Of a DNA stretch of 64,000 nucleotides, positions 1-64,000 are shown in pieces. Source of the stretch: Candidatus Thermoflexus tengchongensis (GTDB taxonomy: Bacteria > Chloroflexota > Anaerolineae > Thermoflexales > Thermoflexaceae); NCBI GenBank assembly GCA_016842085.1, contig JAEVEX010000063.1, positions 1-64,000 on the forward strand, in the 5' to 3' direction. The translations under genes and the position numbers were made by a program. The notes under the pieces were generated by a model. The model made no database searches. It was not told the DNA's origin and saw only the letters and a program-made list of their open reading frames with translations. Numbering within the stretch: the stretch's first letter is position 1; each line of letters begins with the position of its first letter.

Positions 1-176
1 GGATCCCGTTCCTTTAACAAGCCGTGTTTCGCCACCCAGTAGGCGGCCTTCCCATCGGCAACCTTCAGAATGGCAGCACAGCGTTCCCGCACATAGGGAC
101 GAGGATCGTGATCTCGATGGTTAATCAATTGTTGGCGTTCCTCTTCCGTCAATGTCACTGTTCTACGTCGGGCCAT
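1..176 (-). CDS. IS630-like transposase, N-terminal fragment (runs off the window)
   Basis: The minus strand reads an open frame from ATG at 176 to the window edge, about 58 codons, beginning MARRRTVTLTEEERQQLINH. A strong ribosome binding site (AAAGGAG) lies 6 bases before the ATG. The Arg-rich start followed by a short helical segment that leads into a helix-turn-helix resembles the N-terminus of IS630/Tc1-type transposases or their HTH subunit. The DDE catalytic part would lie outside the window, so the family cannot be confirmed. The next gene lacks its 5' end and starts almost back to back with this one, so this gene probably belongs to an element inserted into it. An alternative is a chromosomal HTH protein of the same fold. 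Confidence 0.55.
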   Translation of the reverse strand, partial: MARRRTVTLTEEERQQLINHRDHDPRPYVRERCAAILKVADGKAAYWVAKHGLLKERD

Positions 177-236
177 CTTTCGCTCCTTTCATGCGTGATG
201 ACCCGAGTATGCCTTTACCGATCTTGACTGTCAAAA
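1..236. mobile_element. Probable insertion sequence end next to truncated gene
   Basis: The transposase-like gene start (176) and its 5' leader occupy this stretch. Recognisable binding-protein coding sequence starts near 237 with no signal peptide before it. The junction is therefore placed at roughly 225-240. I could not define a terminal inverted repeat or a target duplication, because only one end of the element is inside the window. Confidence 0.4.
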
Positions 237-1903
237 CTCATGAGGCGATCATGGATGGTCCCATCGACAGCCGCACCTTCGCCTATCAACCGGTGATCCT
301 GGAGAAGCTGCCCAGCATTAAGGACGGGGATGCTGTGGTTGAGGAGGTGGAGGTCTCCGAGGGGACCTATCCGATTGCGGATGCGGCCGGCAATGTGGTG
401 ACCCTCACCAAGGGCGTCAAGGTGAAGGTCCTGACGGATCCCGCCACCGGGAAGACCGAGGATCGGACCTTTGAGGGCGGCTCCATCAAGCTCCCCGTGA
501 TGAAGGTGACGTTCAAGATCAAGGACGGCATCAAGTGGTCCGATGGCCAGCCGGTGACGGCCGAGGACTCGGTCTTCTCCTTCGAGGTGGCCAAGGCCCC
601 CGAGACCAAGGTCTCCAAGTTCACCGTGGAACGGACCGCGGAATACAAAGCCCTGGACGCCCGCACGGTGCAGTGGGTGGGGATCCCCGGCTGGATCGAT
701 GCGACCTATTTCATCAACTTCTGGACCCCGCTGCCCAAGCATAAGTATGGCAACCTGACGCCGGCCCAGATGAACGAGGATCCCGATGTCAATCGCAATC
801 CGCTGGGCTGGGGCGCCTTTATGATGAAGGAGTGGGTGGCGGGCGACCACATCACCGTGGTGAAGAACCCGAATTACTGGCGCGCCGGGGAAGGCCTGCC
901 GCGGATCGACACGGTGATCTTCCGCATTGTGCAGGACACCAACCAGCTGCTGGCCCAGCTGCTCTCCGGCGATTGCGACATCGGCACTCAGGATGCCGCC
1001 TTCGATGCCCAGGCGGAGTTCCTGAAGCAGGCGGAAGCCGAGGGGCTGCTGAAGCCGCAATTCGTCCTGGGTACTTCCTTTGAGCACCTGGACTTCAACA
1101 TCCAGCCGGCGCCGGGGTATCAGATCGCAGCCGGCAACGATGTGTTCCAGGACAAGCGGGTGCGCCAGGCTTTCGCTTACTGCATCGACCGCAAGGCGAT
1201 CATCGACCGGGTGCTGTTCGGCCGCAGTGAGGCCCCGGCGGTCTACATGCCCTCCATCCACCCGCTCTATGCCAAGGATGTGGTCACGGTCTATGAGTTC
1301 AACCCCGAGAAGGGCCGCGCCCTCCTGGAGGAGGCTGGGTGGAAGGACACGGATGGCGATGGGATCCGGGATAAGGGCGGCCGGAAGTTCAGCGTGACCT
1401 ATGGCACGACAGCCGGCAACCGGCTGCGGGAGCAGGTCACCCAGATCATCCAGCAGCAGCTCAAGGAGAACTGCCAGATCGAGGTGAACCTTTACTACAA
1501 GCCGGCCCGGGAGTTCTTCGCCGACTGGCCGGATGGTCCGGTGTTCGGGCGTAAGTTCGATCTGGCGGAATACGCCTGGGTGACTGGCGTGGAGCCGCCG
1601 TGCGAGCTCTACAAGACCGATCAGATCCCGTCGGATGAGAACCCCGGCGGCCAGAACAACACCGGCTACAGCAACCCCGCCTACGATGAGGCCTGCAACC
1701 GCGCCCTGGGCACGCTGGATCCCGATGAGAAGAAGAAGTGGCATGCGGAGGCCCAGCGGATCTTCAGCGAGGACCTGCCGGCGCTGCCGCTCTTCGTCCG
1801 GCTGAAGATCGCGGTGGCCTCGCCGAAGGTGAAGAACTTCATCGTGGACCCGACGGCGAACTCCGAGATGTGGAACATCGAGGAGTTCGATATCGAACGT
1901 TGA
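237..1903 (+). pseudogene. Peptide/nickel ABC transporter substrate-binding protein (SBP_bac_5), 5'-truncated
   Basis: The frame is open to the TGA at 1901-1903 and gives about 555 residues of an extracytoplasmic solute-binding protein of ABC family 5 (oligopeptide type). Family features are FKIKDGIKWSDGQPVTAEDS, a VRQAFAYCIDRKAIIDRVL-type helix, the GDGIRDKGG loop and the C-terminal MWNIEEFDIE. The usual signal peptide/lipobox and roughly the first 60-80 residues are missing. In-frame codons before about 237 (ATG 152 or 191) belong to the adjoining insertion-like sequence and give no export signal. Even if translated, the product would stay in the cytoplasm. No permease or ATPase genes follow; a strong terminator comes directly after. 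The fold assignment is certain and the pseudogene status is an inference. Confidence 0.75.
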
Positions 1904-1922
1904 TCCTATGGGGTCCAGATCG

Positions 1923-1960
1923 CCGGGCGGGGGGATTTCCCCCGCCCGGTTTTTATTTTT
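1923..1960 (+). terminator. Rho-independent terminator
   Basis: A perfect 11-bp GC stem (1923-1933 with 1939-1949) closes a 5-base loop and is followed by a T-rich run to 1960. It starts 20 bases after the stop codon of the binding-protein gene. Confidence 0.9.
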
Positions 1961-2360
1961 TCAGGAAGGGACATCCGCCCCCCGGATGGGCGCCGAATGA
2001 CGCGCGCCCCTTCTGACCTGGGGTCCTGCTTCCCCTCGCCTCCCTGCCTGTGATATACTGAACACGCGATCCGCCAGATTGTCCCCTGAGGGGATTTGGG
2101 GCTGGGTGGGGCGCCTTCGGTGCTTCGCCCAGTCCCAAAGATATCTCTCTTCCCGCGGTCCTCTGGTCACGGGAGGGAGGAGAGGCTATCTCGCCTTTCT
2201 GGTTTGAACTCAACGGCATCATGTTGCTCTGATCATTCCCGGGGAAAGCCGTCACAGGATGTGGAGAGATGAGATGGCTTTCTACTTACGAAGAAGCGCG
2301 TTCCAGTAGCCCGGTGGTGCGGTGGAACGGGTGCTGGATGGGGAGGAGGTGGAGGACTTT
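1961..2360 (+). other. Intergenic leader of the tyrA-like gene
   Basis: This 400-base gap has no convincing gene. It holds an extended -10 promoter near 2051. After it comes a GC-rich leader with a possible hairpin at about 2098-2138 (GGGCTGGG... pairing with ...CCCAGTCCC around a CTTCGG apex). No T-box, TRAP-site or riboswitch consensus was recognised. Confidence 0.5.
2051..2059 (+). promoter_or_regulatory. Extended -10 promoter (TGATATACT)
   Basis: TG at 2051-2052, one spacer base, then TATACT at 2054-2059 form an extended -10 element. The -35 region is poor (CCCC-rich), as is usual for extended -10 promoters. It would drive the downstream prephenate dehydrogenase-like gene with a leader of about 295 bases. 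Confidence 0.45.
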
Positions 2361-3314
2361 ATGCGGATCACGATTCTGGGATTGGGAACCCTGGGGATCT
2401 CCCTGGGGCTGGCGCTCCGGCGAGCGTTGCCGGAAGCCCGGCTGGTGGGGCATGATCCGAGCCCGGAGCGGGCCCGGGAGGCGCTCCGCTGGAAAGCGGT
2501 GGATCGGACCAGCTGGAACCTTCCAGGGGCATGTGAGGAAGCGGATCTGATCCTGTTGACACTGCCCCTGGGGGAGATGGAGTCCACTTTCCGGGCGATT
2601 GCTCCTGTCCTGAAAGAAGGAACGCTGGTGCTGGACACGGCAGAGCTCAAGGCGCCGGTCATGACATGGGCGCAGGCCTATTTTCCCTCCTCCGTCCCAT
2701 TCATTGGCGGCCATCCCATCCTTCGTCCAGACGCGGGGGAGGAGCCTGGCCCGGATCTGTTCCGGGATGCTCTGTTCTGCCTGACTCCGCCCGCCCATGT
2801 GCCTGCCTGGGCCGTGGAGGCTGCCGCCGGGCTGGCCCATCGGATTGGTGCCCATCCTTTCTTCATCGATCCCATTGAGCATGATGGCTGGATGGCCGCC
2901 CTGGAGCAGTTGCCATCTCTGCTCGGCGCCGCCCTCCTGTCGGTGTGGTCCGCCGCCCCGGCCCGACGGGAGATGCCTCAGGCGATCGGGAGCCGCTTTG
3001 CCCGGATGACCGCGGATCTCCCGGATGCGCCCAGCGGACGCCTGGCGGCGATCGCCAATCGAGAATCCCTTCTCTACTGGCTGGATCGCCTGCTGGAAAC
3101 CCTGGGGCGTTTGCGGGAGGCGCTGACGGACGCAGGGAACGAGGCGGCTCTGGAGGACTTTTTCCGTGTGGCCCGCCAGACCCGGGAAGCCTGGTTGAAG
3201 TCCCGGAACGAGAGCCTACAAGCGTTGCCAACCCCGGCGGATCAGCCCGGCCTTCTGGAAACCATGCTGGGGCTCCACCACCTCCGCTCTCCCCGGAAGC
3301 GAAAGGAGGTTTAA
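2361..3314 (+). CDS. Prephenate/arogenate dehydrogenase family protein
   Basis: This 317-residue protein starts with a dinucleotide-binding Rossmann fold (MRITILGLGTLGISLGLALR, glycine pattern GxGxxG) followed by an acidic strand end (VGHDPS). The segment FIGGHPIL at about residue 110 is the counterpart of the GxHPM motif of TyrA enzymes, which carries the catalytic histidine. The C-terminal half is helical, as in the TyrA dimerisation domain. It would oxidatively decarboxylate prephenate (or arogenate) on the tyrosine route. ATG 2361 was chosen over the longer frame from 2322 because GGAGG precedes it and the Rossmann strand begins at once. It is a single gene, not linked to the trp operon. 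Nucleotide specificity and exact substrate cannot be read from the sequence. Confidence 0.75.
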   Translation: MRITILGLGTLGISLGLALRRALPEARLVGHDPSPERAREALRWKAVDRTSWNLPGACEEADLILLTLPLGEMESTFRAIAPVLKEGTLVLDTAELKAPVMTWAQAYFPSSVPFIGGHPILRPDAGEEPGPDLFRDALFCLTPPAHVPAWAVEAAAGLAHRIGAHPFFIDPIEHDGWMAALEQLPSLLGAALLSVWSAAPARREMPQAIGSRFARMTADLPDAPSGRLAAIANRESLLYWLDRLLETLGRLREALTDAGNEAALEDFFRVARQTREAWLKSRNESLQALPTPADQPGLLETMLGLHHLRSPRKRKEV

Positions 3315-3531
3315 GGACGGCAGCTTCGCCGCCGCCCCCAAATCTCTCTTTCTTCCTTACTTTCCCGCAAGCGGGAGAAAAAAGGGACAAATGGAGAGGG
3401 AAGATCTCTTCCCGATTCGAGCTGAACGGTGTTCATCCTGTCTCAAACCGCCTGAACGCTCAGGTCCTGAGCCAGGCATCCTGAGCACCCAGCTTGGGAC
3501 CTGAAGGCGATCCTTCTGGGGGACTCATCGG

Positions 3532-4842
3532 ATGCGGGTGTTAATGATCGCGCCGACTTCGTTCTTCAATGACTACGGGTGTCATGTGCGCATTCTGGAG
3601 GAGGCCAGAGTCCTCCAGTCTCTTGGGCTCCAGGTGAAGATTGTGACCTACTACAAGGGCCGCGATATCCCGGGCCTGGGTATTGTCCGCACTCCTCCCC
3701 TGCCGTGGCGTTCCCTCTATGAGGTCGGATCCTCACGACATAAGATCGCGTTTGATCTCTATCTCTCCGTAACGGCGCTGGCCACGGCGCTGCGCTGGCG
3801 TCCGCATCTGTTGCATGCGCATCTTCACGAAGGCGCGCTCATCGGGATCGCTCTCCGGACGCTGTTGCGGGTTCCCCTGATTTTCGATTTTCAGGGCAGC
3901 CTGACCGGGGAGATGATCGATCACCGCTTCCTGAACCCGGATGGGCCCTGGTATCCCCTGATGCGGCGGCTGGAGGTCTGGATCGATCAGCAGCCCGATG
4001 TGATCCTCACCAGCACGATGCACGGGGCTCGCCTGCTGATCGAGGCTTTCGGGGTGCTTCCGGAGCGGGTGATCCCATTCCCGGATGCGGTCAACACCGA
4101 GGTCTTTCGTCCCCCGCTTCCCGGGGAGATCCCGGAGCTCCAGCGCCTGCGGGGCGAATGGAGGATTCCCCCGGGGCGCCGTCTGGTGGTCTACCTGGGG
4201 CTGCTGGCTCCCTATCAGGGCACGGATCTGCTACTGGAAGCGGCCACCCGCGTGGTCCGTCTGAATCCTGAGGTTCACTTCCTGATTATGGGGTTCCCTG
4301 GGGAGGCCCACTACATGGCCCGGGCCGCTGCTCTGGGGATTTCGGATCACGTGACGTTTACGGGTAAGCTGCCCTATGAGCACGCCCCGGTTTACCTTCG
4401 GTTAGGCGAACTGGCGGTGGCGCCCAAAATGTCGGCCACGGAGGGGAGCGGGAAGCTGTTAAACTATATGGCCACCGGCCTTCCGGTGGTGGCCTTCGAT
4501 ACCCCGGTCAGCCGGGAGTTTATGGGCCGGGACGGCTATTATGCCCGATTCGGGGATGCGGAGAGCCTGGCGGAGTGGATTCTCTATGCCCTCCATCATC
4601 CGGAGGAATCCGTGGAGCGTGGCCGACGGCTTCGGGCCCGGGCGGTGGCGCATTACAGCTGGAGGGCCGCCGGGCAGACGCTGCTGGGGATCTATCAGGC
4701 GGTTCGACAGGGTGTGCGCCCTTCCGTATGGACCAGGGGGGTGGCCCGGAGAGAAGCGAAAACTCCGGTCGCCTTCGAGTCGGCAACTGAGAGGGCGGAC
4801 AGGGCCACCCGGGATAGCTCTGTCCGTCTCCAGAAAATGTAA
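3532..4842 (+). CDS. Glycosyltransferase family 4-like protein
   Basis: The 436-residue protein has the GT-B double Rossmann layout. The N-terminal acceptor domain begins MRVLMIAPTSFFNDYGCHVR and includes LLHAHLHEG. The C-terminal nucleotide-sugar domain begins near residue 220 (VVYLGLLAPYQGTDLLLEA), and KMSATEGSGKLLNYMATGLP corresponds to the donor-binding EGFGL-type motif. The last ~45 residues are polar and probably disordered. It likely transfers a sugar from a nucleotide donor onto a lipid or polysaccharide at the inner membrane face. An ABC-2 exporter permease follows 98 bases later, pointing to a surface glycan or glycolipid. Donor and acceptor are unknown. Confidence 0.85.
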   Translation: MRVLMIAPTSFFNDYGCHVRILEEARVLQSLGLQVKIVTYYKGRDIPGLGIVRTPPLPWRSLYEVGSSRHKIAFDLYLSVTALATALRWRPHLLHAHLHEGALIGIALRTLLRVPLIFDFQGSLTGEMIDHRFLNPDGPWYPLMRRLEVWIDQQPDVILTSTMHGARLLIEAFGVLPERVIPFPDAVNTEVFRPPLPGEIPELQRLRGEWRIPPGRRLVVYLGLLAPYQGTDLLLEAATRVVRLNPEVHFLIMGFPGEAHYMARAAALGISDHVTFTGKLPYEHAPVYLRLGELAVAPKMSATEGSGKLLNYMATGLPVVAFDTPVSREFMGRDGYYARFGDAESLAEWILYALHHPEESVERGRRLRARAVAHYSWRAAGQTLLGIYQAVRQGVRPSVWTRGVARREAKTPVAFESATERADRATRDSSVRLQKM

Positions 4843-4940
4843 GGGGGCTCCCTGTGCCGCATCGCGGCGCAGGGGGGAGAGGGCATTTTGGATCCTCCGA
4901 ATCCCCCGCGTCAAGCCTGCTTCAACGAGGCGGAAACGGG

Positions 4941-5753
4941 ATGCTCCGTGCGGTCATTGAATTGTGGCGTTATCGGGACCTGCTCTGGTTGCTCACCCTG
5001 CGGGATCTCAAAGTCCGGTATCGGAATTCGGTCCTGGGGGTGGCCTGGTCATGGATGAACCCCCTGCTGATGATGACGGTGTTCACGGTGGTCTTCACGG
5101 TGATGAACCGGGGGCCGGCCAGCCTTCCGCACTTTCACGCCTTCGTTCTGGTCGGCATCCTGGCCTGGAATGCCTTCGCCATCTCTGTGCAGGGTGCTGC
5201 GGAGAGCATCACCGCCAGCGCCCCCCTGGTTCGTAAAGTCTATTTTCCCCGCGAGGTCCTCCCCCTCTCGGTTGTCCTTTCGAATATGCTGAATTTCCTG
5301 ATCTCCCTGCCCATCTATTTCGTCATCGCATGGCTCTCGGGGATCCGGCCGACACCCTGGCTGCTGCTGCTGCCGCTGACGCTGCTGGCCCATGGGATGT
5401 TCACCGCGGGTGTGGCCCTGGCCGTCTCGGCTTTGAATGTGTTCTACCGGGACACCGGGCATATCCTGCAGGTGTTGTTGCTGGCCTGGTTCTTCCTGAC
5501 TCCGATCTTCTATCCGATATCGGTTCTGCCCCGCAACGCCTCGTTCCTGGGGATCTCCATAGACGTCTGGCTATGGACCCGGCGCCTGAACCCCATGGCA
5601 TCGATCATCGCCTCTTATCACGATCTCCTCTACTACGGGACTTACACGGCGCCGGAGTTCCTCATACGAACCCTGGTGACCGCCGGGCTGGTGCTGTTCC
5701 TGGGTTACGCGCTGTTCCGCCGGCTGAGCCCACGCTTTGCGGAGGAGGTGTGA
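4941..5753 (+). CDS. ABC-2 type polysaccharide/polyol-phosphate export permease
   Basis: The 270-residue integral membrane protein belongs to the TagG/Wzm/KpsM permease family. After a short cytoplasmic amphipathic N-terminus come LLTLRDLKVRYRNSVLGVAW and WMNPLLMMTVFTVVF, the classic ABC2_membrane start, followed by about six membrane helices. LLLAWFFLTPIFYP is the usual late-helix signature. ATG 4941 was chosen over upstream in-frame codons because it matches the family start. Such permeases need an ATPase (TagH/Wzt) encoded next door; here the next gene is on the opposite strand and unrelated, so the ATPase must lie elsewhere. It probably exports the product of the upstream glycosyltransferase. 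Confidence 0.85.
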   Translation: MLRAVIELWRYRDLLWLLTLRDLKVRYRNSVLGVAWSWMNPLLMMTVFTVVFTVMNRGPASLPHFHAFVLVGILAWNAFAISVQGAAESITASAPLVRKVYFPREVLPLSVVLSNMLNFLISLPIYFVIAWLSGIRPTPWLLLLPLTLLAHGMFTAGVALAVSALNVFYRDTGHILQVLLLAWFFLTPIFYPISVLPRNASFLGISIDVWLWTRRLNPMASIIASYHDLLYYGTYTAPEFLIRTLVTAGLVLFLGYALFRRLSPRFAEEV

Positions 5754-5777
5754 AGCGAGCGGCTCTGGAGATGACCA

Positions 5778-7094
5778 TCAGGCGGAACCCGGTCGTTCCA
5801 GAGCGGAGGCGAAGGGTTCTCCAGCCCGGATCACGGTGACCGGGATGCCGGCGCTTTCCAGTAGAGGGAGAACGTGAGGGCTGATCTCCGGCCCGCCGAA
5901 GGAGGCAGCTTCCAGCACCATCGCGGCCACGCGGATCCCATGGGAATCCAGGCTTCGAGCGGCCATGGCCCATCGCGGATCGCCGGAGGGGGTGATCAGG
6001 ATGAGGATGGAGCCACGGGCCATGCGGAGGGCGTGGGATTGCAGCACCTGGTGGAAGGGGATCTCGCCATGAGCTCGCAGAAGCGCCAGTCCCTCGAGGA
6101 GGCGTTCCAGCTGGCCTTCCCCCCGATGGGGCGGCAGGAGGAGCCGCCGGGAACCGTAAGCCAGGATCCCCACCATCCGCTCACGTCGCAAGAGGTAGGC
6201 GGCCAGTGAGGCCGCGAGGGCGATCGCATATTCTTCCGTCGAGAGGGGAAGAAGCCGGGGCCTCCCGGCCAGCCATTCCTCCTCATCCCGATCCGGCTGA
6301 TGGATGTGAACATCGGCCATCATATCGAGGACAATCCATACATCCGCGGCGGGCTCCTGATCGAATTCCTTCACCATCAAGCGATCCCGCCGGGCTGTGG
6401 AGGGCCAGTGGATCCGATGGAAGGCGTCCCCCGGCTGATACTCCCGCACCCCTCCGGCGTTGGGGGTCACCTCAGGAGTCCGCTGCCGCGCGGCTTCCGT
6501 CCCCCGCCAGAACCCGGCCGGCAGGCCCAGCCGCCGGATCGGCAGGATCGGCGGATAGATCAGCACCTCATCCGTTTCCACGAGCTGCAGGGTGGCCTCG
6601 AAGAGGCCGAACGGATCCGTTCCAATCAGGGTCAGAGGCCCGAGGCGGTAGAGCCCCCGTCGGCGGCAGCGCGTCCGCACCGTCCACAGGCGTTCCCCCC
6701 CTCGCCCCAGGTTATCCAGCACAAAGCTGGCCCGGTGGCCAGGAAGCGTGGAGCCATCCCGCACCTCCAGCCAGATCTTGGGGAAGAAGCCGGTGTTCCG
6801 GAGGACGAGGGTTTCCTCAAAGAATCCTCCCACCGCGTTGCGCCGGGAACGAGGGATCCGCTGGATCTCCAGATCCCGCACGGCGCTCCAGGCCCAGACG
6901 AAGGAGAGGATGAGCAGGGCGAGGAGCAGATAGGTGAGGTTATACAGGATCGAGCGACCGGTGATCATCGCCGCCAGGCTAACGATAACGGTCAGCAGAA
7001 GGAGACCCCGCGCCCGCGGCCGCAGGGCCCACCGGAGGATCGGCCGCTCCGGTGAAGAGGATCGAGAGGACAGCCAGGAGGGAAGCGCAGTCAT
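5778..7094 (-). CDS. DUF58 domain-containing membrane protein
   Basis: This 438-residue protein has two hydrophobic segments near the N-terminus (about residues 30-70). A beta-rich region follows (FFEETLVLRNTGFFPKIWLE), then the DUF58 signature YQPGDAFHRIHWPSTARRDRL at about residue 255. The C-terminal third resembles a von Willebrand A fold (DVWIVLDMM; ILILITPSGD). DUF58 proteins usually sit beside MoxR ATPases and transglutaminase-like proteins; neither is present here. The ATG at 7094 overlaps the end of the upstream OB-fold gene by 4 bases, so the two are translationally coupled. Function is unknown; a membrane-linked chaperone or assembly role is only analogy. Confidence 0.8.
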   Translation of the reverse strand: MTALPSWLSSRSSSPERPILRWALRPRARGLLLLTVIVSLAAMITGRSILYNLTYLLLALLILSFVWAWSAVRDLEIQRIPRSRRNAVGGFFEETLVLRNTGFFPKIWLEVRDGSTLPGHRASFVLDNLGRGGERLWTVRTRCRRRGLYRLGPLTLIGTDPFGLFEATLQLVETDEVLIYPPILPIRRLGLPAGFWRGTEAARQRTPEVTPNAGGVREYQPGDAFHRIHWPSTARRDRLMVKEFDQEPAADVWIVLDMMADVHIHQPDRDEEEWLAGRPRLLPLSTEEYAIALAASLAAYLLRRERMVGILAYGSRRLLLPPHRGEGQLERLLEGLALLRAHGEIPFHQVLQSHALRMARGSILILITPSGDPRWAMAARSLDSHGIRVAAMVLEAASFGGPEISPHVLPLLESAGIPVTVIRAGEPFASALERPGSA

Positions 7095-8752
7095 GGGGAT
7101 CGGACCTCCCACGGCACGGTGGGGATGAGCTGAAGCTCTCCCCGATAGAGGCGGACCTGCCCGATAACCTCCACTTTTGCCCCTTTTTCTTTCAATCGCT
7201 CCGGAACCATGGCGGCGACATTCTCCCACAGGATCACCGGGAGCGCCCCGCTTTCATCGCGCACGATCAGGCGCAGGCCGGCGGAGAAGCCCCCCGCCTC
7301 CACGATTTCTCCGCGGATCTGCACCCGCGCGCCCCGGTCATCGGGCCTCAGGCTTCCGATGGAACGGAGGGGCGCATCCGGACGTATCCCTTTCCGCACT
7401 ATGATGTCACGACCCCGCTGGGGAAGCAACTCCAGCTCCCCGCGATACAGCGTCAGCACCCCCGTGGCCCGGATGGTCGCCCCCGGGTAGATCCCCTCCC
7501 GCCCCGGCACCTCCGCCATCTGCCGGTTCGGGATGAACAGGCGGAGGCGGTGTCCGTTCTGTTCCAGGACCACCGCCCATCCCGCGGAGAAACCCTGGAG
7601 GTCCGTCACCTTCCCCTCAACCGTGAGGCGGGCTCCTGGAGATTGGGTGGAAAGCTCGTGAAGCGGGAAGGGCGTGGCGGTCGGCCGCGGACGAGGAGTT
7701 AGGGAAGGCGTGGGCGAGGGAGAGGGGGTGGGAAGCGGAGTGGGCATGGGGGAGGGGGAAGGCGTGGGCATTGTAACCGGAGGTTCCCAGCGCAGATCCA
7801 GCGAGAGCTCCGGGAAGAGCACCGTTTCCCCGCGGACCCGCCGCAGTCTTCCCCATGCGTGAAGCTGGGCGCCCACCGGGGGTGTGGCGGTGAGGGCCAT
7901 CTGAAGTTCCCGGGAGAGCCCGATCTCGATCGTTCCCGTATCATCCTGGACGGTCCATCGGCTTTCGGAGCGCTGGAGCAGAAAGCCGGCGATCCCCACC
8001 CAGGCGCCATCCGGGAGGTCAATCGCCTGGGCGATCGGCCGGGGGGTGGGCGACCAGGGGATAAGGGCCCATCCCTCCGGGTCATCCAGCACCACCTGGA
8101 GCGTGTCCCGGTAAAGCCCCAGCGCGCCCGTGATCTGAAGCCCGGCTCCCAGGGGGAGCTCCGGCCGTCCGGCCAGGGCTTCATACCAGGCCACCTCCAC
8201 CACCCCGGTCTCATCCTGGAGCCGAACCAGGGTCAGGTTCGCATAGGGGCGGCGCACGCTTCGGATCTGGCCAGCGACCCGAACTCGCGTTCCGATGGAG
8301 GCGTTCGAAAGCGATCCCAGAGAAAGGGCAAGCGGCTCCGGCCGTTCGATGACCAGGGCCTCGGGCGAGAGGATCTCCAGCATTCGGGGATCCGAACCCT
8401 CCCGCACCCGTCCCTCCACGGTCACGATATCCGCAGTTCGAGGGATGCGCCCCTGGCCCTGCAGCGCCGTGGCGACCGGGCCGGAAGCGAGGACCAGGAG
8501 GTCCGCCATCCCATCGCTCAGCTGGAAGAGGAGGCGGGGCCCCTCGGGATCCCAGCGGGGCGGCTCCATGACCGCGCCCTGCACCCGGATATATCCGGCG
8601 AGGTCTTCGGACTGGAGCTGCGAAGGCGAGCGGGTGGGCGCCGGATAGAGCCGGATCTGCAACCAGAGGGCCAGCAGCCCGGCGAACGCCAGAGCCAGAG
8701 CCCCCAGGGTTCGGCTTCGGGGGATACCCGGTGGGATATAGCGGGTCCGCAT
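7091..8752 (-). CDS. Membrane-anchored protein with repeated OB-fold domains
   Basis: The 553-residue product starts with basic residues and one hydrophobic helix (about 14-31), so it is exported and N-terminally anchored. The rest contains at least four OB-fold-like units of the nucleic-acid-binding (tRNA_anti-like) type. Their cores are VRVAGQIRSVRR...VRLQDETGVVEVAWY, WVGIAGFLLQ...WTVQDDTGTIEI, LTVEGKVTDLQGFSAGWAVV and VQIRGEIVEAGGFSAGLRLI. A Pro/Ser/Thr linker of about 40 residues separates the second and third units. OB folds of this type usually bind DNA or RNA, so finding them outside the membrane is unusual. It precedes and overlaps the DUF58 gene. Function is unknown; ligand binding by the OB units is inferred. 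Confidence 0.65.
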   Translation of the reverse strand: MRTRYIPPGIPRSRTLGALALAFAGLLALWLQIRLYPAPTRSPSQLQSEDLAGYIRVQGAVMEPPRWDPEGPRLLFQLSDGMADLLVLASGPVATALQGQGRIPRTADIVTVEGRVREGSDPRMLEILSPEALVIERPEPLALSLGSLSNASIGTRVRVAGQIRSVRRPYANLTLVRLQDETGVVEVAWYEALAGRPELPLGAGLQITGALGLYRDTLQVVLDDPEGWALIPWSPTPRPIAQAIDLPDGAWVGIAGFLLQRSESRWTVQDDTGTIEIGLSRELQMALTATPPVGAQLHAWGRLRRVRGETVLFPELSLDLRWEPPVTMPTPSPSPMPTPLPTPSPSPTPSLTPRPRPTATPFPLHELSTQSPGARLTVEGKVTDLQGFSAGWAVVLEQNGHRLRLFIPNRQMAEVPGREGIYPGATIRATGVLTLYRGELELLPQRGRDIIVRKGIRPDAPLRSIGSLRPDDRGARVQIRGEIVEAGGFSAGLRLIVRDESGALPVILWENVAAMVPERLKEKGAKVEVIGQVRLYRGELQLIPTVPWEVRSP

Positions 8753-8844
8753 GATTGAGGTCTCCGAATCCGAAGGGATTCACTCATAGAAATGATAGCC
8801 AGCCGGGCGAGGGCAGAGCCGATCCCTGGGAGCAGGAGCCATCG

Positions 8845-8905
8845 GTAGGAGCCGCTTTAGCGGCGACCTTTAGCAGCGACCGGTCGGGGCTGAAGCCCCT
8901 CCTAC
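8845..8905. repeat. REP-like palindromic element
   Basis: The 61-base element is bounded by GTAGGAG (8845-8851) and its complement CTCCTAC (8899-8905). Inside are two smaller palindromes, GCCGCTTTAGCGGC and GGGGCTGAAGCCCC. This nested layout is typical of bacterial REP/BIME elements. It lies between divergently transcribed genes. Confidence 0.75.
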
Positions 8906-8982
8906 GCTCCTGCGCTGGAATGGCCTCTCCGCCGGATCCCCGCTAAACTCCTCTCCGAGAAGCCCGTATGCCGGAGGGCGCG

Positions 8983-10023
8983 ATGACCGTGGCCTATGCC
9001 TTCGATCCGATCTTCCTGGAGCACGATGATCCTCAGCATATCGAGCGCCGCGATCGCCTGGAGCGGATCCTCGATGTCCTGCGGGCCCACGGCGTTCTGG
9101 ATCGGGCGATGGCGCTTCCAGTGGAACCGATCCCCCTGGAGCGGCTCGCCCGCGTGCATCAGGCCAACTATGTGGAGCGGGTGCGCCGTCTGGCGGAACG
9201 CGGCGGGGGCGGCCTGAATTTCCCGGGCGATGAAACCTATGTGACTCCCCATTCCTTTGAGGCCGCTCTGCGAGCGGCTGGAGCCGTCGAGGCGGCCGTC
9301 GCCGCCGTCTGGGAAGGCCGGGCCCGCCGGGCCTTCGCCCTGGTCCGCCCGCCGGGCCATCACGCCTTCCCGGATCACGGCGAGGGCTTCTGTATTTTTA
9401 ACAACATCGCCCTGGGAGCCCGTTTCGCCCGGGAGGAGCTGGGCGCTCGCCGGGTGATGATCGTGGATTTCGATCTCCACCACGGTAACGGCACCCAGGC
9501 GATCTTTTACACGGATCCCTCGGTTCTCTACCTGTCCACCCATCAATGGGGGATCTACCCGGGAACCGGACACTGGCGGGAGATCGGCGCCGGACCCGGG
9601 GAGGGGAGGACGATCAACCTCCCTTTGCCAATGGGCGTGGGGGATCGGGGGTTCGAACGCATTTTCGAGGCGGTGATCGCCCCGGCCGCCCGCCGCTTCG
9701 AGCCGGAGATCCTGCTGGTCTCCGCTGGCTACGATCCTCACTGGGGGGATCCCCTGGGGGGATTGACGATGACCGTTTCCGGGTTCGCGGCCCTGACCCG
9801 ACGGCTCACCGAGCTGGCCGACATCCTCTGCCAGGGGCGCCTCGTCTTCGTGCTGGAGGGAGGATACCATCGGGATGCCCTGGCTTACGGGGTCCTGGCC
9901 GCCTTCCGCCTCTGGCTGGGCGAAGAGGATGTCGTGGATCCCCTTGGTCCTCCCCCACGTGCCGATGAGCCTTCCGTGGAAGGGCTCATCGCGAATGTGC
10001 GCCGTCTCCATCGACTGGAGTAA
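8983..10023 (+). CDS. Histone deacetylase family (AcuC/HDAC-like) amidohydrolase
   Basis: This 346-residue protein has the whole arginase/deacetylase fold. RPPGHHA holds the tandem active-site histidines, DFDLHHGNGTQ gives the Asp and His zinc ligands, and YDPHWGDPLGG gives the second Asp ligand; FVLEGGYH closes the domain. Bacterial members hydrolyse acetyl-lysine, acetylpolyamines or related amides. ATG 8983 was chosen over 8968 because GGAGG stands 6 bases before it. The isopentenyl phosphate kinase gene follows after 43 bases on the same strand. All metal ligands are intact, so it should be catalytically active; the substrate cannot be deduced. Confidence 0.9.
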   Translation: MTVAYAFDPIFLEHDDPQHIERRDRLERILDVLRAHGVLDRAMALPVEPIPLERLARVHQANYVERVRRLAERGGGGLNFPGDETYVTPHSFEAALRAAGAVEAAVAAVWEGRARRAFALVRPPGHHAFPDHGEGFCIFNNIALGARFAREELGARRVMIVDFDLHHGNGTQAIFYTDPSVLYLSTHQWGIYPGTGHWREIGAGPGEGRTINLPLPMGVGDRGFERIFEAVIAPAARRFEPEILLVSAGYDPHWGDPLGGLTMTVSGFAALTRRLTELADILCQGRLVFVLEGGYHRDALAYGVLAAFRLWLGEEDVVDPLGPPPRADEPSVEGLIANVRRLHRLE

Positions 10024-10066
10024 GCGAGCACGATCCTGAAAACCCTGTTCTGGTTGGGAAACGGCG

Positions 10067-10882
10067 ATGCGGGATTCCGGTGAACGGATTTTCGTCAAGC
10101 TGGGCGGCTCGCTGATCACGGATAAACGGCGGGAGCGGCGGGCTCGCCTCCGGGTGATCCGCCGGCTGGCTCAGGAGATCCGGGAGGCCCTGAGGGAGCG
10201 CCCTGAGCTGCGGATCCTGGTGGGCCACGGCAGCGGTTCCTTCGGTCACGCCGCGGCCGCCCGCACCCGGATCCATCAGGGGATCTCCCGGCCGGAGGAC
10301 TGGTGGGGGTTTGCCGAGGTGGCTTTCGCGGCGGCCGAGCTCCATATGCAGGTCCGTCGGGCCTTCCATGAGGCGGGCTTGCCCACCCTCAGCATCCCGC
10401 CCTCCGCCGTCGCAGAGGCGGCCGGAGGATTTCCGGTCGCCTTCGAAATCCGGGCCTTCCAGCGGGCCTGGGAGGTCGGCCTGATCCCCCTGACCGGAGG
10501 GGATGTCGTCTTCGACCGGGAACGGGGCGCGACGATCCTTTCCACCGAGGGGGTTTTCGATGCCCTCCTGGAACCCCTGCGGCCGACCCGCATCTTGCTG
10601 GTCGGGGAGGTGGCAGGTGTCCTGGCGGATGGGCCGGATGGACGTCAGGTGATCCCCCATCTGACCCCGGAACGGTTTCGGGAGATCCAGAACGCGGTCG
10701 GAGGATCCCGGGGGATCGATGTCACAGGGGGGATGCGCGCCAAGCTGGAAATGGCCCTGCGCTGGGTGGAGCGGGATCCAACGCTTGAGGTCTGGATCTT
10801 CTCCGGGCGCCGTCCGGGGGCGCTTCGGGACGCCTTGCGGGATCCCTCGCGCATTCGGGGAACCCGGATCACATGGATGTAA
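10067..10882 (+). CDS. Isopentenyl phosphate kinase
   Basis: This 271-residue amino-acid-kinase-fold protein begins IFVKLGGSLITDK, the phosphate-binding start typical of isopentenyl phosphate kinases. GHGSGSFGH at about residue 50 carries the glycines and the histidine that binds the substrate phosphate in this family. LTGGDVVFDRERGATILSTE marks the central strand, and DVTGGMRAKLEMAL is the late nucleotide-binding part. The enzyme makes isopentenyl diphosphate from isopentenyl phosphate and ATP, the last step of the alternative mevalonate route; a Roseiflexus homologue is known in Chloroflexota. Glutamate-5-kinase and UMP kinase are less likely because of the His motif and the length. No other mevalonate genes are in the window. 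Confidence 0.85.
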   Translation: MRDSGERIFVKLGGSLITDKRRERRARLRVIRRLAQEIREALRERPELRILVGHGSGSFGHAAAARTRIHQGISRPEDWWGFAEVAFAAAELHMQVRRAFHEAGLPTLSIPPSAVAEAAGGFPVAFEIRAFQRAWEVGLIPLTGGDVVFDRERGATILSTEGVFDALLEPLRPTRILLVGEVAGVLADGPDGRQVIPHLTPERFREIQNAVGGSRGIDVTGGMRAKLEMALRWVERDPTLEVWIFSGRRPGALRDALRDPSRIRGTRITWM

Positions 10883-10914
10883 AAACCAGGCGGAGGGATC
10901 GTCCGAATCCGGTT

Positions 10915-10920
10915 TATACT
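10915..10920 (+). promoter_or_regulatory. Possible -10 element (TATACT) upstream of selD
   Basis: TATACT at 10915-10920 lies 32 bases after the kinase stop codon and 194 bases before the selD start. There is no convincing -35 box. The following leader (to 11114) is GC-rich, with possible hairpins such as TTCCCCTTCCCC pairing with GGGGAGGGGAA; no known riboswitch was recognised. Confidence 0.3.
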
Positions 10921-11114
10921 TGGATAGGAGCTACGCCGTCGGCCGGCCTGACCCCGAAGATTTTCCCCTTCCCCGTGGTCCACAGGGCTACGGCGAGGGG
11001 GAGGGGAACTCTCCCTTTCCGATGGAAGCCCTGTTGCGCAGGTCCTGTCCCTGTTCAGGGCGGCGTCCGCGGGCTCCCTTTCTACCTTCGTAAGGATCCT
11101 GCAGGAGTCAGACC

Positions 11115-12164
11115 GTGGATAACAAGACGATCCGCCTGACGGCGCTGGCTTCGTGCGCCGGTTGAGCCAGCAAAATGGCCCCGGAGGCCCTGGCGCACGT
11201 GCTGCGCCGGCTTCACGAGGAAATCCCACCCCTGCCCCATCCGGCGGCCCTGATCGGGATCGAGGCGCCGGATGATGCGGCGGTCTATCAGCTGGACGAG
11301 GAGACCGCCCTCGTCCAGAGCACGGACTTTTTCCCGCCGGTGGTGGATGATCCTTATGCCTACGGCGCCATCGCGGCGGCCAACGCGATGAGCGATATCT
11401 ACGCCATGGGCGGGGAGGTCCGTTTCGCCCTCAATCTGGTGGCGTTTCCGGAGAGCCTGGATCTGGAGATCATGGTTCGGATCCTGAAGGGGGCAGCGGA
11501 TAAAGTCGCCGAGGCGGGCGGGGTTGTGCTCGGCGGTCATACGGTCACAGACCGCGAACCGAAGTTCGGGCTGGTGGTCACAGGCGTGGTGCATCCTCAA
11601 CGGATCCTGCGGAAATCCGGCGCCCGGCCCGGGGATGTCCTGATCCTGACGAAGCCGCTGGGGAGCGGGGTGATCACCACCGCCCTGAAGCGGGATCTGG
11701 CCCATCCGGAGGAGGTCGAGGAGGCGATGGCCTGGATGATGCGGCTGAACAAGACGGCCGCCCGGCTGGCGGTGAAATGCAACGCCCATGCCGCCACAGA
11801 TGTGACCGGGTTCGGGCTGCTGGGCCATGCCTGGGAGATGGTGGAGGCCTCTGGGGTGGGGCTGACTCTGGAGATCCACCGGCTCCCCTGGATGCAGGGT
11901 GCCCGGCGTTGTGCGGAGGCCGAGGCGTTCGCCGGAGGGCTCTGGCGGAACCGGGAGTTCTACCGACCGCACGTGCGTCTGGAACCGTCGATAGATGAGG
12001 TCGCGGAGGCCTTGCTTTACGACCCCCAGACCTCTGGAGGATTGTTGCTGGCCTTCGCCCCGGCGGATGCGGAGGCCTTCTGCGCCCGGATGGCGGAGGC
12101 GGGCGAGTTCGCCCGGGAGATCGGACAGTTCGGGGGAAAGCCGGAGATCCGGGTGATGCCCTGA
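11115..12164 (+). CDS. selD: Selenide, water dikinase (selenophosphate synthetase), selenocysteine-containing
   Basis: The real gene starts at GTG 11115, 8 bases after AGGAG, and reads VDNKTIRLTALASCAG, then an in-frame TGA (11163-11165, residue 17), then ASKMAPEAL. SelD enzymes have Cys or Sec at this spot, followed by a conserved Lys, so the TGA is best read as selenocysteine. A conventional call starting at ATG 11175 would lose the catalytic loop. The rest is a standard AIRS/PurM fold: APDDAAVYQ, FALNLVAFPE, GGHTVTDREPKFGLVVTGV and ATDVTGFGLLGHAWEM. The full length of 349 residues is normal. The enzyme makes selenophosphate from selenide and ATP for Sec-tRNA and selenouridine synthesis. 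No selA, selB or selC lies in the window. Confidence 0.9.
11166..11194 (+). promoter_or_regulatory. SECIS-like hairpin directly after the UGA codon
   Basis: Right after the TGA, GCCAG (11166-11170) pairs with CTGGC (11190-11194), and an inner GGCC (11177-11180) pairs with GGCC (11186-11189) around a CCGGA loop. Bacterial SECIS elements are hairpins in this position that recruit SelB. The fine structure (bulged U, GU in the loop) was not verified by folding. Confidence 0.5.
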
Positions 12165-12307
12165 TTCAGGAGCTGGCCCCACCCCAGGAATCCCCTGCAG
12201 GAGGTCAATGGCGTAGCGCCTGATGGGGATCGAAGAGGGGATCCTCATCCCGGGCGCGGCGTCACGTTCTCCGGGAAATGGACTCCGGGAGGGACGGAGG
12301 AGAGAGC

Positions 12308-12751
12308 ATGTCCAGCCCTGCGCAGCCCTTTGAGGAGATCCCTCACACGGCGGACTGGGCCATCCGGGCCTATGGGCGGACGCTGCCGGAGCTGTTCGCC
12401 AACGCGGCGATGGGGATGTATAGCCTGCTGGTCGATCTGGATGCCCTGGGGGAATCGGAGCGGCGGGAGGTCGAGGTGGAGGCGGCCAGCCCCGAAGGTT
12501 TGCTGGTGGCCTGGCTGAACGAACTGGTCTACCACACGGAACGGGAGCACCTGGCTTTCAGGCGGTTCGAGATCCATGAACTCCGCCTGCCCGATCCCGG
12601 GGATCCGGATTCCATCGGTCGCCTTCGCGCGACTGCTTATGGAGAACGGACCCGGGAGATGCGAAAATATATTAAGGCGGTGACCTATCACAATGTGGCC
12701 ATCCAGCAGGATGATGGATATTACTGGGTGGAGCTGGTGTTCGATGTGTGA
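12308..12751 (+). CDS. Archease (RtcB cofactor)
   Basis: This 147-residue protein shows the archease pattern: [20 protein letters not shown] at the start, [33 protein letters not shown], and the C-terminal VKAVTYHN-type motif ([12 protein letters not shown]) with acidic metal-binding residues. Archease speeds the guanylylation of RtcB and allows multiple turnover. ATG 12308 was preferred over 12278 because GGAGGAGAG precedes it. The stop codon is 11 bases before the rtcB start, so the two are an operon. They are placed downstream of selD, 143 bases away. Confidence 0.93.
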
Positions 12752-12762
12752 GGAGGGAGATC

Positions 12763-14223
12763 ATGGCGCGGGAGATTCGGAAACAGGATTTCCGACGGAT
12801 CCATGAGTATCTCTGGGAACTGCCCACTTCGTTCGACCCGCGGATGAACGTCCCCGTCCGAATTTATGCGGACGAGGAGCTGCTGGAGGACGCGCTGGGG
12901 GATCTGTCGGTGCATCAGGCGGTGAATGCGGCCTCGTTGCCCGGCCTGGTGGGAGCCGTCGTTGTCATGCCCGATGTGCATATGGGCTATGGCTTCCCCA
13001 TTGGAGGGGTGATGGCCAGCCGAGTTCCGGGCGGGATCATCTCACCGGGGGCGATCGGGTATGATATCAACTGTGGCGTTCGGCTGCTGGCGACCAATCT
13101 GACCTACGAGCAGATCGCGCCGCATCTTGCGGAGCTGGCGTCGCGGATCTATTACAACTGTCCCAGCGGGGTGGGCTCCGAGGGCCACGTGCCCCTGACG
13201 GCGAAGCAGCTGGATGAGGTGCTCGCGGAAGGGGCCCGCTGGGCGCTCCGCCACGGCTACGCCCGGCCGGAGGACCTGGAGCACACCGAGGAGTTCGGCT
13301 GCATGCCCAACGCGGATCCGGATAAGGCGACCCCTAAAGCCAAGGAGCGGGGGAAGGATCAGCTGGGCACCCTGGGCGCCGGGAATCATTTCATCGAAGT
13401 GGATGTGGTGGATGAGATCTTCGATCCGGTGGGTGCGGAGCGGATGGGCCTCTTCGAGGGGCAGGTGGCGGTGCAGATTCATTGTGGCTCGCGGGGCTTC
13501 GGGCATCAGATCTGCACCGATTACCTGCAACGCTTCGAGCGGGTGATCCATAAATACGGCATCAAGCTGCCCGACAAGGAACTGATGTGTGCACCCATCG
13601 ATAGCCCGGAGGGACAGGATTACCTGAAGGCGATGGCCTGTGCGGCGAACTTTGCCTTCTGCAATCGCCAGATCCTGGCGCACTATATCCGCAAGAGCTT
13701 CGAGGAGGTCCTCAAGCCGAAGGGCATCGCCCACGACGTCTGGCAGGTTTACGACATCGCCCACAATATGGGCAAGATCGAAACCCACGAGATCGACGGC
13801 CAGCGGATGACCGTGTGCGTCCATCGGAAGGGGGCCACCCGCGCCTGGGGCCCGGGCTCCCCAGGCTTGCCGAAGAAATACACCGACATCGGACAGCCGG
13901 TCCTCATCCCCGGCTCCATGGGTACGGCGTCCTATGTGCTGCTGGGGACCCCCGGGTCGATGGCGCAGACGTTTGGGAGCACCTGCCATGGGGCGGGCCG
14001 GGTGATGAGCCGGGCTCAGGCCAAGCGGGAGATCCGGGGCGAGAAGCTGAAGGCCGAGCTCGAGAGCCAGGGCATCGTGGTCCGCGCCGGCTCCATGGCC
14101 GGGCTGGCTGAAGAGGCCCCGCGAGCTTACAAGGACGTCAGCCGCGTGGTCGAGGTGGTCCATCACGCGGGGATCGCCAGGAAGGTGGCGCGGCTGCGGC
14201 CGATCGCGGTGATCAAGGGATGA
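12763..14223 (+). CDS. rtcB: RNA-splicing ligase RtcB
   Basis: The 486-residue protein has full RtcB motifs: [32 protein letters not shown] with the metal-binding Asp and Cys, [48 protein letters not shown] and [12 protein letters not shown], where the His accepts GMP. It joins 2',3'-cyclic phosphate (or 3'-phosphate) and 5'-hydroxyl RNA ends using GTP and Mn(II), for tRNA repair or splicing. ATG 12763 has AGGAGGGA just before it; the frame also opens at GTG 12748, which overlaps the archease stop. Coupling with archease supports an efficient, multi-turnover ligase. Confidence 0.96.
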
Positions 14224-14242
14224 GATCCAGGGGCTCTGGAAG

Positions 14243-14275
14243 GGTGGGCGGGTTGCGGAAGGTGACCCGCCCACC
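14243..14275 (+). terminator. Terminator-like hairpin after rtcB
   Basis: GGTGGGCGGGT (14243-14253) pairs perfectly with ACCCGCCCACC (14265-14275) around an 11-base loop. Only a weak pyrimidine run follows, so termination efficiency is uncertain. Confidence 0.5.
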
Positions 14276-14361
14276 TCTCATCGGCCTTCTCATGAGGGGC
14301 TTTCTGGGTGCCTTGAGCTTAACCACTCAAGTTCTAAACCCGTAAAGGCTGCTTCTTGAGA

Positions 14362-15102
14362 ATGAACGCTTCCATCGCGGAGCGCTGGGAACAGGTTCAG
14401 GAACGGATCGCCCGCGCGGCCCGTCGGGCCGGCCGGGATCCAGGGGAGATCACTGTAGTGGCCGTGACCAAGACGGTGTCGCCGGAGCAGATCCTGGAAG
14501 CATATGCCTGCGGGCTGCGGATCTTCGGGGAGAACCGGGTGGAGGAAGCGGAAGAGAAAATCCCTCAGGTGCAGGCCTTGCTGGGCCGCGAGGCGGCGAT
14601 CCAGTGGCATATGGTCGGCCATCTGCAACGGCGAAAGGCCCGGCGGGCTTTGAGCCTGTTCGAAGTGATCCATTCCGTCGATTCGGTGCCGCTGGCGGAG
14701 AAGCTCAGCCGGCTGGCGGTAGAGAGGGGACAGCCGGCGAGGATCCTTCTGGAGTGCAATGTCTCCGGCGAAGCCAGCAAATATGGCTTCCCCCTGGACC
14801 GCTGGGAGGACGATGCAGCCCAGCGGGAGGCTTTTTTCGAGGCGGTCGCCCGGATCCTGAGTCAGCCCGGCCTGGAGGTCATCGGGTTGATGACCGTAGC
14901 CCCCATCGCCCCGGATCCTGAAGCGGTCCGACCGGTGTTTCGCCGGCTCCGGGCGCTGCGGGATGCCCTGGCGGCGCGGTTTCCTCATGGTTCCTGGGTG
15001 CACCTCTCCATGGGCATGACGGACGATTTCGAAGTGGCCATCGAGGAGGGCGCAACCATGATCCGCCTGGGGCGGGCGATCTTCGGCGAGCGACCGGCGT
15101 GA
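14362..15102 (+). CDS. YggS/PLPBP family pyridoxal-phosphate homeostasis protein
   Basis: This 246-residue protein is a single TIM-barrel PLP-binding protein. ITVVAVTKTVSPEQI contains the Schiff-base lysine. FGENRVEEAEEKI, WHMVGHLQRRKARRA, CNVSGEASKYGFP, EVIGLMTVAPIAPD and HLSMGMTDDFEVAIEEGATM are the ordered family signatures. Members keep cytosolic PLP balanced and have no known enzymatic turnover. ATG 14362 was taken; TTG 14356 in the same frame is an alternative. The neighbour yggT is a common partner of this gene in many bacteria, often close to cell-division genes, though none of those are here. Confidence 0.92.
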   Translation: MNASIAERWEQVQERIARAARRAGRDPGEITVVAVTKTVSPEQILEAYACGLRIFGENRVEEAEEKIPQVQALLGREAAIQWHMVGHLQRRKARRALSLFEVIHSVDSVPLAEKLSRLAVERGQPARILLECNVSGEASKYGFPLDRWEDDAAQREAFFEAVARILSQPGLEVIGLMTVAPIAPDPEAVRPVFRRLRALRDALAARFPHGSWVHLSMGMTDDFEVAIEEGATMIRLGRAIFGERPA

Positions 15103-15169
15103 TGGAGTTCGTTGCTCTTCCCATAGAGGACCTGAAAGGCTGAAACCATCGTTGTTTGAGGAAAGCGAT

Positions 15170-15436
15170 ATGCCGGGAATGCTGATTTCCCTGATCGACG
15201 CCCTGGTCAATCTCTATGTTCTTCTGATCGTGTTTTATGTGTTCACCTCCTGGATCGGCCTCGATCCATGGCATCCGGCCCGACGTCTCCTGGCGGGTGC
15301 CGTGGAACCCGTGTTGAATCCCCTGCGGCGCTATCTCCCTCCCGTGGGGGGGCTGGATTTCAGCCCCCTGGTGGCGATCCTGCTGATCGAACTGGCCGGC
15401 CAGTTCCTCCGGGCGCTCCTGATGGGATGGTTCTGA
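15170..15436 (+). CDS. YggT family membrane protein
   Basis: The 88-residue protein has two hydrophobic segments (about 3-28 and 62-85) around a short loop, VEPVLNPLRRYLPPVGGLD, which is the YggT/YlmG hallmark (P..P.R...P...G.D.SP). ATG 15170 follows GAGGAAAG and fits the family start. YggT/YlmG proteins are linked to division-site or nucleoid organisation and osmotic stress, without a defined activity. It follows yggS by 67 bases and was probably transcribed with it. Confidence 0.88.
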   Translation: MPGMLISLIDALVNLYVLLIVFYVFTSWIGLDPWHPARRLLAGAVEPVLNPLRRYLPPVGGLDFSPLVAILLIELAGQFLRALLMGWF

Positions 15437-15508
15437 GCCTGCAGGAACCACGCCGCGGGCCTCTCGAATCATTTTTCTCCTGCTGACTCTCAATTTTCAC
15501 AGGTTGCA

Positions 15509-15537
15509 TTGACGAGCCGTATTGCAGTGGTTAGAAT
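15509..15537 (+). promoter_or_regulatory. Sigma-70-type promoter
   Basis: TTGACG (15509-15514) and TAGAAT (15532-15537) are separated by exactly 17 bases, one mismatch per box from consensus. Transcription would start near 15545, about 75 bases before the small membrane protein gene at 15619. Confidence 0.75.
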
Positions 15538-15618
15538 TCACGGTGTTGCGGGGCAAATCCATCCAGGGAACTGCGCGATTGCTGAACGGGAGAACACAAG
15601 GGCAGGAGGAGATCGGGG

Positions 15619-15813
15619 ATGCTGGCCAAACGGGTTGCTGTCGTCATCGGGGGTCTCATCATCGGGATCGCGCTGGAGCTGTGTGTCCTGGCCCTCTATG
15701 CGATCCCGCCCGCGAAATACGGATGGCTCTATCATGTGGGCACCGTGGTGCCCCTTGCGCTGGCGGCGATGATCGTGCTGGATGCGGTGCTGAAAACGGA
15801 GATGCTCCCCTGA
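15619..15813 (+). CDS. Small two-helix membrane protein, unknown function
   Basis: This 64-residue protein consists of two hydrophobic helices (about residues 5-27 and 38-58) joined by PPAKYGWLYHVGT. It has a good ribosome binding site (GGAGGAG, 8 bases before the ATG) and its own near-consensus promoter, which support a real gene. I do not recognise a family. It ends before a strong hairpin that it shares, convergently, with rpsU. Confidence 0.65.
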   Translation: MLAKRVAVVIGGLIIGIALELCVLALYAIPPAKYGWLYHVGTVVPLALAAMIVLDAVLKTEMLP

Positions 15814-15920
15814 GCGCATCCGGGAGGTGCCCGGACGGCTCCGGGTGGCCCTGTCTGCCCCCGGCATCTCCAGTTTCCCTATCCGTCCCGCGGGGGCGAT
15901 GACCTCTGGATGGGCAAAAC

Positions 15921-15948
15921 AAAAGGGTGGGCTTGTGCCCACCCTTTT
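15921..15948 (-). terminator. Bidirectional terminator hairpin after rpsU
   Basis: AAAAGGGTGGGC (15921-15932) pairs perfectly with GCCCACCCTTTT (15937-15948) around TTGT. On the minus strand the hairpin is followed by a T-rich stretch (TTTTGTTTTG), so it terminates rpsU. It may also stop the convergent transcript. Confidence 0.85.
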
Positions 15949-15971
15949 GCTGGTCTACCGCAGGGCTATGC

Positions 15972-16184
15972 TTATAGCAAACCGGCCGCTCGCAGGGCCT
16001 TCAAGGTTGTGCGCCGGCTTTTGCGCAGCTTGGCTGCCTTCTTGCGCTTGCGGATCACGCTGGGCGGCTCATAGTAGCGCCGGCGCCGCAGCTCCGAAAG
16101 CAGCTTGTCGGCCTGGATCTGCTTGTTGAACCGCTTGAGGGCCGACTCGAAGGACTCCCCTTCCTCAATGATCACGCGGGCCAA
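15972..16184 (-). CDS. rpsU: Small ribosomal subunit protein bS21
   Basis: The product is 70 residues, the usual bS21 length. It has the family start (ARVIIEEGESFESALKRFNK), the basic middle (ELRRRRYYEPPSVIRKRKKA) and an Arg/Lys-rich tail. bS21 sits by the 3' end of 16S rRNA and helps initiation. The start is placed at TTG 16184, since it follows a GGGGGTGGGA binding site and matches the family N-terminus. The upstream ATGs at 16223 and 16232 overlap or lie upstream of the promoter -10 box and cannot be in the mRNA. Confidence 0.93.
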   Translation of the reverse strand: MARVIIEEGESFESALKRFNKQIQADKLLSELRRRRYYEPPSVIRKRKKAAKLRKSRRTTLKALRAAGLL

Positions 16185-16221
16185 TGTTCCCACCCCCTTT
16201 CCGTGTGTGAAGTTCACCCTC

Positions 16222-16251
16222 ATTATACCCATCTGAAAGAAGGGCTGTCAA
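16222..16251 (-). promoter_or_regulatory. Near-perfect sigma-70 promoter of rpsU
   Basis: On the minus strand TTGACA (16251-16246) and TATAAT (16227-16222) are both exact consensus boxes with an 18-base spacer. The transcript would start near 16215, 30 bases before the TTG start of rpsU. Confidence 0.9.
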
Positions 16252-16312
16252 TCCGTCCACCGGGCTTTTCAGCGAAGAGAAAATCCTTGATCGGCGAACG
16301 GACCCCGGCGCC

Positions 16313-17233
16313 TTAGGGCCAGATCCGGAAGGATGAAAAGGTCTCCGCCTGCCGAAGGCCATCGGAGGCGGTTACATGGAGCTCCACCAGCGATCCGGAG
16401 GGGAAGGATCCCACGATGAAATTCCCCACCGCCTTGCCGGTTTCATCCGTCTCCAGAAGCCATGGATCCTGCCCGGGGATGCGGATGCGGACCCGGGCCC
16501 GGGGGGCGGGCTGGCCGGTTTCGTCGGTCACGAACACGGTGATGGTCTGCAGATCTCCAGATGCCAGGACCGGGCGGTGCACGGCGATCTGAATTCGGAG
16601 AACGGAAAGCGTCTGGAGGATGCGCGCGGGAACCCGGGGGTTTAACCCCCGGATCTGCGCATAGGATTCCCCCAGATTCATCGGCCGCACGGCCTGGGCC
16701 GCCGGATCCCACTCTACTTTCATCCCCTGGAAAACCTGAACGATCCGCCCGTTTTCGATGAAAGGTTCCGTGATCGGATGGCCGATGACCTTTGCGCCGC
16801 CGTGGCGCAACCAGAAGGCCAGGAACATCCCGCTCACCGTGTGCCCGGTCTCCGGGATATATCGCCGGAAAGGCCGGCCCAGAGGGATCCGCTGAGGGGG
16901 GATCGGTGGGGTTCCCAGGCCTAAGGCTTCGGCGATGGGAAGCAACTGAACCGCCTGGTCTGGAGGCGCCAGGGGATCCCGGCGCAAACAGGCATACTGG
17001 AAGCACTGGATATCATAAGGAGGCTCCGGGATGGCCGGGGTGATCGGGTAACCGAAGAAGTTCACACCGCCGTAGGCTTCAAAGAACCCCAGGAAAGGCT
17101 CCCGGACCGTATGGCCGGTCTCCGGGAAAAACCGTTCTCCCGTTCCCTGGGCATGTCGTCCCCCGAGAACTCCCAGCACAAGGAGCATCGCCCCGAGCAT
17201 AGCATATGCAGGGAATCGGGAAAATCGGTTCAT
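16313..17233 (-). CDS. Secreted protein with FPETGH-type repeats
   Basis: The 306-residue protein has a signal peptide or anchor (hydrophobic about residues 9-25, then GRHAQG). Two similar modules follow: ERFFPETGHTVREPFLGFFE...GGVNFFGYPIT, and YIPETGHTVSGMFLAFW...GGAKVIGHPIT, each ending near a VQ.FQ..K/R segment. This module (P-E-T-G-H ... F ... GG ... G-Y/H-P-I-T) recurs in exported Chloroflexota proteins and resembles LGFP-like repeats. The C-terminal ~90 residues form a beta-sandwich of the Ig/Big type (ITVFVTDETGQPAPRARVRI). It may bind envelope glycans; that is inference. It starts 3 bases after the aldolase-like gene ends, so they are one operon. Confidence 0.7.
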   Translation of the reverse strand: MNRFSRFPAYAMLGAMLLVLGVLGGRHAQGTGERFFPETGHTVREPFLGFFEAYGGVNFFGYPITPAIPEPPYDIQCFQYACLRRDPLAPPDQAVQLLPIAEALGLGTPPIPPQRIPLGRPFRRYIPETGHTVSGMFLAFWLRHGGAKVIGHPITEPFIENGRIVQVFQGMKVEWDPAAQAVRPMNLGESYAQIRGLNPRVPARILQTLSVLRIQIAVHRPVLASGDLQTITVFVTDETGQPAPRARVRIRIPGQDPWLLETDETGKAVGNFIVGSFPSGSLVELHVTASDGLRQAETFSSFRIWP

Positions 17234-17236
17234 TTT

Positions 17237-18340
17237 TTATTCCATAGGAACCTGGGGGATCACCCGACCGCGCAGGCGCTCCATAATGTCGTCCAGGTCG
17301 CGACCGGTCACCGTGATCCCGTGATTGCGCAGCCCGATCACGGCCCGGGCGGGATTAGGGGAGCGGCGCACGAGTTCGGCCACCTCCGCCGCCAGCTCCC
17401 ACGTCCCGCAGGGATAGTTCACCGTCGTCACCGGGATGCCCTCCATCCAGGCATGCACATGGATGATCGCCCCCACCTGGGGATGTTCCCGGTAGATCAT
17501 CCAGTGCTCGATGGCGTCCACGGAGACCCGGCGGGGCTCGATGTGAGGCGGGACGCTCAGGAGGATCACATTGCGCTCCGCGTCGTAGCCTTTCACCAGG
17601 AGGATGTCCCGGCCGATCACCTGCAGGTTCCCTTTGTCCACCCCGCTGGCGCTCATCCAGAAGCGTTCGGCATCCTCCCGCACGCTGAGGTTGCCGTAGC
17701 TCAGGCCGCCCAGCCCATACAGCCGCTTCACGTGCTGGAAATCCCGGGGTGGGAGGATTTCCTCCAGCGGGAACGGCGCGGGCAGCAGATTCAGGGAGGC
17801 CAGGAAGCGGCCCGCCTCTTTTAATTTCTCGGTCCGCTCGTTGCCGTTCCAGAGCTCTGGCGGCAGATCGGGATGGAACTCATTGTTGATCACCAGGCGG
17901 GCCTGGGCCGGGGGGGCCAGCCGCCGGTAGATCCGCTCGAAAAAGTCCGCCTCATCCTCTCCACATGCCTCCACATAGTGGCCGAGCTCCAGGGTGACGA
18001 AGTGCGCCTCCCAGCGCCTCCCGTTGGATGGAGCAGGACGGGTTCCCGGGATCAGCACGATGAGAAGATTGGAAAGGGCGCGGACCAGGATGGGATAACA
18101 GGTCTTCAGGAAATCGGCGGGAGGCTCCGGCAGTTCCACAATGGAAGCGACGAAAGTTCCCTGGGATTTGCGCCGGAAGGGGCGGGGTCGGGATGGCTCG
18201 GTGAAATTGAGAACCAGGCGGATGTTGGGGGTGGGTTCCTCCTGGAAGACATGTCCGTGGGCCCGCAGGGTTTGCCATAGCCCATCCCGGAACCATCGAA
18301 GCCCCGGGGTGTCCGCCTGCCCGATGATGACAAAATCCAT
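17237..18340 (-). CDS. Class II aldolase/adducin-domain protein with novel N-terminal domain
   Basis: The 367-residue protein has two parts. Residues about 170-360 match the class II aldolase/adducin fold (LYGLGGLSYGNLSVRE, FWMSASGVDKGNL, IIHVHAWMEGIP with the metal-binding His-x-His, IGLRNHGITVTG with the third His). The first ~165 residues (FVIIGQADTPGLRWFRDGLW..., VLNFTEPSRPRPFRRK, TLELGHYVEA) form a separate domain that I do not recognise. ATG 18340 was chosen because GGAGGAGGGG precedes it. Metal ligands are retained, so sugar-phosphate aldolase or epimerase activity is possible. Downstream, the FPETGH protein follows directly. Confidence 0.72.
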   Translation of the reverse strand: MDFVIIGQADTPGLRWFRDGLWQTLRAHGHVFQEEPTPNIRLVLNFTEPSRPRPFRRKSQGTFVASIVELPEPPADFLKTCYPILVRALSNLLIVLIPGTRPAPSNGRRWEAHFVTLELGHYVEACGEDEADFFERIYRRLAPPAQARLVINNEFHPDLPPELWNGNERTEKLKEAGRFLASLNLLPAPFPLEEILPPRDFQHVKRLYGLGGLSYGNLSVREDAERFWMSASGVDKGNLQVIGRDILLVKGYDAERNVILLSVPPHIEPRRVSVDAIEHWMIYREHPQVGAIIHVHAWMEGIPVTTVNYPCGTWELAAEVAELVRRSPNPARAVIGLRNHGITVTGRDLDDIMERLRGRVIPQVPME

Positions 18341-18398
18341 TGTCCCCTCCTCCACAATCCGAGTTTTGCCCGGGATCCGCCCGGGGGTTTTCGGGGCG

Positions 18399-18421
18399 GG
18401 GGGCCACCGGAGGTGGCCCCC
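18399..18421. terminator. Strong hairpin between tnpB element and aldolase gene
   Basis: A 10-bp GC stem (18399-18408 with 18412-18421) closes a GGA loop. There is no T-run on either side. It lies downstream of the tnpB element and upstream of the aldolase-like gene on the same strand, so it may be a weak terminator or part of the leader. Confidence 0.3.
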
Positions 18422-18461
18422 TAACTCCCCGGCGGAGGAAAAACCGTTCTGTGGCGCATAA

Positions 18462-18495
18462 TCATTTATTTCACCCCGCCGGGTGAAACAAATGA
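18462..18495. repeat. Right-end imperfect palindrome of the tnpB element
   Basis: TCATTT (18462-18467) pairs with AAATGA (18490-18495), and TTTCACCC (18469-18476) with GGGTGAAA (18481-18488), with one A/C mismatch between the stems. IS605-family right ends carry such subterminal hairpins, which are recognised by the transposase and form the 3' end of the omega-RNA scaffold. Confidence 0.65.
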
Positions 18496-18550
18496 CCGGC
18501 CACTTCCTGCTTCCTCGACCCGTGGCTCGTAGACCGGGAGTGCGGTGCCT

Positions 18551-18578
18551 GGAGTGCGGTGCCTAGGCACCGCACTCC
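18551..18578. repeat. 28-bp perfect palindrome (REP-like) covering the tnpB stop
   Basis: GGAGTGCGGTGCC, a central TA and the exact complement form a 28-base perfect palindrome. A partial extra copy (GTGCGGTGCC) stands directly upstream at 18540-18550. The same core, GGAGTGCGGCACC, recurs after trpA at 55 kb. The tnpB stop TAG lies at the palindrome centre, so the repeat supplies the last residues of the protein. Confidence 0.85.
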
Positions 18579-19759
18579 AACTCTCCCGTTCCGCCACCAG
18601 AGGGATCTCCACAGGCGTCACTTCCCGGGGAACTCCCGGTAGGGCCTTTGAGGGCGGCCAACCCATAGTTGCGAAGGTTGATGGCCGCGTTGAGATCCCG
18701 ATCCATCTCCAGTCCGCAGGCCGCACAACGGAAAACCCGCTGGCTTAAGGGGAGTCTCCCATCCCGATGCCCGCAGCGCGAGCAGAGCTGAGTGGACGGG
18801 AAATCCCGCGGCGCGATGATAAGCCGCGCTCCATACCACTGGCATTTATATGCCAGCATCCGGCGGAACATCCCCCAGCCCACGTCCGCAACAGAACGGG
18901 AAAGACGTCCGCGAGCCAAAGCCTTCACGGAAAGATCCTCCACCACGATCGCCGACTTGGTTTTCGCCAGCGCCGTGGTGACCTGGTGAAGAAAGTCCCG
19001 CCGGATGTTCCGAATCCGCCGATGCAACCGGGCCAGCCGAAGAGAAGCTTTTCGGTGGTTGCGGGAGCCTTTCTGCTTGCGGGAAAGTTGCTTGGAGCGA
19101 CGCTTCAATAGCCGCATCCCTCTGGACAGCGGCTTCGGGGCTTCGATGCGCGTGCCATCGGACAGCGCCAGGAAGGACATGAGCCCCAGATCCACGCCCA
19201 CGATTTCTCCTTCCCGCTGGGGAGGATCGGGCCGCTCCACCTCGCAGGTGAGGCTCACAAACCAGCGATCGGCCTCCCGGGAGATCGTGGCCGAGAGGAT
19301 GCGGGCTCTCTTTGCTTGAAGGAGTTCCAGGAGCTTGTCCGTTCGTTCTTTGGTTCGCACCTTTCCAATGCGGGGAAGCTGCACGTGGCGGGGAGTCACC
19401 CGGATGGAGCCCGTCAGACGGGCCTTGTTGTCCTCCAGGCTTTTCTTGCGCTTGAACCGGGGCCTTCCCGCCCGACCCTGCCTCCAGTTGCGAAAAGCCC
19501 GCTCCAGATCCCGGAAGGCCTCCTGGGGAGCGCATTTGGACACTTCCGTCCACCAGGGAGCATTTTGCCGCTTCCAGATGTTCCACTCCTTGTGGAGCCG
19601 AAGGGCCGAGGGGATCGGCTCCCCTCGTTCGATCGCTTCTAGGCAACGCGCCAGGCCCCAGTTATAGGCAAAGCGAGCGGCCCCCACGTGTTTGGCCAGC
19701 GACACGCGCTGCGCCCCGTTCGGATTCAGCTCGAACCGGAAGGCCTGAGTTCCTCGCAT
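18563..19759 (-). CDS. tnpB: RNA-guided endonuclease TnpB
   Basis: The 398-residue protein has an N-terminal helix-turn-helix region (GAARFAYNWGLA), then a RuvC-like nuclease. The first Asp is D190 in VGVDLGLMSFLALSDG, Glu is E274 in VVEDLSVKALARG, and the last Asp is in DRDLNAAINL (D353/D355). Between them is a zinc ribbon, CSRCG and CAACG (C326, C329, C345, C348). All catalytic and zinc residues are present, so the protein should be an active omega-RNA-guided nuclease. The C-terminus GDPSGGGTGELECGA ends inside a REP-like palindrome. Another frame just beyond reads YEPRVEEAGSGR, which looks like the original tail, so the end may have been altered by that insertion. Confidence 0.92.
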   Translation of the reverse strand: MRGTQAFRFELNPNGAQRVSLAKHVGAARFAYNWGLARCLEAIERGEPIPSALRLHKEWNIWKRQNAPWWTEVSKCAPQEAFRDLERAFRNWRQGRAGRPRFKRKKSLEDNKARLTGSIRVTPRHVQLPRIGKVRTKERTDKLLELLQAKRARILSATISREADRWFVSLTCEVERPDPPQREGEIVGVDLGLMSFLALSDGTRIEAPKPLSRGMRLLKRRSKQLSRKQKGSRNHRKASLRLARLHRRIRNIRRDFLHQVTTALAKTKSAIVVEDLSVKALARGRLSRSVADVGWGMFRRMLAYKCQWYGARLIIAPRDFPSTQLCSRCGHRDGRLPLSQRVFRCAACGLEMDRDLNAAINLRNYGLAALKGPTGSSPGSDACGDPSGGGTGELECGA

Positions 19760-19862
19760 CCGATGGCCTCCAGCGCCCGCTGGATTTCATGCCGGGGGGA
19801 TGATCAAGAGTTGTAATACAAGATAGCAAAATGGGCAACTGTTGCCAACCCTCGCCCAGAGG

Positions 19863-21293
19863 TTAATAAGCCCTGGCGAAGACCGCCATTTCCGCAGCGG
19901 GCTCGCCGCACACAATGCATCGACCGCGTCCGCCCGGTTGCTCCAGGGGGATGCAGCGGTTGGTCGCCGTCGTATCCGCTTTGACCTTCGCCTCACACTC
20001 CGGGCTCCCACACCACCAGGCCCACGCGAACCCATCGGCGACAGCTTCTCGAAGCTGATCGTAGGTCTCGGGGTAATGGGTGTGGGCCTTATGGAAAGAC
20101 AGGGCTCGCTGATAGAGATCCGCCTGGATCGTGCTCAGAGCTTCGTGCACCGCGCTCAGAAGCCCTTCCATCGGAACGGTTTGCTTCCCCTGAGGGCCCG
20201 GCTGATCCCGACGGGCCAGCACCACCTGTCGCTCCGCCACGTCCCGGGGGCCGATCTCGATCCGCAGGGGAACTCCGCGCAGCTCCCATTCGTTGAACTT
20301 CCAGCCCGGTGTGTATTCCTCCCGGGCATCCACCTCCACCCGGATCTCCGGCTCCAGCATCCGCCGCACCTGCTCGCAGGCCTCCAGCACCCGGGAGCGC
20401 TCCTCCTCGCTCTTCCAGATGGGCACCACGATCACCTGGATGGGCGCCAGGCGGGGCGGCAGGATCAACCCCCGGTCATCCCCGTGCACCATGATCACCG
20501 CCCCCACCATCCGCGTGGAGAGGCCATGGGAGGTGGTCCATGCATATTGCATCTGGTTCCGGGCGTCCAGGAACCGGATCTCAAAAGCCCGGGAGAAGTT
20601 CTGACCCAGATTATGGGAGGTGGCGGATTGCAGCGCGCGCCCATCGCCCATCATCGCCTCGATGGTATAACTGCGCAGCGCCCCGGCGAATTTCTCTGAT
20701 TCGCTTTTGCGGCCCTGGATCACCGGGATGGCCGCGTCCTCCACAGCGAAGTCCGTGTAGAGATCGAGCACCCGCAGGGCTTCCTCTTCGGCTTCCTCGT
20801 AGGTGGCGAAGACGGAATGGGCCTCCTGCCAGAGGAACTCCAGCGTCCGCAGGAAGGGACGGGTCCGCTTCTCCCAGCGCACCACGTTGCACCACTGATT
20901 GATCCGCAGCGGCAGATCCCGATAGGACTGGATCCACTGAGCATACATGTAGCCGATAATGGTCTCCGAGGTGGGGCGCACGACCAGCGGCTCCTCCAGG
21001 GTCTCCCCGCCTCCAATCGTCACCACCGCCAGCTCCGGGGAGAAGCCGCTCACGTGCTCCTTTTCCTTCTGGATGAACGAGTAGGGGATGAAGATGGGGA
21101 AATAAGCGTTCCGATACCCATGAGCTTTAAACCGCCGATCCACAGCCGCCTGGATGTTCTCCCAGATCGCATAACCGTAAGGTCGGAAGACGATGCACCC
21201 CCGGACCGGGGCGTAATCGGCGAGCTCCGCTTCCCGGATGACGTCCAGATACCACTGGCTGTAATCCTCATGGCGCGGCGTGATCCGACCCAT
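19863..21293 (-). CDS. proS: Prolyl-tRNA synthetase, archaeal/eukaryotic type
   Basis: The 476-residue class II synthetase charges tRNA-Pro. Class II motif 2 and 3 regions are visible ([39 protein letters not shown]), with the proline-site segment [18 protein letters not shown]-terminal anticodon-binding domain and a zinc domain ([28 protein letters not shown]) follow, and the chain ends in Tyr (FARAY). The lack of the bacterial editing insertion between motifs 2 and 3 and the zinc-binding tail define the archaeal/eukaryotic (ProS type 3) form, also found in Chloroflexota, Deinococci and some others. The ATG at 21293 is preceded by AGGAGG. It is divergent from the TPR gene. Confidence 0.95.
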
Positions 21294-21451
21294 CGTCCGG
21301 CCTCCTGTTTCCCCTCGGATAGAATAGCGACCCCTTTATGCCAGGCCCACCGGTGAAAGTTATTGTAGCCACGCTGGAGAGGCCTTTCAAGCCGATCCGG
21401 ATCGATTGGGGAAGGCAGCTCCCAGGGATCCCATCCGCCTTCATCGTTTAA

Positions 21452-21460
21452 TGTTATACT
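21452..21460 (+). promoter_or_regulatory. Extended -10 promoter of the TPR gene
   Basis: TG at 21452-21453, one base, then TATACT at 21455-21460 gives an extended -10 element, like that at 2051. No clear -35 is seen. Transcription would start near 21467, about 30 bases before the ATG. Confidence 0.45.
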
Positions 21461-21497
21461 TGCACTTTGAGGTATCCAACAGGCGGGGGATCGGTCT

Positions 21498-23756
21498 ATG
21501 GAAGGGGATCGCCTGCGTTACGAACAGGCATTACGACGTGGGCACGAGGCCCTCTGGCAAAAGCGATGGGCGGCGGCGATCGCGGCCTATCGGGAGGCGC
21601 TGGAAGCCCTTCCGGATCAGCCGGAGGCCCTGACGGGATTGGGCCTGGCGTGCATGGAGGCCGGCCATTACGAAGAGGCCATCGCGGCTTTCCGGCAGCT
21701 GATGGACCTGCGCCCGGGCGATCCCACGCCGGTGCTCCGCCTCGCGGAGGTTTACCAGCGCGCCGGCCGTGTCGCGGAGGCCGCATCCCATTACCACCAG
21801 GCCGGCCAGTTGTTCGCGGAGCAGGCCGATCTCCGCCGGGCGATCCAGGCATGGGTTCAGGCGATCCGACTGGAGCCCGGGCGGTTGGAGACCCTGGAAG
21901 CGCTGGCCCAGGCGTATCGGCGGCTTCATCAGCCGGAAGCGGCGATCCGGGTCGATCTCGCCCGGGCCCGCGCCTGGGTTCAGCAGGGGGATCTGCAGCG
22001 GGCGCTGGAAGCGGTCAGCGCCGCGCTGGCCCTGGATCCCGATCATCCTCAGGCGCTGCAGGCGCGCGACTGGCTGCGGGCTCAGCTGGCCCGTCGAACC
22101 GGCACCGGCCCGTTGCCCGCTCTTCCCGCCCGAAGAGCGGAAGCGGAGGCCGAACAGGCCCGGGCGGAAGCCTTCTGGACGCTGCCTCCGGAGGAGGCGG
22201 AAGTCCCCACCGATCTGATCCGTCGAGCGCTTTCCCAGGCTCTTCAAACGCTGGCGGATCTGGTGTTCTCGGAGGATCGCGGAACGTTCTCCGAAGAAGA
22301 GTGGTTCCGGATCCACGCGGGATTGGGGCGGGCGGTGGATGCGCATTCCCGGGGCCAGTGGCGGGAGGCCCTGGCCCTTTACGAACAGGTCCTGGCGGCT
22401 GGATTGGAGCACCCCGCCCTGATGTTCGCCACCGGGGCCATCCTGACGGAATTGAAACGCTGCGATGAGGCCGCCTCGCGGCTTCAACAAGCGATGGCCT
22501 CCCCGGCTTATTATCTGGCCAGCCTGCTCCTGCTGGCCCGCTGTGAAGAGCGCCATGGAACCCCGGAGCGGGCGGCGGAGCGCTATCTGGAAGCCCTGGA
22601 GCATATCGATCGGGAGCTGCTTCATAAGGGTCCGGCGGAGGGGTTGCGCGAGCGCTATCGCTTCCTGCGGGCCTGGATCCAGCGACATCCCGAGCAGCAA
22701 GCAACCCTCCGAAAGGAAGCCCAGCAGATCCTGGAAAGCCCTACCTGGCTGGATCGCGTGACCCTGATCCGACGGGCCCTGGATCAGTGGACGGCGGGGG
22801 CGCCGTTCCGGCTCACCCTGGCGGATGCGCTGATGGTTCCGGAGGGGGAGCGCCTCCTGATCGAGCTGGGGCAGGCATACACCTGGGCTCAGCACGGTCT
22901 GTTCTACAGCGCGCTGGAGGAGGCGATGCGGATCGTGGCGGAGATGCCCTTTGCGCCGCTGGCCCATCTGGCCCTGGGCCGGCTGCTGGTGTGGGGCCAT
23001 CGCAGTCAGGCGGCGGTGGGGAAATTCCGGGCTCTGGGCGAGTATTTTCTATTTATGGAAGATCCCTACATGGCGATGGCGGCCTTTGAGCAGGCCCTTC
23101 AGCTCGCCCCCCTCGACCTGCCCGTCCTGCAGCGATGGCTTCGGCTTTCTCAGGAGCTCGGGGATCCCTCCCGAACCATCCAGGCGTTCACGGGCATGGC
23201 GGACGCATATTTGCAGATGGCGAACCTGGAGCAGGCGGAGCGGATCTGTCAGGAAGGGCTGGAGTGGGCTTCACGGCGGGGGCTTTCCGGCATGGCGCTC
23301 CGGCCTCTCCTGCTCCGGCTGGTGGAGATCGCCGTTCAGCGCCTGGATTGGCCCCGGGCGGTCGAGCACCTGGAACGACTCCGGACGATCGATCCGAAGG
23401 ATCTCGAGATCCGCTGGGGCCTGGCCGAGGCTTACATGCGCGTCCACCGGATGGAGCCGGCGCTGGAGGAGGTGCGCGACCTGCTGAATCATGCGCGCGC
23501 GGCCGGCCGGCTGGCGGAGGCGGCGTCGAACCTGGAGGAGCTGATCGCCCTCTTTCCGGAAGAGCCGGGCCTGCGGCAGATGGCTGCTCAGGTTTATTTG
23601 GAGCTCGGCCAGACCCAATCGGCGATCCCGCACCTGGAGCGGATCGGTGAGCACTATCTTCAGCAGGGGCGCCTGAACGATGCCCGGGCGATTTATCAAT
23701 CCCTGATCCAGCTGAACCCGGACCGCGCTGTGCATTACCGGGCGTTGATCGGCTGA
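21498..23756 (+). CDS. Tetratricopeptide repeat protein
   Basis: The 752-residue protein has no signal peptide and is almost all helical repeats. TPR consensus units are clear at the N-terminus (WAAAIAAYREALEALPDQPE, ALTGLGLACMEAGHYEEAIA) and the C-terminus (LAEAYMRVHRMEPALEEV; IYQSLIQLNPDRAVHYRALI), with further units around residues 280-400 and 460-560. TPR proteins act as scaffolds for protein complexes. It starts 37 bases after an extended -10 box. The c-di-AMP cyclase gene follows after about 100 bases on the same strand, but whether they share a transcript or function is unknown. Confidence 0.85.
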   Translation: MEGDRLRYEQALRRGHEALWQKRWAAAIAAYREALEALPDQPEALTGLGLACMEAGHYEEAIAAFRQLMDLRPGDPTPVLRLAEVYQRAGRVAEAASHYHQAGQLFAEQADLRRAIQAWVQAIRLEPGRLETLEALAQAYRRLHQPEAAIRVDLARARAWVQQGDLQRALEAVSAALALDPDHPQALQARDWLRAQLARRTGTGPLPALPARRAEAEAEQARAEAFWTLPPEEAEVPTDLIRRALSQALQTLADLVFSEDRGTFSEEEWFRIHAGLGRAVDAHSRGQWREALALYEQVLAAGLEHPALMFATGAILTELKRCDEAASRLQQAMASPAYYLASLLLLARCEERHGTPERAAERYLEALEHIDRELLHKGPAEGLRERYRFLRAWIQRHPEQQATLRKEAQQILESPTWLDRVTLIRRALDQWTAGAPFRLTLADALMVPEGERLLIELGQAYTWAQHGLFYSALEEAMRIVAEMPFAPLAHLALGRLLVWGHRSQAAVGKFRALGEYFLFMEDPYMAMAAFEQALQLAPLDLPVLQRWLRLSQELGDPSRTIQAFTGMADAYLQMANLEQAERICQEGLEWASRRGLSGMALRPLLLRLVEIAVQRLDWPRAVEHLERLRTIDPKDLEIRWGLAEAYMRVHRMEPALEEVRDLLNHARAAGRLAEAASNLEELIALFPEEPGLRQMAAQVYLELGQTQSAIPHLERIGEHYLQQGRLNDARAIYQSLIQLNPDRAVHYRALIG

Positions 23757-23859
23757 CAGCGCTCCCCCTGCGGCAAGGGTTGGGGGGCGGCGGATGTCCT
23801 GAGCGCTGAATGTCCGGTGAGGTAGACAGGACGCAGATCCATCCGACAGGTGAGCTTTC

Positions 23860-24732
23860 GTGCGGGATCTGGTCTATCTTCTGGATCAGCTGAACTGGAT
23901 CAGCCTGATCGATATCGGGCTGGTAGCGCTGCTTTTTTTCGGGATCCTGTATTCCCTGAAAGGGACACCAGCCGTTACGTTGATCCGGGGCCTGTTCATC
24001 CTGATCCTGCTGGTCCTGATCCTGAGCGGGCCTTTGAGCTCCCTTCGGGCCATGCGCTGGCTCCTGGAGCGGACCCTGCCGGCCCTCCTGATCGCTATCC
24101 CGATCATTTTCCAGCCGGAACTCCGCCGGGCCCTGGAGCGGTTGGGGCGCCTGGGGCTCTGGTTGCAGCGGGACCCCCAGGAGGCGCGGGTCGACGAGGT
24201 GATCGGGGCCCTGGTGCAGGCATGCCCGCGCCTGGCGGAGCGCCGGCACGGCGCCCTGATCGTTCTGGAGCGCACCACGGGCCTTGAGAATTATATCGAA
24301 ACCGGGATCCGGCTGGATGCCCGGGTGACCCCCGAGCTATTGATGACGATCTTCGCGCCGAACACCATTCTGCATGACGGCGCCGTGATCATCCGGGATG
24401 GGCGGGTGGTGGCCGCGGGTTGTATTTTGCCGCTCACCACCGGATGGGTGGGGGATCCCCAGCTGGGTCTGCGCCATCGCGCGGCCATTGGGATCACGGA
24501 AGTGAGCGATGCCCTGGCGATCGTGATCTCGGAGGAGCGGGGGACGATCTCGGTGGCCCTGAACGGACGGATGGTGCGCCGCCTGGACGCGCGGCGCCTG
24601 GAACTGGTGCTGCGGAACTTTTACAGTCCCCCGCCGGAGGTCGAGCGGACCCAGCGGTGGTTCCAGGAGTTGCGGGAGCTCGGGCGACGGGCATGGGTCC
24701 TCTTCTTTCCCCATCAGGGAAGTCGAGGATAG
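23860..24732 (+). CDS. cdaA: Diadenylate cyclase CdaA
   Basis: The 290-residue protein has an N-terminal membrane part of about three helices (IDIGLVALLFFGILYSL; LIRGLFILILLVLILSG; LPALLIAIPIIFQPELRRAL). The DAC domain follows, with the catalytic motifs LHDGAVII at about residue 168 and LGLRHRAAIGITEVSDALAI at about 205. It condenses two ATP to cyclic di-AMP, a messenger controlling potassium and osmolyte balance. The start is GTG 23860. The regulator gene cdaR follows after 42 bases, the standard cdaA-cdaR arrangement; the frequent third gene, glmM, is absent. Confidence 0.95.
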   Translation: MRDLVYLLDQLNWISLIDIGLVALLFFGILYSLKGTPAVTLIRGLFILILLVLILSGPLSSLRAMRWLLERTLPALLIAIPIIFQPELRRALERLGRLGLWLQRDPQEARVDEVIGALVQACPRLAERRHGALIVLERTTGLENYIETGIRLDARVTPELLMTIFAPNTILHDGAVIIRDGRVVAAGCILPLTTGWVGDPQLGLRHRAAIGITEVSDALAIVISEERGTISVALNGRMVRRLDARRLELVLRNFYSPPPEVERTQRWFQELRELGRRAWVLFFPHQGSRG

Positions 24733-24774
24733 GCTGAACTTGCAGCCATATCGAGATAACCGAGCCCTCATCCG

Positions 24775-26025
24775 GTGAAGGAGATGCGGGGAACCCGATG
24801 GATACGGGAGAATCTGGGTCTGGCCTTGCTGGCCTTCGGACTGGCCTTTGCCCTCTGGGCCGCCGCGGTGTGGGAAGAGAACCCGCCCGTGGAGCGGACA
24901 TTGACGGATCTGCCCCTGATGTTCCACGGGCTGGGGTCAGATCAGGTAGTTTTCGAGGTCTCGGCGGAGCGGATCCGCCTTCGCCTCCGGGTGCCGCGCG
25001 CGATCGAAGGCAGCATCTCCTCCCAGGATGTCGAGGCCTTCGTCGATGTCCAGGGGCTTGGAGAAGGCGCTTATGAACGGCCGGTCCAGATCCAGATCCG
25101 TCGGCGAGGAGTTCAGATCCTGAGCGTGGATCCCCCGCGGGTTCGCTTCCGTCTGGAGCGTGTGGAGAGCCGGGAGGTTCCGGTGTCCATTCAGGTCCTG
25201 GGGCAACCGGCCATCGGCTATCAGGCCGGGATCCCTCTTCCGGCGCTCTCCGAGGTGCGGGTGAGCGGCCCGCGCTCGCGGGTGGCGGTGGCGGCCATGG
25301 CCGTGGGGAGGATCCAGATCGACGGCGTGCGGCAGTCGGTGGAAACCCAGGTCCGGCTGGTCGCGGTGGACCCGCAGGGGGCGCTGCTTCCAGAGTTGAA
25401 AGTCGAGCCGGAGCAAATCACGGTCACGGTTCCGGTGGAGCAGCGCCTGGGCTTCCGCGAGCTGCCGGTCCGCGTGGCGCTGCAGGGGCGCCCCGCCCGC
25501 GGCTATCAGCTCACCGAGATCTCCGTGGATCCGCCGACGGTGACCCTCACCGGGGATCCACGGCGGCTGGAGGAGATCGGGAGCTTCATCTCGACCGAAC
25601 CCATCGACCTCTCAGAGGCCCGCGGAGAGCTCATCGCGGAGGTCCCCCTGGTCCTCCCCGCCGGGGTGGCCCTGGTGGGCAGCCCCACCATGGTGGAGGT
25701 CCGTCTTCAGGTGGAACCGATCCTCAGCACCCAGGTCTTCCAGCAGGTTCCGATCGTCGTGGAAGGCCTTCGGCCGGGGGTGATCGCCCGCCTCTCGCCC
25801 GAGACGGTGGATGTCATCCTCCGGGGGCCGCTGCCGTATGTGGAGAACCTCCGGCCGGATGAGCTGCGGGTGTGGATCGACGTGGGAAATCTGGAGCGAG
25901 GAACCTATACCCTCACGCCCACGGTCACCCTCAGCGCTACCGTGGCCAATCTCTCATGGACGCTGATCCCGCCGAACATCCAGGTATCCCTCGTGCCGGC
26001 GCCCACGCCCACCCGGTCGCGTTAG
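24775..26025 (+). CDS. cdaR: CdaR, YbbR-domain regulator of CdaA
   Basis: The 416-residue protein has one N-terminal membrane helix (LGLALLAFGLAFALWAAAVW) and then about four YbbR beta-domains outside the membrane. Each has the pattern of a strand pair ending in a P-x-x-V-x-L/V-x-G unit (VDPPTVTLTGDPRRL; LSPETVDVILRGPLPYV; LSEVRVSGPRSRV). A short Thr/Pro tail ends the chain. CdaR binds and modulates CdaA. The start is either GTG 24775 or ATG 24784; the ribosome site is weak for both, suggesting coupling to cdaA. Its stop codon overlaps that of the convergent nucleotidyltransferase gene. Confidence 0.9.
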   Translation: MKEMRGTRWIRENLGLALLAFGLAFALWAAAVWEENPPVERTLTDLPLMFHGLGSDQVVFEVSAERIRLRLRVPRAIEGSISSQDVEAFVDVQGLGEGAYERPVQIQIRRRGVQILSVDPPRVRFRLERVESREVPVSIQVLGQPAIGYQAGIPLPALSEVRVSGPRSRVAVAAMAVGRIQIDGVRQSVETQVRLVAVDPQGALLPELKVEPEQITVTVPVEQRLGFRELPVRVALQGRPARGYQLTEISVDPPTVTLTGDPRRLEEIGSFISTEPIDLSEARGELIAEVPLVLPAGVALVGSPTMVEVRLQVEPILSTQVFQQVPIVVEGLRPGVIARLSPETVDVILRGPLPYVENLRPDELRVWIDVGNLERGTYTLTPTVTLSATVANLSWTLIPPNIQVSLVPAPTPTRSR

Positions 26026-26405
26026 CACGCGTCTGTCTGCGGCTCCGGGCGCTCGTAGACCCAGATGGCTTCTTTCATAAGGGTCTGATAAAACCGCCCT
26101 CCCCGATCCAGCGCCTCCCATTCCTCCTGCGTGTAAATCAACAAATCCGCCGGGACGGGGATGCGCGAGGTGTCCCAATCGGCAGCGCGTCGTTCGAAAG
26201 GGACCGGGGAGGAGCGGACGATCACAATGAGATCCACATCGCTGCCCACGCCCCAATCCCCCCGGGCGTAGGAGCCGAAATAGCCGATGCGGACCACCTC
26301 AGGGCGCTCCTGGGCGATCTGTCGCGCCCACTCCCGCACCGCCTGATCCACCGCTTCCCGCCCCGGCCATTTGAGCACGGACGAACGCAAGGATTTCACG
26401 GGCAT
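26022..26405 (-). CDS. MNT-type minimal nucleotidyltransferase (antitoxin-like)
   Basis: The 127-residue protein carries GSYARGDWGVGSDVD at residues 44-58, an exact match to the GSx10DxD motif of the minimal nucleotidyltransferases (pol-beta fold). VPADLLIYTQEEWEAL gives the downstream region with the possible third Asp. In HEPN/MNT pairs the MNT protein acts as antitoxin, in studied cases by adenylylating the HEPN toxin. It overlaps the upstream HEPN gene by 107 bases in another frame, which is unusually long. ATG 26405 gives the fuller N-terminus (LRSSVLKWPGREAVDQAV) common to relatives; a later start would cut into the fold. Confidence 0.85.
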   Translation of the reverse strand: MPVKSLRSSVLKWPGREAVDQAVREWARQIAQERPEVVRIGYFGSYARGDWGVGSDVDLIVIVRSSPVPFERRAADWDTSRIPVPADLLIYTQEEWEALDRGGRFYQTLMKEAIWVYERPEPQTDAC

Positions 26406-26751
26406 AGCGGATCGCTTCCTCGCTTTGAAGGGGGCCGTAATGTTCGAAGGGCGCACCCGCCGGATGACTGTTCGGATAGCGCGGGGGGATATAGAAATTG
26501 TCCAGCACCCGCGCCTTCTCGATCAGATCCGGGGGAACGGAAATGGCCTCTGGAAGCTCCTGGAGCAGGCGGGCGATCACATGCCCCCAGGCTTCCTGCC
26601 CGTAAGCGAGATGCAGCGCTTTCACCGCCTTCTCCGCCGCCTGCTGGGCAGCGAAGCACGCCCATTCATGCCGTCCGGCCCGGCGCGAATCCTCCGCCTG
26701 CTCCAGATCCCGCTCCGCCTGTCGGAACCGATCCATCGCCCGGTTGCCCAT
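26299..26751 (-). CDS. HEPN domain protein (toxin-like)
   Basis: The 150-residue protein is a HEPN four-helix domain: FRQAERDLEQAE, HEWACFAAQQAAEKAVKALH, RLLQELPEAISVPPDLIEKA and then RVLDNFYIPPRYPNSH. The last part contains an Rx4H motif (R91, H96), the likely RNase centre of HEPN toxins. After about residue 128 the sequence turns into a Gly/Ala-rich tail (AGAGSGGSGGAGVGA) that overlaps the start of the MNT gene. The tail may be read only because no stop occurs in this frame. The gene starts 25 bases after the asnS stop. HEPN/MNT pairs are abundant in thermophiles. Confidence 0.82.
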   Translation of the reverse strand: MGNRAMDRFRQAERDLEQAEDSRRAGRHEWACFAAQQAAEKAVKALHLAYGQEAWGHVIARLLQELPEAISVPPDLIEKARVLDNFYIPPRYPNSHPAGAPFEHYGPLQSEEAIRYAREILAFVRAQMAGAGSGGSGGAGVGATDRPGAP

Positions 26752-26775
26752 GGGTGGACCGTTCGCTCCGAATGG

Positions 26776-28116
26776 TTACGGTCGATACCGGTAAAGCATC
26801 CGCGGGAAAGCGATCGCTTCGCGAATGTGATCGAGATGGCAGATCCAGGCGACCGTCCGTTCGATCCCCAGACCGAAGCCGCTGTGGGGCACGGACCCGT
26901 AGCGCCGGAGATCCAGATACCACTGGTATTCCTCCAGCGGAAGGTTATGTTCCCGGATCCGCTGCAGCAGGAGGTCATAATCGGCGATCCGCTCGCTGCC
27001 TCCGATGATCTCCCCATAACCTTCCGGAGCCAGCAGATCCGCGCAGCGCACCACCTCCGGCCGCTGGGGATCCGGTTGCATGTAAAAGGCTTTGATGGCC
27101 GCGGGGTAATGGGTGACGAAGACCGGCTTCTCGAAATGAAGGGAGAGGGCGGTCTCGTGGGGAGCCCCGAAATCCTCCCCCCATTCGATCCGCAGGGCGG
27201 CTTTCCGCTCCGGATCCGCTTCCTCCTCCGCCCATTCATTCAGCAGACGGACCGCCTCATCATATGGGATGCGCGGGAATGGCGGCGTCACTTTCTCCAG
27301 GGGCGCAGTGTCGCGCTCCAGCACCCGGAGCTCGTTGCGGCGCTCTTCCAGCACGCGGGCGACCACATACGAGACCAGCTGCTCGGCGATCTCCAGCATC
27401 TCCTCAAACGTGCAGAAGGCCATCTCCGGCTCCACCATCCAGAACTCCAGCAGATGCCGCCGGGTCTTGGAGCGCTCCGCCCGGAAGGCAGGCCCGAAGC
27501 AGTAGACACGGCCGAAGGCGAAGATATTGGCTTCGTTATAAAGCTGCCCGGTCTGAGCCAGATACAGCCGCTCCCCGAAGTAATCCACCGGAAAGAGGGT
27601 GGTGGTTCCTTCCGCCGCCGTCGCGGTGAGCAGCGGCGTGTCCACGTTCAGAAATCCGTGCCCATCCAGCCAGTCCCGGATGGCCCGGATCACCGTCGCG
27701 CGGATGCGCTGGATCGCCCACTGGCGAGAGGAACGGAGCCATAAATGCCGGTGGTCCAGCAGGAACTCCACCCCGTGTTCCTTGGGGCCGATGGGATAAT
27801 CCTGCGCCAGGTGGACGATCTGGATCTCCCGGACGGCGATCTCATAGCCTCCAGGAATCCCCGGCGCCCGGGCGTCCTGGCGGACGATGCCGGTGACGAT
27901 GAGGGAGGACTCCTGGGTCACGCGGCGGGCGGCCTCGAAGGTTTCCGGGGGAACATCCCGCATGGACACCACGCACTGGGCGATGCCGGTTCCATCCCGC
28001 ACCAGCAGGAAGTAAAGGCGGCCCTTGTCGGTCTTGTTATAGAGCCAGCCCTGAACGGTGACCTCCTGCCCCACATATTCTGCGATCCGCTCGATCCGCA
28101 TAATCGGCGCCGTCAT
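26776..28116 (-). CDS. asnS: Asparaginyl-tRNA synthetase
   Basis: The 446-residue class IIb synthetase has the N-terminal OB anticodon-binding domain ([20 protein letters not shown]), then the catalytic core with motif 2 ([20 protein letters not shown]) and motif 3 ([14 protein letters not shown]). [12 protein letters not shown] and [18 protein letters not shown] are typical of AsnRS rather than AspRS. It ligates Asn to tRNA-Asn. The ATG at 28116 follows GGAGGGA. It is part of the same-strand run recR, asnS, HEPN, MNT. Confidence 0.94.
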
Positions 28117-28187
28117 TCAGAATCCCTCCAGCGTATCCTCTCAGGAAGGCGGGGGTTTCCTCTCCCTCTCCACGGCCCGCAGGAAGG

Positions 28188-28802
28188 TTATCCCATCTCC
28201 TGACGGCCCTGGAGGGCGCGGACCAGGGTGATCTCGTCGGCGTATTCCAGGTCGCCCCCCACCGGCAGGCCCCGGGCCAGGCGGGTGATGCGCACCCCCA
28301 TTGGGGCCAGCAATCGATGGATATAGACCGCCGTGTTCTCGCCCTCCAGGCTGGGGTTGGTGGCCAGGATCACCTCCCGCGGGGCTTCGCGCTGCACCCG
28401 TTCCACCAGCTCCCGGATCCGAAGGTGCTCCGGCCCGATGCCATCCATGGGGGAGATCACCCCATGGAGCACGTGGTAGACCCCCGTGTATTCCCCGGTG
28501 CGCTCGATGGCCAGCACATCCAGGGGCTCCTCCACCACGCAGATCAACCCGTGGTCGCGGCGTTCATCCCGGCAGATCGCGCATGGGCTCTCATCCGTAA
28601 TATGGAAACAGATCTCACACAGGCGGGTCTGCTGCTTCAGCTCCCGCAACGCCTCCGCCAGGGCCATCACCTCCTCGTCCGGCGCCCGCAGCAGGTAAAA
28701 GGCCAGACGGGAGGCTGTCTTCGGCCCGATCCCGGGAAGTTTCACCAGAGCCTCGATCAGGCGTGCGATGGGAGGAGGAGTAATCGTGGTTAACGGGCGC
28801 AT
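28188..28802 (-). CDS. recR: Recombination mediator RecR
   Basis: The 204-residue protein has full RecR architecture: helix-hairpin-helix (LVKLPGIGPKTASRLAFYLL), a C4 zinc finger (CEICFHITDESPCAICRD), a TOPRIM domain (ICVVEEPLDVLAIERTGEY; VILATNPSLEGENTAVYI) and the C-terminal Walker-B-like region (RLARGLPVGGDLEYADEITL). RecR loads RecA onto gapped DNA with RecO/RecF. It belongs to the often conserved set dnaX-ybaB-recR, here interrupted by a PLP-enzyme gene. Confidence 0.96.
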   Translation of the reverse strand: MRPLTTITPPPIARLIEALVKLPGIGPKTASRLAFYLLRAPDEEVMALAEALRELKQQTRLCEICFHITDESPCAICRDERRDHGLICVVEEPLDVLAIERTGEYTGVYHVLHGVISPMDGIGPEHLRIRELVERVQREAPREVILATNPSLEGENTAVYIHRLLAPMGVRITRLARGLPVGGDLEYADEITLVRALQGRQEMG

Positions 28803-28965
28803 ACGACTTCACCTGTTCAGGAGTTACGCAACTCTCATCATAGCACAGCCGTGACGATCCACCTTCCTCCTCCCTCCAGAGAAAGGGGCTCAGGGGTGGC
28901 CGCGAAGCCGCCACCTCTAAACCTCTTTTCCTCAATTTTATGGAGCCTCAGAACCGGCGGCAGGT

Positions 28966-30093
28966 TTATAGAAGCCCTCGCAGGGCCTGATCCAGATCCT
29001 CGATGAGATCATCCGGGTGTTCCAGACCGATGGCGAGACGAAGAAGATTGTCCGGGGTGGTGGTCCCGGGGCCTTCGATGGAGGCCCGATGCTCGATAAG
29101 GCTTTCCGGGCCGCCGAAGCTGGTGGCCCGGGCGAACCATCGCACCCGGGCTGCCACCTGAAAAGCCGCGTCCCGTCCTCCCCGGACCTGAAAGGAAACC
29201 ATGCCGCCGAACATGGACATCTGACGGGCGGCCACCGCATGGCCGGGATGTTCGGGCAGGCCCGGATAATGCACGGCCTCCACCGCGGGATGCTGGCTCA
29301 GGAAGGCGGCGACGCGCATTGCGTTCTCGGAGTGCGCCCGCATCCGATAAGGCAACGTGCGCAGGCTGCGCAGGATCAGCCAGCTCTCAAAGGGGGAGAG
29401 AACCGCGCCGCCGGTGATCTGGATTTCCCGCAGGCGTCGAGCGAAAGCCCCATCCTCTTTCAGCACCACGATCCCCCCCATCGCATCGCCATGTCCGCCC
29501 AGGTATTTGGTGGCCGAGTGCACCACGCCGTCCGCTCCAAGGGCCAGGGGGCGCTGAAGGACCGGGGTGGCCAGGGTGTTATCGCAGATGCAGAGGGCGC
29601 CGACCTGACGGGCCATGGTGGCCACCCGGGCGATATCGGTGATGCGCAGCATGGGGTTGGAGGGCGTTTCCACCCAGATCACGCGCGTGTTTGACCGGAT
29701 GGCGGCTTCTACAGCGACAGGATCCGTCAGATCCACAAATGAGATGGAAAGCCCCCAGCCGGTGGCGATTTCCCGGAACAGGCGGGCGAGGCCGTGATAG
29801 AGATCCCTGGGGGCGATCACGTGATCCCCGGGGGAGAGGGCCTGCAGAACCGCAAAAGCCGCTGCGGAGCCGGAGGCGAAAGCCATCGCCACCGCGCCGC
29901 CCTCCAGGGCGGCCATCGCCTCCTCCAGGGCCTCGCGGTTGGGATTCCCATGACGGGTGTAGATGTAGCCGCGGGGATAGCTTCCATCAGCCGCCCGCTC
30001 GAAGGTCGTGGAAAGATACAGCGGCGGCGCGATCGCCCCGGTGGCTGGATCAGGGCGAGCTCCTGCATGGACGGCCAGGGTCTCCAGGCGCAT
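28966..30093 (-). CDS. Cys/Met metabolism PLP-dependent enzyme (cystathionine gamma-synthase/lyase-like)
   Basis: The 375-residue protein is a fold-type I trans-sulfuration enzyme. YIYTRHGNPNREALEEAMAA, the PLP-phosphate loop FASGSAAAF, ETPSNPMLRITDI, CICDNTLATPVLQRPLALGA, and SATKYLGGHGDAMGG with the Schiff-base lysine are in the usual order, and ESLIEHRAS appears near the end. The family includes cystathionine gamma-synthase, gamma- and beta-lyases, methionine gamma-lyase and O-acetylhomoserine sulfhydrylase; these cannot be separated confidently by eye. It lies between ybaB and recR on the same strand. Confidence 0.88.
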   Translation of the reverse strand: MRLETLAVHAGARPDPATGAIAPPLYLSTTFERAADGSYPRGYIYTRHGNPNREALEEAMAALEGGAVAMAFASGSAAAFAVLQALSPGDHVIAPRDLYHGLARLFREIATGWGLSISFVDLTDPVAVEAAIRSNTRVIWVETPSNPMLRITDIARVATMARQVGALCICDNTLATPVLQRPLALGADGVVHSATKYLGGHGDAMGGIVVLKEDGAFARRLREIQITGGAVLSPFESWLILRSLRTLPYRMRAHSENAMRVAAFLSQHPAVEAVHYPGLPEHPGHAVAARQMSMFGGMVSFQVRGGRDAAFQVAARVRWFARATSFGGPESLIEHRASIEGPGTTTPDNLLRLAIGLEHPDDLIEDLDQALRGLL

Positions 30094-30197
30094 ACGGATA
30101 CTCCGGGTTCCTCGTTTCCATCAGCGTGAAAAGCGGCGGAGAAAACCCCCTGCTACCCTCACTACTCTGACCCCGGTTACAACGGGTTGTGCCCGCT

Positions 30198-30527
30198 CTA
30201 CAGCAGCCCGCCCAGACCCATCTGGCCGGCGAGGGCGTTCAGCCGTTCCGCCGCATAGGTCTGGGACTGCTCGATCGCCTGATTGATGGCGGCGACCAGC
30301 AGATCCTGCAGCATCTCGATATCTCCAGAGGAAAGAAGCGCCGGATCGATCGTGATGGAACGGACGCGCTGATCCCCTGTGATCACCACGGTGATCGCTC
30401 CACCGCCAGCGGTCACAGTCAGCGTCTCCTGAGCCAGCGCTTCCTTCGTTTTCACCATCTCCTCCTGAAGCCGCTGGATCTGCTGGAGGAGTTGCATCGG
30501 ATGACCAGGCAAACGTCCTTTCGCCAT
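30198..30527 (-). CDS. YbaB/EbfC nucleoid-associated protein
   Basis: The 109-residue protein starts with a helix (MQLLQQIQRLQEEMVKTKEA) and continues with TVTAGGGAITVVITGDQRVRS and DIEMLQDLLVAAINQAI, the standard YbaB/EbfC sequence. It forms a DNA-binding dimer shaped like tweezers. ATG 30527 has AGGAG in front. It follows dnaX by about 90 bases, a gene order kept in most bacteria. Confidence 0.94.
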   Translation of the reverse strand: MAKGRLPGHPMQLLQQIQRLQEEMVKTKEALAQETLTVTAGGGAITVVITGDQRVRSITIDPALLSSGDIEMLQDLLVAAINQAIEQSQTYAAERLNALAGQMGLGGLL

Positions 30528-30620
30528 GGGAGGACTCCTGAAGAAGGGATGAAGGGTGAGTTCATGGAACGGACGCCGTTGGGCACAATTCTCGAAAACC
30601 TGGACCCCTTGGTTCTCCCC

Positions 30621-32180
30621 TTACTCTTCCTCGACCTGCGCCCCGAGGTCTTCCACCGCCCGCCGGATCAGCGGATCCTCCAGGGCGGGGCGTCCCCGGC
30701 GGGTTTTCCGCGCCACAATGTTTTGAATGCGCACCGGGAACCCGAACGTGTGGCTCAGGATATCTTCCACCAGGGCCTGGGCCTTGGCCCGGGGATCCTG
30801 GAATTTGTCCCGCAGCAGTTCGGAGGGCCAGGCCAGCACCACGGTGTTCCCTTCCACACTGTGAAGGGCACATGACTTCAGCAATGCTTCCGTGGGAAGG
30901 CTCTGGGCTCGAACCGCTTTCAGGATGCTGGCCCAGCGTTCCCGAAGTGCCTCCAGGGTCAGGCTCCCGGCCCCTGATCCAGCTGCAGGGGCAGCGGGGG
31001 AGGGCGGCGGGGATGGTGCTCCAGCGACCGGAGGGGAGGGTGCGACGGAGGGAGTCAGCACAGGGGCTGGAGCCGGAACCGTCCGGGCGGCCCGGGCTTG
31101 CTGGCAGGCCAGCGCCGCCTCGACGAAGGCCAGTTCCAGGGCCAGCTGGGGCTGCCATGCGGTGCGCATATCCGATGCCGCCGCCGTGAACAAACGGATG
31201 AGACGGGGGAGGACCTCCGGGGGTAACGCCTGCGCATGCCGTTGCGCTGCCGCGATCTGCTCAGCGGGGAGATCCAGGGTCCCGGCGTTCCCCCACTGGA
31301 TCCACATCACGGCCCGCAGATGTTCCACCAGCTGTCGGGCCAGCTGCTGCGGGTGGGCACCTTCCTCCACCGCCCGGGCGATCAGCATTAAGCCCCGGGC
31401 CGTCTCGCTTTCTCCCAGGGCTTCGATCATCTGGCTAACCAGATCCCAGCGCCCGGCTCCCAGGGCGCGCTGGACCCGTTCCACTGTGATCGGCTCCTCA
31501 TCGGCCGCCAGCTGATCCAGCAGGGTGACCGCGTCCCGAAGGCTGCCGGTGGCCTGGCGGGCGATCCAGGTCAGGGCTTCGGGTTCCGCCCTCAGCCCTT
31601 CGGCCACCACAATCTCCTCCAGGCGCCCGGCGATCTCCGCGGTGCTCAGCCGGCGGAAATCGAATCGCTGACAGCGCGAGAGGATCGTGGCCGGGATCCG
31701 GTGGGGTTCCGTCGTCGCCAGGACGAAGATCACATGCGGCGGAGGCTCCTCCAGGGTCTTGAGGAGCGCGTTGAACGCCTCGGTGGTGAGCATATGGGCC
31801 TCATCGATAACGTAAACTTTGTAGCGGGCCTCGCTGGGGGAGAACCGAACCCTCTCCCGGAGATCCCGGATCTCATCGATGCCCCGATTGGAGGCGGCAT
31901 CGATCTCGATGAGGTCGATGAGGCGGCCCTCGTTGACGGCCTGGCAGATCCGGCAGCGATCGCAGGGGCGCTCCTCGACGGACTCCGCCAGGCAATTGAC
32001 TGCCTTGGCCAGGAGACGCGCCGTGGTCGTCTTGCCGGTCCCCCGGGGGCCCGCGAAGAGATACGCGTGAGCGATGCGACCCAGGCGCAGGGCGTTGCGC
32101 AGGGTGCGGGTCACATGCTCCTGGCCGACCACTTCTTCGAAGCGTCGGGGGCGCCACTTGCGGTAGAGGGCGAACGGCAT
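30621..32180 (-). CDS. dnaX: DNA polymerase III subunit gamma/tau
   Basis: The 519-residue clamp-loader ATPase has Walker A (FAGPRGTGKTTTARLLAK), a zinc site (CDRCRICQ plus an upstream Cys), Walker B with DEAH-like box (VYVIDEAHMLTTEAFNALLK), sensor 1 (FVLATTEPHRIPATILSRCQ) and sensor 2 (GSLRDAVTLLDQ). A Pro/Ala/Ser linker (about 375-405) leads to a C-terminal domain that in tau binds the polymerase. I see no A-rich slippery sequence for programmed frameshifting. A near-consensus promoter lies about 40 bases upstream of the ATG. Confidence 0.96.
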   Translation of the reverse strand: MPFALYRKWRPRRFEEVVGQEHVTRTLRNALRLGRIAHAYLFAGPRGTGKTTTARLLAKAVNCLAESVEERPCDRCRICQAVNEGRLIDLIEIDAASNRGIDEIRDLRERVRFSPSEARYKVYVIDEAHMLTTEAFNALLKTLEEPPPHVIFVLATTEPHRIPATILSRCQRFDFRRLSTAEIAGRLEEIVVAEGLRAEPEALTWIARQATGSLRDAVTLLDQLAADEEPITVERVQRALGAGRWDLVSQMIEALGESETARGLMLIARAVEEGAHPQQLARQLVEHLRAVMWIQWGNAGTLDLPAEQIAAAQRHAQALPPEVLPRLIRLFTAAASDMRTAWQPQLALELAFVEAALACQQARAARTVPAPAPVLTPSVAPSPPVAGAPSPPPSPAAPAAGSGAGSLTLEALRERWASILKAVRAQSLPTEALLKSCALHSVEGNTVVLAWPSELLRDKFQDPRAKAQALVEDILSHTFGFPVRIQNIVARKTRRGRPALEDPLIRRAVEDLGAQVEEE

Positions 32181-32218
32181 GGGCGGTCACGCTCCGGAAT
32201 CCGGCCGGTCTGGCCGGG

Positions 32219-32247
32219 ATTATAGCGGACGCTCCTGAAATGGGCAA
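32219..32247 (-). promoter_or_regulatory. Sigma-70-type promoter of dnaX
   Basis: On the minus strand TTGCCC (32247-32242) and an exact TATAAT (32224-32219) are 17 bases apart. Transcription would start near 32212, about 32 bases before the dnaX ATG. Confidence 0.8.
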
Positions 32248-32675
32248 TGATCCAGCGCTCCATGAGCGGCGCAGGGGAGATCGAATTCGAGCGTGCGGGA
32301 AACGACCGCCTGCCGGATTCGAGCCCGGCGGATATCCCGAGAACACGGAGAAGCCCCGGGTATCGTCACAGGCCTTGAGCCTCCGGGGCATTTGCGCTAA
32401 CATTAAACCCCGGCTGGTGGGAAGGATGGGATAAGGGCGAAGGGCGCGTTGTATCCCATGCCCCTTATCCCCGCGGATGGAGGGATTAACCCGGGGGCGA
32501 TGACCTATCCGGGAGTAGAGCTTTCGCAGGGTGCAGGCCGCCTTCGACCAGGGTCCTTGAATCATCTTGTTCTGTTTCTGTCCCGCGCCCATCTTTCTCC
32601 CTCCCGGGCTGCGGAGCGGCGCAGGATCGGAATGGGCCAGAGCTCGGATACCCTGAAACGGATGGGATATTGACC
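32248..32675 (+). other. Long structured intergenic region
   Basis: About 430 bases with no gene. It holds several inverted repeats: CCGGGG/CCCCGG at about 32374-32413, and ATGGGATA (32426-32433) with TATCCCAT (32452-32459). A tRNA-like T-loop (GGATTCGAGCC near 32321) was seen, but no cloverleaf could be built. It was checked for the small SRP RNA, often found near dnaX, but its conserved core is absent. Confidence 0.4.
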
Positions 32676-33605
32676 ATGGGACTGGAGGAGAAGCCTCCCC
32701 TTTCGCTGGATTCCCGGATATTCATCGAAGACCGATTGCATTTCTCCACCGTGGGGGCGGTGCGCACCGATCAGGGATGGGTCTGCATCGATACGCCGGC
32801 CGATCCGTCGCATGCGATCTGGTGGCGGCAGACCCTGAAGGCCATCGCCCCTCTTCCGGTCCTGGCGGTGATCTATACCGATGCAAATCGGGATCGGGTC
32901 CTGAGCACCGCGATCCTTCTGGAGGATCGCCCCGGACTGGTCATCGCCCATCATCAGACCTTCGATCGGATCAAAAGCCACGGGGAGATGGGACGACAGC
33001 AGGTGATGGACTGGCTGATCAACATGGGCCAGAGCGAATCCGCGGAGCTTTTAACTCGAACCCCGCTGGTGCTGCCGAACCTCACCTTCGCGGATCGCCT
33101 GATCCTGCACTTCGGGTCACCGATGCTGATCCTCGAGCATATGGATGGGGCCTCTCCGGGTCAGATCTGGGTTCGCATCCCGGAGCATGATGTGGTGTTC
33201 GTTGGGGATACGGTGACGCTGAATGCTCACCCGAACCTGAGCGAAGCGGATCTGGAGCGCTGGCTGGAACAGCTTCAGCAGCTGCGGGCTGGGCGCGTGG
33301 CTCACCATATCGTGCCTGGGCGAGGCCCGCTGGTGGAGCCGGAGGGGGTCTCCCCCATCCTCCATTACCTCAAGACCCTGCTCAAACGGGTGAAGACCCT
33401 GGCGGGGAGCCGTCGGAAAGTTGAGCTGGGCCCTCTTGTGAATGAATTTATGGGTTACTTCCCGGTTCCCGAGCACGATCGCGAGCGGATCCAGCGCCGT
33501 ATTCGTCTGGCCATTGAGCGTTTGCTGGACCTCTATACCGAGGAGAAGAGGGCGAAAACCGGGAAAGCCGCGGCGGCGAAGGCTGGATCGCGGAAGAAGG
33601 CGTGA
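32676..33605 (+). CDS. Metallo-beta-lactamase-fold protein with degenerate metal site
   Basis: The 309-residue protein follows the metallo-beta-lactamase layout: an opening beta region (VGAVRTDQGWVCIDTPAD), then VLAVIYTDANRDRVLSTAI where the family has THxHxDH. Here the ligands are replaced (D69, N71, R74; only D73 kept). The later FVGDTVTLNAHPNL retains the bridging Asp, and VPGRGPL the usual late Gly-His/Arg segment. The C-terminal ~80 residues are helical and basic (AAKAGSRKKA), possibly nucleic-acid binding. The loss of His ligands implies altered metal binding or a non-enzymatic role. ATG 32676 was taken rather than TTG 32670. Confidence 0.65.
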   Translation: MGLEEKPPLSLDSRIFIEDRLHFSTVGAVRTDQGWVCIDTPADPSHAIWWRQTLKAIAPLPVLAVIYTDANRDRVLSTAILLEDRPGLVIAHHQTFDRIKSHGEMGRQQVMDWLINMGQSESAELLTRTPLVLPNLTFADRLILHFGSPMLILEHMDGASPGQIWVRIPEHDVVFVGDTVTLNAHPNLSEADLERWLEQLQQLRAGRVAHHIVPGRGPLVEPEGVSPILHYLKTLLKRVKTLAGSRRKVELGPLVNEFMGYFPVPEHDRERIQRRIRLAIERLLDLYTEEKRAKTGKAAAAKAGSRKKA

Positions 33606-33631
33606 TCGGGGTGAAGTGACCCCCGGGCCGA

Positions 33632-34546
33632 TCAGAGCTTTATGGGCTCCAGCCATGGCGATGCGAATCCTTCCACCTGACGCTGGGCTGCCTTCAGGGT
33701 GTTCACCAGCAGCATCGCCACGGTCATCGGTCCTACTCCTCCCGGGACGGGGGTGATGGCGCCGGCGACAGCGGCCACCTCCTCAAAGGCCACATCGCCG
33801 ACCAGCCGGTAACCTCGCGGGGCCTGCGGATCCGCGATCCGGTTGATTCCCACATCGATCACCACCGCGCCGGGCCGCACCATCTCCCCCCGGATGAGGG
33901 CCGGGCGCCCGACCGCGGCGATCAGAAGGTCGGCCTGACGTGTCAGCGCGGCCAGATCGGGCGTCCGGGAGTGACAGATCGTCACCGTGGCGTCCAGGCG
34001 GAGGAGCAGGAGGGCCATGGGAAGCCCCACGATCCGGCTGCGCCCCAGGATCACTGCCCGGCGGCCTGCGATGGGGATCCCGGCCTCCTGAAGCATGGCC
34101 AGGATCCCCAGCGGCGTGCAGGGGATGAAGTAGGGATCCCGCCCCTTCAATCCCAGACGGCCGATGTTCAGCGGATGAAAGCCATCCACATCCTTCTCCA
34201 GCGGGATCGCGCTCAGGATCTCCTCCTCGTCCAGATGGGACGGCAGCGGCAACTGCACCAGGATCCCGTGGACCTCCAGGCTGCGGGCCAGGGTTCCCAG
34301 CAGTTCCAGGACGGTTTCCCGTTCCACATCCGCCGGCAGATTGTAACGGAAGGTGCGGATGCCCACTGCGGCGCAGGCGTTCTGTTTCGCCTGCACATAG
34401 GTCTGGGAGGCTGGGTGATCGCCGATGAGGATGGTAGCCAGGCCGGGAACCTGCCCCGTGCGGGCCCGGAACGCTTCCACCTGGGCTTTCACCCATTCCC
34501 GCCATCGGGCCGCCATGGCCCGCCCATCCAGGATGCGCGCCGCCAC
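33632..34546 (-). CDS. folD: Bifunctional methylenetetrahydrofolate dehydrogenase/cyclohydrolase FolD
   Basis: The 304-residue protein has FolD signatures: LATILIGDHPASQTYVQAKQ with the catalytic Tyr and Lys, HGILVQLPLPSHLDEEEIL, PLEKDVDGFHPLNIGRLGL, FIPCTPLGILAMLQEAGI, the NADP loop VILGRSRIVGLPMALLLL and GAITPVPGGVGPMTVAMLL. It interconverts methylene-, methenyl- and formyl-THF. The start is GTG 34546, with AAAGGAGG ahead. The gene stands convergent to the beta-lactamase-fold gene. Confidence 0.96.
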   Translation of the reverse strand: MAARILDGRAMAARWREWVKAQVEAFRARTGQVPGLATILIGDHPASQTYVQAKQNACAAVGIRTFRYNLPADVERETVLELLGTLARSLEVHGILVQLPLPSHLDEEEILSAIPLEKDVDGFHPLNIGRLGLKGRDPYFIPCTPLGILAMLQEAGIPIAGRRAVILGRSRIVGLPMALLLLRLDATVTICHSRTPDLAALTRQADLLIAAVGRPALIRGEMVRPGAVVIDVGINRIADPQAPRGYRLVGDVAFEEVAAVAGAITPVPGGVGPMTVAMLLVNTLKAAQRQVEGFASPWLEPIKL

Positions 34547-34576
34547 AATCCGATCCTCCTTTTGAGGGCTTTGAGC

Positions 34577-34606
34577 GCTGGGGGATCGCTTCGGCGACCC
34601 CCCAGC
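34577..34606 (-). terminator. Hairpin with TTCG loop between SPFH gene and folD
   Basis: A 12-bp stem with one mismatch (34577-34589 with 34594-34606) closes a TTCG tetraloop. No T-run follows on the minus strand, so it is either a weak terminator of the SPFH gene or a stabilising element. Confidence 0.35.
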
Positions 34607-34703
34607 CTCTTCATTTTCTCTGTGGCCCGAAGAAGAGGAGAGATCGAGGGAGGGGGCTGTCTGGCCATCCTCATTGGCGTTGAACGGCGTAAGCCCTGAG
34701 CCC

Positions 34704-35642
34704 TCAGCGCGGGGGCTCGTTTCCCTCCGGGGAGGGCCGGGAGCCGGCGTTCCCCACCAGGTTCGAGAGCGGCGTGATCAACCGGGTGAATTCCATGGGG
34801 AAGACGAACTTGGTGGCCGGGCTGGCCCCCAGCGCCTTGAGCGCTTCCAGGTATTGCAGGGTCATGGTGTTGGCATCGAGGGTGCGGGCGACGCTGAAGA
34901 TACGCTCCAGCGCCATCGCGAAGCCCTCGGCGCGCAGGATCTGGGCCTGGCGCTCGCCCTCCGCCCGGAGGATGGCGGCCTCCTTCTCCCCCTCCGCCTT
35001 CAGGATGGCGGCCTGCTTCTCGCCCTCCGCCACCTTCACCGCCGCCTCCCGCTTGCCGTCGGCCTCGGTCACCAGGGCGCGGCGGTTGCGCTCCGCGGAC
35101 ATCTGCCGGGTCATCGCCTCCAGCACATCCCGCGGGGGCTGGATCTCGCGGATCTCCACCGCGGTGACCTTCACCCCCCAGCGCTCGGTCACTTCGTCCA
35201 GTTTCACCCGCAGGGCCTGGTTGATATACTCCCGCTTGGCCAGCACATCGTCCAGCAGGATGTCACCGATGACCGCCCGCAGGGTGGTGGTGGCGATCCC
35301 CACGGCAGCGGAGACGAAATCCCGCACCTGCACCACGCTCTGGACCGGATCCACCACCCGCCAGTAGATCAGGAAGTCAATGCCAATGGGGGCGTTGTCT
35401 TTCGTGATGGAGGTCTGCTGAGGGATCTCCCGGAACTGTTCCCGCAGATCCACGGTGATCGCCCGATCGACGATGGGGATCAATAACACCAGCCCCGGCC
35501 CCTTGGCCCCGATCACCTTCCCCAGGCGGAACACCACCAGCCGCTGGTATTCCGGGACGATCCGGATCATGGAGCCGAGGAGGGCCACCAGGATCAGGCC
35601 ACCACATACCAGGAGTAAAAGCAATGAGACGAGGGTCTCCAT
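34704..35642 (-). CDS. SPFH/band 7 (stomatin-like) membrane protein
   Basis: The 312-residue protein starts with a membrane helix (TLVSLLLLLVCGGLILVALL). The band 7 domain follows (IRIVPEYQRLVVFRLGKVIG; GLVLLIPIVDRAITVDLREQ; VGIATTTLRAVIGDILLDDV), and then a long helical region with Ala/Glu repeats (EGEKQAAILKAEGEKEAAIL). Paraslipin/stomatin homologues form membrane microdomain rings and often pair with an NfeD protease partner, which is missing here. ATG 35642 was chosen since AAAGGGGG precedes it and the helix begins directly. Confidence 0.9.
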   Translation of the reverse strand: METLVSLLLLLVCGGLILVALLGSMIRIVPEYQRLVVFRLGKVIGAKGPGLVLLIPIVDRAITVDLREQFREIPQQTSITKDNAPIGIDFLIYWRVVDPVQSVVQVRDFVSAAVGIATTTLRAVIGDILLDDVLAKREYINQALRVKLDEVTERWGVKVTAVEIREIQPPRDVLEAMTRQMSAERNRRALVTEADGKREAAVKVAEGEKQAAILKAEGEKEAAILRAEGERQAQILRAEGFAMALERIFSVARTLDANTMTLQYLEALKALGASPATKFVFPMEFTRLITPLSNLVGNAGSRPSPEGNEPPR

Positions 35643-35913
35643 CGCAACCCCCTTTCGATGTTCTGGATTAGAATCCATGCGCGGGCGCTCGCTATCCCTC
35701 AGGGCGGGGAATACAGGCTCAAGCCTGCCCAGCTCCAGAATCCAGCAGGAGGCGACCCGCGTCACGACGCCGGCGATTGCTTCCAGTTTAACATCGATCG
35801 CTCCTGTCGTTCTACAGGCCCTGGGGATGGGGCTTTTCGGTGATCTGGCCGGTCACATCAAGGATTACGCGGTAAGCTTCCCTGTGGAGTTAATCCTTAA
35901 AAGGGGCCTTCCG

Positions 35914-36630
35914 ATGCCGGAATCTCTGGATCAGATCGCCCGGGATGTGATTCAGTGCCGCCGGTGCCCCCGCCTGGTCGCCTATCGGGAGGCCATCGCC
36001 CGGACGAAACGGCGGCAGTTCCAGGATTGGGACTACTGGGGCCGCCCGGTCCCCGGGTTCGGGGATCCCCAGGCCCGCCTGCTGGTGGTCGGGCTGGCAC
36101 CCGCCGCCCATGGAGCGAACCGGACCGGACGGATGTTCACCGGGGATGGCTCGGGGGATTTCCTGATCGCCGCCCTTTATCGGGCGGGCTTTGCCAATCA
36201 GCCTACCTCCACTCATCGGGAGGACGGGCTGGTTCTGCGGGATGTGTATCTCACGGCCGTGGTGCGATGCGCGCCCCCGGACAACCGGCCATCCCGGGAG
36301 GAGCAGGCGAACTGCCGGCCCTACCTGATCCGCGAGCTCCAGGCTCTCCCCCGGATCCAGGTGGTGGTCACCCTGGGGCAGATCGCCACCGAAGGCTTTC
36401 TGGCCGCCCTTCGCACCCTGGGTTACGATGGGCCCCGCCCGGTCTTCCGCCACGGGGGGTTCTATCCGCTGGGCGCCGGGTGGCCCACCCTGATCACGTC
36501 CTACCATCCCAGCCGCCAGAACACCCAGACCGGGCGGCTCACACCGGAGATGTTCGATGAGATCTGGACGCTCGCCAGGCGGGTTTTGCAAGATGAGGGA
36601 ATGGCCGATCCTCTCGGGCGCCGGGTATAA
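35914..36630 (+). CDS. Uracil-DNA glycosylase family 5 (UDGb)
   Basis: The 238-residue protein has the iron-sulfur cysteines (CRRCPRLVAYRE early, VVRCAPPDN and QANCRPYL later). The family 5 motif A is GLAPAAHGANRTGRMFTGDG, where the water-activating residue of other families is replaced by Ala. The C-terminal motif is SYHPSRQNTQTGRLT. UDGb enzymes remove uracil, and also hypoxanthine in some species, from DNA, and are typical of thermophiles. ATG 35914 follows AAAGGGG; longer frames upstream are spurious. Confidence 0.92.
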   Translation: MPESLDQIARDVIQCRRCPRLVAYREAIARTKRRQFQDWDYWGRPVPGFGDPQARLLVVGLAPAAHGANRTGRMFTGDGSGDFLIAALYRAGFANQPTSTHREDGLVLRDVYLTAVVRCAPPDNRPSREEQANCRPYLIRELQALPRIQVVVTLGQIATEGFLAALRTLGYDGPRPVFRHGGFYPLGAGWPTLITSYHPSRQNTQTGRLTPEMFDEIWTLARRVLQDEGMADPLGRRV

Positions 36631-36785
36631 GGGCACCGCGTGGGGATCAGGGCTTTTCCATGGAGTTACGCGGCTGGCCTCCTCTTCGGGGGCCATCCTG
36701 CCTCCCGGAACTTGCGCCTGACGGCATACGTCTTGATTTAAAGCAGGGGTGCAGTCTCAGCGCACCCCGCTGGAGATCGAACACC

Positions 36786-39560
36786 ATGGGTGAACGCTGG
36801 CCTCATTCCGCTGGAGATATGAGCGAGACCACAGGCTGGTGGGTGCCCGGACGGGATCGCCCCCGCCGCGTTCCTCCGCAGCCGCCAGCGGGAGGACCAC
36901 CCCGGATTCCGCCGCGTCCCCCGCAGCCTTCCGCTGCACCGCGGCGTCATGCCTGGGGGCGGATCGCGCTTTCCGCTCTGCTGATCCTGGTGCTCCTGGG
37001 AATGGCGGGTGGCGTGGTGGGTCTGGCGGGTTATGTCTACGTGGCCATGCAGCTACCGCCCCCGGAAACCCTTCAGGAGCGGGCGCTGAACCTTTCAACT
37101 TCCCTGGTGCTGGTGGATCGCAACGGGGAATTGCTGGGGGAGATCGCCGACCCCCAGAGCGGCCGCCGGCAGCTGGTCCGCCTTTCAGACATCTCGCCGT
37201 GGCTGATCCAGGCTACGGTGGCCACGGAGGATCCCCGGTTCTGGCAGCACCCCGGGTTCGATCCGATCGCGATCGCGCGAGCGATCTATCAGGCCATCCG
37301 GGAAGGGGAGGTGGTGAGCGGTGCCAGCACCATCCCGCAGCAGCTGGTGCGGAACCTGCTGATCTCCCCCGAGCGCACCCTGCGGCGGAAGATCAAAGAG
37401 GCGGTGCTGGCCGCGGAGATCACCCGACGTTACCCGCGGGAACAGATCCTGGAGATTTATCTCAACACGATTTATTACGGGAACCTGGCCTACGGCGTGG
37501 AGGCCGCTGCCCGCACCTATTTCGGGAAATCGGCGAAGGACCTGAACCTGGCGGAAGCATCGTTCCTGGCTGGCCTCCCCCAGGCCCCGGCGCTCTATGA
37601 TCCCTTCACGCCGGAGGGGCGGGAGCGCGCCCTGCGGCGCCAGCGGGACGTCCTGCGCCTGATGGTCGAAGCAGGGTTCATCACGCCGGAACAGGCGGAA
37701 GCGGCCGCGCGGGAGATGGCCGCCCGCGTTTTCGAGAAACCCCCGATGACCTCGCCCGCGCCCGAGGCCCCTCACTTCGCCCTTTATGTGCAGCAATGGC
37801 TGGAGCAGACCTTCGGCCTCAACGCCCAGGCTCTCCATCGGGGCGGCCTGCGGGTGGAGACCACTCTGGATCTCCGCCTCCAGCGGATGGCCACGCAGGT
37901 CCTGCGGGCGCATCTGGAAAAGCTGAAAGACAAAAACGTGCATAACGGCGCGGTGGTGATCCTGGATCCCCACACTGGTGAGATCCTGGCTATGGTGGGG
38001 AGCCCGGATTACAACGACGCCGAACATGGCGGCCAGATCAATATGGCCATCGTCCCCCGCCAGCCCGGTTCCTCGATCAAGCCGCTGACCTATCTGGTGG
38101 CCTTCGAGAAGGGCTGGACCCCCGCCACGCTGATCTGGGATGTGCCTGCCCGCTTCCCGGATGGCCCGGGTCGGTTCTACGAGCCGGTCAACTATGACCG
38201 GCGCTTCCACGGCCCGGTGACCGTTCGCTATGCCCTGGGGAACTCTTACAACATCCCCGCCGTGAAGGCGCTGGCCTTCATCGGGCTTCCGGCCTTCCTC
38301 CAGCGGGCCCGCGACCTGGGCATCACCACCCTGACCCGTCCGGATTACGGTCTCTCCCTCACCCTGGGCGGCGGGGAGGTGCCGCTTCTGGAGATGGTCG
38401 GCCTTTATGCAGCGTTCGCCAACGAAGGCCGCCGCATCCCGCCGGTCCCGGTTCGGAGGATCACCGATGCCTTCGGCAACGTGCTCTACACCTACACGCC
38501 GCCGCCTGGCCAGCCGGTGATGCGGCCAGAGCATGCTTACCTGATCACCCATATTCTCTCCGACAACGAGGCTCGCCGGGCGGCCTTCGGGCCCAACAGC
38601 CCGCTGAAGCTCTCCCGGCCCGCTGCGGCCAAGACCGGGACGACCAACGATTTCCGGGACAACTGGACGCTGGGCTATACGCCGGATCTGGTGGTCGGGG
38701 TCTGGGTGGGAAACACCGATAACTCCGAGATGAAAGGGGTCACCGGTATCACCGGCGCGGCCCCGGTATGGCACGACGTGATGGAAGAAGCCCATCGCAT
38801 CCTGAACTTGCCCCCCCGGGAATTCCATCGGCCCCCGGGGATCATCGAGATGGAGATCTGCCTGGATTCCGGCACCCAGCCCTCGCCCTATTGCCCGCCG
38901 GATCGACGGCGGATCGAGATCTTCGCGGCCGATCAGCCTCCGCCCGGGCCGGAGCATGATCTCTGGAAGAAAGTGGTGATCGATGGAGCCACCGGGCTGC
39001 TCTACACCGAAGGCTGCCCCGGCCCGCCGATCGAACGGGTCTTCTACGTGGTCCCGGAGGAGGGGCGCTGGTGGGCGGAACAGCATCAGATCCCCCAGCC
39101 TCCGACCGAGGTCTGCGCGGTCGCCATCCCTGAGGTCATCATCCGCTGGCCGAATGAAAGCACCGTGGTGCGCGGGATGGTCCCGGTGCTGGGGACGGTG
39201 TGGATCCCCGATTTCGCGTATTACAACGTGGAATGGGGGATCGTGGGGCCGGATGGCGTGTCCTGGCAGTGGCTAAGCGGACCGCATCTCGCGCCGGTGC
39301 GGGATGGCCAGATCACGATCTGGGATGCCTCCCACCTTCCCACCGGATGGTATGCCCTGCGGGTGACGGCTTTCAATCGTTCCGGACAGGCGTTTGTGGG
39401 GGAAGTTCGGACGTATGTGGACAATGGGATCGTGCCCACCCCCACGCCGATCCCGACCGTGACCCCCAGCCCGACGCCGGAGCTTTTCCTTCCCACGCCG
39501 ACGCCGGTTTCCACACCGGAGCTCCCCCTCTCGCCTACCCTTCCCCTGCCCCTGCCATAA
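36786..39560 (+). CDS. Class A penicillin-binding protein (transglycosylase/transpeptidase)
   Basis: The 924-residue protein has a Pro/Arg-rich cytoplasmic tail, one membrane helix (ALLILVLLGMAGGVVGLAGY), the glycosyltransferase 51 domain (ATEDPRFWQHPGFDPIAIAR; GASTIPQQLVRNLL; RKIKEAVLAAEITRRY) and the transpeptidase domain with SxxK (PGSSIKPLTYL), SxN (NSYN) and KTG (AAKTGTTNDFRDNW). A beta-rich C-terminal extension of about 200 residues and a Thr/Pro tail follow. It polymerises and crosslinks peptidoglycan. The start could also be ATG 36819; 36786 has GGAG at a 10-base spacing. An intact bifunctional PBP implies a peptidoglycan wall, in line with murJ at 61.7 kb. Confidence 0.95.
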   Translation: MGERWPHSAGDMSETTGWWVPGRDRPRRVPPQPPAGGPPRIPPRPPQPSAAPRRHAWGRIALSALLILVLLGMAGGVVGLAGYVYVAMQLPPPETLQERALNLSTSLVLVDRNGELLGEIADPQSGRRQLVRLSDISPWLIQATVATEDPRFWQHPGFDPIAIARAIYQAIREGEVVSGASTIPQQLVRNLLISPERTLRRKIKEAVLAAEITRRYPREQILEIYLNTIYYGNLAYGVEAAARTYFGKSAKDLNLAEASFLAGLPQAPALYDPFTPEGRERALRRQRDVLRLMVEAGFITPEQAEAAAREMAARVFEKPPMTSPAPEAPHFALYVQQWLEQTFGLNAQALHRGGLRVETTLDLRLQRMATQVLRAHLEKLKDKNVHNGAVVILDPHTGEILAMVGSPDYNDAEHGGQINMAIVPRQPGSSIKPLTYLVAFEKGWTPATLIWDVPARFPDGPGRFYEPVNYDRRFHGPVTVRYALGNSYNIPAVKALAFIGLPAFLQRARDLGITTLTRPDYGLSLTLGGGEVPLLEMVGLYAAFANEGRRIPPVPVRRITDAFGNVLYTYTPPPGQPVMRPEHAYLITHILSDNEARRAAFGPNSPLKLSRPAAAKTGTTNDFRDNWTLGYTPDLVVGVWVGNTDNSEMKGVTGITGAAPVWHDVMEEAHRILNLPPREFHRPPGIIEMEICLDSGTQPSPYCPPDRRRIEIFAADQPPPGPEHDLWKKVVIDGATGLLYTEGCPGPPIERVFYVVPEEGRWWAEQHQIPQPPTEVCAVAIPEVIIRWPNESTVVRGMVPVLGTVWIPDFAYYNVEWGIVGPDGVSWQWLSGPHLAPVRDGQITIWDASHLPTGWYALRVTAFNRSGQAFVGEVRTYVDNGIVPTPTPIPTVTPSPTPELFLPTPTPVSTPELPLSPTLPLPLP

Positions 39561-39577
39561 AGCGGACGAACCATGGC

Positions 39578-39624
39578 TCACACAGAGGCATGGGGAACAC
39601 GGTGTTCTCCGTGCCTCTGTGTGA
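39578..39624. repeat. Palindromic repeat (TCACACAGAGGCA inverted)
   Basis: TCACACAGAGGCA (39578-39590) is repeated exactly inverted at 39612-39624, with a further partial palindrome (GGAACACGGTGTTC) in the loop. Such elements are frequent as dispersed intergenic repeats. It lies between the PBP gene and the plsY-like gene and could also act as a terminator. Confidence 0.75.
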
Positions 39625-39714
39625 AGATCTTCCCCCCACCGGTTGTATTCCTCCGCACTTCCGCGTTATGCTTAGAGGGGTGCTGGCCCTCGATTTCTGG
39701 AAGGCAGGAGGGTC

Positions 39715-40395
39715 ATGATGCTGGATCTCGGATTTATTTTGCTCGGTTATCTCCTCGGTTCGATCCCCACAGCTTACCTGGCGGGTCGTCTCCTGCGTGG
39801 GGTGGATTTGCGGCACTGGGGCAGCCGCACGGTTAGCGGAACCGCGGTGTATTACCACGTAGCCCGCTGGGCCCTCTTCCCGGTCGGCCTCTTCGATGTC
39901 CTCAAAGCGGTCATCCCCACCCTCGGGGCGCTGTCCTTTGCTCGTCCTCGAGGCGTGGCCGTGGCAGCGGGGCTGGCCGCTGTCCTCGGCCATAACTGGC
40001 CGGTCTGGCTGGGCTTCCATGGGGGGCGTGGCATCGGCCCGTTCCTGGGGATGCTGGCCGTGACCTTCCCGGCCGGGGCCCTATGGCTCCTCGGCGCGCT
40101 GGCCATTGGGCGCCTGTTGCGCGCCACCGCGATCATCGCCCTGCTGGCTATCGCCGGATTGCCCGCCCTGGTATGGCTGGCCGGCGGGCCGCCGGAGGTG
40201 GCGCTGGGCGGGCTGGCCATGCTGGGGATCACGGTGATCAAGCGCCTGGAGGCCAACCGGGAACCCCTTCCCCAGGATCCGGTGGAGCGTCGGCAGGTGC
40301 TCTGGCGACGCCTCTGGCTGGACCGGGATACGGCTTCCTGGGAGGCCTGGATGTTCCGTCATCCGGGCGACCGGCGTCGAATGCCTGCCGGGTGA
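39715..40395 (+). CDS. Divergent PlsY-like acylphosphate:glycerol-3-phosphate acyltransferase
   Basis: The 226-residue protein has about five membrane helices and the PlsY frame: LLGYLLGSIPTAYLAGRL at the start, DVLKAVIP, and GHNWPVWLGFHGGRGIGPFL, like the GHxFPxxxxFKGGKG motif. The first catalytic loop, normally GSGNxGATNVxR, reads GSRTVSGTAVYYHVAR here, so key residues differ. A C-terminal cytoplasmic extension (about 45 residues) is added. It may be a paralogue with a changed acyl donor or acceptor, or inactive in the usual reaction. ATG 39715 has AGGAGGG in front. Confidence 0.75.
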   Translation: MMLDLGFILLGYLLGSIPTAYLAGRLLRGVDLRHWGSRTVSGTAVYYHVARWALFPVGLFDVLKAVIPTLGALSFARPRGVAVAAGLAAVLGHNWPVWLGFHGGRGIGPFLGMLAVTFPAGALWLLGALAIGRLLRATAIIALLAIAGLPALVWLAGGPPEVALGGLAMLGITVIKRLEANREPLPQDPVERRQVLWRRLWLDRDTASWEAWMFRHPGDRRRMPAG

Positions 40396-40645
40396 GCGCT
40401 CCGGATGCCCGGATATGAATCCGCGCGGGCCCCTCGCGGGATCCGGGCGCGTTCGTCCTCATCCGGCGGGTGAGCCGATTCCGTAAGCAGGCGGGGAAGG
40501 GCTCTTTCACAAAGGTTCCCGAGGAACAGAGAGGACTCATCCCTCAAGAGAGAGGGGCTCGCTTGCCTGCCCGCCGCGAACGCAGGGGTCGCGCGGAGAG
40601 ATCCGGTCAAACCTCCCCATGCATTCGCCTGCAGGGAGAAGTGCC

Positions 40646-41488
40646 ATGGCGAAGATCGCAGTGGTCACCGATAGCGTGGCGTGCCTGCCCCCCGAACTGG
40701 TGGAAGCCCATCGCATCCGCGTGGTCCCCGTTCGCATTATCCTGGGGGAGCGAGTGTTCCGGGATGGCGTCGATGTGACCGCCGAGCAGATTTACGAGTG
40801 GCAGCGCGCCGGGCTCATGGCGACCTCTTCCCAGCCCTCCGTTGGGGATTTCCTGGAGACCTACCGGGAGCTGGCGAAAGAGGCCGAGGGGATTGTTTCC
40901 ATTCATGTTTCAGCGGCCATGACGGGAACCTACAACGCTGCCCTCCTGGCCGCTCAGATGGTCCCCGAGGTGCCCATTCGAGTCATCGACAGCCAGGCCG
41001 CCACCATGGCTCAGGGGTTCCTCGTTCTGGAAGCGGCCCGGGCCGCCGAAGCCGGCGCATCGCTGGAGGAGATCGTCGCCCGGGTCGAGGCCCTCCGCCC
41101 GCGCCTTCGTTTCTTCGCCGTCCTGGAGACGGTGGCCTATCTCATCCGAAGCGGGCGAGCTCCTGCCCTGGCCTCCCTGGCGGTGGACGTATTGCAGATC
41201 AAGCCGATCCTGACCCTGCAGAACGGCCGCATCGAGGTGCTGGCGAAAGTTCGCACACGACGCCGGGCGATCGAAGCCATGCTGGAGCGAATGGCCCAGG
41301 ATGTGGGGGATCGGCCGGTCCATGCCTCGGTCTTCCATGCGGCTGCGCCGGAGGAGGCCGAGGCCCTGCGGCAGCAGCTCCTCGAGCGGTTCGATTGTCG
41401 GGAGTGTTATCTCACCGTTTTCTCACCGGTGATGGGCCTCTACGCCGGACCGGGCGTGCTGGGGCTGGCGTATTACACGGAACAGTAA
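40646..41488 (+). CDS. DegV family fatty-acid-binding protein
   Basis: The 280-residue protein has the DegV pattern: KIAVVTDSVACLPPELVEAH, VVPVRIILGERVFRDGVD, MATSSQPSVGDFLETY, IVSIHVSAAMTGTYNAALLA, RVIDSQAATMAQGF and AYLIRSGRAPAL, plus the C-terminal VMGLYAGPGVLGLAYY. DegV/FakB proteins bind one fatty acid and present it to the FakA kinase. No fakA is in the window. Start ATG 40646, with GGGAGAAG ahead. Confidence 0.92.
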   Translation: MAKIAVVTDSVACLPPELVEAHRIRVVPVRIILGERVFRDGVDVTAEQIYEWQRAGLMATSSQPSVGDFLETYRELAKEAEGIVSIHVSAAMTGTYNAALLAAQMVPEVPIRVIDSQAATMAQGFLVLEAARAAEAGASLEEIVARVEALRPRLRFFAVLETVAYLIRSGRAPALASLAVDVLQIKPILTLQNGRIEVLAKVRTRRRAIEAMLERMAQDVGDRPVHASVFHAAAPEEAEALRQQLLERFDCRECYLTVFSPVMGLYAGPGVLGLAYYTEQ

Positions 41489-41590
41489 CCTTCGGTGCGG
41501 ATATTCTCCCCACCTGAGGATTTTTCCCCTACGGCCGGAGGACGGTGGGAGAGGGGGCCATCGCTGGGATGAACCCGGTGAGCGTATCAG

Positions 41591-41619
41591 TTGTTGTTCT
41601 CCCTCAAAGGAAGTATCAT
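41591..41619 (+). promoter_or_regulatory. Possible promoter of tatA
   Basis: TTGTTG (41591-41596) and TATCAT (41614-41619) are 17 bases apart, each box off consensus by one or two bases. It lies about 90 bases ahead of the tatA start. Confidence 0.45.
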
Positions 41620-41709
41620 GAAAGCGCATCCCCTGTCTGTGATTCCCTTCACGAAATGGGGGCCGGGTGGAAGAGAAGCGATGGATCTCTTGCACATATG
41701 GAGGCTGCG

Positions 41710-41889
41710 ATGCCTTTCCGTCTTGGGCCGACTGAGCTGGTGATCATCCTGCTGATCGCCCTTTTGCTCTTCGGGCCCGGTCGCCTGAGCAATCTGGCCC
41801 GCGAGCTCGGGCAGAGCATTCGGGAATTCCGTCGGGGCCTGACCTCGGAGGAGGAGAAACCGGGGACGAAGCCGGATAAACCCTCCTGA
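41710..41889 (+). CDS. tatA: Sec-independent translocase protein TatA/E
   Basis: The 59-residue protein has the TatA form: a short N-terminus, one helix (ELVIILLIALLLFGPGRL) with the FGP hinge, an amphipathic helix (SNLARELGQSIREFRRGL) and a charged tail. Twin-arginine translocases export folded, often cofactor-containing proteins. TatC is not nearby. GGAGG 5 bases before ATG 41710 sets the start; the longer reading frame upstream is spurious. The FmdE-like gene begins 10 bases after it. Confidence 0.93.
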   Translation: MPFRLGPTELVIILLIALLLFGPGRLSNLARELGQSIREFRRGLTSEEEKPGTKPDKPS

Positions 41890-41899
41890 GCCGGATCCG

Positions 41900-42511
41900 A
41901 TGGCCACGGGATCTGGAATGCGCACACTGGAAGAGTGGCTGGAAGAGGCCGCGGCTTTCCATGGGCACCTCTGCCCCGGTCAGATCCTGGGCGTTCGTAT
42001 GGCGCTTCTGGGATGCCGGCTGCTGGGATTGAACCCGGAGGATCCCGCGGATCGACGCCGGTTAATTGTCTATGTGGAGATCGATCGGTGCCTGACGGAT
42101 GCCATCGCCACGGTGACGGGATGCCGGTTGGGACGGCGGACCCTGAAGCACATCGATTACGGGAAGGCGGCGGCGACCTTCGTGGACACCCGGACCGGTC
42201 AGGCGGTGCGGATCGTGGCCCGGGATGACGCGCGGGAGACCGCCCTTCATCTGGCCCCGCCTGGCCTGAGCAAAGCCGCTGCCCAGCGCCATGCCTATCG
42301 GATCATGTCCGATGAGGATCTGTTCCGGATCCACCGGGTCCAGGTGGCGATCCCACCGGAGGATCTGCCCGGCCATCCCCTCCGGCGGGTTTTCTGCGCC
42401 CGTTGCGGCGAGGGGATTAACGATGGGCGAGAGGTGATCCAGAACGGCCAGGTGCTGTGCCGGGCGTGTGCGGGAGAGCCCTATTACACGCCTCTGGAAG
42501 CTCCTCGCTAA
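41900..42511 (+). CDS. FmdE-family protein with C-terminal zinc ribbon
   Basis: The 203-residue protein has the FmdE domain: AAFHGHLCPGQILGVRMALL and VEIDRCLTDAIATVTGCRLG, with conserved His, Cys and Asp/Cys residues. A TraR-like zinc ribbon (CARCGEGINDGREV...LCRACAGEP) ends the chain. FmdE was named for a subunit of formylmethanofuran dehydrogenase, but free-standing bacterial versions are linked to molybdenum/tungsten cofactor or formate dehydrogenase metabolism without known activity. The tight link with tatA fits export of cofactor-loaded enzymes. ATG 41918 is an alternative start. Confidence 0.85.
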   Translation: MATGSGMRTLEEWLEEAAAFHGHLCPGQILGVRMALLGCRLLGLNPEDPADRRRLIVYVEIDRCLTDAIATVTGCRLGRRTLKHIDYGKAAATFVDTRTGQAVRIVARDDARETALHLAPPGLSKAAAQRHAYRIMSDEDLFRIHRVQVAIPPEDLPGHPLRRVFCARCGEGINDGREVIQNGQVLCRACAGEPYYTPLEAPR

Positions 42512-42625
42512 CGCGGGCTTTGTCCAGACAGCCAGCATCCAGGGGGAGTCGAGCCTCTTTTCGAACCCCATCCGGATTCCCCTTGGAGGGTGGGTGGACG
42601 CGCCTTTCGATGCGCCTGTCCTCCC

Positions 42626-44446
42626 CTAATGGGGAAGCCACCGCCCGAACCAGACCGTCGACAGCGTGATGGCCCCTATGGTGAGAACCCAGAGGGGGAG
42701 CCCCGCCTGGAGGAAATCTTTGGGCCGATAGCCGCCCGCGCCCATCACCAGGGCGTTGGCGGGATGGGCCATCGGGGTGAGGAAGGCCGCTGAGGTGGAC
42801 AGGGCCACCGCTATCCCCATCCAGTGGGGCGGGATCCCCAGGACCGGAGCCGCGCGCAGCGCAATGGGTCCCCAGACGACGGCGGTGACGGAAGCGGAGA
42901 GCACCTGGGTCAAAGCGGCGGAGATCCCGGTGAACACGAAGATCCCGATCCAGGGTGAGGCCCCGCCGATCTCATGAAGCAACAGCGCCCCCAGCCCCTC
43001 CGCGGCTCCTGTTCGGGAGATCGCGATGGAGAGGGGCAGCAGCCCGGCGACCATGAACACCGTGGGCCATTCGATGGCCCGATAGGCCTCCTCCATGGTC
43101 AGGCAACCGGCCAGGATCATCAGCACGGCCCCCGCCATGGTGACCTCGGCCACCGACCGGGACGTCAGGATGGAGGCCAGGATCACCCCCACCATGATCC
43201 CCATCGCCGGGATCCGACGGGAGGGCCGCATGGGCTCCCCGTTGGTCTGCAGGACGATGAACTCCGGGTCGCCCTGGAGGATGCGGATGCGTTCCCATGG
43301 GCCGTAGACCAGGAGGGCATCCCCGAAGCGCAGGCGCTCATCCGCCAGCCCGGCCCGGATGGGGCGTCCTTCCCGCCAGATGGCCAGAACCTGAAGGCCG
43401 TATCGTTCCCGGAACCGGAGCTCCCGCAGGGTCTTGCCGATCAGAGTGGTGTGAGGGGAGAGAAGGATTTCGATCAGCCCGGCTTCCCCGGCCTCCAGGA
43501 CCTCCGGGGCTGTCGGACGAGGGAGCTGGCGAAGCTTCAGGGTCCGTGCGGCTTCCTCCAGGTTGGCCTCCCCCGGGGATCCGGCGGCGACCAGGAGCAC
43601 ATCCCCGGGCTGGAACGTTTCCGAGCTGGTTGGGGAGAGGATCAGCCGTCCGCCCCTCCGGATCCCCACCACCATGAGCTGATATCGGGAAGCGAGCTCG
43701 CTCTCACCGAGCGAAACGCCGGATAGCGGTGAGGCCGGTTCGATCAGGAGTTCCACCAGACCATTTTTCAGACCGTAGATCTCCGCCAGCTCCCGGTTCA
43801 ATCGGTGGAGGCGCATCAATTGACCGGCGGGAGAACGTTCTGGAAGGTTTCGCCACGTGACCAGGATCACCCACAGCAGACCGAGGAGGGCTGGGAAAAA
43901 GCCGACCACGAAGAAATCCAGCATGGTGAGAGAGCGCCCCTGGCTCTCCCGGACGAGCCCGCTGAGAAGCAGGTTGGCGGTGGTGAAGAGGGTGGGCATT
44001 CCCCCGAGCAGCGCGCCATACGCAATGGGGATCAGGATCCGGGAGGGGGCTAAACCGATCCGTCGAGCCGCCTGAACGGCCAGGGGCATCGTCACGGCGG
44101 CGGCCGTCACCGAGTTCATGGTCAGCGAGAGCATGGCGGTCAGCAACGTCATCCCCGCTACGAGCCGTTGCGGGGAATTCCCGGCCCATCGACTCAACCG
44201 TTCGCCCAGGATGCGGGAAACCCCTGTCCGGTTCAGGCCCGCGGTGAGGATGAAGAGGGCGATGAGGGCGATGACAGCGGAACGGCTGAACCCGCTGAAG
44301 GCCTCCTGAGGGGAAAGCAGTCCGCTGAAGGAGAGCCCCAGAACCAGAATGAGGGCCGCCAGATCCGGCCGCAGCGCCCCGCTGATCATCAGGCCGGCCA
44401 TCAGGATCAGGATCAGCAATAACCCGATCGCTGAAAGAGAAAGCAT
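42626..44446 (-). CDS. SLC13/CitT-type transporter with RCK_C domains
   Basis: The 606-residue protein has two halves of about six membrane helices each (LLLILILMAGLMISGAL...; IPAMGIMVGVILASILTSRS...) with the family motif AMLSLTMNSVTAAAVTMPLA and PIAYGALLGGMPTLFTTANL. The central cytoplasmic part (about residues 200-400) contains two TrkA-C/RCK_C domains (LASRYQLMVVGIRRGGRLI; FRERYGLQVLAIWREGRPI). This layout is found in divalent anion:Na+ symporters for sulfate or dicarboxylates. The RCK_C domains may bind a regulatory ligand, and c-di-AMP, made by CdaA in this genome, is a known RCK_C ligand; that link is speculative. Confidence 0.88.
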   Translation of the reverse strand: MLSLSAIGLLLILILMAGLMISGALRPDLAALILVLGLSFSGLLSPQEAFSGFSRSAVIALIALFILTAGLNRTGVSRILGERLSRWAGNSPQRLVAGMTLLTAMLSLTMNSVTAAAVTMPLAVQAARRIGLAPSRILIPIAYGALLGGMPTLFTTANLLLSGLVRESQGRSLTMLDFFVVGFFPALLGLLWVILVTWRNLPERSPAGQLMRLHRLNRELAEIYGLKNGLVELLIEPASPLSGVSLGESELASRYQLMVVGIRRGGRLILSPTSSETFQPGDVLLVAAGSPGEANLEEAARTLKLRQLPRPTAPEVLEAGEAGLIEILLSPHTTLIGKTLRELRFRERYGLQVLAIWREGRPIRAGLADERLRFGDALLVYGPWERIRILQGDPEFIVLQTNGEPMRPSRRIPAMGIMVGVILASILTSRSVAEVTMAGAVLMILAGCLTMEEAYRAIEWPTVFMVAGLLPLSIAISRTGAAEGLGALLLHEIGGASPWIGIFVFTGISAALTQVLSASVTAVVWGPIALRAAPVLGIPPHWMGIAVALSTSAAFLTPMAHPANALVMGAGGYRPKDFLQAGLPLWVLTIGAITLSTVWFGRWLPH

Positions 44447-44880
44447 GAGTCCCCCCGGGGGATCGACCGCATAAGTTCCCGAAACACCTGCCAGTGAGCT
44501 CCAACCCGGAGAAGGGGGAGGATCTCTCCTCGAAGCCTGAAATCCCCGGGAAGAAGCCCACCGGATATATTACCGTTCGATCCAGACAGGTCAACATGCT
44601 GAGGCTTCACCATACGGATTCCTGTGAGAGAGCACCCGCCTGTCGACCCATCGCGATTTTCAAGGGACCTGTAAAGCCTCCTTGTAAAGGCTTCATGAGG
44701 CCGCGCAGGACGTTCAGGGCCCTGGATCCACTCTATCCTAACGGCCTTCCAGGTGTTATGAGGTAGTTCTAAAGTCATGGTCGTTCCGTGCCCATCTTGA
44801 GGGCCCCTTCTTGATGGCTGGACCTGCAGCGCTCAAGGCCATAATAGAAGGGGAAAACCTGTCTTTTTAGGGGGGTGGCG
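44447..44880. other. Divergent intergenic region
   Basis: About 430 bases between the SLC13-type gene and the lipoprotein gene, with no ORF of quality. It contains the minus-strand promoter at 44567-44594 and, for the lipoprotein, only a weak -10-like CATAAT near 44840. No riboswitch was recognised. Confidence 0.5.
44567..44594 (-). promoter_or_regulatory. Promoter of the SLC13-type transporter gene
   Basis: On the minus strand TTGACC (44594-44589) and TAATAT (44572-44567) are 16 bases apart. The transcript would have a leader of about 110 bases. Confidence 0.6.
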
Positions 44881-47532
44881 ATGGAGGGATTGCGGTTTCC
44901 TTCCCGCTTGCGTTGGGGGCTTCTGGTGGGCGGCCTGGGGCTGCTTCTGGCCTGTATGCCTGGCGCCTCTCTGTCTCCCTCTTCCTCCATCTTCTGCAGC
45001 ACCGACTACCGGCTCTGTCTCACCCTGGAAGGCGATCCTCGGGTTGGGCAACCCTTCACCATCCTCCTCTATCTGCTCCACGGGAACACCCCGGATGCAC
45101 CCCCTGTCACCCTCACCCTCCTTGGCGCTTCTTCGCTGGAGGTGCTCTCCCTGGACACTCCGCGGGCGTATCAGATTGAGCGGGATGTGCCGATCCCTTT
45201 GGTGGATCCGGGGGAGCTTTCTTCTGAAACTTTTACTGTGATGGGGACCCGAATCACGGTGGATCTGGGGCATGCGCCTGCGGGGAAGATCCGGCATCCC
45301 CGCTTCCCCGGCGAGGAGACGCTTGGGGAGATCATCCGCGTGGGGGTTCGGGTGAAGGAGGCGGGGGAGTGGCAATTCCGCGGCATCCTCCTCACGCCCG
45401 TGAAGATCCAGGGAGTTGGGGGGTCGGTGGAAATCAAAACCTACACTTCCCAATCGGCGCTCCTGGGCTGGAGCACCGAAGCTCAAGCCCACTGGACCGA
45501 TTACGACACCGCCTTCATGCGGGCGTGGAACCTGAAGAGCCAGCAATGCGGCGGCGTTCGCCCCTGCACCATCCGCTTTCCCTATGATCCCTATCGGTTT
45601 GCCCTGGGGGTGCCGCCGGAGGCGCCGGGCCACTCCCTGCGGGAGCGCCCCACCACCTTCTGTTCTTCCTATGGTCGTCCCGGCACATGCACGGATTATG
45701 GCCTGCCGGAGGTCTCTCCGGAGGACCTCCAGCCGGAGGAGTCTCCCCCTCCGGTTTCTCCGCCGGCTTCCTCCCCTCCTTCGCCTGCCGCTCCGGCCCG
45801 ATGGCTGGACCTCTCCGGTCGGATCCATTACCGGGATCCCCTCACCGGCGTCCTGCTGCCGGCTCGAGGGGTGCGGGTGGAGCTGTGGAACGAGCCGGAG
45901 CCCTCCCCCCGTCCCTGCGCGGGACAGCCCAGACCCACTCCCCGACCGCCCCGCGTGCCGCCCCCGACTCCGCCCCTGGCGTGCCGGCGCGCCCGGCTGG
46001 GCGTCACCTACACGGGTGAGGACGGCTCCTATTCGTTCAGCGTTCCCACCGCCTTTCCTCTTCGCCTTGTTCTGCGGGTTTACGCCCGGGACGATCGGCG
46101 GGTCGCGGTTCAGGATCCCAGCCGGGGACCCTATGTTCACAAGACCGAACCGGTGGAGCTGAGTCCCGGGGTGCATCGTCTGGATGTTGTGATTGAGGAT
46201 GGGGATAACCGCACGGCTTTTTTCATCTATGACACGCTGACGCGGTGGGGGTGGGAGGAGCTGATGCGGCGGGTGGGGTGGGCTCCGGACCGGGCGGTGG
46301 ACGTTTACTGGCCCAGCGCCTGTATATGGTGGCTCTTCGGGGGCTCCTGTTATCACGGCGGGGCCATCCGGCTCGCCGAGGCGGACGGCACGGATGCGGC
46401 GCTCATCCTGCACGAGTTTGCCCACTTCGTGCTCAGCCGGTTCCATGGGGATGGGCCCATCGTTTTCGCCTGCCCCGGATTCGCGCATTCCTTCGAGCAG
46501 CACACGAGCGTTTCCTGCGCCTGGAGCGAGGGCTGGGCCTCCTTCCTGGCCGCCGCCCTCCTTCAAACGCCCGAGCACAGGGGATGGCCCCTGGAGGATC
46601 CGAATGCGCATCCGCGTTTCCCCCAGGTGGATCCGTGGATTGATGGCCAGGATAATGGGGACAACGAGTGGGCGGTGGCGGCGGCCCTGTGGGATCTTTA
46701 CGATGACGCCCCTGAGCCCTGGGACATCCTCGCCGACGACCTCAACGGCCCCAGCCAGAACGGCATCTGGGCGATCTCCACGCAGCCCGGGTTTCGGATG
46801 GGCGCGGGCATCTACGAGTTCTGGATGAAATGGGTCGAACGCCGCCCCGACCGCCCCGGGGAGGCTGCCTGCCCGATGGCCCGCCTGCAGATCTTCCTGG
46901 CCAACGATCCCACGGTCGTCCCCATCCCCCGCGGCCTCTGCCCTCCGGGCTGGGCTGCCACCTTCTTCCAGGACCAGGACGACGGCCGGTGGACGCTCAA
47001 CGGGCCCATCACCTGGCAGACCTTCACCCCGCCCCCGGTCGCCACCCGAACCTGGGACCTCATCGCCTTTGACACCCACGCCGCTCCGAACCAGCCGGTC
47101 CCCGGCCTCCGGGGCACGTTCTGGAGCGCCCGCTTCACCGGCTGGCTCCTCCTCCCCTTCTCGGACACCTATCGCTTCTTCTTCGACCGGCTGGATGACG
47201 GCGGCCGGCTCCTCCTGAACAACGAATACGTTTCGGAGTCCTGGGCATCCTGGATCGTTCACGGCCCCCGGGATGAGATCGTGGAGAGGAGCCTCCCCCG
47301 TGGGCTGATCTCCATCACGGTGGAATACGCCCAGGGGCCGGCCTACGAATCCAGCCTCTTTCTGAACTGGGAGGGTCCGGGGTGGGCGAAGGAGCCCCTC
47401 GGAACGATCCGCCTGGCGGGGGCGGGAATGGCCCCCACCCCCACGCCGGGGGGGTTCGATTATCGGATCCAGCCCGGGGGCGCCGGCCCGTCCACCCCCT
47501 CGCCCCGGCCCACGGGCACGCCCCCCCATTGA
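44881..47532 (+). CDS. Large lipoprotein with HExxH zinc-protease motif and PA14-like domain
   Basis: The 883-residue protein starts with a lipoprotein signal (LLVGGLGLLLAC, lipobox Cys25). Residues about 35-290 are beta-rich, followed by a Pro/Ser linker. A carboxypeptidase-regulatory-like domain (GVRVELWNEPEP...GVTYTGEDGSYSFSVPT, about 335-430) comes next. A zincin-like region has ILHEFAHFVL (H511, E512, H515) and, 35 residues on, SEGWASFLAA, whose Glu (E550) could be the third ligand. Residues about 690-840 look like a PA14 domain (ATFFQDQDDGRWTLNG; FTGWLLLPFSDTYRFFFDRL; DGGRLLLNNEYVSE), which binds glycans in other proteins. A Pro/Thr tail follows. ATG 44881 was taken over GTG 44875. The overall family is not one I know; it is probably a surface metalloprotease acting on glycoproteins. 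Confidence 0.7.
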   Translation: MEGLRFPSRLRWGLLVGGLGLLLACMPGASLSPSSSIFCSTDYRLCLTLEGDPRVGQPFTILLYLLHGNTPDAPPVTLTLLGASSLEVLSLDTPRAYQIERDVPIPLVDPGELSSETFTVMGTRITVDLGHAPAGKIRHPRFPGEETLGEIIRVGVRVKEAGEWQFRGILLTPVKIQGVGGSVEIKTYTSQSALLGWSTEAQAHWTDYDTAFMRAWNLKSQQCGGVRPCTIRFPYDPYRFALGVPPEAPGHSLRERPTTFCSSYGRPGTCTDYGLPEVSPEDLQPEESPPPVSPPASSPPSPAAPARWLDLSGRIHYRDPLTGVLLPARGVRVELWNEPEPSPRPCAGQPRPTPRPPRVPPPTPPLACRRARLGVTYTGEDGSYSFSVPTAFPLRLVLRVYARDDRRVAVQDPSRGPYVHKTEPVELSPGVHRLDVVIEDGDNRTAFFIYDTLTRWGWEELMRRVGWAPDRAVDVYWPSACIWWLFGGSCYHGGAIRLAEADGTDAALILHEFAHFVLSRFHGDGPIVFACPGFAHSFEQHTSVSCAWSEGWASFLAAALLQTPEHRGWPLEDPNAHPRFPQVDPWIDGQDNGDNEWAVAAALWDLYDDAPEPWDILADDLNGPSQNGIWAISTQPGFRMGAGIYEFWMKWVERRPDRPGEAACPMARLQIFLANDPTVVPIPRGLCPPGWAATFFQDQDDGRWTLNGPITWQTFTPPPVATRTWDLIAFDTHAAPNQPVPGLRGTFWSARFTGWLLLPFSDTYRFFFDRLDDGGRLLLNNEYVSESWASWIVHGPRDEIVERSLPRGLISITVEYAQGPAYESSLFLNWEGPGWAKEPLGTIRLAGAGMAPTPTPGGFDYRIQPGGAGPSTPSPRPTGTPPH

Positions 47533-47557
47533 CAGGATGAAGGGAAGGGCGTATAGT
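47529..47557 (+). promoter_or_regulatory. Promoter of the trp operon
   Basis: An exact TTGACA (47529-47534), a 17-base spacer and TATAGT (47552-47557) make a strong sigma-70-type promoter. The -35 box overlaps the TGA stop of the lipoprotein gene. Transcription would start near 47565, directly before the T-box leader. Confidence 0.85.
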
Positions 47558-47574
47558 TATATGCAAAATATGAC

Positions 47575-47940
47575 CTCTTCGAAAGACGGTGAACGGGAGG
47601 AGTAGGCCTCGGGCCGGCGCCCAGAGAGGCGGGGGAAGGTGGAAGCCCGCTGCGCACGCCGGGGCTGAATGGGCCCGGGAGTCGCCGGACGAACCGGGCG
47701 GATCTCGCCCGCAGTAGTCCTGGCCGGAGTCGCCACCGTTATCGGGGCGGAGGGGATCGGATGGAAAGCCATCCCGTCCCCGCGAAAGAGTGAGGCTGGC
47801 CAGCGTTCGCACCCTCGTCTCACGGACGGGGGTGTTTTGCTTCCAGAAGAGGGACGCTGACCCGCCTCATGAGGGTGGCACCACGGGGCCACAACGGCGC
47901 CCGTCCCTCACCGGGGGACGGGCGCTTTTTTTTATAGGCC
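47575..47940 (+). ncRNA. Tryptophan T-box riboswitch
   Basis: The leader shows the ordered T-box landmarks: AGTA of the K-turn region (47601), AGAG and the GGTGGAAGCC stretch of stem I (about 47622-47646), GAA followed by the specifier codon UGG (47670-47672), and the T-box bulge TGAGGGTGGCACCACGG (47870-47886). A terminator hairpin competes with the antiterminator. Uncharged tRNA-Trp would pair with UGG and the T-box and let transcription continue into trpE. UGG matches the downstream genes exactly. Confidence 0.92.
47897..47933 (+). terminator. T-box-controlled terminator of the trp leader
   Basis: GCGCCCGTCCC (47897-47907) pairs with GGGACGGGCGC (47915-47925) and is followed by eight T residues. 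The 5' side lies just after the T-box sequence, as required for the antiterminator switch. Confidence 0.93.
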
Positions 47941-48015
47941 TTGTGCCGAGGATAGAACCAGCTGGCGCGCCTGGCCTTCCTGTAAGGCAGAGGGCCATCT
48001 CGACAGGGGGATCTC

Positions 48016-49494
48016 ATGCCGAAAGAGGGGGTTCTTACGGGCCCGATGCGCGTGATCCGCCGGACGATGCCCGCCGATCTGTGGACGCCCATCCGCCTGT
48101 ATCAGGCGCTGCGTCCGCGGGGGCCTTCGTTCCTGTTCGAAAGCGTGGAGGGCGGCGCTTACCTGGCCCGATATTCGTTCATCGGCCTCATGCCTCGGGT
48201 GATCTATCGGGTGGATGGGGATCGGATGGAGGAGATCGGGACGCAGGGGGATCGCGTCTATGATCTGCGCCGGATCCATCCCTTCGCTGTCTGGAGGGAG
48301 GCCCTGGCTGCTATGGTCCCGGAGCGCCACACGGAAGGCTGGCCTCGCTTCATCGGCGGGCTGGCCGGTTACCTGGGTTATGAGATGGCCACCTTCTTCG
48401 ATCGGGTGCCCCGGGCGCCCGGCATGGATCTGGCGTTCCCGGACGCCATCCTGATGCAGGTGGAAACTTTGCTGGTCTTCGACCATGTGACCCAGACCCT
48501 CTCGCTCTTCAGCCTGGCGAAGCCCGGGGAGGAACGAGAGGCGGAAGATCGCCTGGCGGAACTTCAGCGGCGCCTGGAGGATCCTCCCCAGCCGGATTTC
48601 GTGCCCCCTCGTTCAGGGAACGAGGCGGCCTCCTGGCGGGCGCACACGGATGCGGAACGCTTCGGCGCGATGGTGCGGGCGGCTAAGGGATACATCGCTG
48701 CGGGGGATGCCTTTCAGATCGTCCTGGCCCGACGCTGGAGCCGGCCGATCACGGTCTCGCCCTTCGGGATCTATCGGGCGTTGCGTCGCCTGAACCCTTC
48801 CCCATATCTGTTTTTCCTCCACCTGCCGGGCCTGGGGCGGAACGGCGAGGACCTGGCGTTGATCGGCGCATCGCCGGAGATGCTCGTGCGGGTGGAGGAC
48901 GGTGAGGCGACGATCCGCCCCATCGCCGGAACGCGCCCCCGGGGTCGAACCGCGGAGGAAGATCGGCGGCTGGAAGGGGAGCTCCGGGCGGACCCCAAGG
49001 AGCAGGCGGAGCACGTGATGCTGGTGGATCTCGGCCGCAACGACCTCGGGCGGGTCTGCGCTTACGGGACCGTGCGGGTAGAGGAGTTCATGACCGTGGA
49101 GCGCTATTCCCACGTGATGCACCTGGTGTCCACAGTCCGCGGGCGGTTGCGCTCCGATCGGGATGCCTTCGATGCCCTGGCCGCCGCCTTCCCGGCGGGA
49201 ACCGTCTCGGGGGCTCCCAAGGTGCGGGCGATGGAGATCATCGCGGAGCTGGAGGGAGCGGCGCGAGGGCCTTACGCCGGCGGCGTGGGGTATTTCGATC
49301 CCCGGGGGAACGCCGACTGGTGCATCACCATCCGCACCGTGATGGTGCAGGGAGACACGGCGATTGTCCAGGCAGGGGCCGGGATCGTGGCCGATTCGAT
49401 CCCCGAACGGGAAGAGGAGGAGACCCGAAACAAGGCGCGGGCGATGCAACTGGCGGTCGACGAAGCCCACGAAGCCCTCGCCCTTCCTTCGTAA
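48016..49494 (+). CDS. trpE: Anthranilate synthase component I
   Basis: The 492-residue chorismate-using enzyme has the N-terminal allosteric part (SFLFESVEGGAYLARYSFIG, the LLES-type tryptophan site) and the catalytic domain (GDAFQIVLARRW; IGASPEMLVRVEDG; RPIAGTRPRGRTAEED; MLVDLGRNDLGRVC; FPAGTVSGAPKVRAMEII; GYFDPRGNADWCITIRT). It makes anthranilate from chorismate with ammonia from TrpG. Feedback by Trp is likely because the N-terminal pocket is kept. It is the first gene after the T-box. Confidence 0.96.
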   Translation: MPKEGVLTGPMRVIRRTMPADLWTPIRLYQALRPRGPSFLFESVEGGAYLARYSFIGLMPRVIYRVDGDRMEEIGTQGDRVYDLRRIHPFAVWREALAAMVPERHTEGWPRFIGGLAGYLGYEMATFFDRVPRAPGMDLAFPDAILMQVETLLVFDHVTQTLSLFSLAKPGEEREAEDRLAELQRRLEDPPQPDFVPPRSGNEAASWRAHTDAERFGAMVRAAKGYIAAGDAFQIVLARRWSRPITVSPFGIYRALRRLNPSPYLFFLHLPGLGRNGEDLALIGASPEMLVRVEDGEATIRPIAGTRPRGRTAEEDRRLEGELRADPKEQAEHVMLVDLGRNDLGRVCAYGTVRVEEFMTVERYSHVMHLVSTVRGRLRSDRDAFDALAAAFPAGTVSGAPKVRAMEIIAELEGAARGPYAGGVGYFDPRGNADWCITIRTVMVQGDTAIVQAGAGIVADSIPEREEEETRNKARAMQLAVDEAHEALALPS

Positions 49495-49594
49495 TGGAGA
49501 CGGGGTTTACGCATTTTGGGCCGTGAGGGAAGGGATTATCCCGCCTTCCCAGTCCCGGCTCAGCGGCACAGATCCTGTGAGACAGGGAGGGGGG

Positions 49595-50206
49595 ATGCTC
49601 CTGGTCATCGATAACTATGACTCGTTCACCTATAACCTGGTTCAGATCCTGGGCCAGCTGCTTCGGGAGATCGGGCACGCAGATGTGCCGCTCCGGGTGA
49701 TCCGGAACGATGCGATGGATGTCGAGGAGGTGGCCGAGCTGCGACCTTCCGCTATTGTGATCTCGCCGGGTCCAGGGCGGCCGGAGGATGCCGGCGTGAC
49801 GATCCCGGTGATCCGCGCCCTGAGCGGTCAGGTCCCGATCCTGGGGGTCTGCCTGGGACATCAGGCGATCGCCGCCGCCTTCGGCGGCCGGGTGGTTCGG
49901 GCCGGGCGGTTGATGCATGGCAAAGCTTCACCGATCCTGCACGACGGACGGGATCTCTTTGCCGGGCTGCCGAACCCCTTTATGGCGGGCCGTTATCACT
50001 CCCTCCTGGTCGCAGAGCCGCTCCCCGAGGTCCTGGAGGTGGCCGCCCGCACGCCGGAAGGGGAAATCATGGCCCTGCGGCATCGTGTTCACCCGACTTT
50101 CGGGGTGCAGTTCCATCCGGAATCCGTCCTTACCCCGGAGGGGTTGCGCCTGTTACGGAATTTCCTCGCCGTGGGTGGATTTCAATCAGGCCGTGCGGGG
50201 CCATAA
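49595..50206 (+). CDS. trpG: Anthranilate synthase component II (glutamine amidotransferase)
   Basis: The 203-residue class I amidotransferase has VIDNYDSFTYNLVQILGQL, ISPGPGRPEDAG, the nucleophile elbow GVCLGHQAI (catalytic Cys), RYHSLLV and the His/Glu part VQFHPESVLTPEG. It feeds ammonia to TrpE. ATG 49595 follows GGGAGGGG; it is 100 bases after trpE. Confidence 0.95.
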   Translation: MLLVIDNYDSFTYNLVQILGQLLREIGHADVPLRVIRNDAMDVEEVAELRPSAIVISPGPGRPEDAGVTIPVIRALSGQVPILGVCLGHQAIAAAFGGRVVRAGRLMHGKASPILHDGRDLFAGLPNPFMAGRYHSLLVAEPLPEVLEVAARTPEGEIMALRHRVHPTFGVQFHPESVLTPEGLRLLRNFLAVGGFQSGRAGP

Positions 50207-50289
50207 ACGGGGGATCCCCGCGATGGATTCCTGCTGGCCAGGCATCGGTCTGGCAGGCACCTGATTCTGTTTCATTCGGGAGGTGGAAG

Positions 50290-51315
50290 ATGATCCGGGA
50301 CGCGATCGCCAGGCTGGTTAAACACGAGAATCTGACCGCGGAGGAAGCCGAAGCCGCAATGGGGGCGATCATGAGCGGGGAAGCGACCCCCGCTCAGATC
50401 GGCGCGTTCCTGATCGCCCTGCGGATGAAGGGGGAGACGATCCCGGAGATCGTCGGATGCGCCCGGGCGATGCGCCGGGCGATGCAGCGGGTGCCCTATG
50501 AAGGCCTTGCGGTGGATACCTGCGGCACAGGGGGGGATGGCGCCCGGACTTTCAACCTCTCCACCGCCGCCGCTTTTGTGGTGGCAGGGGCCGGTGTGCC
50601 GGTGGCCAAACATGGCAACCGCGCCGTTTCCAGCCCCAGCGGCAGCGCGGATCTCCTGATGGCTCTGGGCGCCGAGCTGACCCTGACCCCGGAACATGCG
50701 GCGCGGGCGTTGCAGGAGATTGGGTTCGCCTTCCTGTTCGCCCCCGCCTTTCACCCGGCGATGAAGCACGCCATCGGCCCCCGTCGGGAGATCGGCGTCC
50801 GCACCATTTTCAACATCCTGGGTCCGCTGTGCAATCCGGCGGAAGTGCCTTACCAGGTGATGGGCGTGTTCGATCCTCATCTGCTGGAGCCCCTGGCGGA
50901 GGTGCTGGGTGCCCTGGGGAGCCGGCATGCCCTCGTGGTCTGTGGCGTGGGCAACGTCGATGAGGTGACGCCCTCCGGCCCAACCCGCGTGGCGGAATAT
51001 GTAAACGGGCAGGTCCGCACCTGGATCTTCGATCCCGCGGATTACGATATCCCCCGGGCGCCTCTGGAGGCTCTCCGCGGGGCCACTCCGGAGGAGAACG
51101 CCCGGCGGTTGCGAGCCCTGTTCCAGGGCCAGGAGAACGGACCGCTCCGCGTTGCGATCCTGCTGAACGCCGCCTTCGCCTTGCGGGCCGCGGATCAGGT
51201 CGAGGATATCTGCGAAGGCCTGGCGCGGGCGGAGCAGGCGCTGGTGAGCGGAAGGGCTCTGGCGGTTCTGGAGGAATATGTCGCTTACACCCGGAGGCTC
51301 GCTCAGGAGAATTGA
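50290..51315 (+). CDS. trpD: Anthranilate phosphoribosyltransferase
   Basis: The 341-residue protein has ALRMKGETIPEIVGCARAMR, the PRPP-binding loop VDTCGTGGDGARTFNLSTAA, VAKHGNRAVSSPSGSADLL, FNILGPLCNPAEVPYQVMGV and GNVDEVTPSGPT. It transfers phosphoribose to anthranilate. The stop overlaps closely with the next gene (trpC starts 2 bases later). Confidence 0.96.
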   Translation: MIRDAIARLVKHENLTAEEAEAAMGAIMSGEATPAQIGAFLIALRMKGETIPEIVGCARAMRRAMQRVPYEGLAVDTCGTGGDGARTFNLSTAAAFVVAGAGVPVAKHGNRAVSSPSGSADLLMALGAELTLTPEHAARALQEIGFAFLFAPAFHPAMKHAIGPRREIGVRTIFNILGPLCNPAEVPYQVMGVFDPHLLEPLAEVLGALGSRHALVVCGVGNVDEVTPSGPTRVAEYVNGQVRTWIFDPADYDIPRAPLEALRGATPEENARRLRALFQGQENGPLRVAILLNAAFALRAADQVEDICEGLARAEQALVSGRALAVLEEYVAYTRRLAQEN

Positions 51316-51316
51316 G

Positions 51317-52126
51317 ATGTCCGAGCTGGAGAGGATCCTGGCCTGGAAACGGGAGGAGCTGGCCGAGCGGATGCGGAGGCGACCGCTGGCGACCGTGCGG
51401 GCCGAGGCGGAAGCAGCCCCGCCGGCCCGGGATTTCACCGCGGCCCTCATCCGGCGCGGGGATCGACCGGCCCTGATCGCGGAGATCAAGCGGGCCTCTC
51501 CCTCCCGGGGGCTCATTGCCCCGACGGTTGATCCGGCGACCCTGGCCCGGGTTTATATCCAGGCCGGGGCTTCCGCCCTCTCGGTGCTCACGGACGCGCG
51601 GTTCTTCCACGGGGACCTGACCCACCTGCAGGCGATCCGCCGCGCGCTCCCCGAAGTTCCCATCCTGCGCAAGGACTTCACCCTGGACCCGTATCACGTT
51701 TATGAGGCCCGGGCAGCCGGGGCGGATGCAGTCCTCCTGATTGTAGCCGCGCTGGAGCCTGCACAGCTGGCCGATCTGATCGCTCTGACGACCACCCTGG
51801 GCATGACGGCCCTGGTGGAAGTCCATCGGGAGGAGGAGCTGGAACGGGCCCTGAAAGCAGGGGCCCGGGTGATCGGGATCAATCATCGCGATCTGCACAC
51901 CCTTCAGGTGGATCGAACCGTATCCGCTCGATTACGGCCCCGGATTCCCTCCGGGATCCGGACCGTTGCCGAAAGCGGGCTGCGGTCTCCGAAGGACGTC
52001 CGGGAGATGGCCGCCCTGGGCTACGATGCCGTGCTGATCGGCGAAGCGCTGGTGGAAGCGGGCGTAAGTTCGAACGGTTTCGATTTCGAGGCGGTGGCCC
52101 GGCATGTGCGATGGCTGATCGGATGA
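51317..52126 (+). CDS. trpC: Indole-3-glycerol phosphate synthase
   Basis: The 269-residue TIM-barrel has LIAEIKRASPSRGLI with the catalytic Lys, SVLTDARFFHGDLTHLQAIR, PILRKDFTLDPYHVYEARAA, GINHRDLHTLQVD and VAESGLRSPKDVREMAALGY. It closes the indole ring with loss of CO2. ATG 51317 follows trpD by one base. Confidence 0.96.
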   Translation: MSELERILAWKREELAERMRRRPLATVRAEAEAAPPARDFTAALIRRGDRPALIAEIKRASPSRGLIAPTVDPATLARVYIQAGASALSVLTDARFFHGDLTHLQAIRRALPEVPILRKDFTLDPYHVYEARAAGADAVLLIVAALEPAQLADLIALTTTLGMTALVEVHREEELERALKAGARVIGINHRDLHTLQVDRTVSARLRPRIPSGIRTVAESGLRSPKDVREMAALGYDAVLIGEALVEAGVSSNGFDFEAVARHVRWLIG

Positions 52127-52185
52127 GGAATCGCGTCCCCGCCTTCCTCCGCAAGCCATTGTTCTGCGAACCGAAGGAGCTGCGG

Positions 52186-52866
52186 ATGGGGTTCGTGAAG
52201 ATCTGCGGGATCACGGGTCTGGAGGATGCGCGGATGGCGATCGAGGCAGGGGCGGATGCCCTGGGCTTCGTCCTTTACCCGAAGAGCCCCCGCTTCATCC
52301 CTCCAGAGCGGGCGGCTGCGATCGCCGCTTCCGTCCGCCGGGAAGCCCCCCATATCCGGCTGGTGGGAGTGTTCGTCAACGAGCCGATCTCCCGGGTGCG
52401 AGCGCTGATGGCGTGCATCGGTCTGGATTGGGCCCAGCTCCATGGGGAGGAGCCTCCTGAGATCGTGGCCGCCCTGGCCGATCGCGCCTATAAGGTCCTG
52501 CGCCTGCGGGTTCGGACTGCCGATGGGATCCCGATGGATCTCCCGGATCCGGAACGCTATCGGAGTCGGCTGCCCGACGGGCCGACGCTGGGGGTAGATG
52601 CGTGGCACCCGACGGCGTATGGAGGAACCGGTCAGCGGGCGGACTGGGAGGTTGCGGCGGCATGGGCGCGGACCCATCGGTTGTTGCTCAGTGGGGGGTT
52701 GACCCCTGAGAATGTCGCGGATGCGATCTTTCAGGTCCGGCCATGGGGGGTGGATGTATCATCCGGTGTGGAACGGGAACCGGGGCGGAAGGATCCGGGG
52801 AAAGTATGGGCCTTTGTAACCCGCGCCCGTGAGGCCTTCCAGGGGGTGTTCCCTGGTGGCCGTTGA
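52186..52866 (+). CDS. trpF: Phosphoribosylanthranilate isomerase
   Basis: The 226-residue TIM-barrel opens FVKICGITGLEDARMAIEAG with the catalytic Cys, then DALGFVLYPKSPRFI, VGVFVNEP, LDWAQLHGEEPPE, the catalytic Asp in TLGVDAW and LLSGGLTPENVADAI. WGVDVSSGVEREPGRKDPGK is the phosphate-binding end. ATG 52186 with GAAGGAG ahead was chosen over the in-frame opening at 52111. Confidence 0.95.
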   Translation: MGFVKICGITGLEDARMAIEAGADALGFVLYPKSPRFIPPERAAAIAASVRREAPHIRLVGVFVNEPISRVRALMACIGLDWAQLHGEEPPEIVAALADRAYKVLRLRVRTADGIPMDLPDPERYRSRLPDGPTLGVDAWHPTAYGGTGQRADWEVAAAWARTHRLLLSGGLTPENVADAIFQVRPWGVDVSSGVEREPGRKDPGKVWAFVTRAREAFQGVFPGGR

Positions 52867-52923
52867 TGCGCTGGCTGGATCCACCTGGACGTTCCATCCT
52901 ATCCAGTACTGAGGGGAGTGAGG

Positions 52924-54180
52924 ATGGCTTTCACAGAGAGCGTGAGGGTTCCATGGGTTCTCCCCCCTGTTCAGGAGCGCCGGGGTTATTTCGGGCCTTA
53001 CGGCGGACGATATGTTCCGGAGACGCTGATCCCCGCCCTCGAGGAACTGGAGGCCGCATTCCGTGAGGCCGTGGAGGACCCGGAGTTCCAGAGGGAATTT
53101 GACAATCTTCTGCGCACCTATGTCGGCCGTCCCACGCCGCTGACGGAGGCCCGGCGTCTCGGCGAGGCGGTGGGCGCCCGGATCTTCCTTAAGCGTGAGG
53201 ACCTGGCTCACACGGGGGCCCATAAAATCAACAACGCCCTGGGCCAGGTCCTGCTGGCGAAGCGACTGGGCAAGCGGCGGGTGGTGGCGGAGACCGGGGC
53301 GGGTCAGCATGGGGTGGCCACGGCCACGGCCTGTGCTCTCCTCGGCCTGGAGTGTGTGATCTACATGGGAACAGCCGATATGGCCCGCCAGCGGCCGAAT
53401 GTGTTCCGGATGCAATTGCTCGGCGCGGAGGTGCGCCCGGTGGATGCCGGCTCGCGAACGCTGAAAGATGCGATCAATGAAGCCATCCGGGACTGGGTGA
53501 CGAACGTGCGCACCACCCATTATCTGCTGGGTTCCGCCATGGGGCCCCATCCGTATCCGCTGATCGTCCGCACCTTTCAATCCGTGATCGGGGTCGAAGC
53601 CCGCGCCCAGATGCTGCAGCACTTCGGGCGGCTGCCCGATGTAGCGGTGGCATGCGTGGGCGGGGGCAGCAACGCCATCGGCCTCTTCGCCGCTTTCCTG
53701 GAGGACCCGGTGGAGCTGGTCGGGGTGGAGGCCGGCGGGGAAGGGATCCCGAGCGGCCGCCACGCCGCTCGCTTTGCGGATCGCGAACGGGGGCGGGTGG
53801 GCGTTCTACACGGTGCCCGCACCTTTGTCCTCCAGGATCCGTGGGGCCAGATCCTGGATACCCACTCGATCTCCGCCGGCCTGGATTATCCAGCGGTCGG
53901 CCCGGAGCATGCCTGGTTGCGGGATCGCCATCGGGTCCGATATACGGCGGTCACGGATGCAGAGGCTCTGGATGCGTTTCAGGCGCTGGCCCGGCTGGAG
54001 GGGATCCTGCCCGCCCTGGAATCCGCCCATGCCGTGGCGGAGGCCATGCACCTTGCCCGAGCACGGCCGGGCCTCTGGCTCCTGGTGAACCTCTCCGGGC
54101 GAGGGGATAAGGACCTGGAGACCGTGGCGAAGGCGCTGGGAAGTGGGGAAGCACTGGAGAACCCCGAGCGCTCAGGGTGA
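52924..54180 (+). CDS. trpB: Tryptophan synthase beta chain
   Basis: The 418-residue PLP enzyme has [20 protein letters not shown], the Schiff-base lysine in [58 protein letters not shown] and [20 protein letters not shown]. It is the standard TrpB1 form that works with TrpA. ATG 52924 was chosen over GTG 52918 by ribosome-site spacing. Confidence 0.97.
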
Positions 54181-54204
54181 AGCCCGCAAAGGAGAAAGAC
54201 GGGC

Positions 54205-55011
54205 ATGAATGGAATCGAAGCGGTGCGGGAAGCGTTCCGCCAGGCCCGGGCGCAGGGGCGCCCGGCGCTGATCTTTTACTGGCCGGTGGGCTATCCGGAC
54301 CTCGAGGCCTCGATTCGGATTGTGGCGGCCCTGGCGCGGGCCGGTGCCGATCTCATCGAACTGGGCCTGCCGTTCTCCGACCCCCTGGCCGATGGCCCGG
54401 TGATCCAGCGGGCCACGCAGCGCGCGCTGGAGCGCGGAGTACGCACCCCCCACATCCTGGAGGCGGCCGCCCGGCTGCGGGCCATGGGGATCAGGCTGCC
54501 CCTATGCCTGATGACCTACATCAATCCGGTCATGGCCTGGGGGATCTCGCGTTTTCTCACGGAGGCGGTTCAGGCGGGGGTCCAGGGGCTGATCGTGCCC
54601 GATCTCCCGCTTGAGGAAGCGGAGGAGCTCCAGGTCGCGGCCGGCGCGGCGGGTCTGGCCTGGGTGCCCCTGGCGGCCCCCACCACCCCGGACGAGCGGC
54701 TGGCCCGGATCGCTGCGACCGCCACGGGCTTCCTTTATCTGGTTTCCGTGACCGGGATCACGGGGGCGCGGGATCGTTTGCCCGTCGATGTGGTCGCTCA
54801 TCTGCGACGAGCTCGCCGGGCTGCGAACGGCGTGCCGGTGGCTCTGGGCTTCGGGATCTCCCGACCGGAGCATGTCCGGGCGCTGGCCCCGGAGGCCGAT
54901 GGGTTGGTTGTCGGCAGTGCGCTCATCCAGCATGCGGAGGCTTCTGGCTTCGCTCAGGAAGCCCTCCTAACTTTCGCACGGGCGCTCCGGGAAGCCGCCG
55001 AGCCTCTCTGA
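54205..55011 (+). CDS. trpA: Tryptophan synthase alpha chain
   Basis: The 268-residue TIM-barrel has LIELGLPFSDPLADGPVIQR with the catalytic Glu, CLMTYINPVMAWGISRFL, GLIVPDLPLEEAEEL with the catalytic Asp, and FLYLVSVTGITGARDRLPVD. GFGISRPEHVRALAPEADGL and VVGSALIQ bind the phosphate. It releases indole to TrpB. The 3' end of the coding region (about 54955-54996) is repeated downstream in a tandem array. Confidence 0.96.
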   Translation: MNGIEAVREAFRQARAQGRPALIFYWPVGYPDLEASIRIVAALARAGADLIELGLPFSDPLADGPVIQRATQRALERGVRTPHILEAAARLRAMGIRLPLCLMTYINPVMAWGISRFLTEAVQAGVQGLIVPDLPLEEAEELQVAAGAAGLAWVPLAAPTTPDERLARIAATATGFLYLVSVTGITGARDRLPVDVVAHLRRARRAANGVPVALGFGISRPEHVRALAPEADGLVVGSALIQHAEASGFAQEALLTFARALREAAEPL

Positions 55012-55012
55012 A

Positions 55013-55210
55013 CTTTTTGGAGTGCGGCACCTCGGTGCCGCTTTCCATCTCAGGAAGCTCTCCTGGCTTTCGCACGGGTGCTCCGGGAAGCCTTTTTGGA
55101 GTGCGGCACCTCGGTGCCGCTTTCCATCTCAGGAAGCTCTCCTGGCTTTCGCACGGGTGCTCCGGGAAGCCTTTTTGGAGTATGGCACCTCGGTGCCGCT
55201 TTCCATCTCA
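55013..55210. repeat. 79-bp tandem array of trpA tail plus REP-like hairpin
   Basis: The sequence starting CTTTTTGGAGT recurs at 55013, 55092 and 55171, giving an exact 79-base period and 2.5 copies. Each unit joins a hairpin, GCGGCACC-TC-GGTGCCGC (55024-55041, 55103-55120, and a slightly changed copy at 55182-55199), to a 42-base segment nearly identical to the 3' end of trpA (CAGGAAGC...CGGGAAGCC). The last copy covers the corA stop codon. The hairpins, each followed by TTT, may act as terminators for the convergent trpA and corA transcripts. Confidence 0.92.
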
Positions 55211-56170
55211 CAGCCATCCCCTTCGCCGGAAAAAGAAGGCCAGCCCCACGCTGACCGCGGCCATCATCAGGAGCGCCATGGGATACCCCCAGGGCCATTC
55301 CAGCTCCGGCATATACTTGAAGTTCATCCCATAAATCCCCGCGATGAGGGCGTTCGCCATCAGGATGATCGAGGCAATGGTCAGAACCTTCACGATCTCA
55401 TTCAATCGGTTGGACTGGATGGAGAGATAGCTTTCCAGAGCGCCCGAGAGCATATCCCGGTAAAGGTCGATGCTCTCCGTCAGTCGCACCAGCCGATCAT
55501 AAAGATCCTGAAAGTAAGCTATGTCCTCCGGCCGGAAGATCGGCAGCTCCCGTCGGAGCAGGAGGTTGATGACTTCCCGTTCCGGGGCCACCACCCGGCG
55601 TAGCTCCAGCAGCGCTTTCCGCATCTGGAAAACCGCCTCGATCAGGCGCCCATCGGATCCCTCGAACAATCGCTCCTCGATGGTCTCCACCTCCTCGGCG
55701 ATCCGATCCAGGACCGGGAAATAGCGATCCAGGATGGCGTCCAGGAGATCATAAACGAGGCTCCCGGGGGCGATGGGGCGGGGGAACTCCGGGCCGCTCC
55801 AGCGGGCCATGGTGGCCTCTACCTCGGGGATCCGCTGCGGGTGCACTGTGACCAGGTAGTGGGCACCGATGAAAAGATGAACCGGCTGGAGCGACAGCCC
55901 ATTGTCCGGATCATAGTCTACCCTGTAGAAAACCATGAAGTAATAATCCGGGTAGACATCCAGCTTCGGCCGCTCCCGGGCCCGGAAAGCGTCCTCCAGC
56001 GCCAGGGGGTGGAAACCCAGAGCCTCCCGGAGCAGTTGCCGCTCGGCCTCTTCCGGCGGACAGACATCCAGCCAGAGGAACCCATCGGCCTGCGCGATGG
56101 CCCCCCGGAGCGACTCCGGCGTCGCCGGGTCCATTCGCTGGGGACCTGGCCAGACGAAAGCGATCGCCAT
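55208..56170 (-). CDS. corA: CorA-family magnesium/cobalt transporter
   Basis: The 320-residue protein has a large N-terminal cytoplasmic domain (HPLALEDAFRARERPKLDVY; VHLFIGAHYLVTVHP), a long stalk helix and two C-terminal membrane helices. The first ends in the signature YGMNFKYMPEL (GMN motif); the second leads to a basic tail (FFFRRRGWL). The channel takes up Mg2+. It is convergent with trpA across the repeat array. Confidence 0.94.
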   Translation of the reverse strand: MAIAFVWPGPQRMDPATPESLRGAIAQADGFLWLDVCPPEEAERQLLREALGFHPLALEDAFRARERPKLDVYPDYYFMVFYRVDYDPDNGLSLQPVHLFIGAHYLVTVHPQRIPEVEATMARWSGPEFPRPIAPGSLVYDLLDAILDRYFPVLDRIAEEVETIEERLFEGSDGRLIEAVFQMRKALLELRRVVAPEREVINLLLRRELPIFRPEDIAYFQDLYDRLVRLTESIDLYRDMLSGALESYLSIQSNRLNEIVKVLTIASIILMANALIAGIYGMNFKYMPELEWPWGYPMALLMMAAVSVGLAFFFRRRGWL

Positions 56171-56180
56171 GGGGATGCCT

Positions 56181-57248
56181 CTACATCGGCATACGCGTGG
56201 ATACGTTGCCGATCACTTCCGCGACCGCCTGCAGCGCGCGATCGATATCAGTGTCATCGACCCAGTAGTGGGTCACCGCTCGAAAGCGCCGGGGACCCCA
56301 GCGCAGGATCCGAACGCGATGGTCCGCCAGCGCGGCCAGGAACGCTTCATCCTCCAGCGGAAGGCGGGGGTCCAGCTCGAAAATCACGATGTTGGTTTGC
56401 ACCCGATGGACCTCGATCCGGATTCCGGGGATCTCCGCCAGCCCCTCGGCGAGCCATCGGGCCCGCCGGTGGTCCTCGGCCAGCCGATCCACCATCGTCT
56501 CCAGGGCCACCAGCCCGGCGGCGGCGAGCACGCCGGCCTGTCGCATCCCCCCGCCGACCATTTTGCGGACCCGACGGGCTTCCCGGATGAAATCCCGGGG
56601 GCCACAGATCAGGGAGCCAACGGGGGCGCATAGTCCTTTGCTCAAACAAAACGTCACGGTGTCCGCATGGCGGGCCAGTTCCGCCGCTGGGACGCCCAGG
56701 GCGACGGCGGCGTTGAAGATCCGCGCGCCATCCACATGCACCTTCAGGCCGTGGCGATCGGCCAGGGCGCGGACCCGGGCCATATATTCTGGCGACAGCG
56801 CGGCACCCATGCATCGGTTGTGGGTGTTCTCTAGGGCGATCAACCGCGTGCGGGGATGGTGCACATCCTCCGTTCGGATGGCCGCCTCGATGTCTTCCAG
56901 GCGCAGGGTGCCGTCGGGCTGGTTGGGGATCGGGCGGGGATGAATCCCACCGAGAGCGGCCATCCCCCCGACCTCGGAGAGGAAGGTATGGGCCTGGTCG
57001 CCCACGATCACCTCATCGCCCCGCCCGCAGTGGGTGAGGAGGGAGACCAGGTTGGCCATGGTGCCGCTGGCCACGAAGAGCGCGGCCTCCTTCCCCATCC
57101 GTTCGGCGGCGGCTTCCTCCAGGCGCCGCACCGTGGGATCCTCCTCGAATACATCATCCCCCACCTCTGCCCGGGCCATCGCCTCCCGCATGGCCGGCGT
57201 GGGATGAGTGACCGTATCGCTGCGTAAATCGATCCATCCGTTCAGCAT
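56181..57248 (-). CDS. Low-specificity L-threonine aldolase
   Basis: The 355-residue PLP enzyme has DLRSDTVTHPTPAMREAMAR, VGDDVFEEDPTVRRLEEAAA, ALFVASGTMANLVSLLTHC, LENTHNRCMGAALSP, HVDGARIFNAAVALGVP and TFCLSKGLCAPVGSLICG with the Schiff-base lysine. It cleaves L-threonine or allo-threonine to glycine and acetaldehyde. ATG 57248 matches the family start; the longer frame to 57332 is spurious. corA begins 10 bases downstream. Confidence 0.94.
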   Translation of the reverse strand: MLNGWIDLRSDTVTHPTPAMREAMARAEVGDDVFEEDPTVRRLEEAAAERMGKEAALFVASGTMANLVSLLTHCGRGDEVIVGDQAHTFLSEVGGMAALGGIHPRPIPNQPDGTLRLEDIEAAIRTEDVHHPRTRLIALENTHNRCMGAALSPEYMARVRALADRHGLKVHVDGARIFNAAVALGVPAAELARHADTVTFCLSKGLCAPVGSLICGPRDFIREARRVRKMVGGGMRQAGVLAAAGLVALETMVDRLAEDHRRARWLAEGLAEIPGIRIEVHRVQTNIVIFELDPRLPLEDEAFLAALADHRVRILRWGPRRFRAVTHYWVDDTDIDRALQAVAEVIGNVSTRMPM

Positions 57249-57388
57249 CGCAGGGCTCCGGGAACGGATCACGTCCACCTTATGCTTCAGGGTCCCCGGC
57301 TGAAAGGGAAAGGCAGGAGGCCGCGAGGCCACCCCACTGCCGCTTCTGTTCCCAGTTTACGGCACAGGGCCTTCGAAGGAAAAGAGGG

Positions 57389-57823
57389 CTAATCGGGAGC
57401 GGAGGTGGTGGAAAGGCGCAGCCGGCTCTTCTTGATCCATGGATAGCGATCGATAATGTGCTGGCGCATGTAGCGCCCCTTTGAGTCCGCTCGCAGAAGA
57501 TCCTCGAAGACCTCCTGGGGAACCCCAAAATAGAGATACACCCCTTTGTTAAAGGCGACCTCCAGGATGCCTCGCTCCGCGTCGTAACGAACCGCGCTGA
57601 TCATGCTGGAATCCACGCCGATCCATCCCGAAGGAAGACGCCCCACCTCCGGGGGGAGCCCCAGGGCTTCCAGAAGCGGACGCCATTTCCGCAGCGGGGC
57701 GATGGTGAGCACCCCCTCCTCCCCGTGGACCTCCATCCGGATGGATCCATCGGGCATTCCCTTCCAGCGCAAACGCAGCGTGTCGGTTTCTGGATCGTAT
57801 TCCACCCACCCCCAGGTTCCCAT
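57389..57823 (-). CDS. KTSC domain-containing protein
   Basis: The 144-residue protein has an N-terminal part of unknown fold (WGWVEYDPETDTLRLRWKG). A C-terminal KTSC domain follows (VDSSMISAVRYDAERGILEV; GVYLYFGVPQEVFEDLLRAD), found in small proteins and as a tail of lysyl-tRNA synthetases and phage proteins. It has no defined role. A tail SKGRYMRQHIIDRYPWIKK follows. It is separated from the aldolase by 140 bases. Confidence 0.8.
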   Translation of the reverse strand: MGTWGWVEYDPETDTLRLRWKGMPDGSIRMEVHGEEGVLTIAPLRKWRPLLEALGLPPEVGRLPSGWIGVDSSMISAVRYDAERGILEVAFNKGVYLYFGVPQEVFEDLLRADSKGRYMRQHIIDRYPWIKKSRLRLSTTSAPD

Positions 57824-57906
57824 CCAACCCTCCCGTTTTTTCTCTCATGATTCCGTCACCGCTGGTTTCTTCCAGCGGCTGGCCCGGTCGCCTTGCTCGA
57901 AAGCGC

Positions 57907-59061
57907 TCACACGCCCCTGACCCCGTGCCGCACCTGCTCCTGCACTTCCTGGTAAAAGTCCACCACCCGACGGGCGATCTCATCCCAGTCATATTGTCGG
58001 GCCCGACGGCGGCCTGCTTCCCCCATCGATGCCCGAAGGGCTGGATCCCGCAGCACCCGTAAGAGGGCGTCCGCCAGCGCCTCTGGATCCTCCGGGGGGA
58101 CCAGAAAGCCCTGAACGCCGTTTTCGACCACCTCGTTGTAGCCCGGGATATCCGTGGCCACAACCGGGACGCCAGCAGCCATCGCCTCCAGGAGCACGAT
58201 GCCGAAGCTCTCCATGCCGATGGAGGGCGCGCAGAACACGGTGGCGGCCCGATAATAACGGGGCAGCTCCTCATCGGGGACATAGCCGATAAAGCGGACG
58301 TTGCGCAGACGCAGGGCCCAGGCCTGGGCGATGTAAGGGGCCTTCTCCGCCCGGCCGAAGGCACCCACCACCAGCAGGCGGGCCTCCGGGCACCGGGCCT
58401 GCACCCGGGCGAAGGCTTCCAGGAGATACCGCAACCCCTTGCGCCGCTCCAGCCGACCCACAAAGAGGACCGTCGGACGGCCGTCGGCGAGCGGTTCCGG
58501 GGGGCGGAGCTCCGGGTCCGCAAATCGGGCGTAATCGATGCCGTTCGGGATCACCACATAATTCGCCGGGAAGTAGCGCATATGATACTGGCGCGCGGCC
58601 TCGGAGACGGCGATGCATCCGTCCAGCCGCTTGAAAAAGCGTCGCAACAATGGCTTCCCATAGTAATACGTCCGGCTGACCTCCCGATAGGCATGGAAGG
58701 TTCCCACCGCGATGGCTTGCGGCACCAGATCCCGGTGTCGCAGCACCGCGAGCGGGAGCGCCGGGGTCAGGGGTTCGTGGAGGTGAAGCACATCGTAGGC
58801 ACCGGATTGGAGGATCGCTTTGATCCGGCGGTAGAGCCGTGGGGAGAGGGTGATCCGGGCGATGGAGCCGGCGAAGGGAAAGGCGATCACGGAGGCCGAG
58901 GCGTTGATGAATCCGTCCCCACTGGTTCGCCCATCCGACGCTGGAGCGATAATATGGGCTTCATGGCCCAGGCGCTGCAGGCTCCGGGCCAGATGGGCGA
59001 TGTGATTGTTCACCCCGCCGGGCACCGCGAAATCGTAGGGGGATACCAGGGCGATGCGCAT
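57907..59061 (-). CDS. GT4 glycosyltransferase, PimA-like (phosphatidylinositol mannosyltransferase)
   Basis: The 384-residue GT-B enzyme starts MRIALVSPYDFAVPGGVNNH, the acceptor-site form typical of PimA and its relatives. It has HLHEPLTPALPLAVLRH, VIPNGIDYARFADP, LFVGRLERRKGLRYLLEAFA with the donor Arg and Lys, and SIGMESFGIVLLEAMAAGVP with the EX7E motif. PimA adds mannose from GDP-mannose to phosphatidylinositol; a different sugar is possible. ATG 59061 was chosen by homology, not the 79-residue longer frame. An acyltransferase and inositol-phosphate synthase lie just upstream, supporting an inositol-lipid route. Confidence 0.85.
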   Translation of the reverse strand: MRIALVSPYDFAVPGGVNNHIAHLARSLQRLGHEAHIIAPASDGRTSGDGFINASASVIAFPFAGSIARITLSPRLYRRIKAILQSGAYDVLHLHEPLTPALPLAVLRHRDLVPQAIAVGTFHAYREVSRTYYYGKPLLRRFFKRLDGCIAVSEAARQYHMRYFPANYVVIPNGIDYARFADPELRPPEPLADGRPTVLFVGRLERRKGLRYLLEAFARVQARCPEARLLVVGAFGRAEKAPYIAQAWALRLRNVRFIGYVPDEELPRYYRAATVFCAPSIGMESFGIVLLEAMAAGVPVVATDIPGYNEVVENGVQGFLVPPEDPEALADALLRVLRDPALRASMGEAGRRRARQYDWDEIARRVVDFYQEVQEQVRHGVRGV

Positions 59062-59237
59062 CGGCAAAAAGTCCTCGCCGAACCACCGGTAAGGTTCTGA
59101 GGGAATCCGGCCAGCGACCCGGAGGGCTTCCGCCCCCATCCTCCGGAGGTCCGTGAAGGCTGACCTCCTGACCGAAGGCCCATGAGGGGCGGCCCGCCAT
59201 CCCCCGCCCGGCCCCTTAATACGACAACCTATTCGCT

Positions 59238-59265
59238 GTGGGGCAACTGCTTGCAGTTGCCCCAC
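59238..59265. repeat. Perfect 28-base palindromic hairpin
   Basis: GTGGGGCAACTG (59238-59249) pairs exactly with CAGTTGCCCCAC (59254-59265) around CTTG. It lies in the 282-base gap between the acyltransferase and mannosyltransferase genes. There is no T-run. It is a REP-like element of another type than the GGAGTGCGG and GTAGGAG ones. Confidence 0.75.
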
Positions 59266-59343
59266 TTCACGAGCCTCCAGGTGTGGTGGTGGCCCCACTG
59301 GAAGGCCGGGTGCGGCTGTAGGATGAAGGGCAAACGCCCCGGG

Positions 59344-60234
59344 TTATCTCCGAGAAGGGATCCTCCAGATCGGCGTGGTCAGCACCCACTGGTCCGGGGC
59401 CTCCCGAAGGACCCGGGCGAAGATTTCCAGGACCTGAGCGACCAGCCTGTCTCGGTCTTGCTCCGACTTCCCGGCCGGGTGAAGAGGGGGCCAGATCTGC
59501 AGGCGAACTCCCCCTTCCTCCCGCCGGGCAAAGGCGGGGAGCACCGGGACCCCCCGGCGGATGGCCAGCTCCGCGTATCCGTCGGGCAGCCACGCCGCTT
59601 CCCCTAAAAAAGAATACACCCGACCGCTCCCGGTGGTATCCCGATCGATGGCCAGCGCGACGATCCCGCCCTGTTGCAGGGTGCGAAACACTTCCCGCAG
59701 CGCCCCATCGGCGGGGATCAGGCGGAGCCCATGGGCGCCGCGCAGGCGACAGAGATACCGGAACATCGCCGGAGGACGCACGGGCTCCGCAACCGCCAGG
59801 GCCGGGAGCCCGCTGGCCCCCAAAAATTGCAGGCCCCATTCCACGTGGCCGTAATGGGCGCTGACCGCGATCACGCCCCTTCCGGCTTTCCGGGTCCCTT
59901 CCAGGTATTCCCATCCTTCAACCTGGATGTGGGGGAACCACTGGGAGGGATGGCGGCGGGGGGCTTGAAAGAGGTCCACATAATTTTGCCAGAGCAGCCG
60001 GAAGGCCCTGCGGGCCGCCTGGTGCGCCACGGGATCCTCGGAGGAAGTGCCCAGGACATGGGCCAGGTTGTCCCGCAGCCCGGCGGCGGAGGGAAGGAGG
60101 GGATACCAGAAGTCCGCCAGACGGAGCGCCAGATCATGAGCGGTTCGGGGCGGCAGCGCCTGCGCCACCGCCCCGAGACCCCGGAAAAGCCCATAGACGA
60201 TCCAGGCGAGGGCTTCAGACCCCACGTCCGGCAA
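59344..60234 (-). CDS. Lysophospholipid acyltransferase family protein (PatA/HtrB-like)
   Basis: The 296-residue protein has the LpxL/HtrB/PatA fold: [20 protein letters not shown] carries the HX4(D/E) catalytic pair, [19 protein letters not shown] is the third block, and [15 protein letters not shown] the fourth. In actinobacteria PatA acylates mannosylated phosphatidylinositol and is encoded beside PimA and an inositol-lipid synthase; the same company is seen here. The gene overlaps inositol-phosphate synthase by 20 bases, so they are translationally coupled. A lipid A acyltransferase role is unlikely, as Chloroflexota lack LPS. Confidence 0.85.
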
Positions 60235-61297
60235 TGAAATCCTCCACCATTTGCCGCGCGATGTGATCCGGGAATTGCCTGGGCGGCGATTTCATAAAGT
60301 AGGCAGAGGGACCGATCAGGGCACCCTTCAGCCCGCGGTCCAGGGCGATCTTCGCGCAGCGCACCGCGTCGATCACCACCCCGGCCGAGTTCGGGCTGTC
60401 CCATACCTCCAGCTTCGCCTCCAGGTGGATCGGCGCCCCGCCGAAGGTGGTCCCTTCGATTCGAATGTAGCACCACTTGCGATCCTGGAGCCAGGGCACG
60501 TAGTCGCTGGGGCCGATGTGGATGTTCTCCGGCGGCAGCTCGTAAGGGATCAGGCTGGTCACCGCGCTGGTCTTGGAGATCTTCTTGGATTCCAGACGCT
60601 CCCGCTCGAGCATGTTCAGGAAATCCGTGTTCCCCCCGAAGTTCAGCTGATAGGTTCGCTCGACTTTCACACCCCGCTCGATGAACAATTGCGTGAGCAC
60701 CCGGTGCAGGATGGTGGCGCCCACCTGGGATTTCACATCATCCCCGATGACGGGGAGGCCAGCTTCCTCGAACCGTTGCTGCCAGTAGGGCTCCCGGGCG
60801 ATGAAGACCGGGATCCCGTTGACGAAGGCACAACCAGCATCCAGCACCTGTTCCACATACCATTTGGTGGCTTCTTCACTGCCCACGGGGAGGAAATTCA
60901 CCACCACATCGGTGCCCGTGTCTCTCAGGATCCGCACGATGTTGTCGGTAGGGCCGGGAGCTTTGCGGATGATGCCCGAGAGATAACGGCCGATCCCATC
61001 ATGGGTCATGCCCCGGTAGACTTTCACCCCCAGCTTCGGGACATCCGCAAACTTCAGGGTGTTGTTGGGCGGGGTGAAGATGGCTTCAGCCAGGTCTTTG
61101 CCGACTTTGTTTACATCGATGTCAAAGGCGGCCGTGAACTCGATGTCCCGCACGTGATAGGGGCCCAGCCGCACGTGCATCAGGCCGGGGACGAAGGCGT
61201 CGTCGGGGACATCGCGGTAATACCACACCCCCTGCACCAGAGCGGAGGCGCAGTTCCCCACGCCGATGATGGCGACACGTACTTTGCGGTCGGCCAC
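60215..61297 (-). CDS. Myo-inositol-1-phosphate synthase
   Basis: The 360-residue protein begins [20 protein letters not shown] (NAD-binding GxGxxA fold). [58 protein letters not shown] and [20 protein letters not shown] are the family's order. It converts glucose-6-phosphate to inositol-1-phosphate. GTG 61297 with AGGAGG ahead is the start. It is the first gene of the apparent set for inositol-based lipids, or could feed inositol phosphate osmolyte synthesis (di-myo-inositol phosphate) as in hyperthermophiles. Confidence 0.93.
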
Positions 61298-61660
61298 GGT
61301 TGAACCTCCTGGAATGGGATGAGGGATCTTCAGGGGGCGGGAAGGATGATCCGTATGGTCCCTCCCATCCCCCATTTCTCTCCCATAGAGATTTGTGGAG
61401 CGCCGGGTTGTGAGCGCCCCCGCAGCTCCGGAAGGGTGCGGAGGAGGCGGTTTGTCCTCCCGATCCGCGCCCGGCCGCGCAGCTTCTAATCATAACGCAA
61501 CTGGCCGTGCGGGTCGTTCCCCCCGGGGGTAAGCCCGGCGGTCTTATGTCGCTCCGACGATTTTCACCGGGTGCGGGCTGCCTTCGGCCGGTCTGGATGC
61601 GGCGGAAGCTCCGCCGGAGGAAGCGTCCCGTCGGATCGGGCGAGGTCGCCGTGATGGTCC
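61298..61660 (-). other. Intergenic region between murJ and the inositol-phosphate synthase gene
   Basis: About 360 bases without a gene. A possible -10 box TATGAT (minus strand, 61494-61489) lies about 190 bases before the synthase start, with no good -35. A short GC hairpin (GGCGGA/TCCGCC at about 61606-61619) is seen near the murJ end. Confidence 0.4.
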
Positions 61661-63184
61661 TCAGGGTAAAATCCTGCGGATCGCCCAGCGGATCCAGGAA
61701 ACCCCCAGACATTGAAGGGCCAGCCCGTAGATCCCTGCGCCGAGGAGGATGGCCAGCAACAATCCGGGCCACCCATGATCGGTCGCCCATGGCACCATCG
61801 GCCCCAGGGCCAGACTCATCGCCAGCGTGGCCACGCTGGCCTGCCCCACCGTCCGCCCCCACTGCGCAACGTCCAGCCCCTCCAGACGCCGGGCCAGCAA
61901 CCCCAGCAGGAGGACCCCTTCCAGAGTGGTCGCCACCGTGTTGGCCAGGGCGACCCCGCCGTGACCCATCGGTCCGATCCAGGCCAGGCTGAGGGCGATA
62001 TTCAGCGTCATCGCGCCCACTCCCACCCCTACCGGAGTCCGGGTATCGTGGAGCGCGTAGAATGTCCGGGCCAGCAGCTCCACGCCGGCGTGGGCCGGCA
62101 GGCCCAGGGCATAAAACTGGAGGGCCTGGGCGGTCCACTCCGTGGAAGCCGCGTCGAAGGCACCCCGCTGGAAGAGGGCCGCGATCAGGGGCCGGCGCAG
62201 CAGGATCATCCCTGCGGCGATCGGAAAGGTGATCCCCAGCAGGATCGCCAGGGTTTCCCCCAGGGTCCGGCGGAGCGCTCCGCGCTCTTCCCGGGCGGCC
62301 AGCGTGGAGAGGGTCGGGAAAGCGGCGGTGGCCACCGCCTGCGCCAGCACGATCTGGGGTTGCAGCATCAATTGCCAGGCGAGATTCAGCGCCGCCAGAT
62401 ATCCGGGGCCCAGGCCGGAGACCAGGCGGGTGTTGACCAGGAAATTGATCTGGATCGCGGCCAGGCCCAGCATCCGGGGGATCATCAGAGCGACCACCTC
62501 CCGGACATCCGGGTCGCGCCATCCCAGGCGAGGGCTGTAACGTCCATGGACCTGCCGCCAGCCCGGAGTCTGGATGAGGAGGTGGAGAAAAGCCCCCAGG
62601 ACAACCCCCCAGGCCAGCCCGTGCACGCCTCCCCGGGGCGCCAGAAACAGGACCCCCATGATGATCCCCAGGTTATACATGATCGGGGCCAGGGCGGTCC
62701 AGAGGAACCGCTGGTGGGCCTGGAGGATCCCCATCACGATCCCGCTGATGCCAAACACGGTGGGCGTGATCAGCATAATCCGCATCAGGGAAGCGGTGAG
62801 CTGTTGCTGGGGAGGAGGAACCTGGGGGGCCAGAAGAAGCTTCACCAGCCAGGGGGCCGCCAGGCTGGCCAGGAGGGAGGATCCCCCCACCCCGAGGGCT
62901 ACCGTGCTCAGGACCGCGCTGGCAAGCCGCCAGGCCGGCGTTTCCTCCCCTCGGGCCAGATGCGTGGCGAAGACCGGCAGGAAGGCGGAGATCAGCGCAC
63001 CCCCGGCCATCAAGGTGAACAGCAGGTCGGGGATCCGAAAAGCGGCCCAATACGCATCCAGCTCCGGGCTGGTGCCGAAAGCCCCGTAGATCAGGATCTG
63101 GCGGAGCAGGCCGAGCAGGCCGTTGACCAGATACGCGGCCATCAACAATGTGGCGGCTCGGGCAATCATGCGAAGCGGGCTCAC
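61661..63184 (-). CDS. murJ: Lipid II flippase MurJ
   Basis: The 507-residue protein has about 14 membrane helices in the MOP fold. ATLLMAAYLVNGLLGLLRQI and GTSPELDAYWAAFRIPDLLF are the MurJ start, LISAFLPVFATHLARG and LNLAWQLMLQPQIVLAQAVA follow, and ALFQRGAFDAAST and ARTFYALHDTRTPV are late signatures. It flips lipid II across the membrane for peptidoglycan synthesis, complementing the class A PBP at 36.8 kb. The start GTG 63184 has GGGGGAAAG ahead. Confidence 0.94.
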   Translation of the reverse strand: MSPLRMIARAATLLMAAYLVNGLLGLLRQILIYGAFGTSPELDAYWAAFRIPDLLFTLMAGGALISAFLPVFATHLARGEETPAWRLASAVLSTVALGVGGSSLLASLAAPWLVKLLLAPQVPPPQQQLTASLMRIMLITPTVFGISGIVMGILQAHQRFLWTALAPIMYNLGIIMGVLFLAPRGGVHGLAWGVVLGAFLHLLIQTPGWRQVHGRYSPRLGWRDPDVREVVALMIPRMLGLAAIQINFLVNTRLVSGLGPGYLAALNLAWQLMLQPQIVLAQAVATAAFPTLSTLAAREERGALRRTLGETLAILLGITFPIAAGMILLRRPLIAALFQRGAFDAASTEWTAQALQFYALGLPAHAGVELLARTFYALHDTRTPVGVGVGAMTLNIALSLAWIGPMGHGGVALANTVATTLEGVLLLGLLARRLEGLDVAQWGRTVGQASVATLAMSLALGPMVPWATDHGWPGLLLAILLGAGIYGLALQCLGVSWIRWAIRRILP

Positions 63185-63265
63185 GGATGTCTTTCCCCCC
63201 TGCTTCGGGGTTTGGGGGTGGTGGGGTGGGTAGCCGAGCTCACCCCTCCCATCCCCCATTTACTT

Positions 63266-63733
63266 TTACCCGCTTCCCTCGCCGCGAGGCGGCGCGGAGC
63301 GCTCCAGCCAGATGGTGACCGGGCCGTCATTGTGGATCTCCACCAGCATATGGGCCCCGAAAACTCCCATCTGGACCGGGATGCCTTCCGCCCGCAGGGA
63401 CTCGGCGAAGCGTTCGATGAGAGGCCGGGCGTGCTCAGGCGGGGCGGCGTGGATCAGGCTGGGGCGTCGCCCTTCGTAAGGATCCGCATACAGCGTGAAC
63501 TGAGAGACCACCAGGGCTTCCCCACCCACCTCTTTTAATGAGCGGTTCATCTTTCCGGCCTCATCCTCGAAGATCCGAAGGTGGGCCACTTTTTTCGCCA
63601 GCCAGTCGGCCTCCGCGGGGGTGTCTGTATGGGTAACCCCCACCAGCAACACCACCCCGGGGCCGATACGGGCCACGGTTTCTCCCCCCACATGAACAGC
63701 TCCCTGGCGAACCCGCTGAATCAGGACGCGCAT
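63266..63733 (-). CDS. dtd: D-aminoacyl-tRNA deacylase
   Basis: The 155-residue protein starts [20 protein letters not shown] and has the active-site motif SQFTLYAD and the chirality loop NDGPVTIWL (family NxGPVT, with the cis Gly-Pro). It hydrolyses D-amino acids from tRNA. Start ATG 63733, with GGAGAGAAGGG ahead. Confidence 0.95.
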
Positions 63734-63750
63734 CGTGCCCTTCTCTCCGG

Positions 63751-64000
63751 CTAACGTCGTCCGAAGGGGAAGGCCCCTACGCTGGCCAGAGCGCTCAGGA
63801 TCAGGGCCAGGGAAAGGGTGTAAGCGATCAGCATCCCGCGGGTGCGGATCGGATTCTCCCGTTCCCGGAAGGCGGCCGCGGCGTGGGCGGCCCCGGCTGC
63901 CAGCAGGCCCCAGACCGGGTGGATCACCTGAACAGGGGTTAGCGGCCCGCCCTCGAGACGCTGGGCCAGCCAGAGCAGGATGCCCAGTGCGATCTGGATA
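63751..64000 (-). CDS. Membrane protein, C-terminal fragment (gene begins outside the window)
   Basis: The minus strand is open from the window edge to TAG at 63751-63753, 83 codons. It reads [40 protein letters not shown] and [20 protein letters not shown], about three hydrophobic helices, and ends GAFPFGRR. The family is not recognised. It ends 17 bases before dtd, so they were probably co-transcribed. Confidence 0.7.

Follow-up and report, generated by a model that had tools for sequence, protein, structure and literature searches.

The window analysed here is a stretch of 64,000 nucleotides from the genome of the thermophilic bacterium Candidatus Thermoflexus tengchongensis. It contains on the + strand a gene for selenide, water dikinase (selD; 11115-12164), which has 349 codons plus a stop and one internal UGA, predicted to encode selenocysteine (Sec) as residue 17. 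The frame runs from GTG 11115 through VDNKTIRLTALASCAG to the TGA at 11163-11165 (+ strand), continues with ASKMAPEALAHVL, and ends at the stop codon at 12162-12164; the peptide around the TGA reads VDNKTIRLTALASCAG-U-ASKM. The TGA is in frame between GTG 11115 and ATG 11175. A ribosome-binding motif, AGGAG (11103-11107, + strand), is located 7 nt 5' of the GTG, whereas inspection of the sequence directly 5' of ATG 11175 found no motif of this type. ORF calling with translation table 11 placed the start at ATG 11175 and reported a truncated SelD of 329 aa (11175-12164, + strand). Exactly 20 codons are lost in this way, including codon 17 (the TGA) and the 16 codons ahead of it (11115-11162, + strand). 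The first-pass annotation had proposed both the longer frame and the loss of 20 N-terminal residues by a standard caller, and both were borne out: when the TGA is read as a residue, the product is a complete SelD. For annotation, this means that callers without a Sec model would drop the N-terminal residues of SelD together with its catalytic site. Further ORFs follow downstream of selD (window positions 12278-14223), namely, one that we take to be archease-like (12278-12751) and one that presumably encodes an RtcB-like RNA ligase (12748-14223).

In Escherichia coli SelD, the catalytic residue is Cys17. The read-through product from the window is a full-length match to the SelD equivalog model TIGR00476 (384.3 bits against a cut-off of 125; profile positions 1-310 of 311) and a full-length homologue of the E. 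coli enzyme (PDB 3u0o; E = 3.8e-66). In the alignment with 3u0o, the residue encoded by the TGA (residue 17) falls on E. coli Cys17, in agreement with the earlier proposal, made from the sequence motif, that the TGA occupies the active-site loop position where other SelD proteins have Cys or Sec.

The codon at this position was compared among the selD loci of relatives. It is TGA in 75 distinct sequences; about 15 others have a Cys codon, TGC or TGT. Among named records, Candidatus Thermoflexus japonica (95% identity) comes closest, followed by Ca. T. sinensis (91%) and Thermoflexus sp. SKYG36 (86%). The 16 codons 5' of the TGA are kept among Thermoflexus species with mostly synonymous changes; the species comparisons gave 2, 4, 4, and 7 synonymous differences and 0, 1, 2, and 2 non-synonymous ones, and part of the latter are GTG/TTG differences in the start codon. 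The evidence for coding through the TGA is far beyond chance. A different account would make the TGA a sequencing or assembly error, or selD a truncated or nonsense-mutated gene that starts at ATG 11175. It agrees with the short form reported by a standard ORF caller, but the identical TGA recurs in several Thermoflexus species that were assembled independently, as well as in dozens of other taxa, the upstream codons are conserved at the protein level, and the short form would lack the catalytic residue. We consider the chance of such an error or truncation to be practically negligible, and a truncated gene or pseudogene was rejected based on the conservation of the TGA and its upstream codons.

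A search for SelD across 298 genomes of the same class extended this comparison. Among the matches listed, which represent the top-scoring part of the SelD matches in the class, 139 genomes have a SelD with one internal TGA and seven have a SelD with none. This ratio (139 of 146 genomes, among the matches listed) suggests that the Sec form predominates among the SelD proteins of this Chloroflexota class. SelB is present in 126 of the 139 genomes with a TGA-containing SelD, compared with three of the seven without an internal stop (Fisher p = 0.004, with kinship ignored). The other 13 of the 139 have no SelB at E <= 1e-60, and several of these are incomplete assemblies. As a separate observation, the SelD of a metagenome-assembled genome deposited as Thermoflexus hugenholtzii JAD2 is just 53% identical to that in the window; given this low identity, the species label of that genome may be wrong.

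The first-pass annotation had predicted that selA, selB, and selC would be found elsewhere in the genome, and all three were located outside the window. There is one tRNA-Sec (80.8 bits, above the gathering score), which ARAGORN also identified as tRNA-SeC with anticodon TCA; the next tRNA match above the cut-off is an ordinary tRNA-Ser. SelB was found with 302 bits (328 when the neighboring stretch is included) and has the SelB winged-helix domains, and SelA was found with 564 bits. Neither absence that would have spoken against Sec decoding, that of selB or that of tRNA-Sec, was encountered. The genome also encodes YqeB, a marker of the selenium-dependent molybdenum hydroxylase trait (TIGR03309, 360 bits against a cut-off of 220; contig C45, 21341-22105). 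For YbbB/SelU, the tRNA 2-selenouridine synthase, the search of this assembly, which is about 95% complete, produced nothing but sub-threshold fragments of 24 positions. On contig C72, a gene for a phage integrase of the tyrosine type (L129:7222-8382) starts roughly 100 nt 3' of the tRNA-Sec gene (L001:1501-1594) and has the same direction, as if selC served an integrative element as its attachment site.

A search for other genes with an in-frame TGA, which the first-pass annotation had called for, identified a SelW-like gene (Rdx, PF10262; contig C48, 32727-32942). Its product reads MLRVEIEYCAV-U-GYLPRAVRLTEELL; the U marks its single in-frame TGA, which lies at the CxxU site (positions 1687-1689, minus strand of locus L143). 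The gene with its TGA was found in eight of the nine Thermoflexus genomes searched, the ninth being 76% complete, and the TGA is kept in all eight genomes in which the gene was found (8/8). It provides independent evidence that this organism decodes UGA as Sec. This gene, too, would be cut short by a standard caller. When the genome was tested family by family, no TGA was found inside the matches to formate dehydrogenase-like genes, peroxiredoxin genes, or HesB genes.

These genes bear on another account of the selD codon, namely, that the UGA is read through without Sec, with a near-cognate tRNA inserting, for example, Trp or Cys, in the manner proposed for insect SPS1-UGA (PMC4561486). Such non-Sec read-through of SPS genes has been described in metazoans (PMC4561486). 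Here, however, the complete Sec machinery and a second gene with a CxxU site are present in the same genome, and where homologues differ at this position, they have Cys. Non-Sec read-through is therefore very improbable for Thermoflexus selD.

Directly after the TGA, the sequence can form the two-stem, SECIS-like hairpin that had been noted in the first-pass annotation (11166-11194, + strand). The order of its elements is GCCAG...GGCC-CCGGA-GGCC-CTGGC, with an outer stem GCCAG/CTGGC, an inner stem GGCC/GGCC, and the apical loop CCGGA (11181-11185) located 16-20 nt after the TGA. In isolation, this hairpin folds at -12.0 kcal/mol; its support from shuffled sequences is weak when the window sequence is taken alone. 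For this single sequence, the comparison with dinucleotide shuffles was not significant (z about -0.8), and that with synonymous-codon shuffles was marginal (p = 0.045 over 33 nt and p = 0.62 over 27 nt). When a longer stretch was folded, a competing downstream stem was preferred. A search of the TGA region against Rfam returned no relevant family.

The relatives provided a broader comparison. In the 75 TGA-type selD genes, the first 33 nt 3' of the TGA form more stable structures than their synonymous recodings do (mean z -1.1); for five control regions taken from these genes, the mean z values ranged from -0.54 to +0.02. A scan of the hairpin center peaked at the expected offset, with a combined z of 1.34 in the TGA forms versus 0.55 in the Cys forms. 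The registers used by the relatives vary (42, 43, and 44), which led us to reject a single SECIS register for the whole phylum. Nor is the outer stem conserved at the level of the phylum. Because the registers differ, we do not claim a single pairing for all relatives. In addition, the Cys-type selD genes also give a hairpin signal at register 44 (z 0.77, n = 15). Given the differing registers and this signal in the Cys forms, the structure test is supportive rather than decisive.

With coding conserved through the UGA, its position homologous to Cys17, and the machinery present in the genome, we consider it nearly certain (probability about 0.97) that selD of Thermoflexus encodes a selenoprotein in which the UGA at 11163-11165 is decoded as Sec17 by SelB and Sec-tRNA(Sec) via the putative SECIS hairpin. 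The steps of this process are predicted from sequence. Translation would start at GTG 11115; SelB carrying Sec-tRNA(Sec) would bind the hairpin directly after the UGA and insert Sec at 11163. In the N-terminal active-site loop, Sec17 would then stand where E. coli SelD has its catalytic Cys17 and would participate in the reaction of the enzyme as a selenophosphate synthetase, which converts selenide and ATP to selenophosphate. Since SelA would use the selenophosphate from SelD to make Sec-tRNA(Sec), SelD is expected to support its own synthesis. Selenophosphate probably also feeds selenium-dependent molybdenum hydroxylases, because YqeB is present.

A more tentative reading concerns the selenoproteome as a whole. 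It is possible, if rather unlikely, that the selenoproteome is minimal, perhaps consisting of SelD and the SelW-like protein only, and that the whole Sec machinery serves these two, with SelD additionally supplying selenium for the cofactor of molybdenum hydroxylases. This reading is based on the few families tested (formate dehydrogenase, peroxiredoxin, and HesB), and more selenoproteins may exist. If it is true, the Sec system of Thermoflexus would come close to maintaining itself.

SelD is one of the two most widespread bacterial selenoproteins, and some species have SelD as their only selenoprotein (Zhang et al., 2006, PMC1794560). Sec was found in 19% of prokaryotic SelD proteins, always at the same position and with a bacterial SECIS (Mariotti et al., 2015, PMC4561486). 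Compared with this share of about 19% in a general prokaryote set (PMC4561486), the Sec forms make up 139 of 146 in the class of Thermoflexus, among the matches listed. One paper (PMC4959059) names both Thermoflexus and selenocysteine and does not mention SelD. The finding of a Sec-containing SelD in Thermoflexus is correct and is not novel, as this arrangement is known across many bacteria. The surprise implied by the first-pass annotation was overstated, given that Sec-SelD is a long-known, textbook selenoprotein family; biologically, there is nothing unusual about this gene, whose product belongs to a known kind of self-dependent enzyme.

Comparisons with characterized proteins place the gene accordingly. 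E. coli SelD (3u0o) has Cys17 and no UGA, whereas Thermoflexus selD has the UGA at residue 17, and the active-site motifs are GAG-C-GCK and CAG-U-ASK, respectively. The SelD in PDB 2yye/2zod is homologous across residues 6-314 (E = 3.1e-63) and has a GCAAK-type motif, with Cys at the site in the solved chain in contrast to the UGA in Thermoflexus. The Sec-containing SelD/SPS family shares with Thermoflexus selD an in-frame UGA where E. coli SelD has Cys17, a hairpin (SECIS-like and putative in Thermoflexus) within the coding sequence directly downstream of the UGA, and the Sec machinery elsewhere in the genome. Thermoflexus selD differs from this family only by its organism and its flanks.
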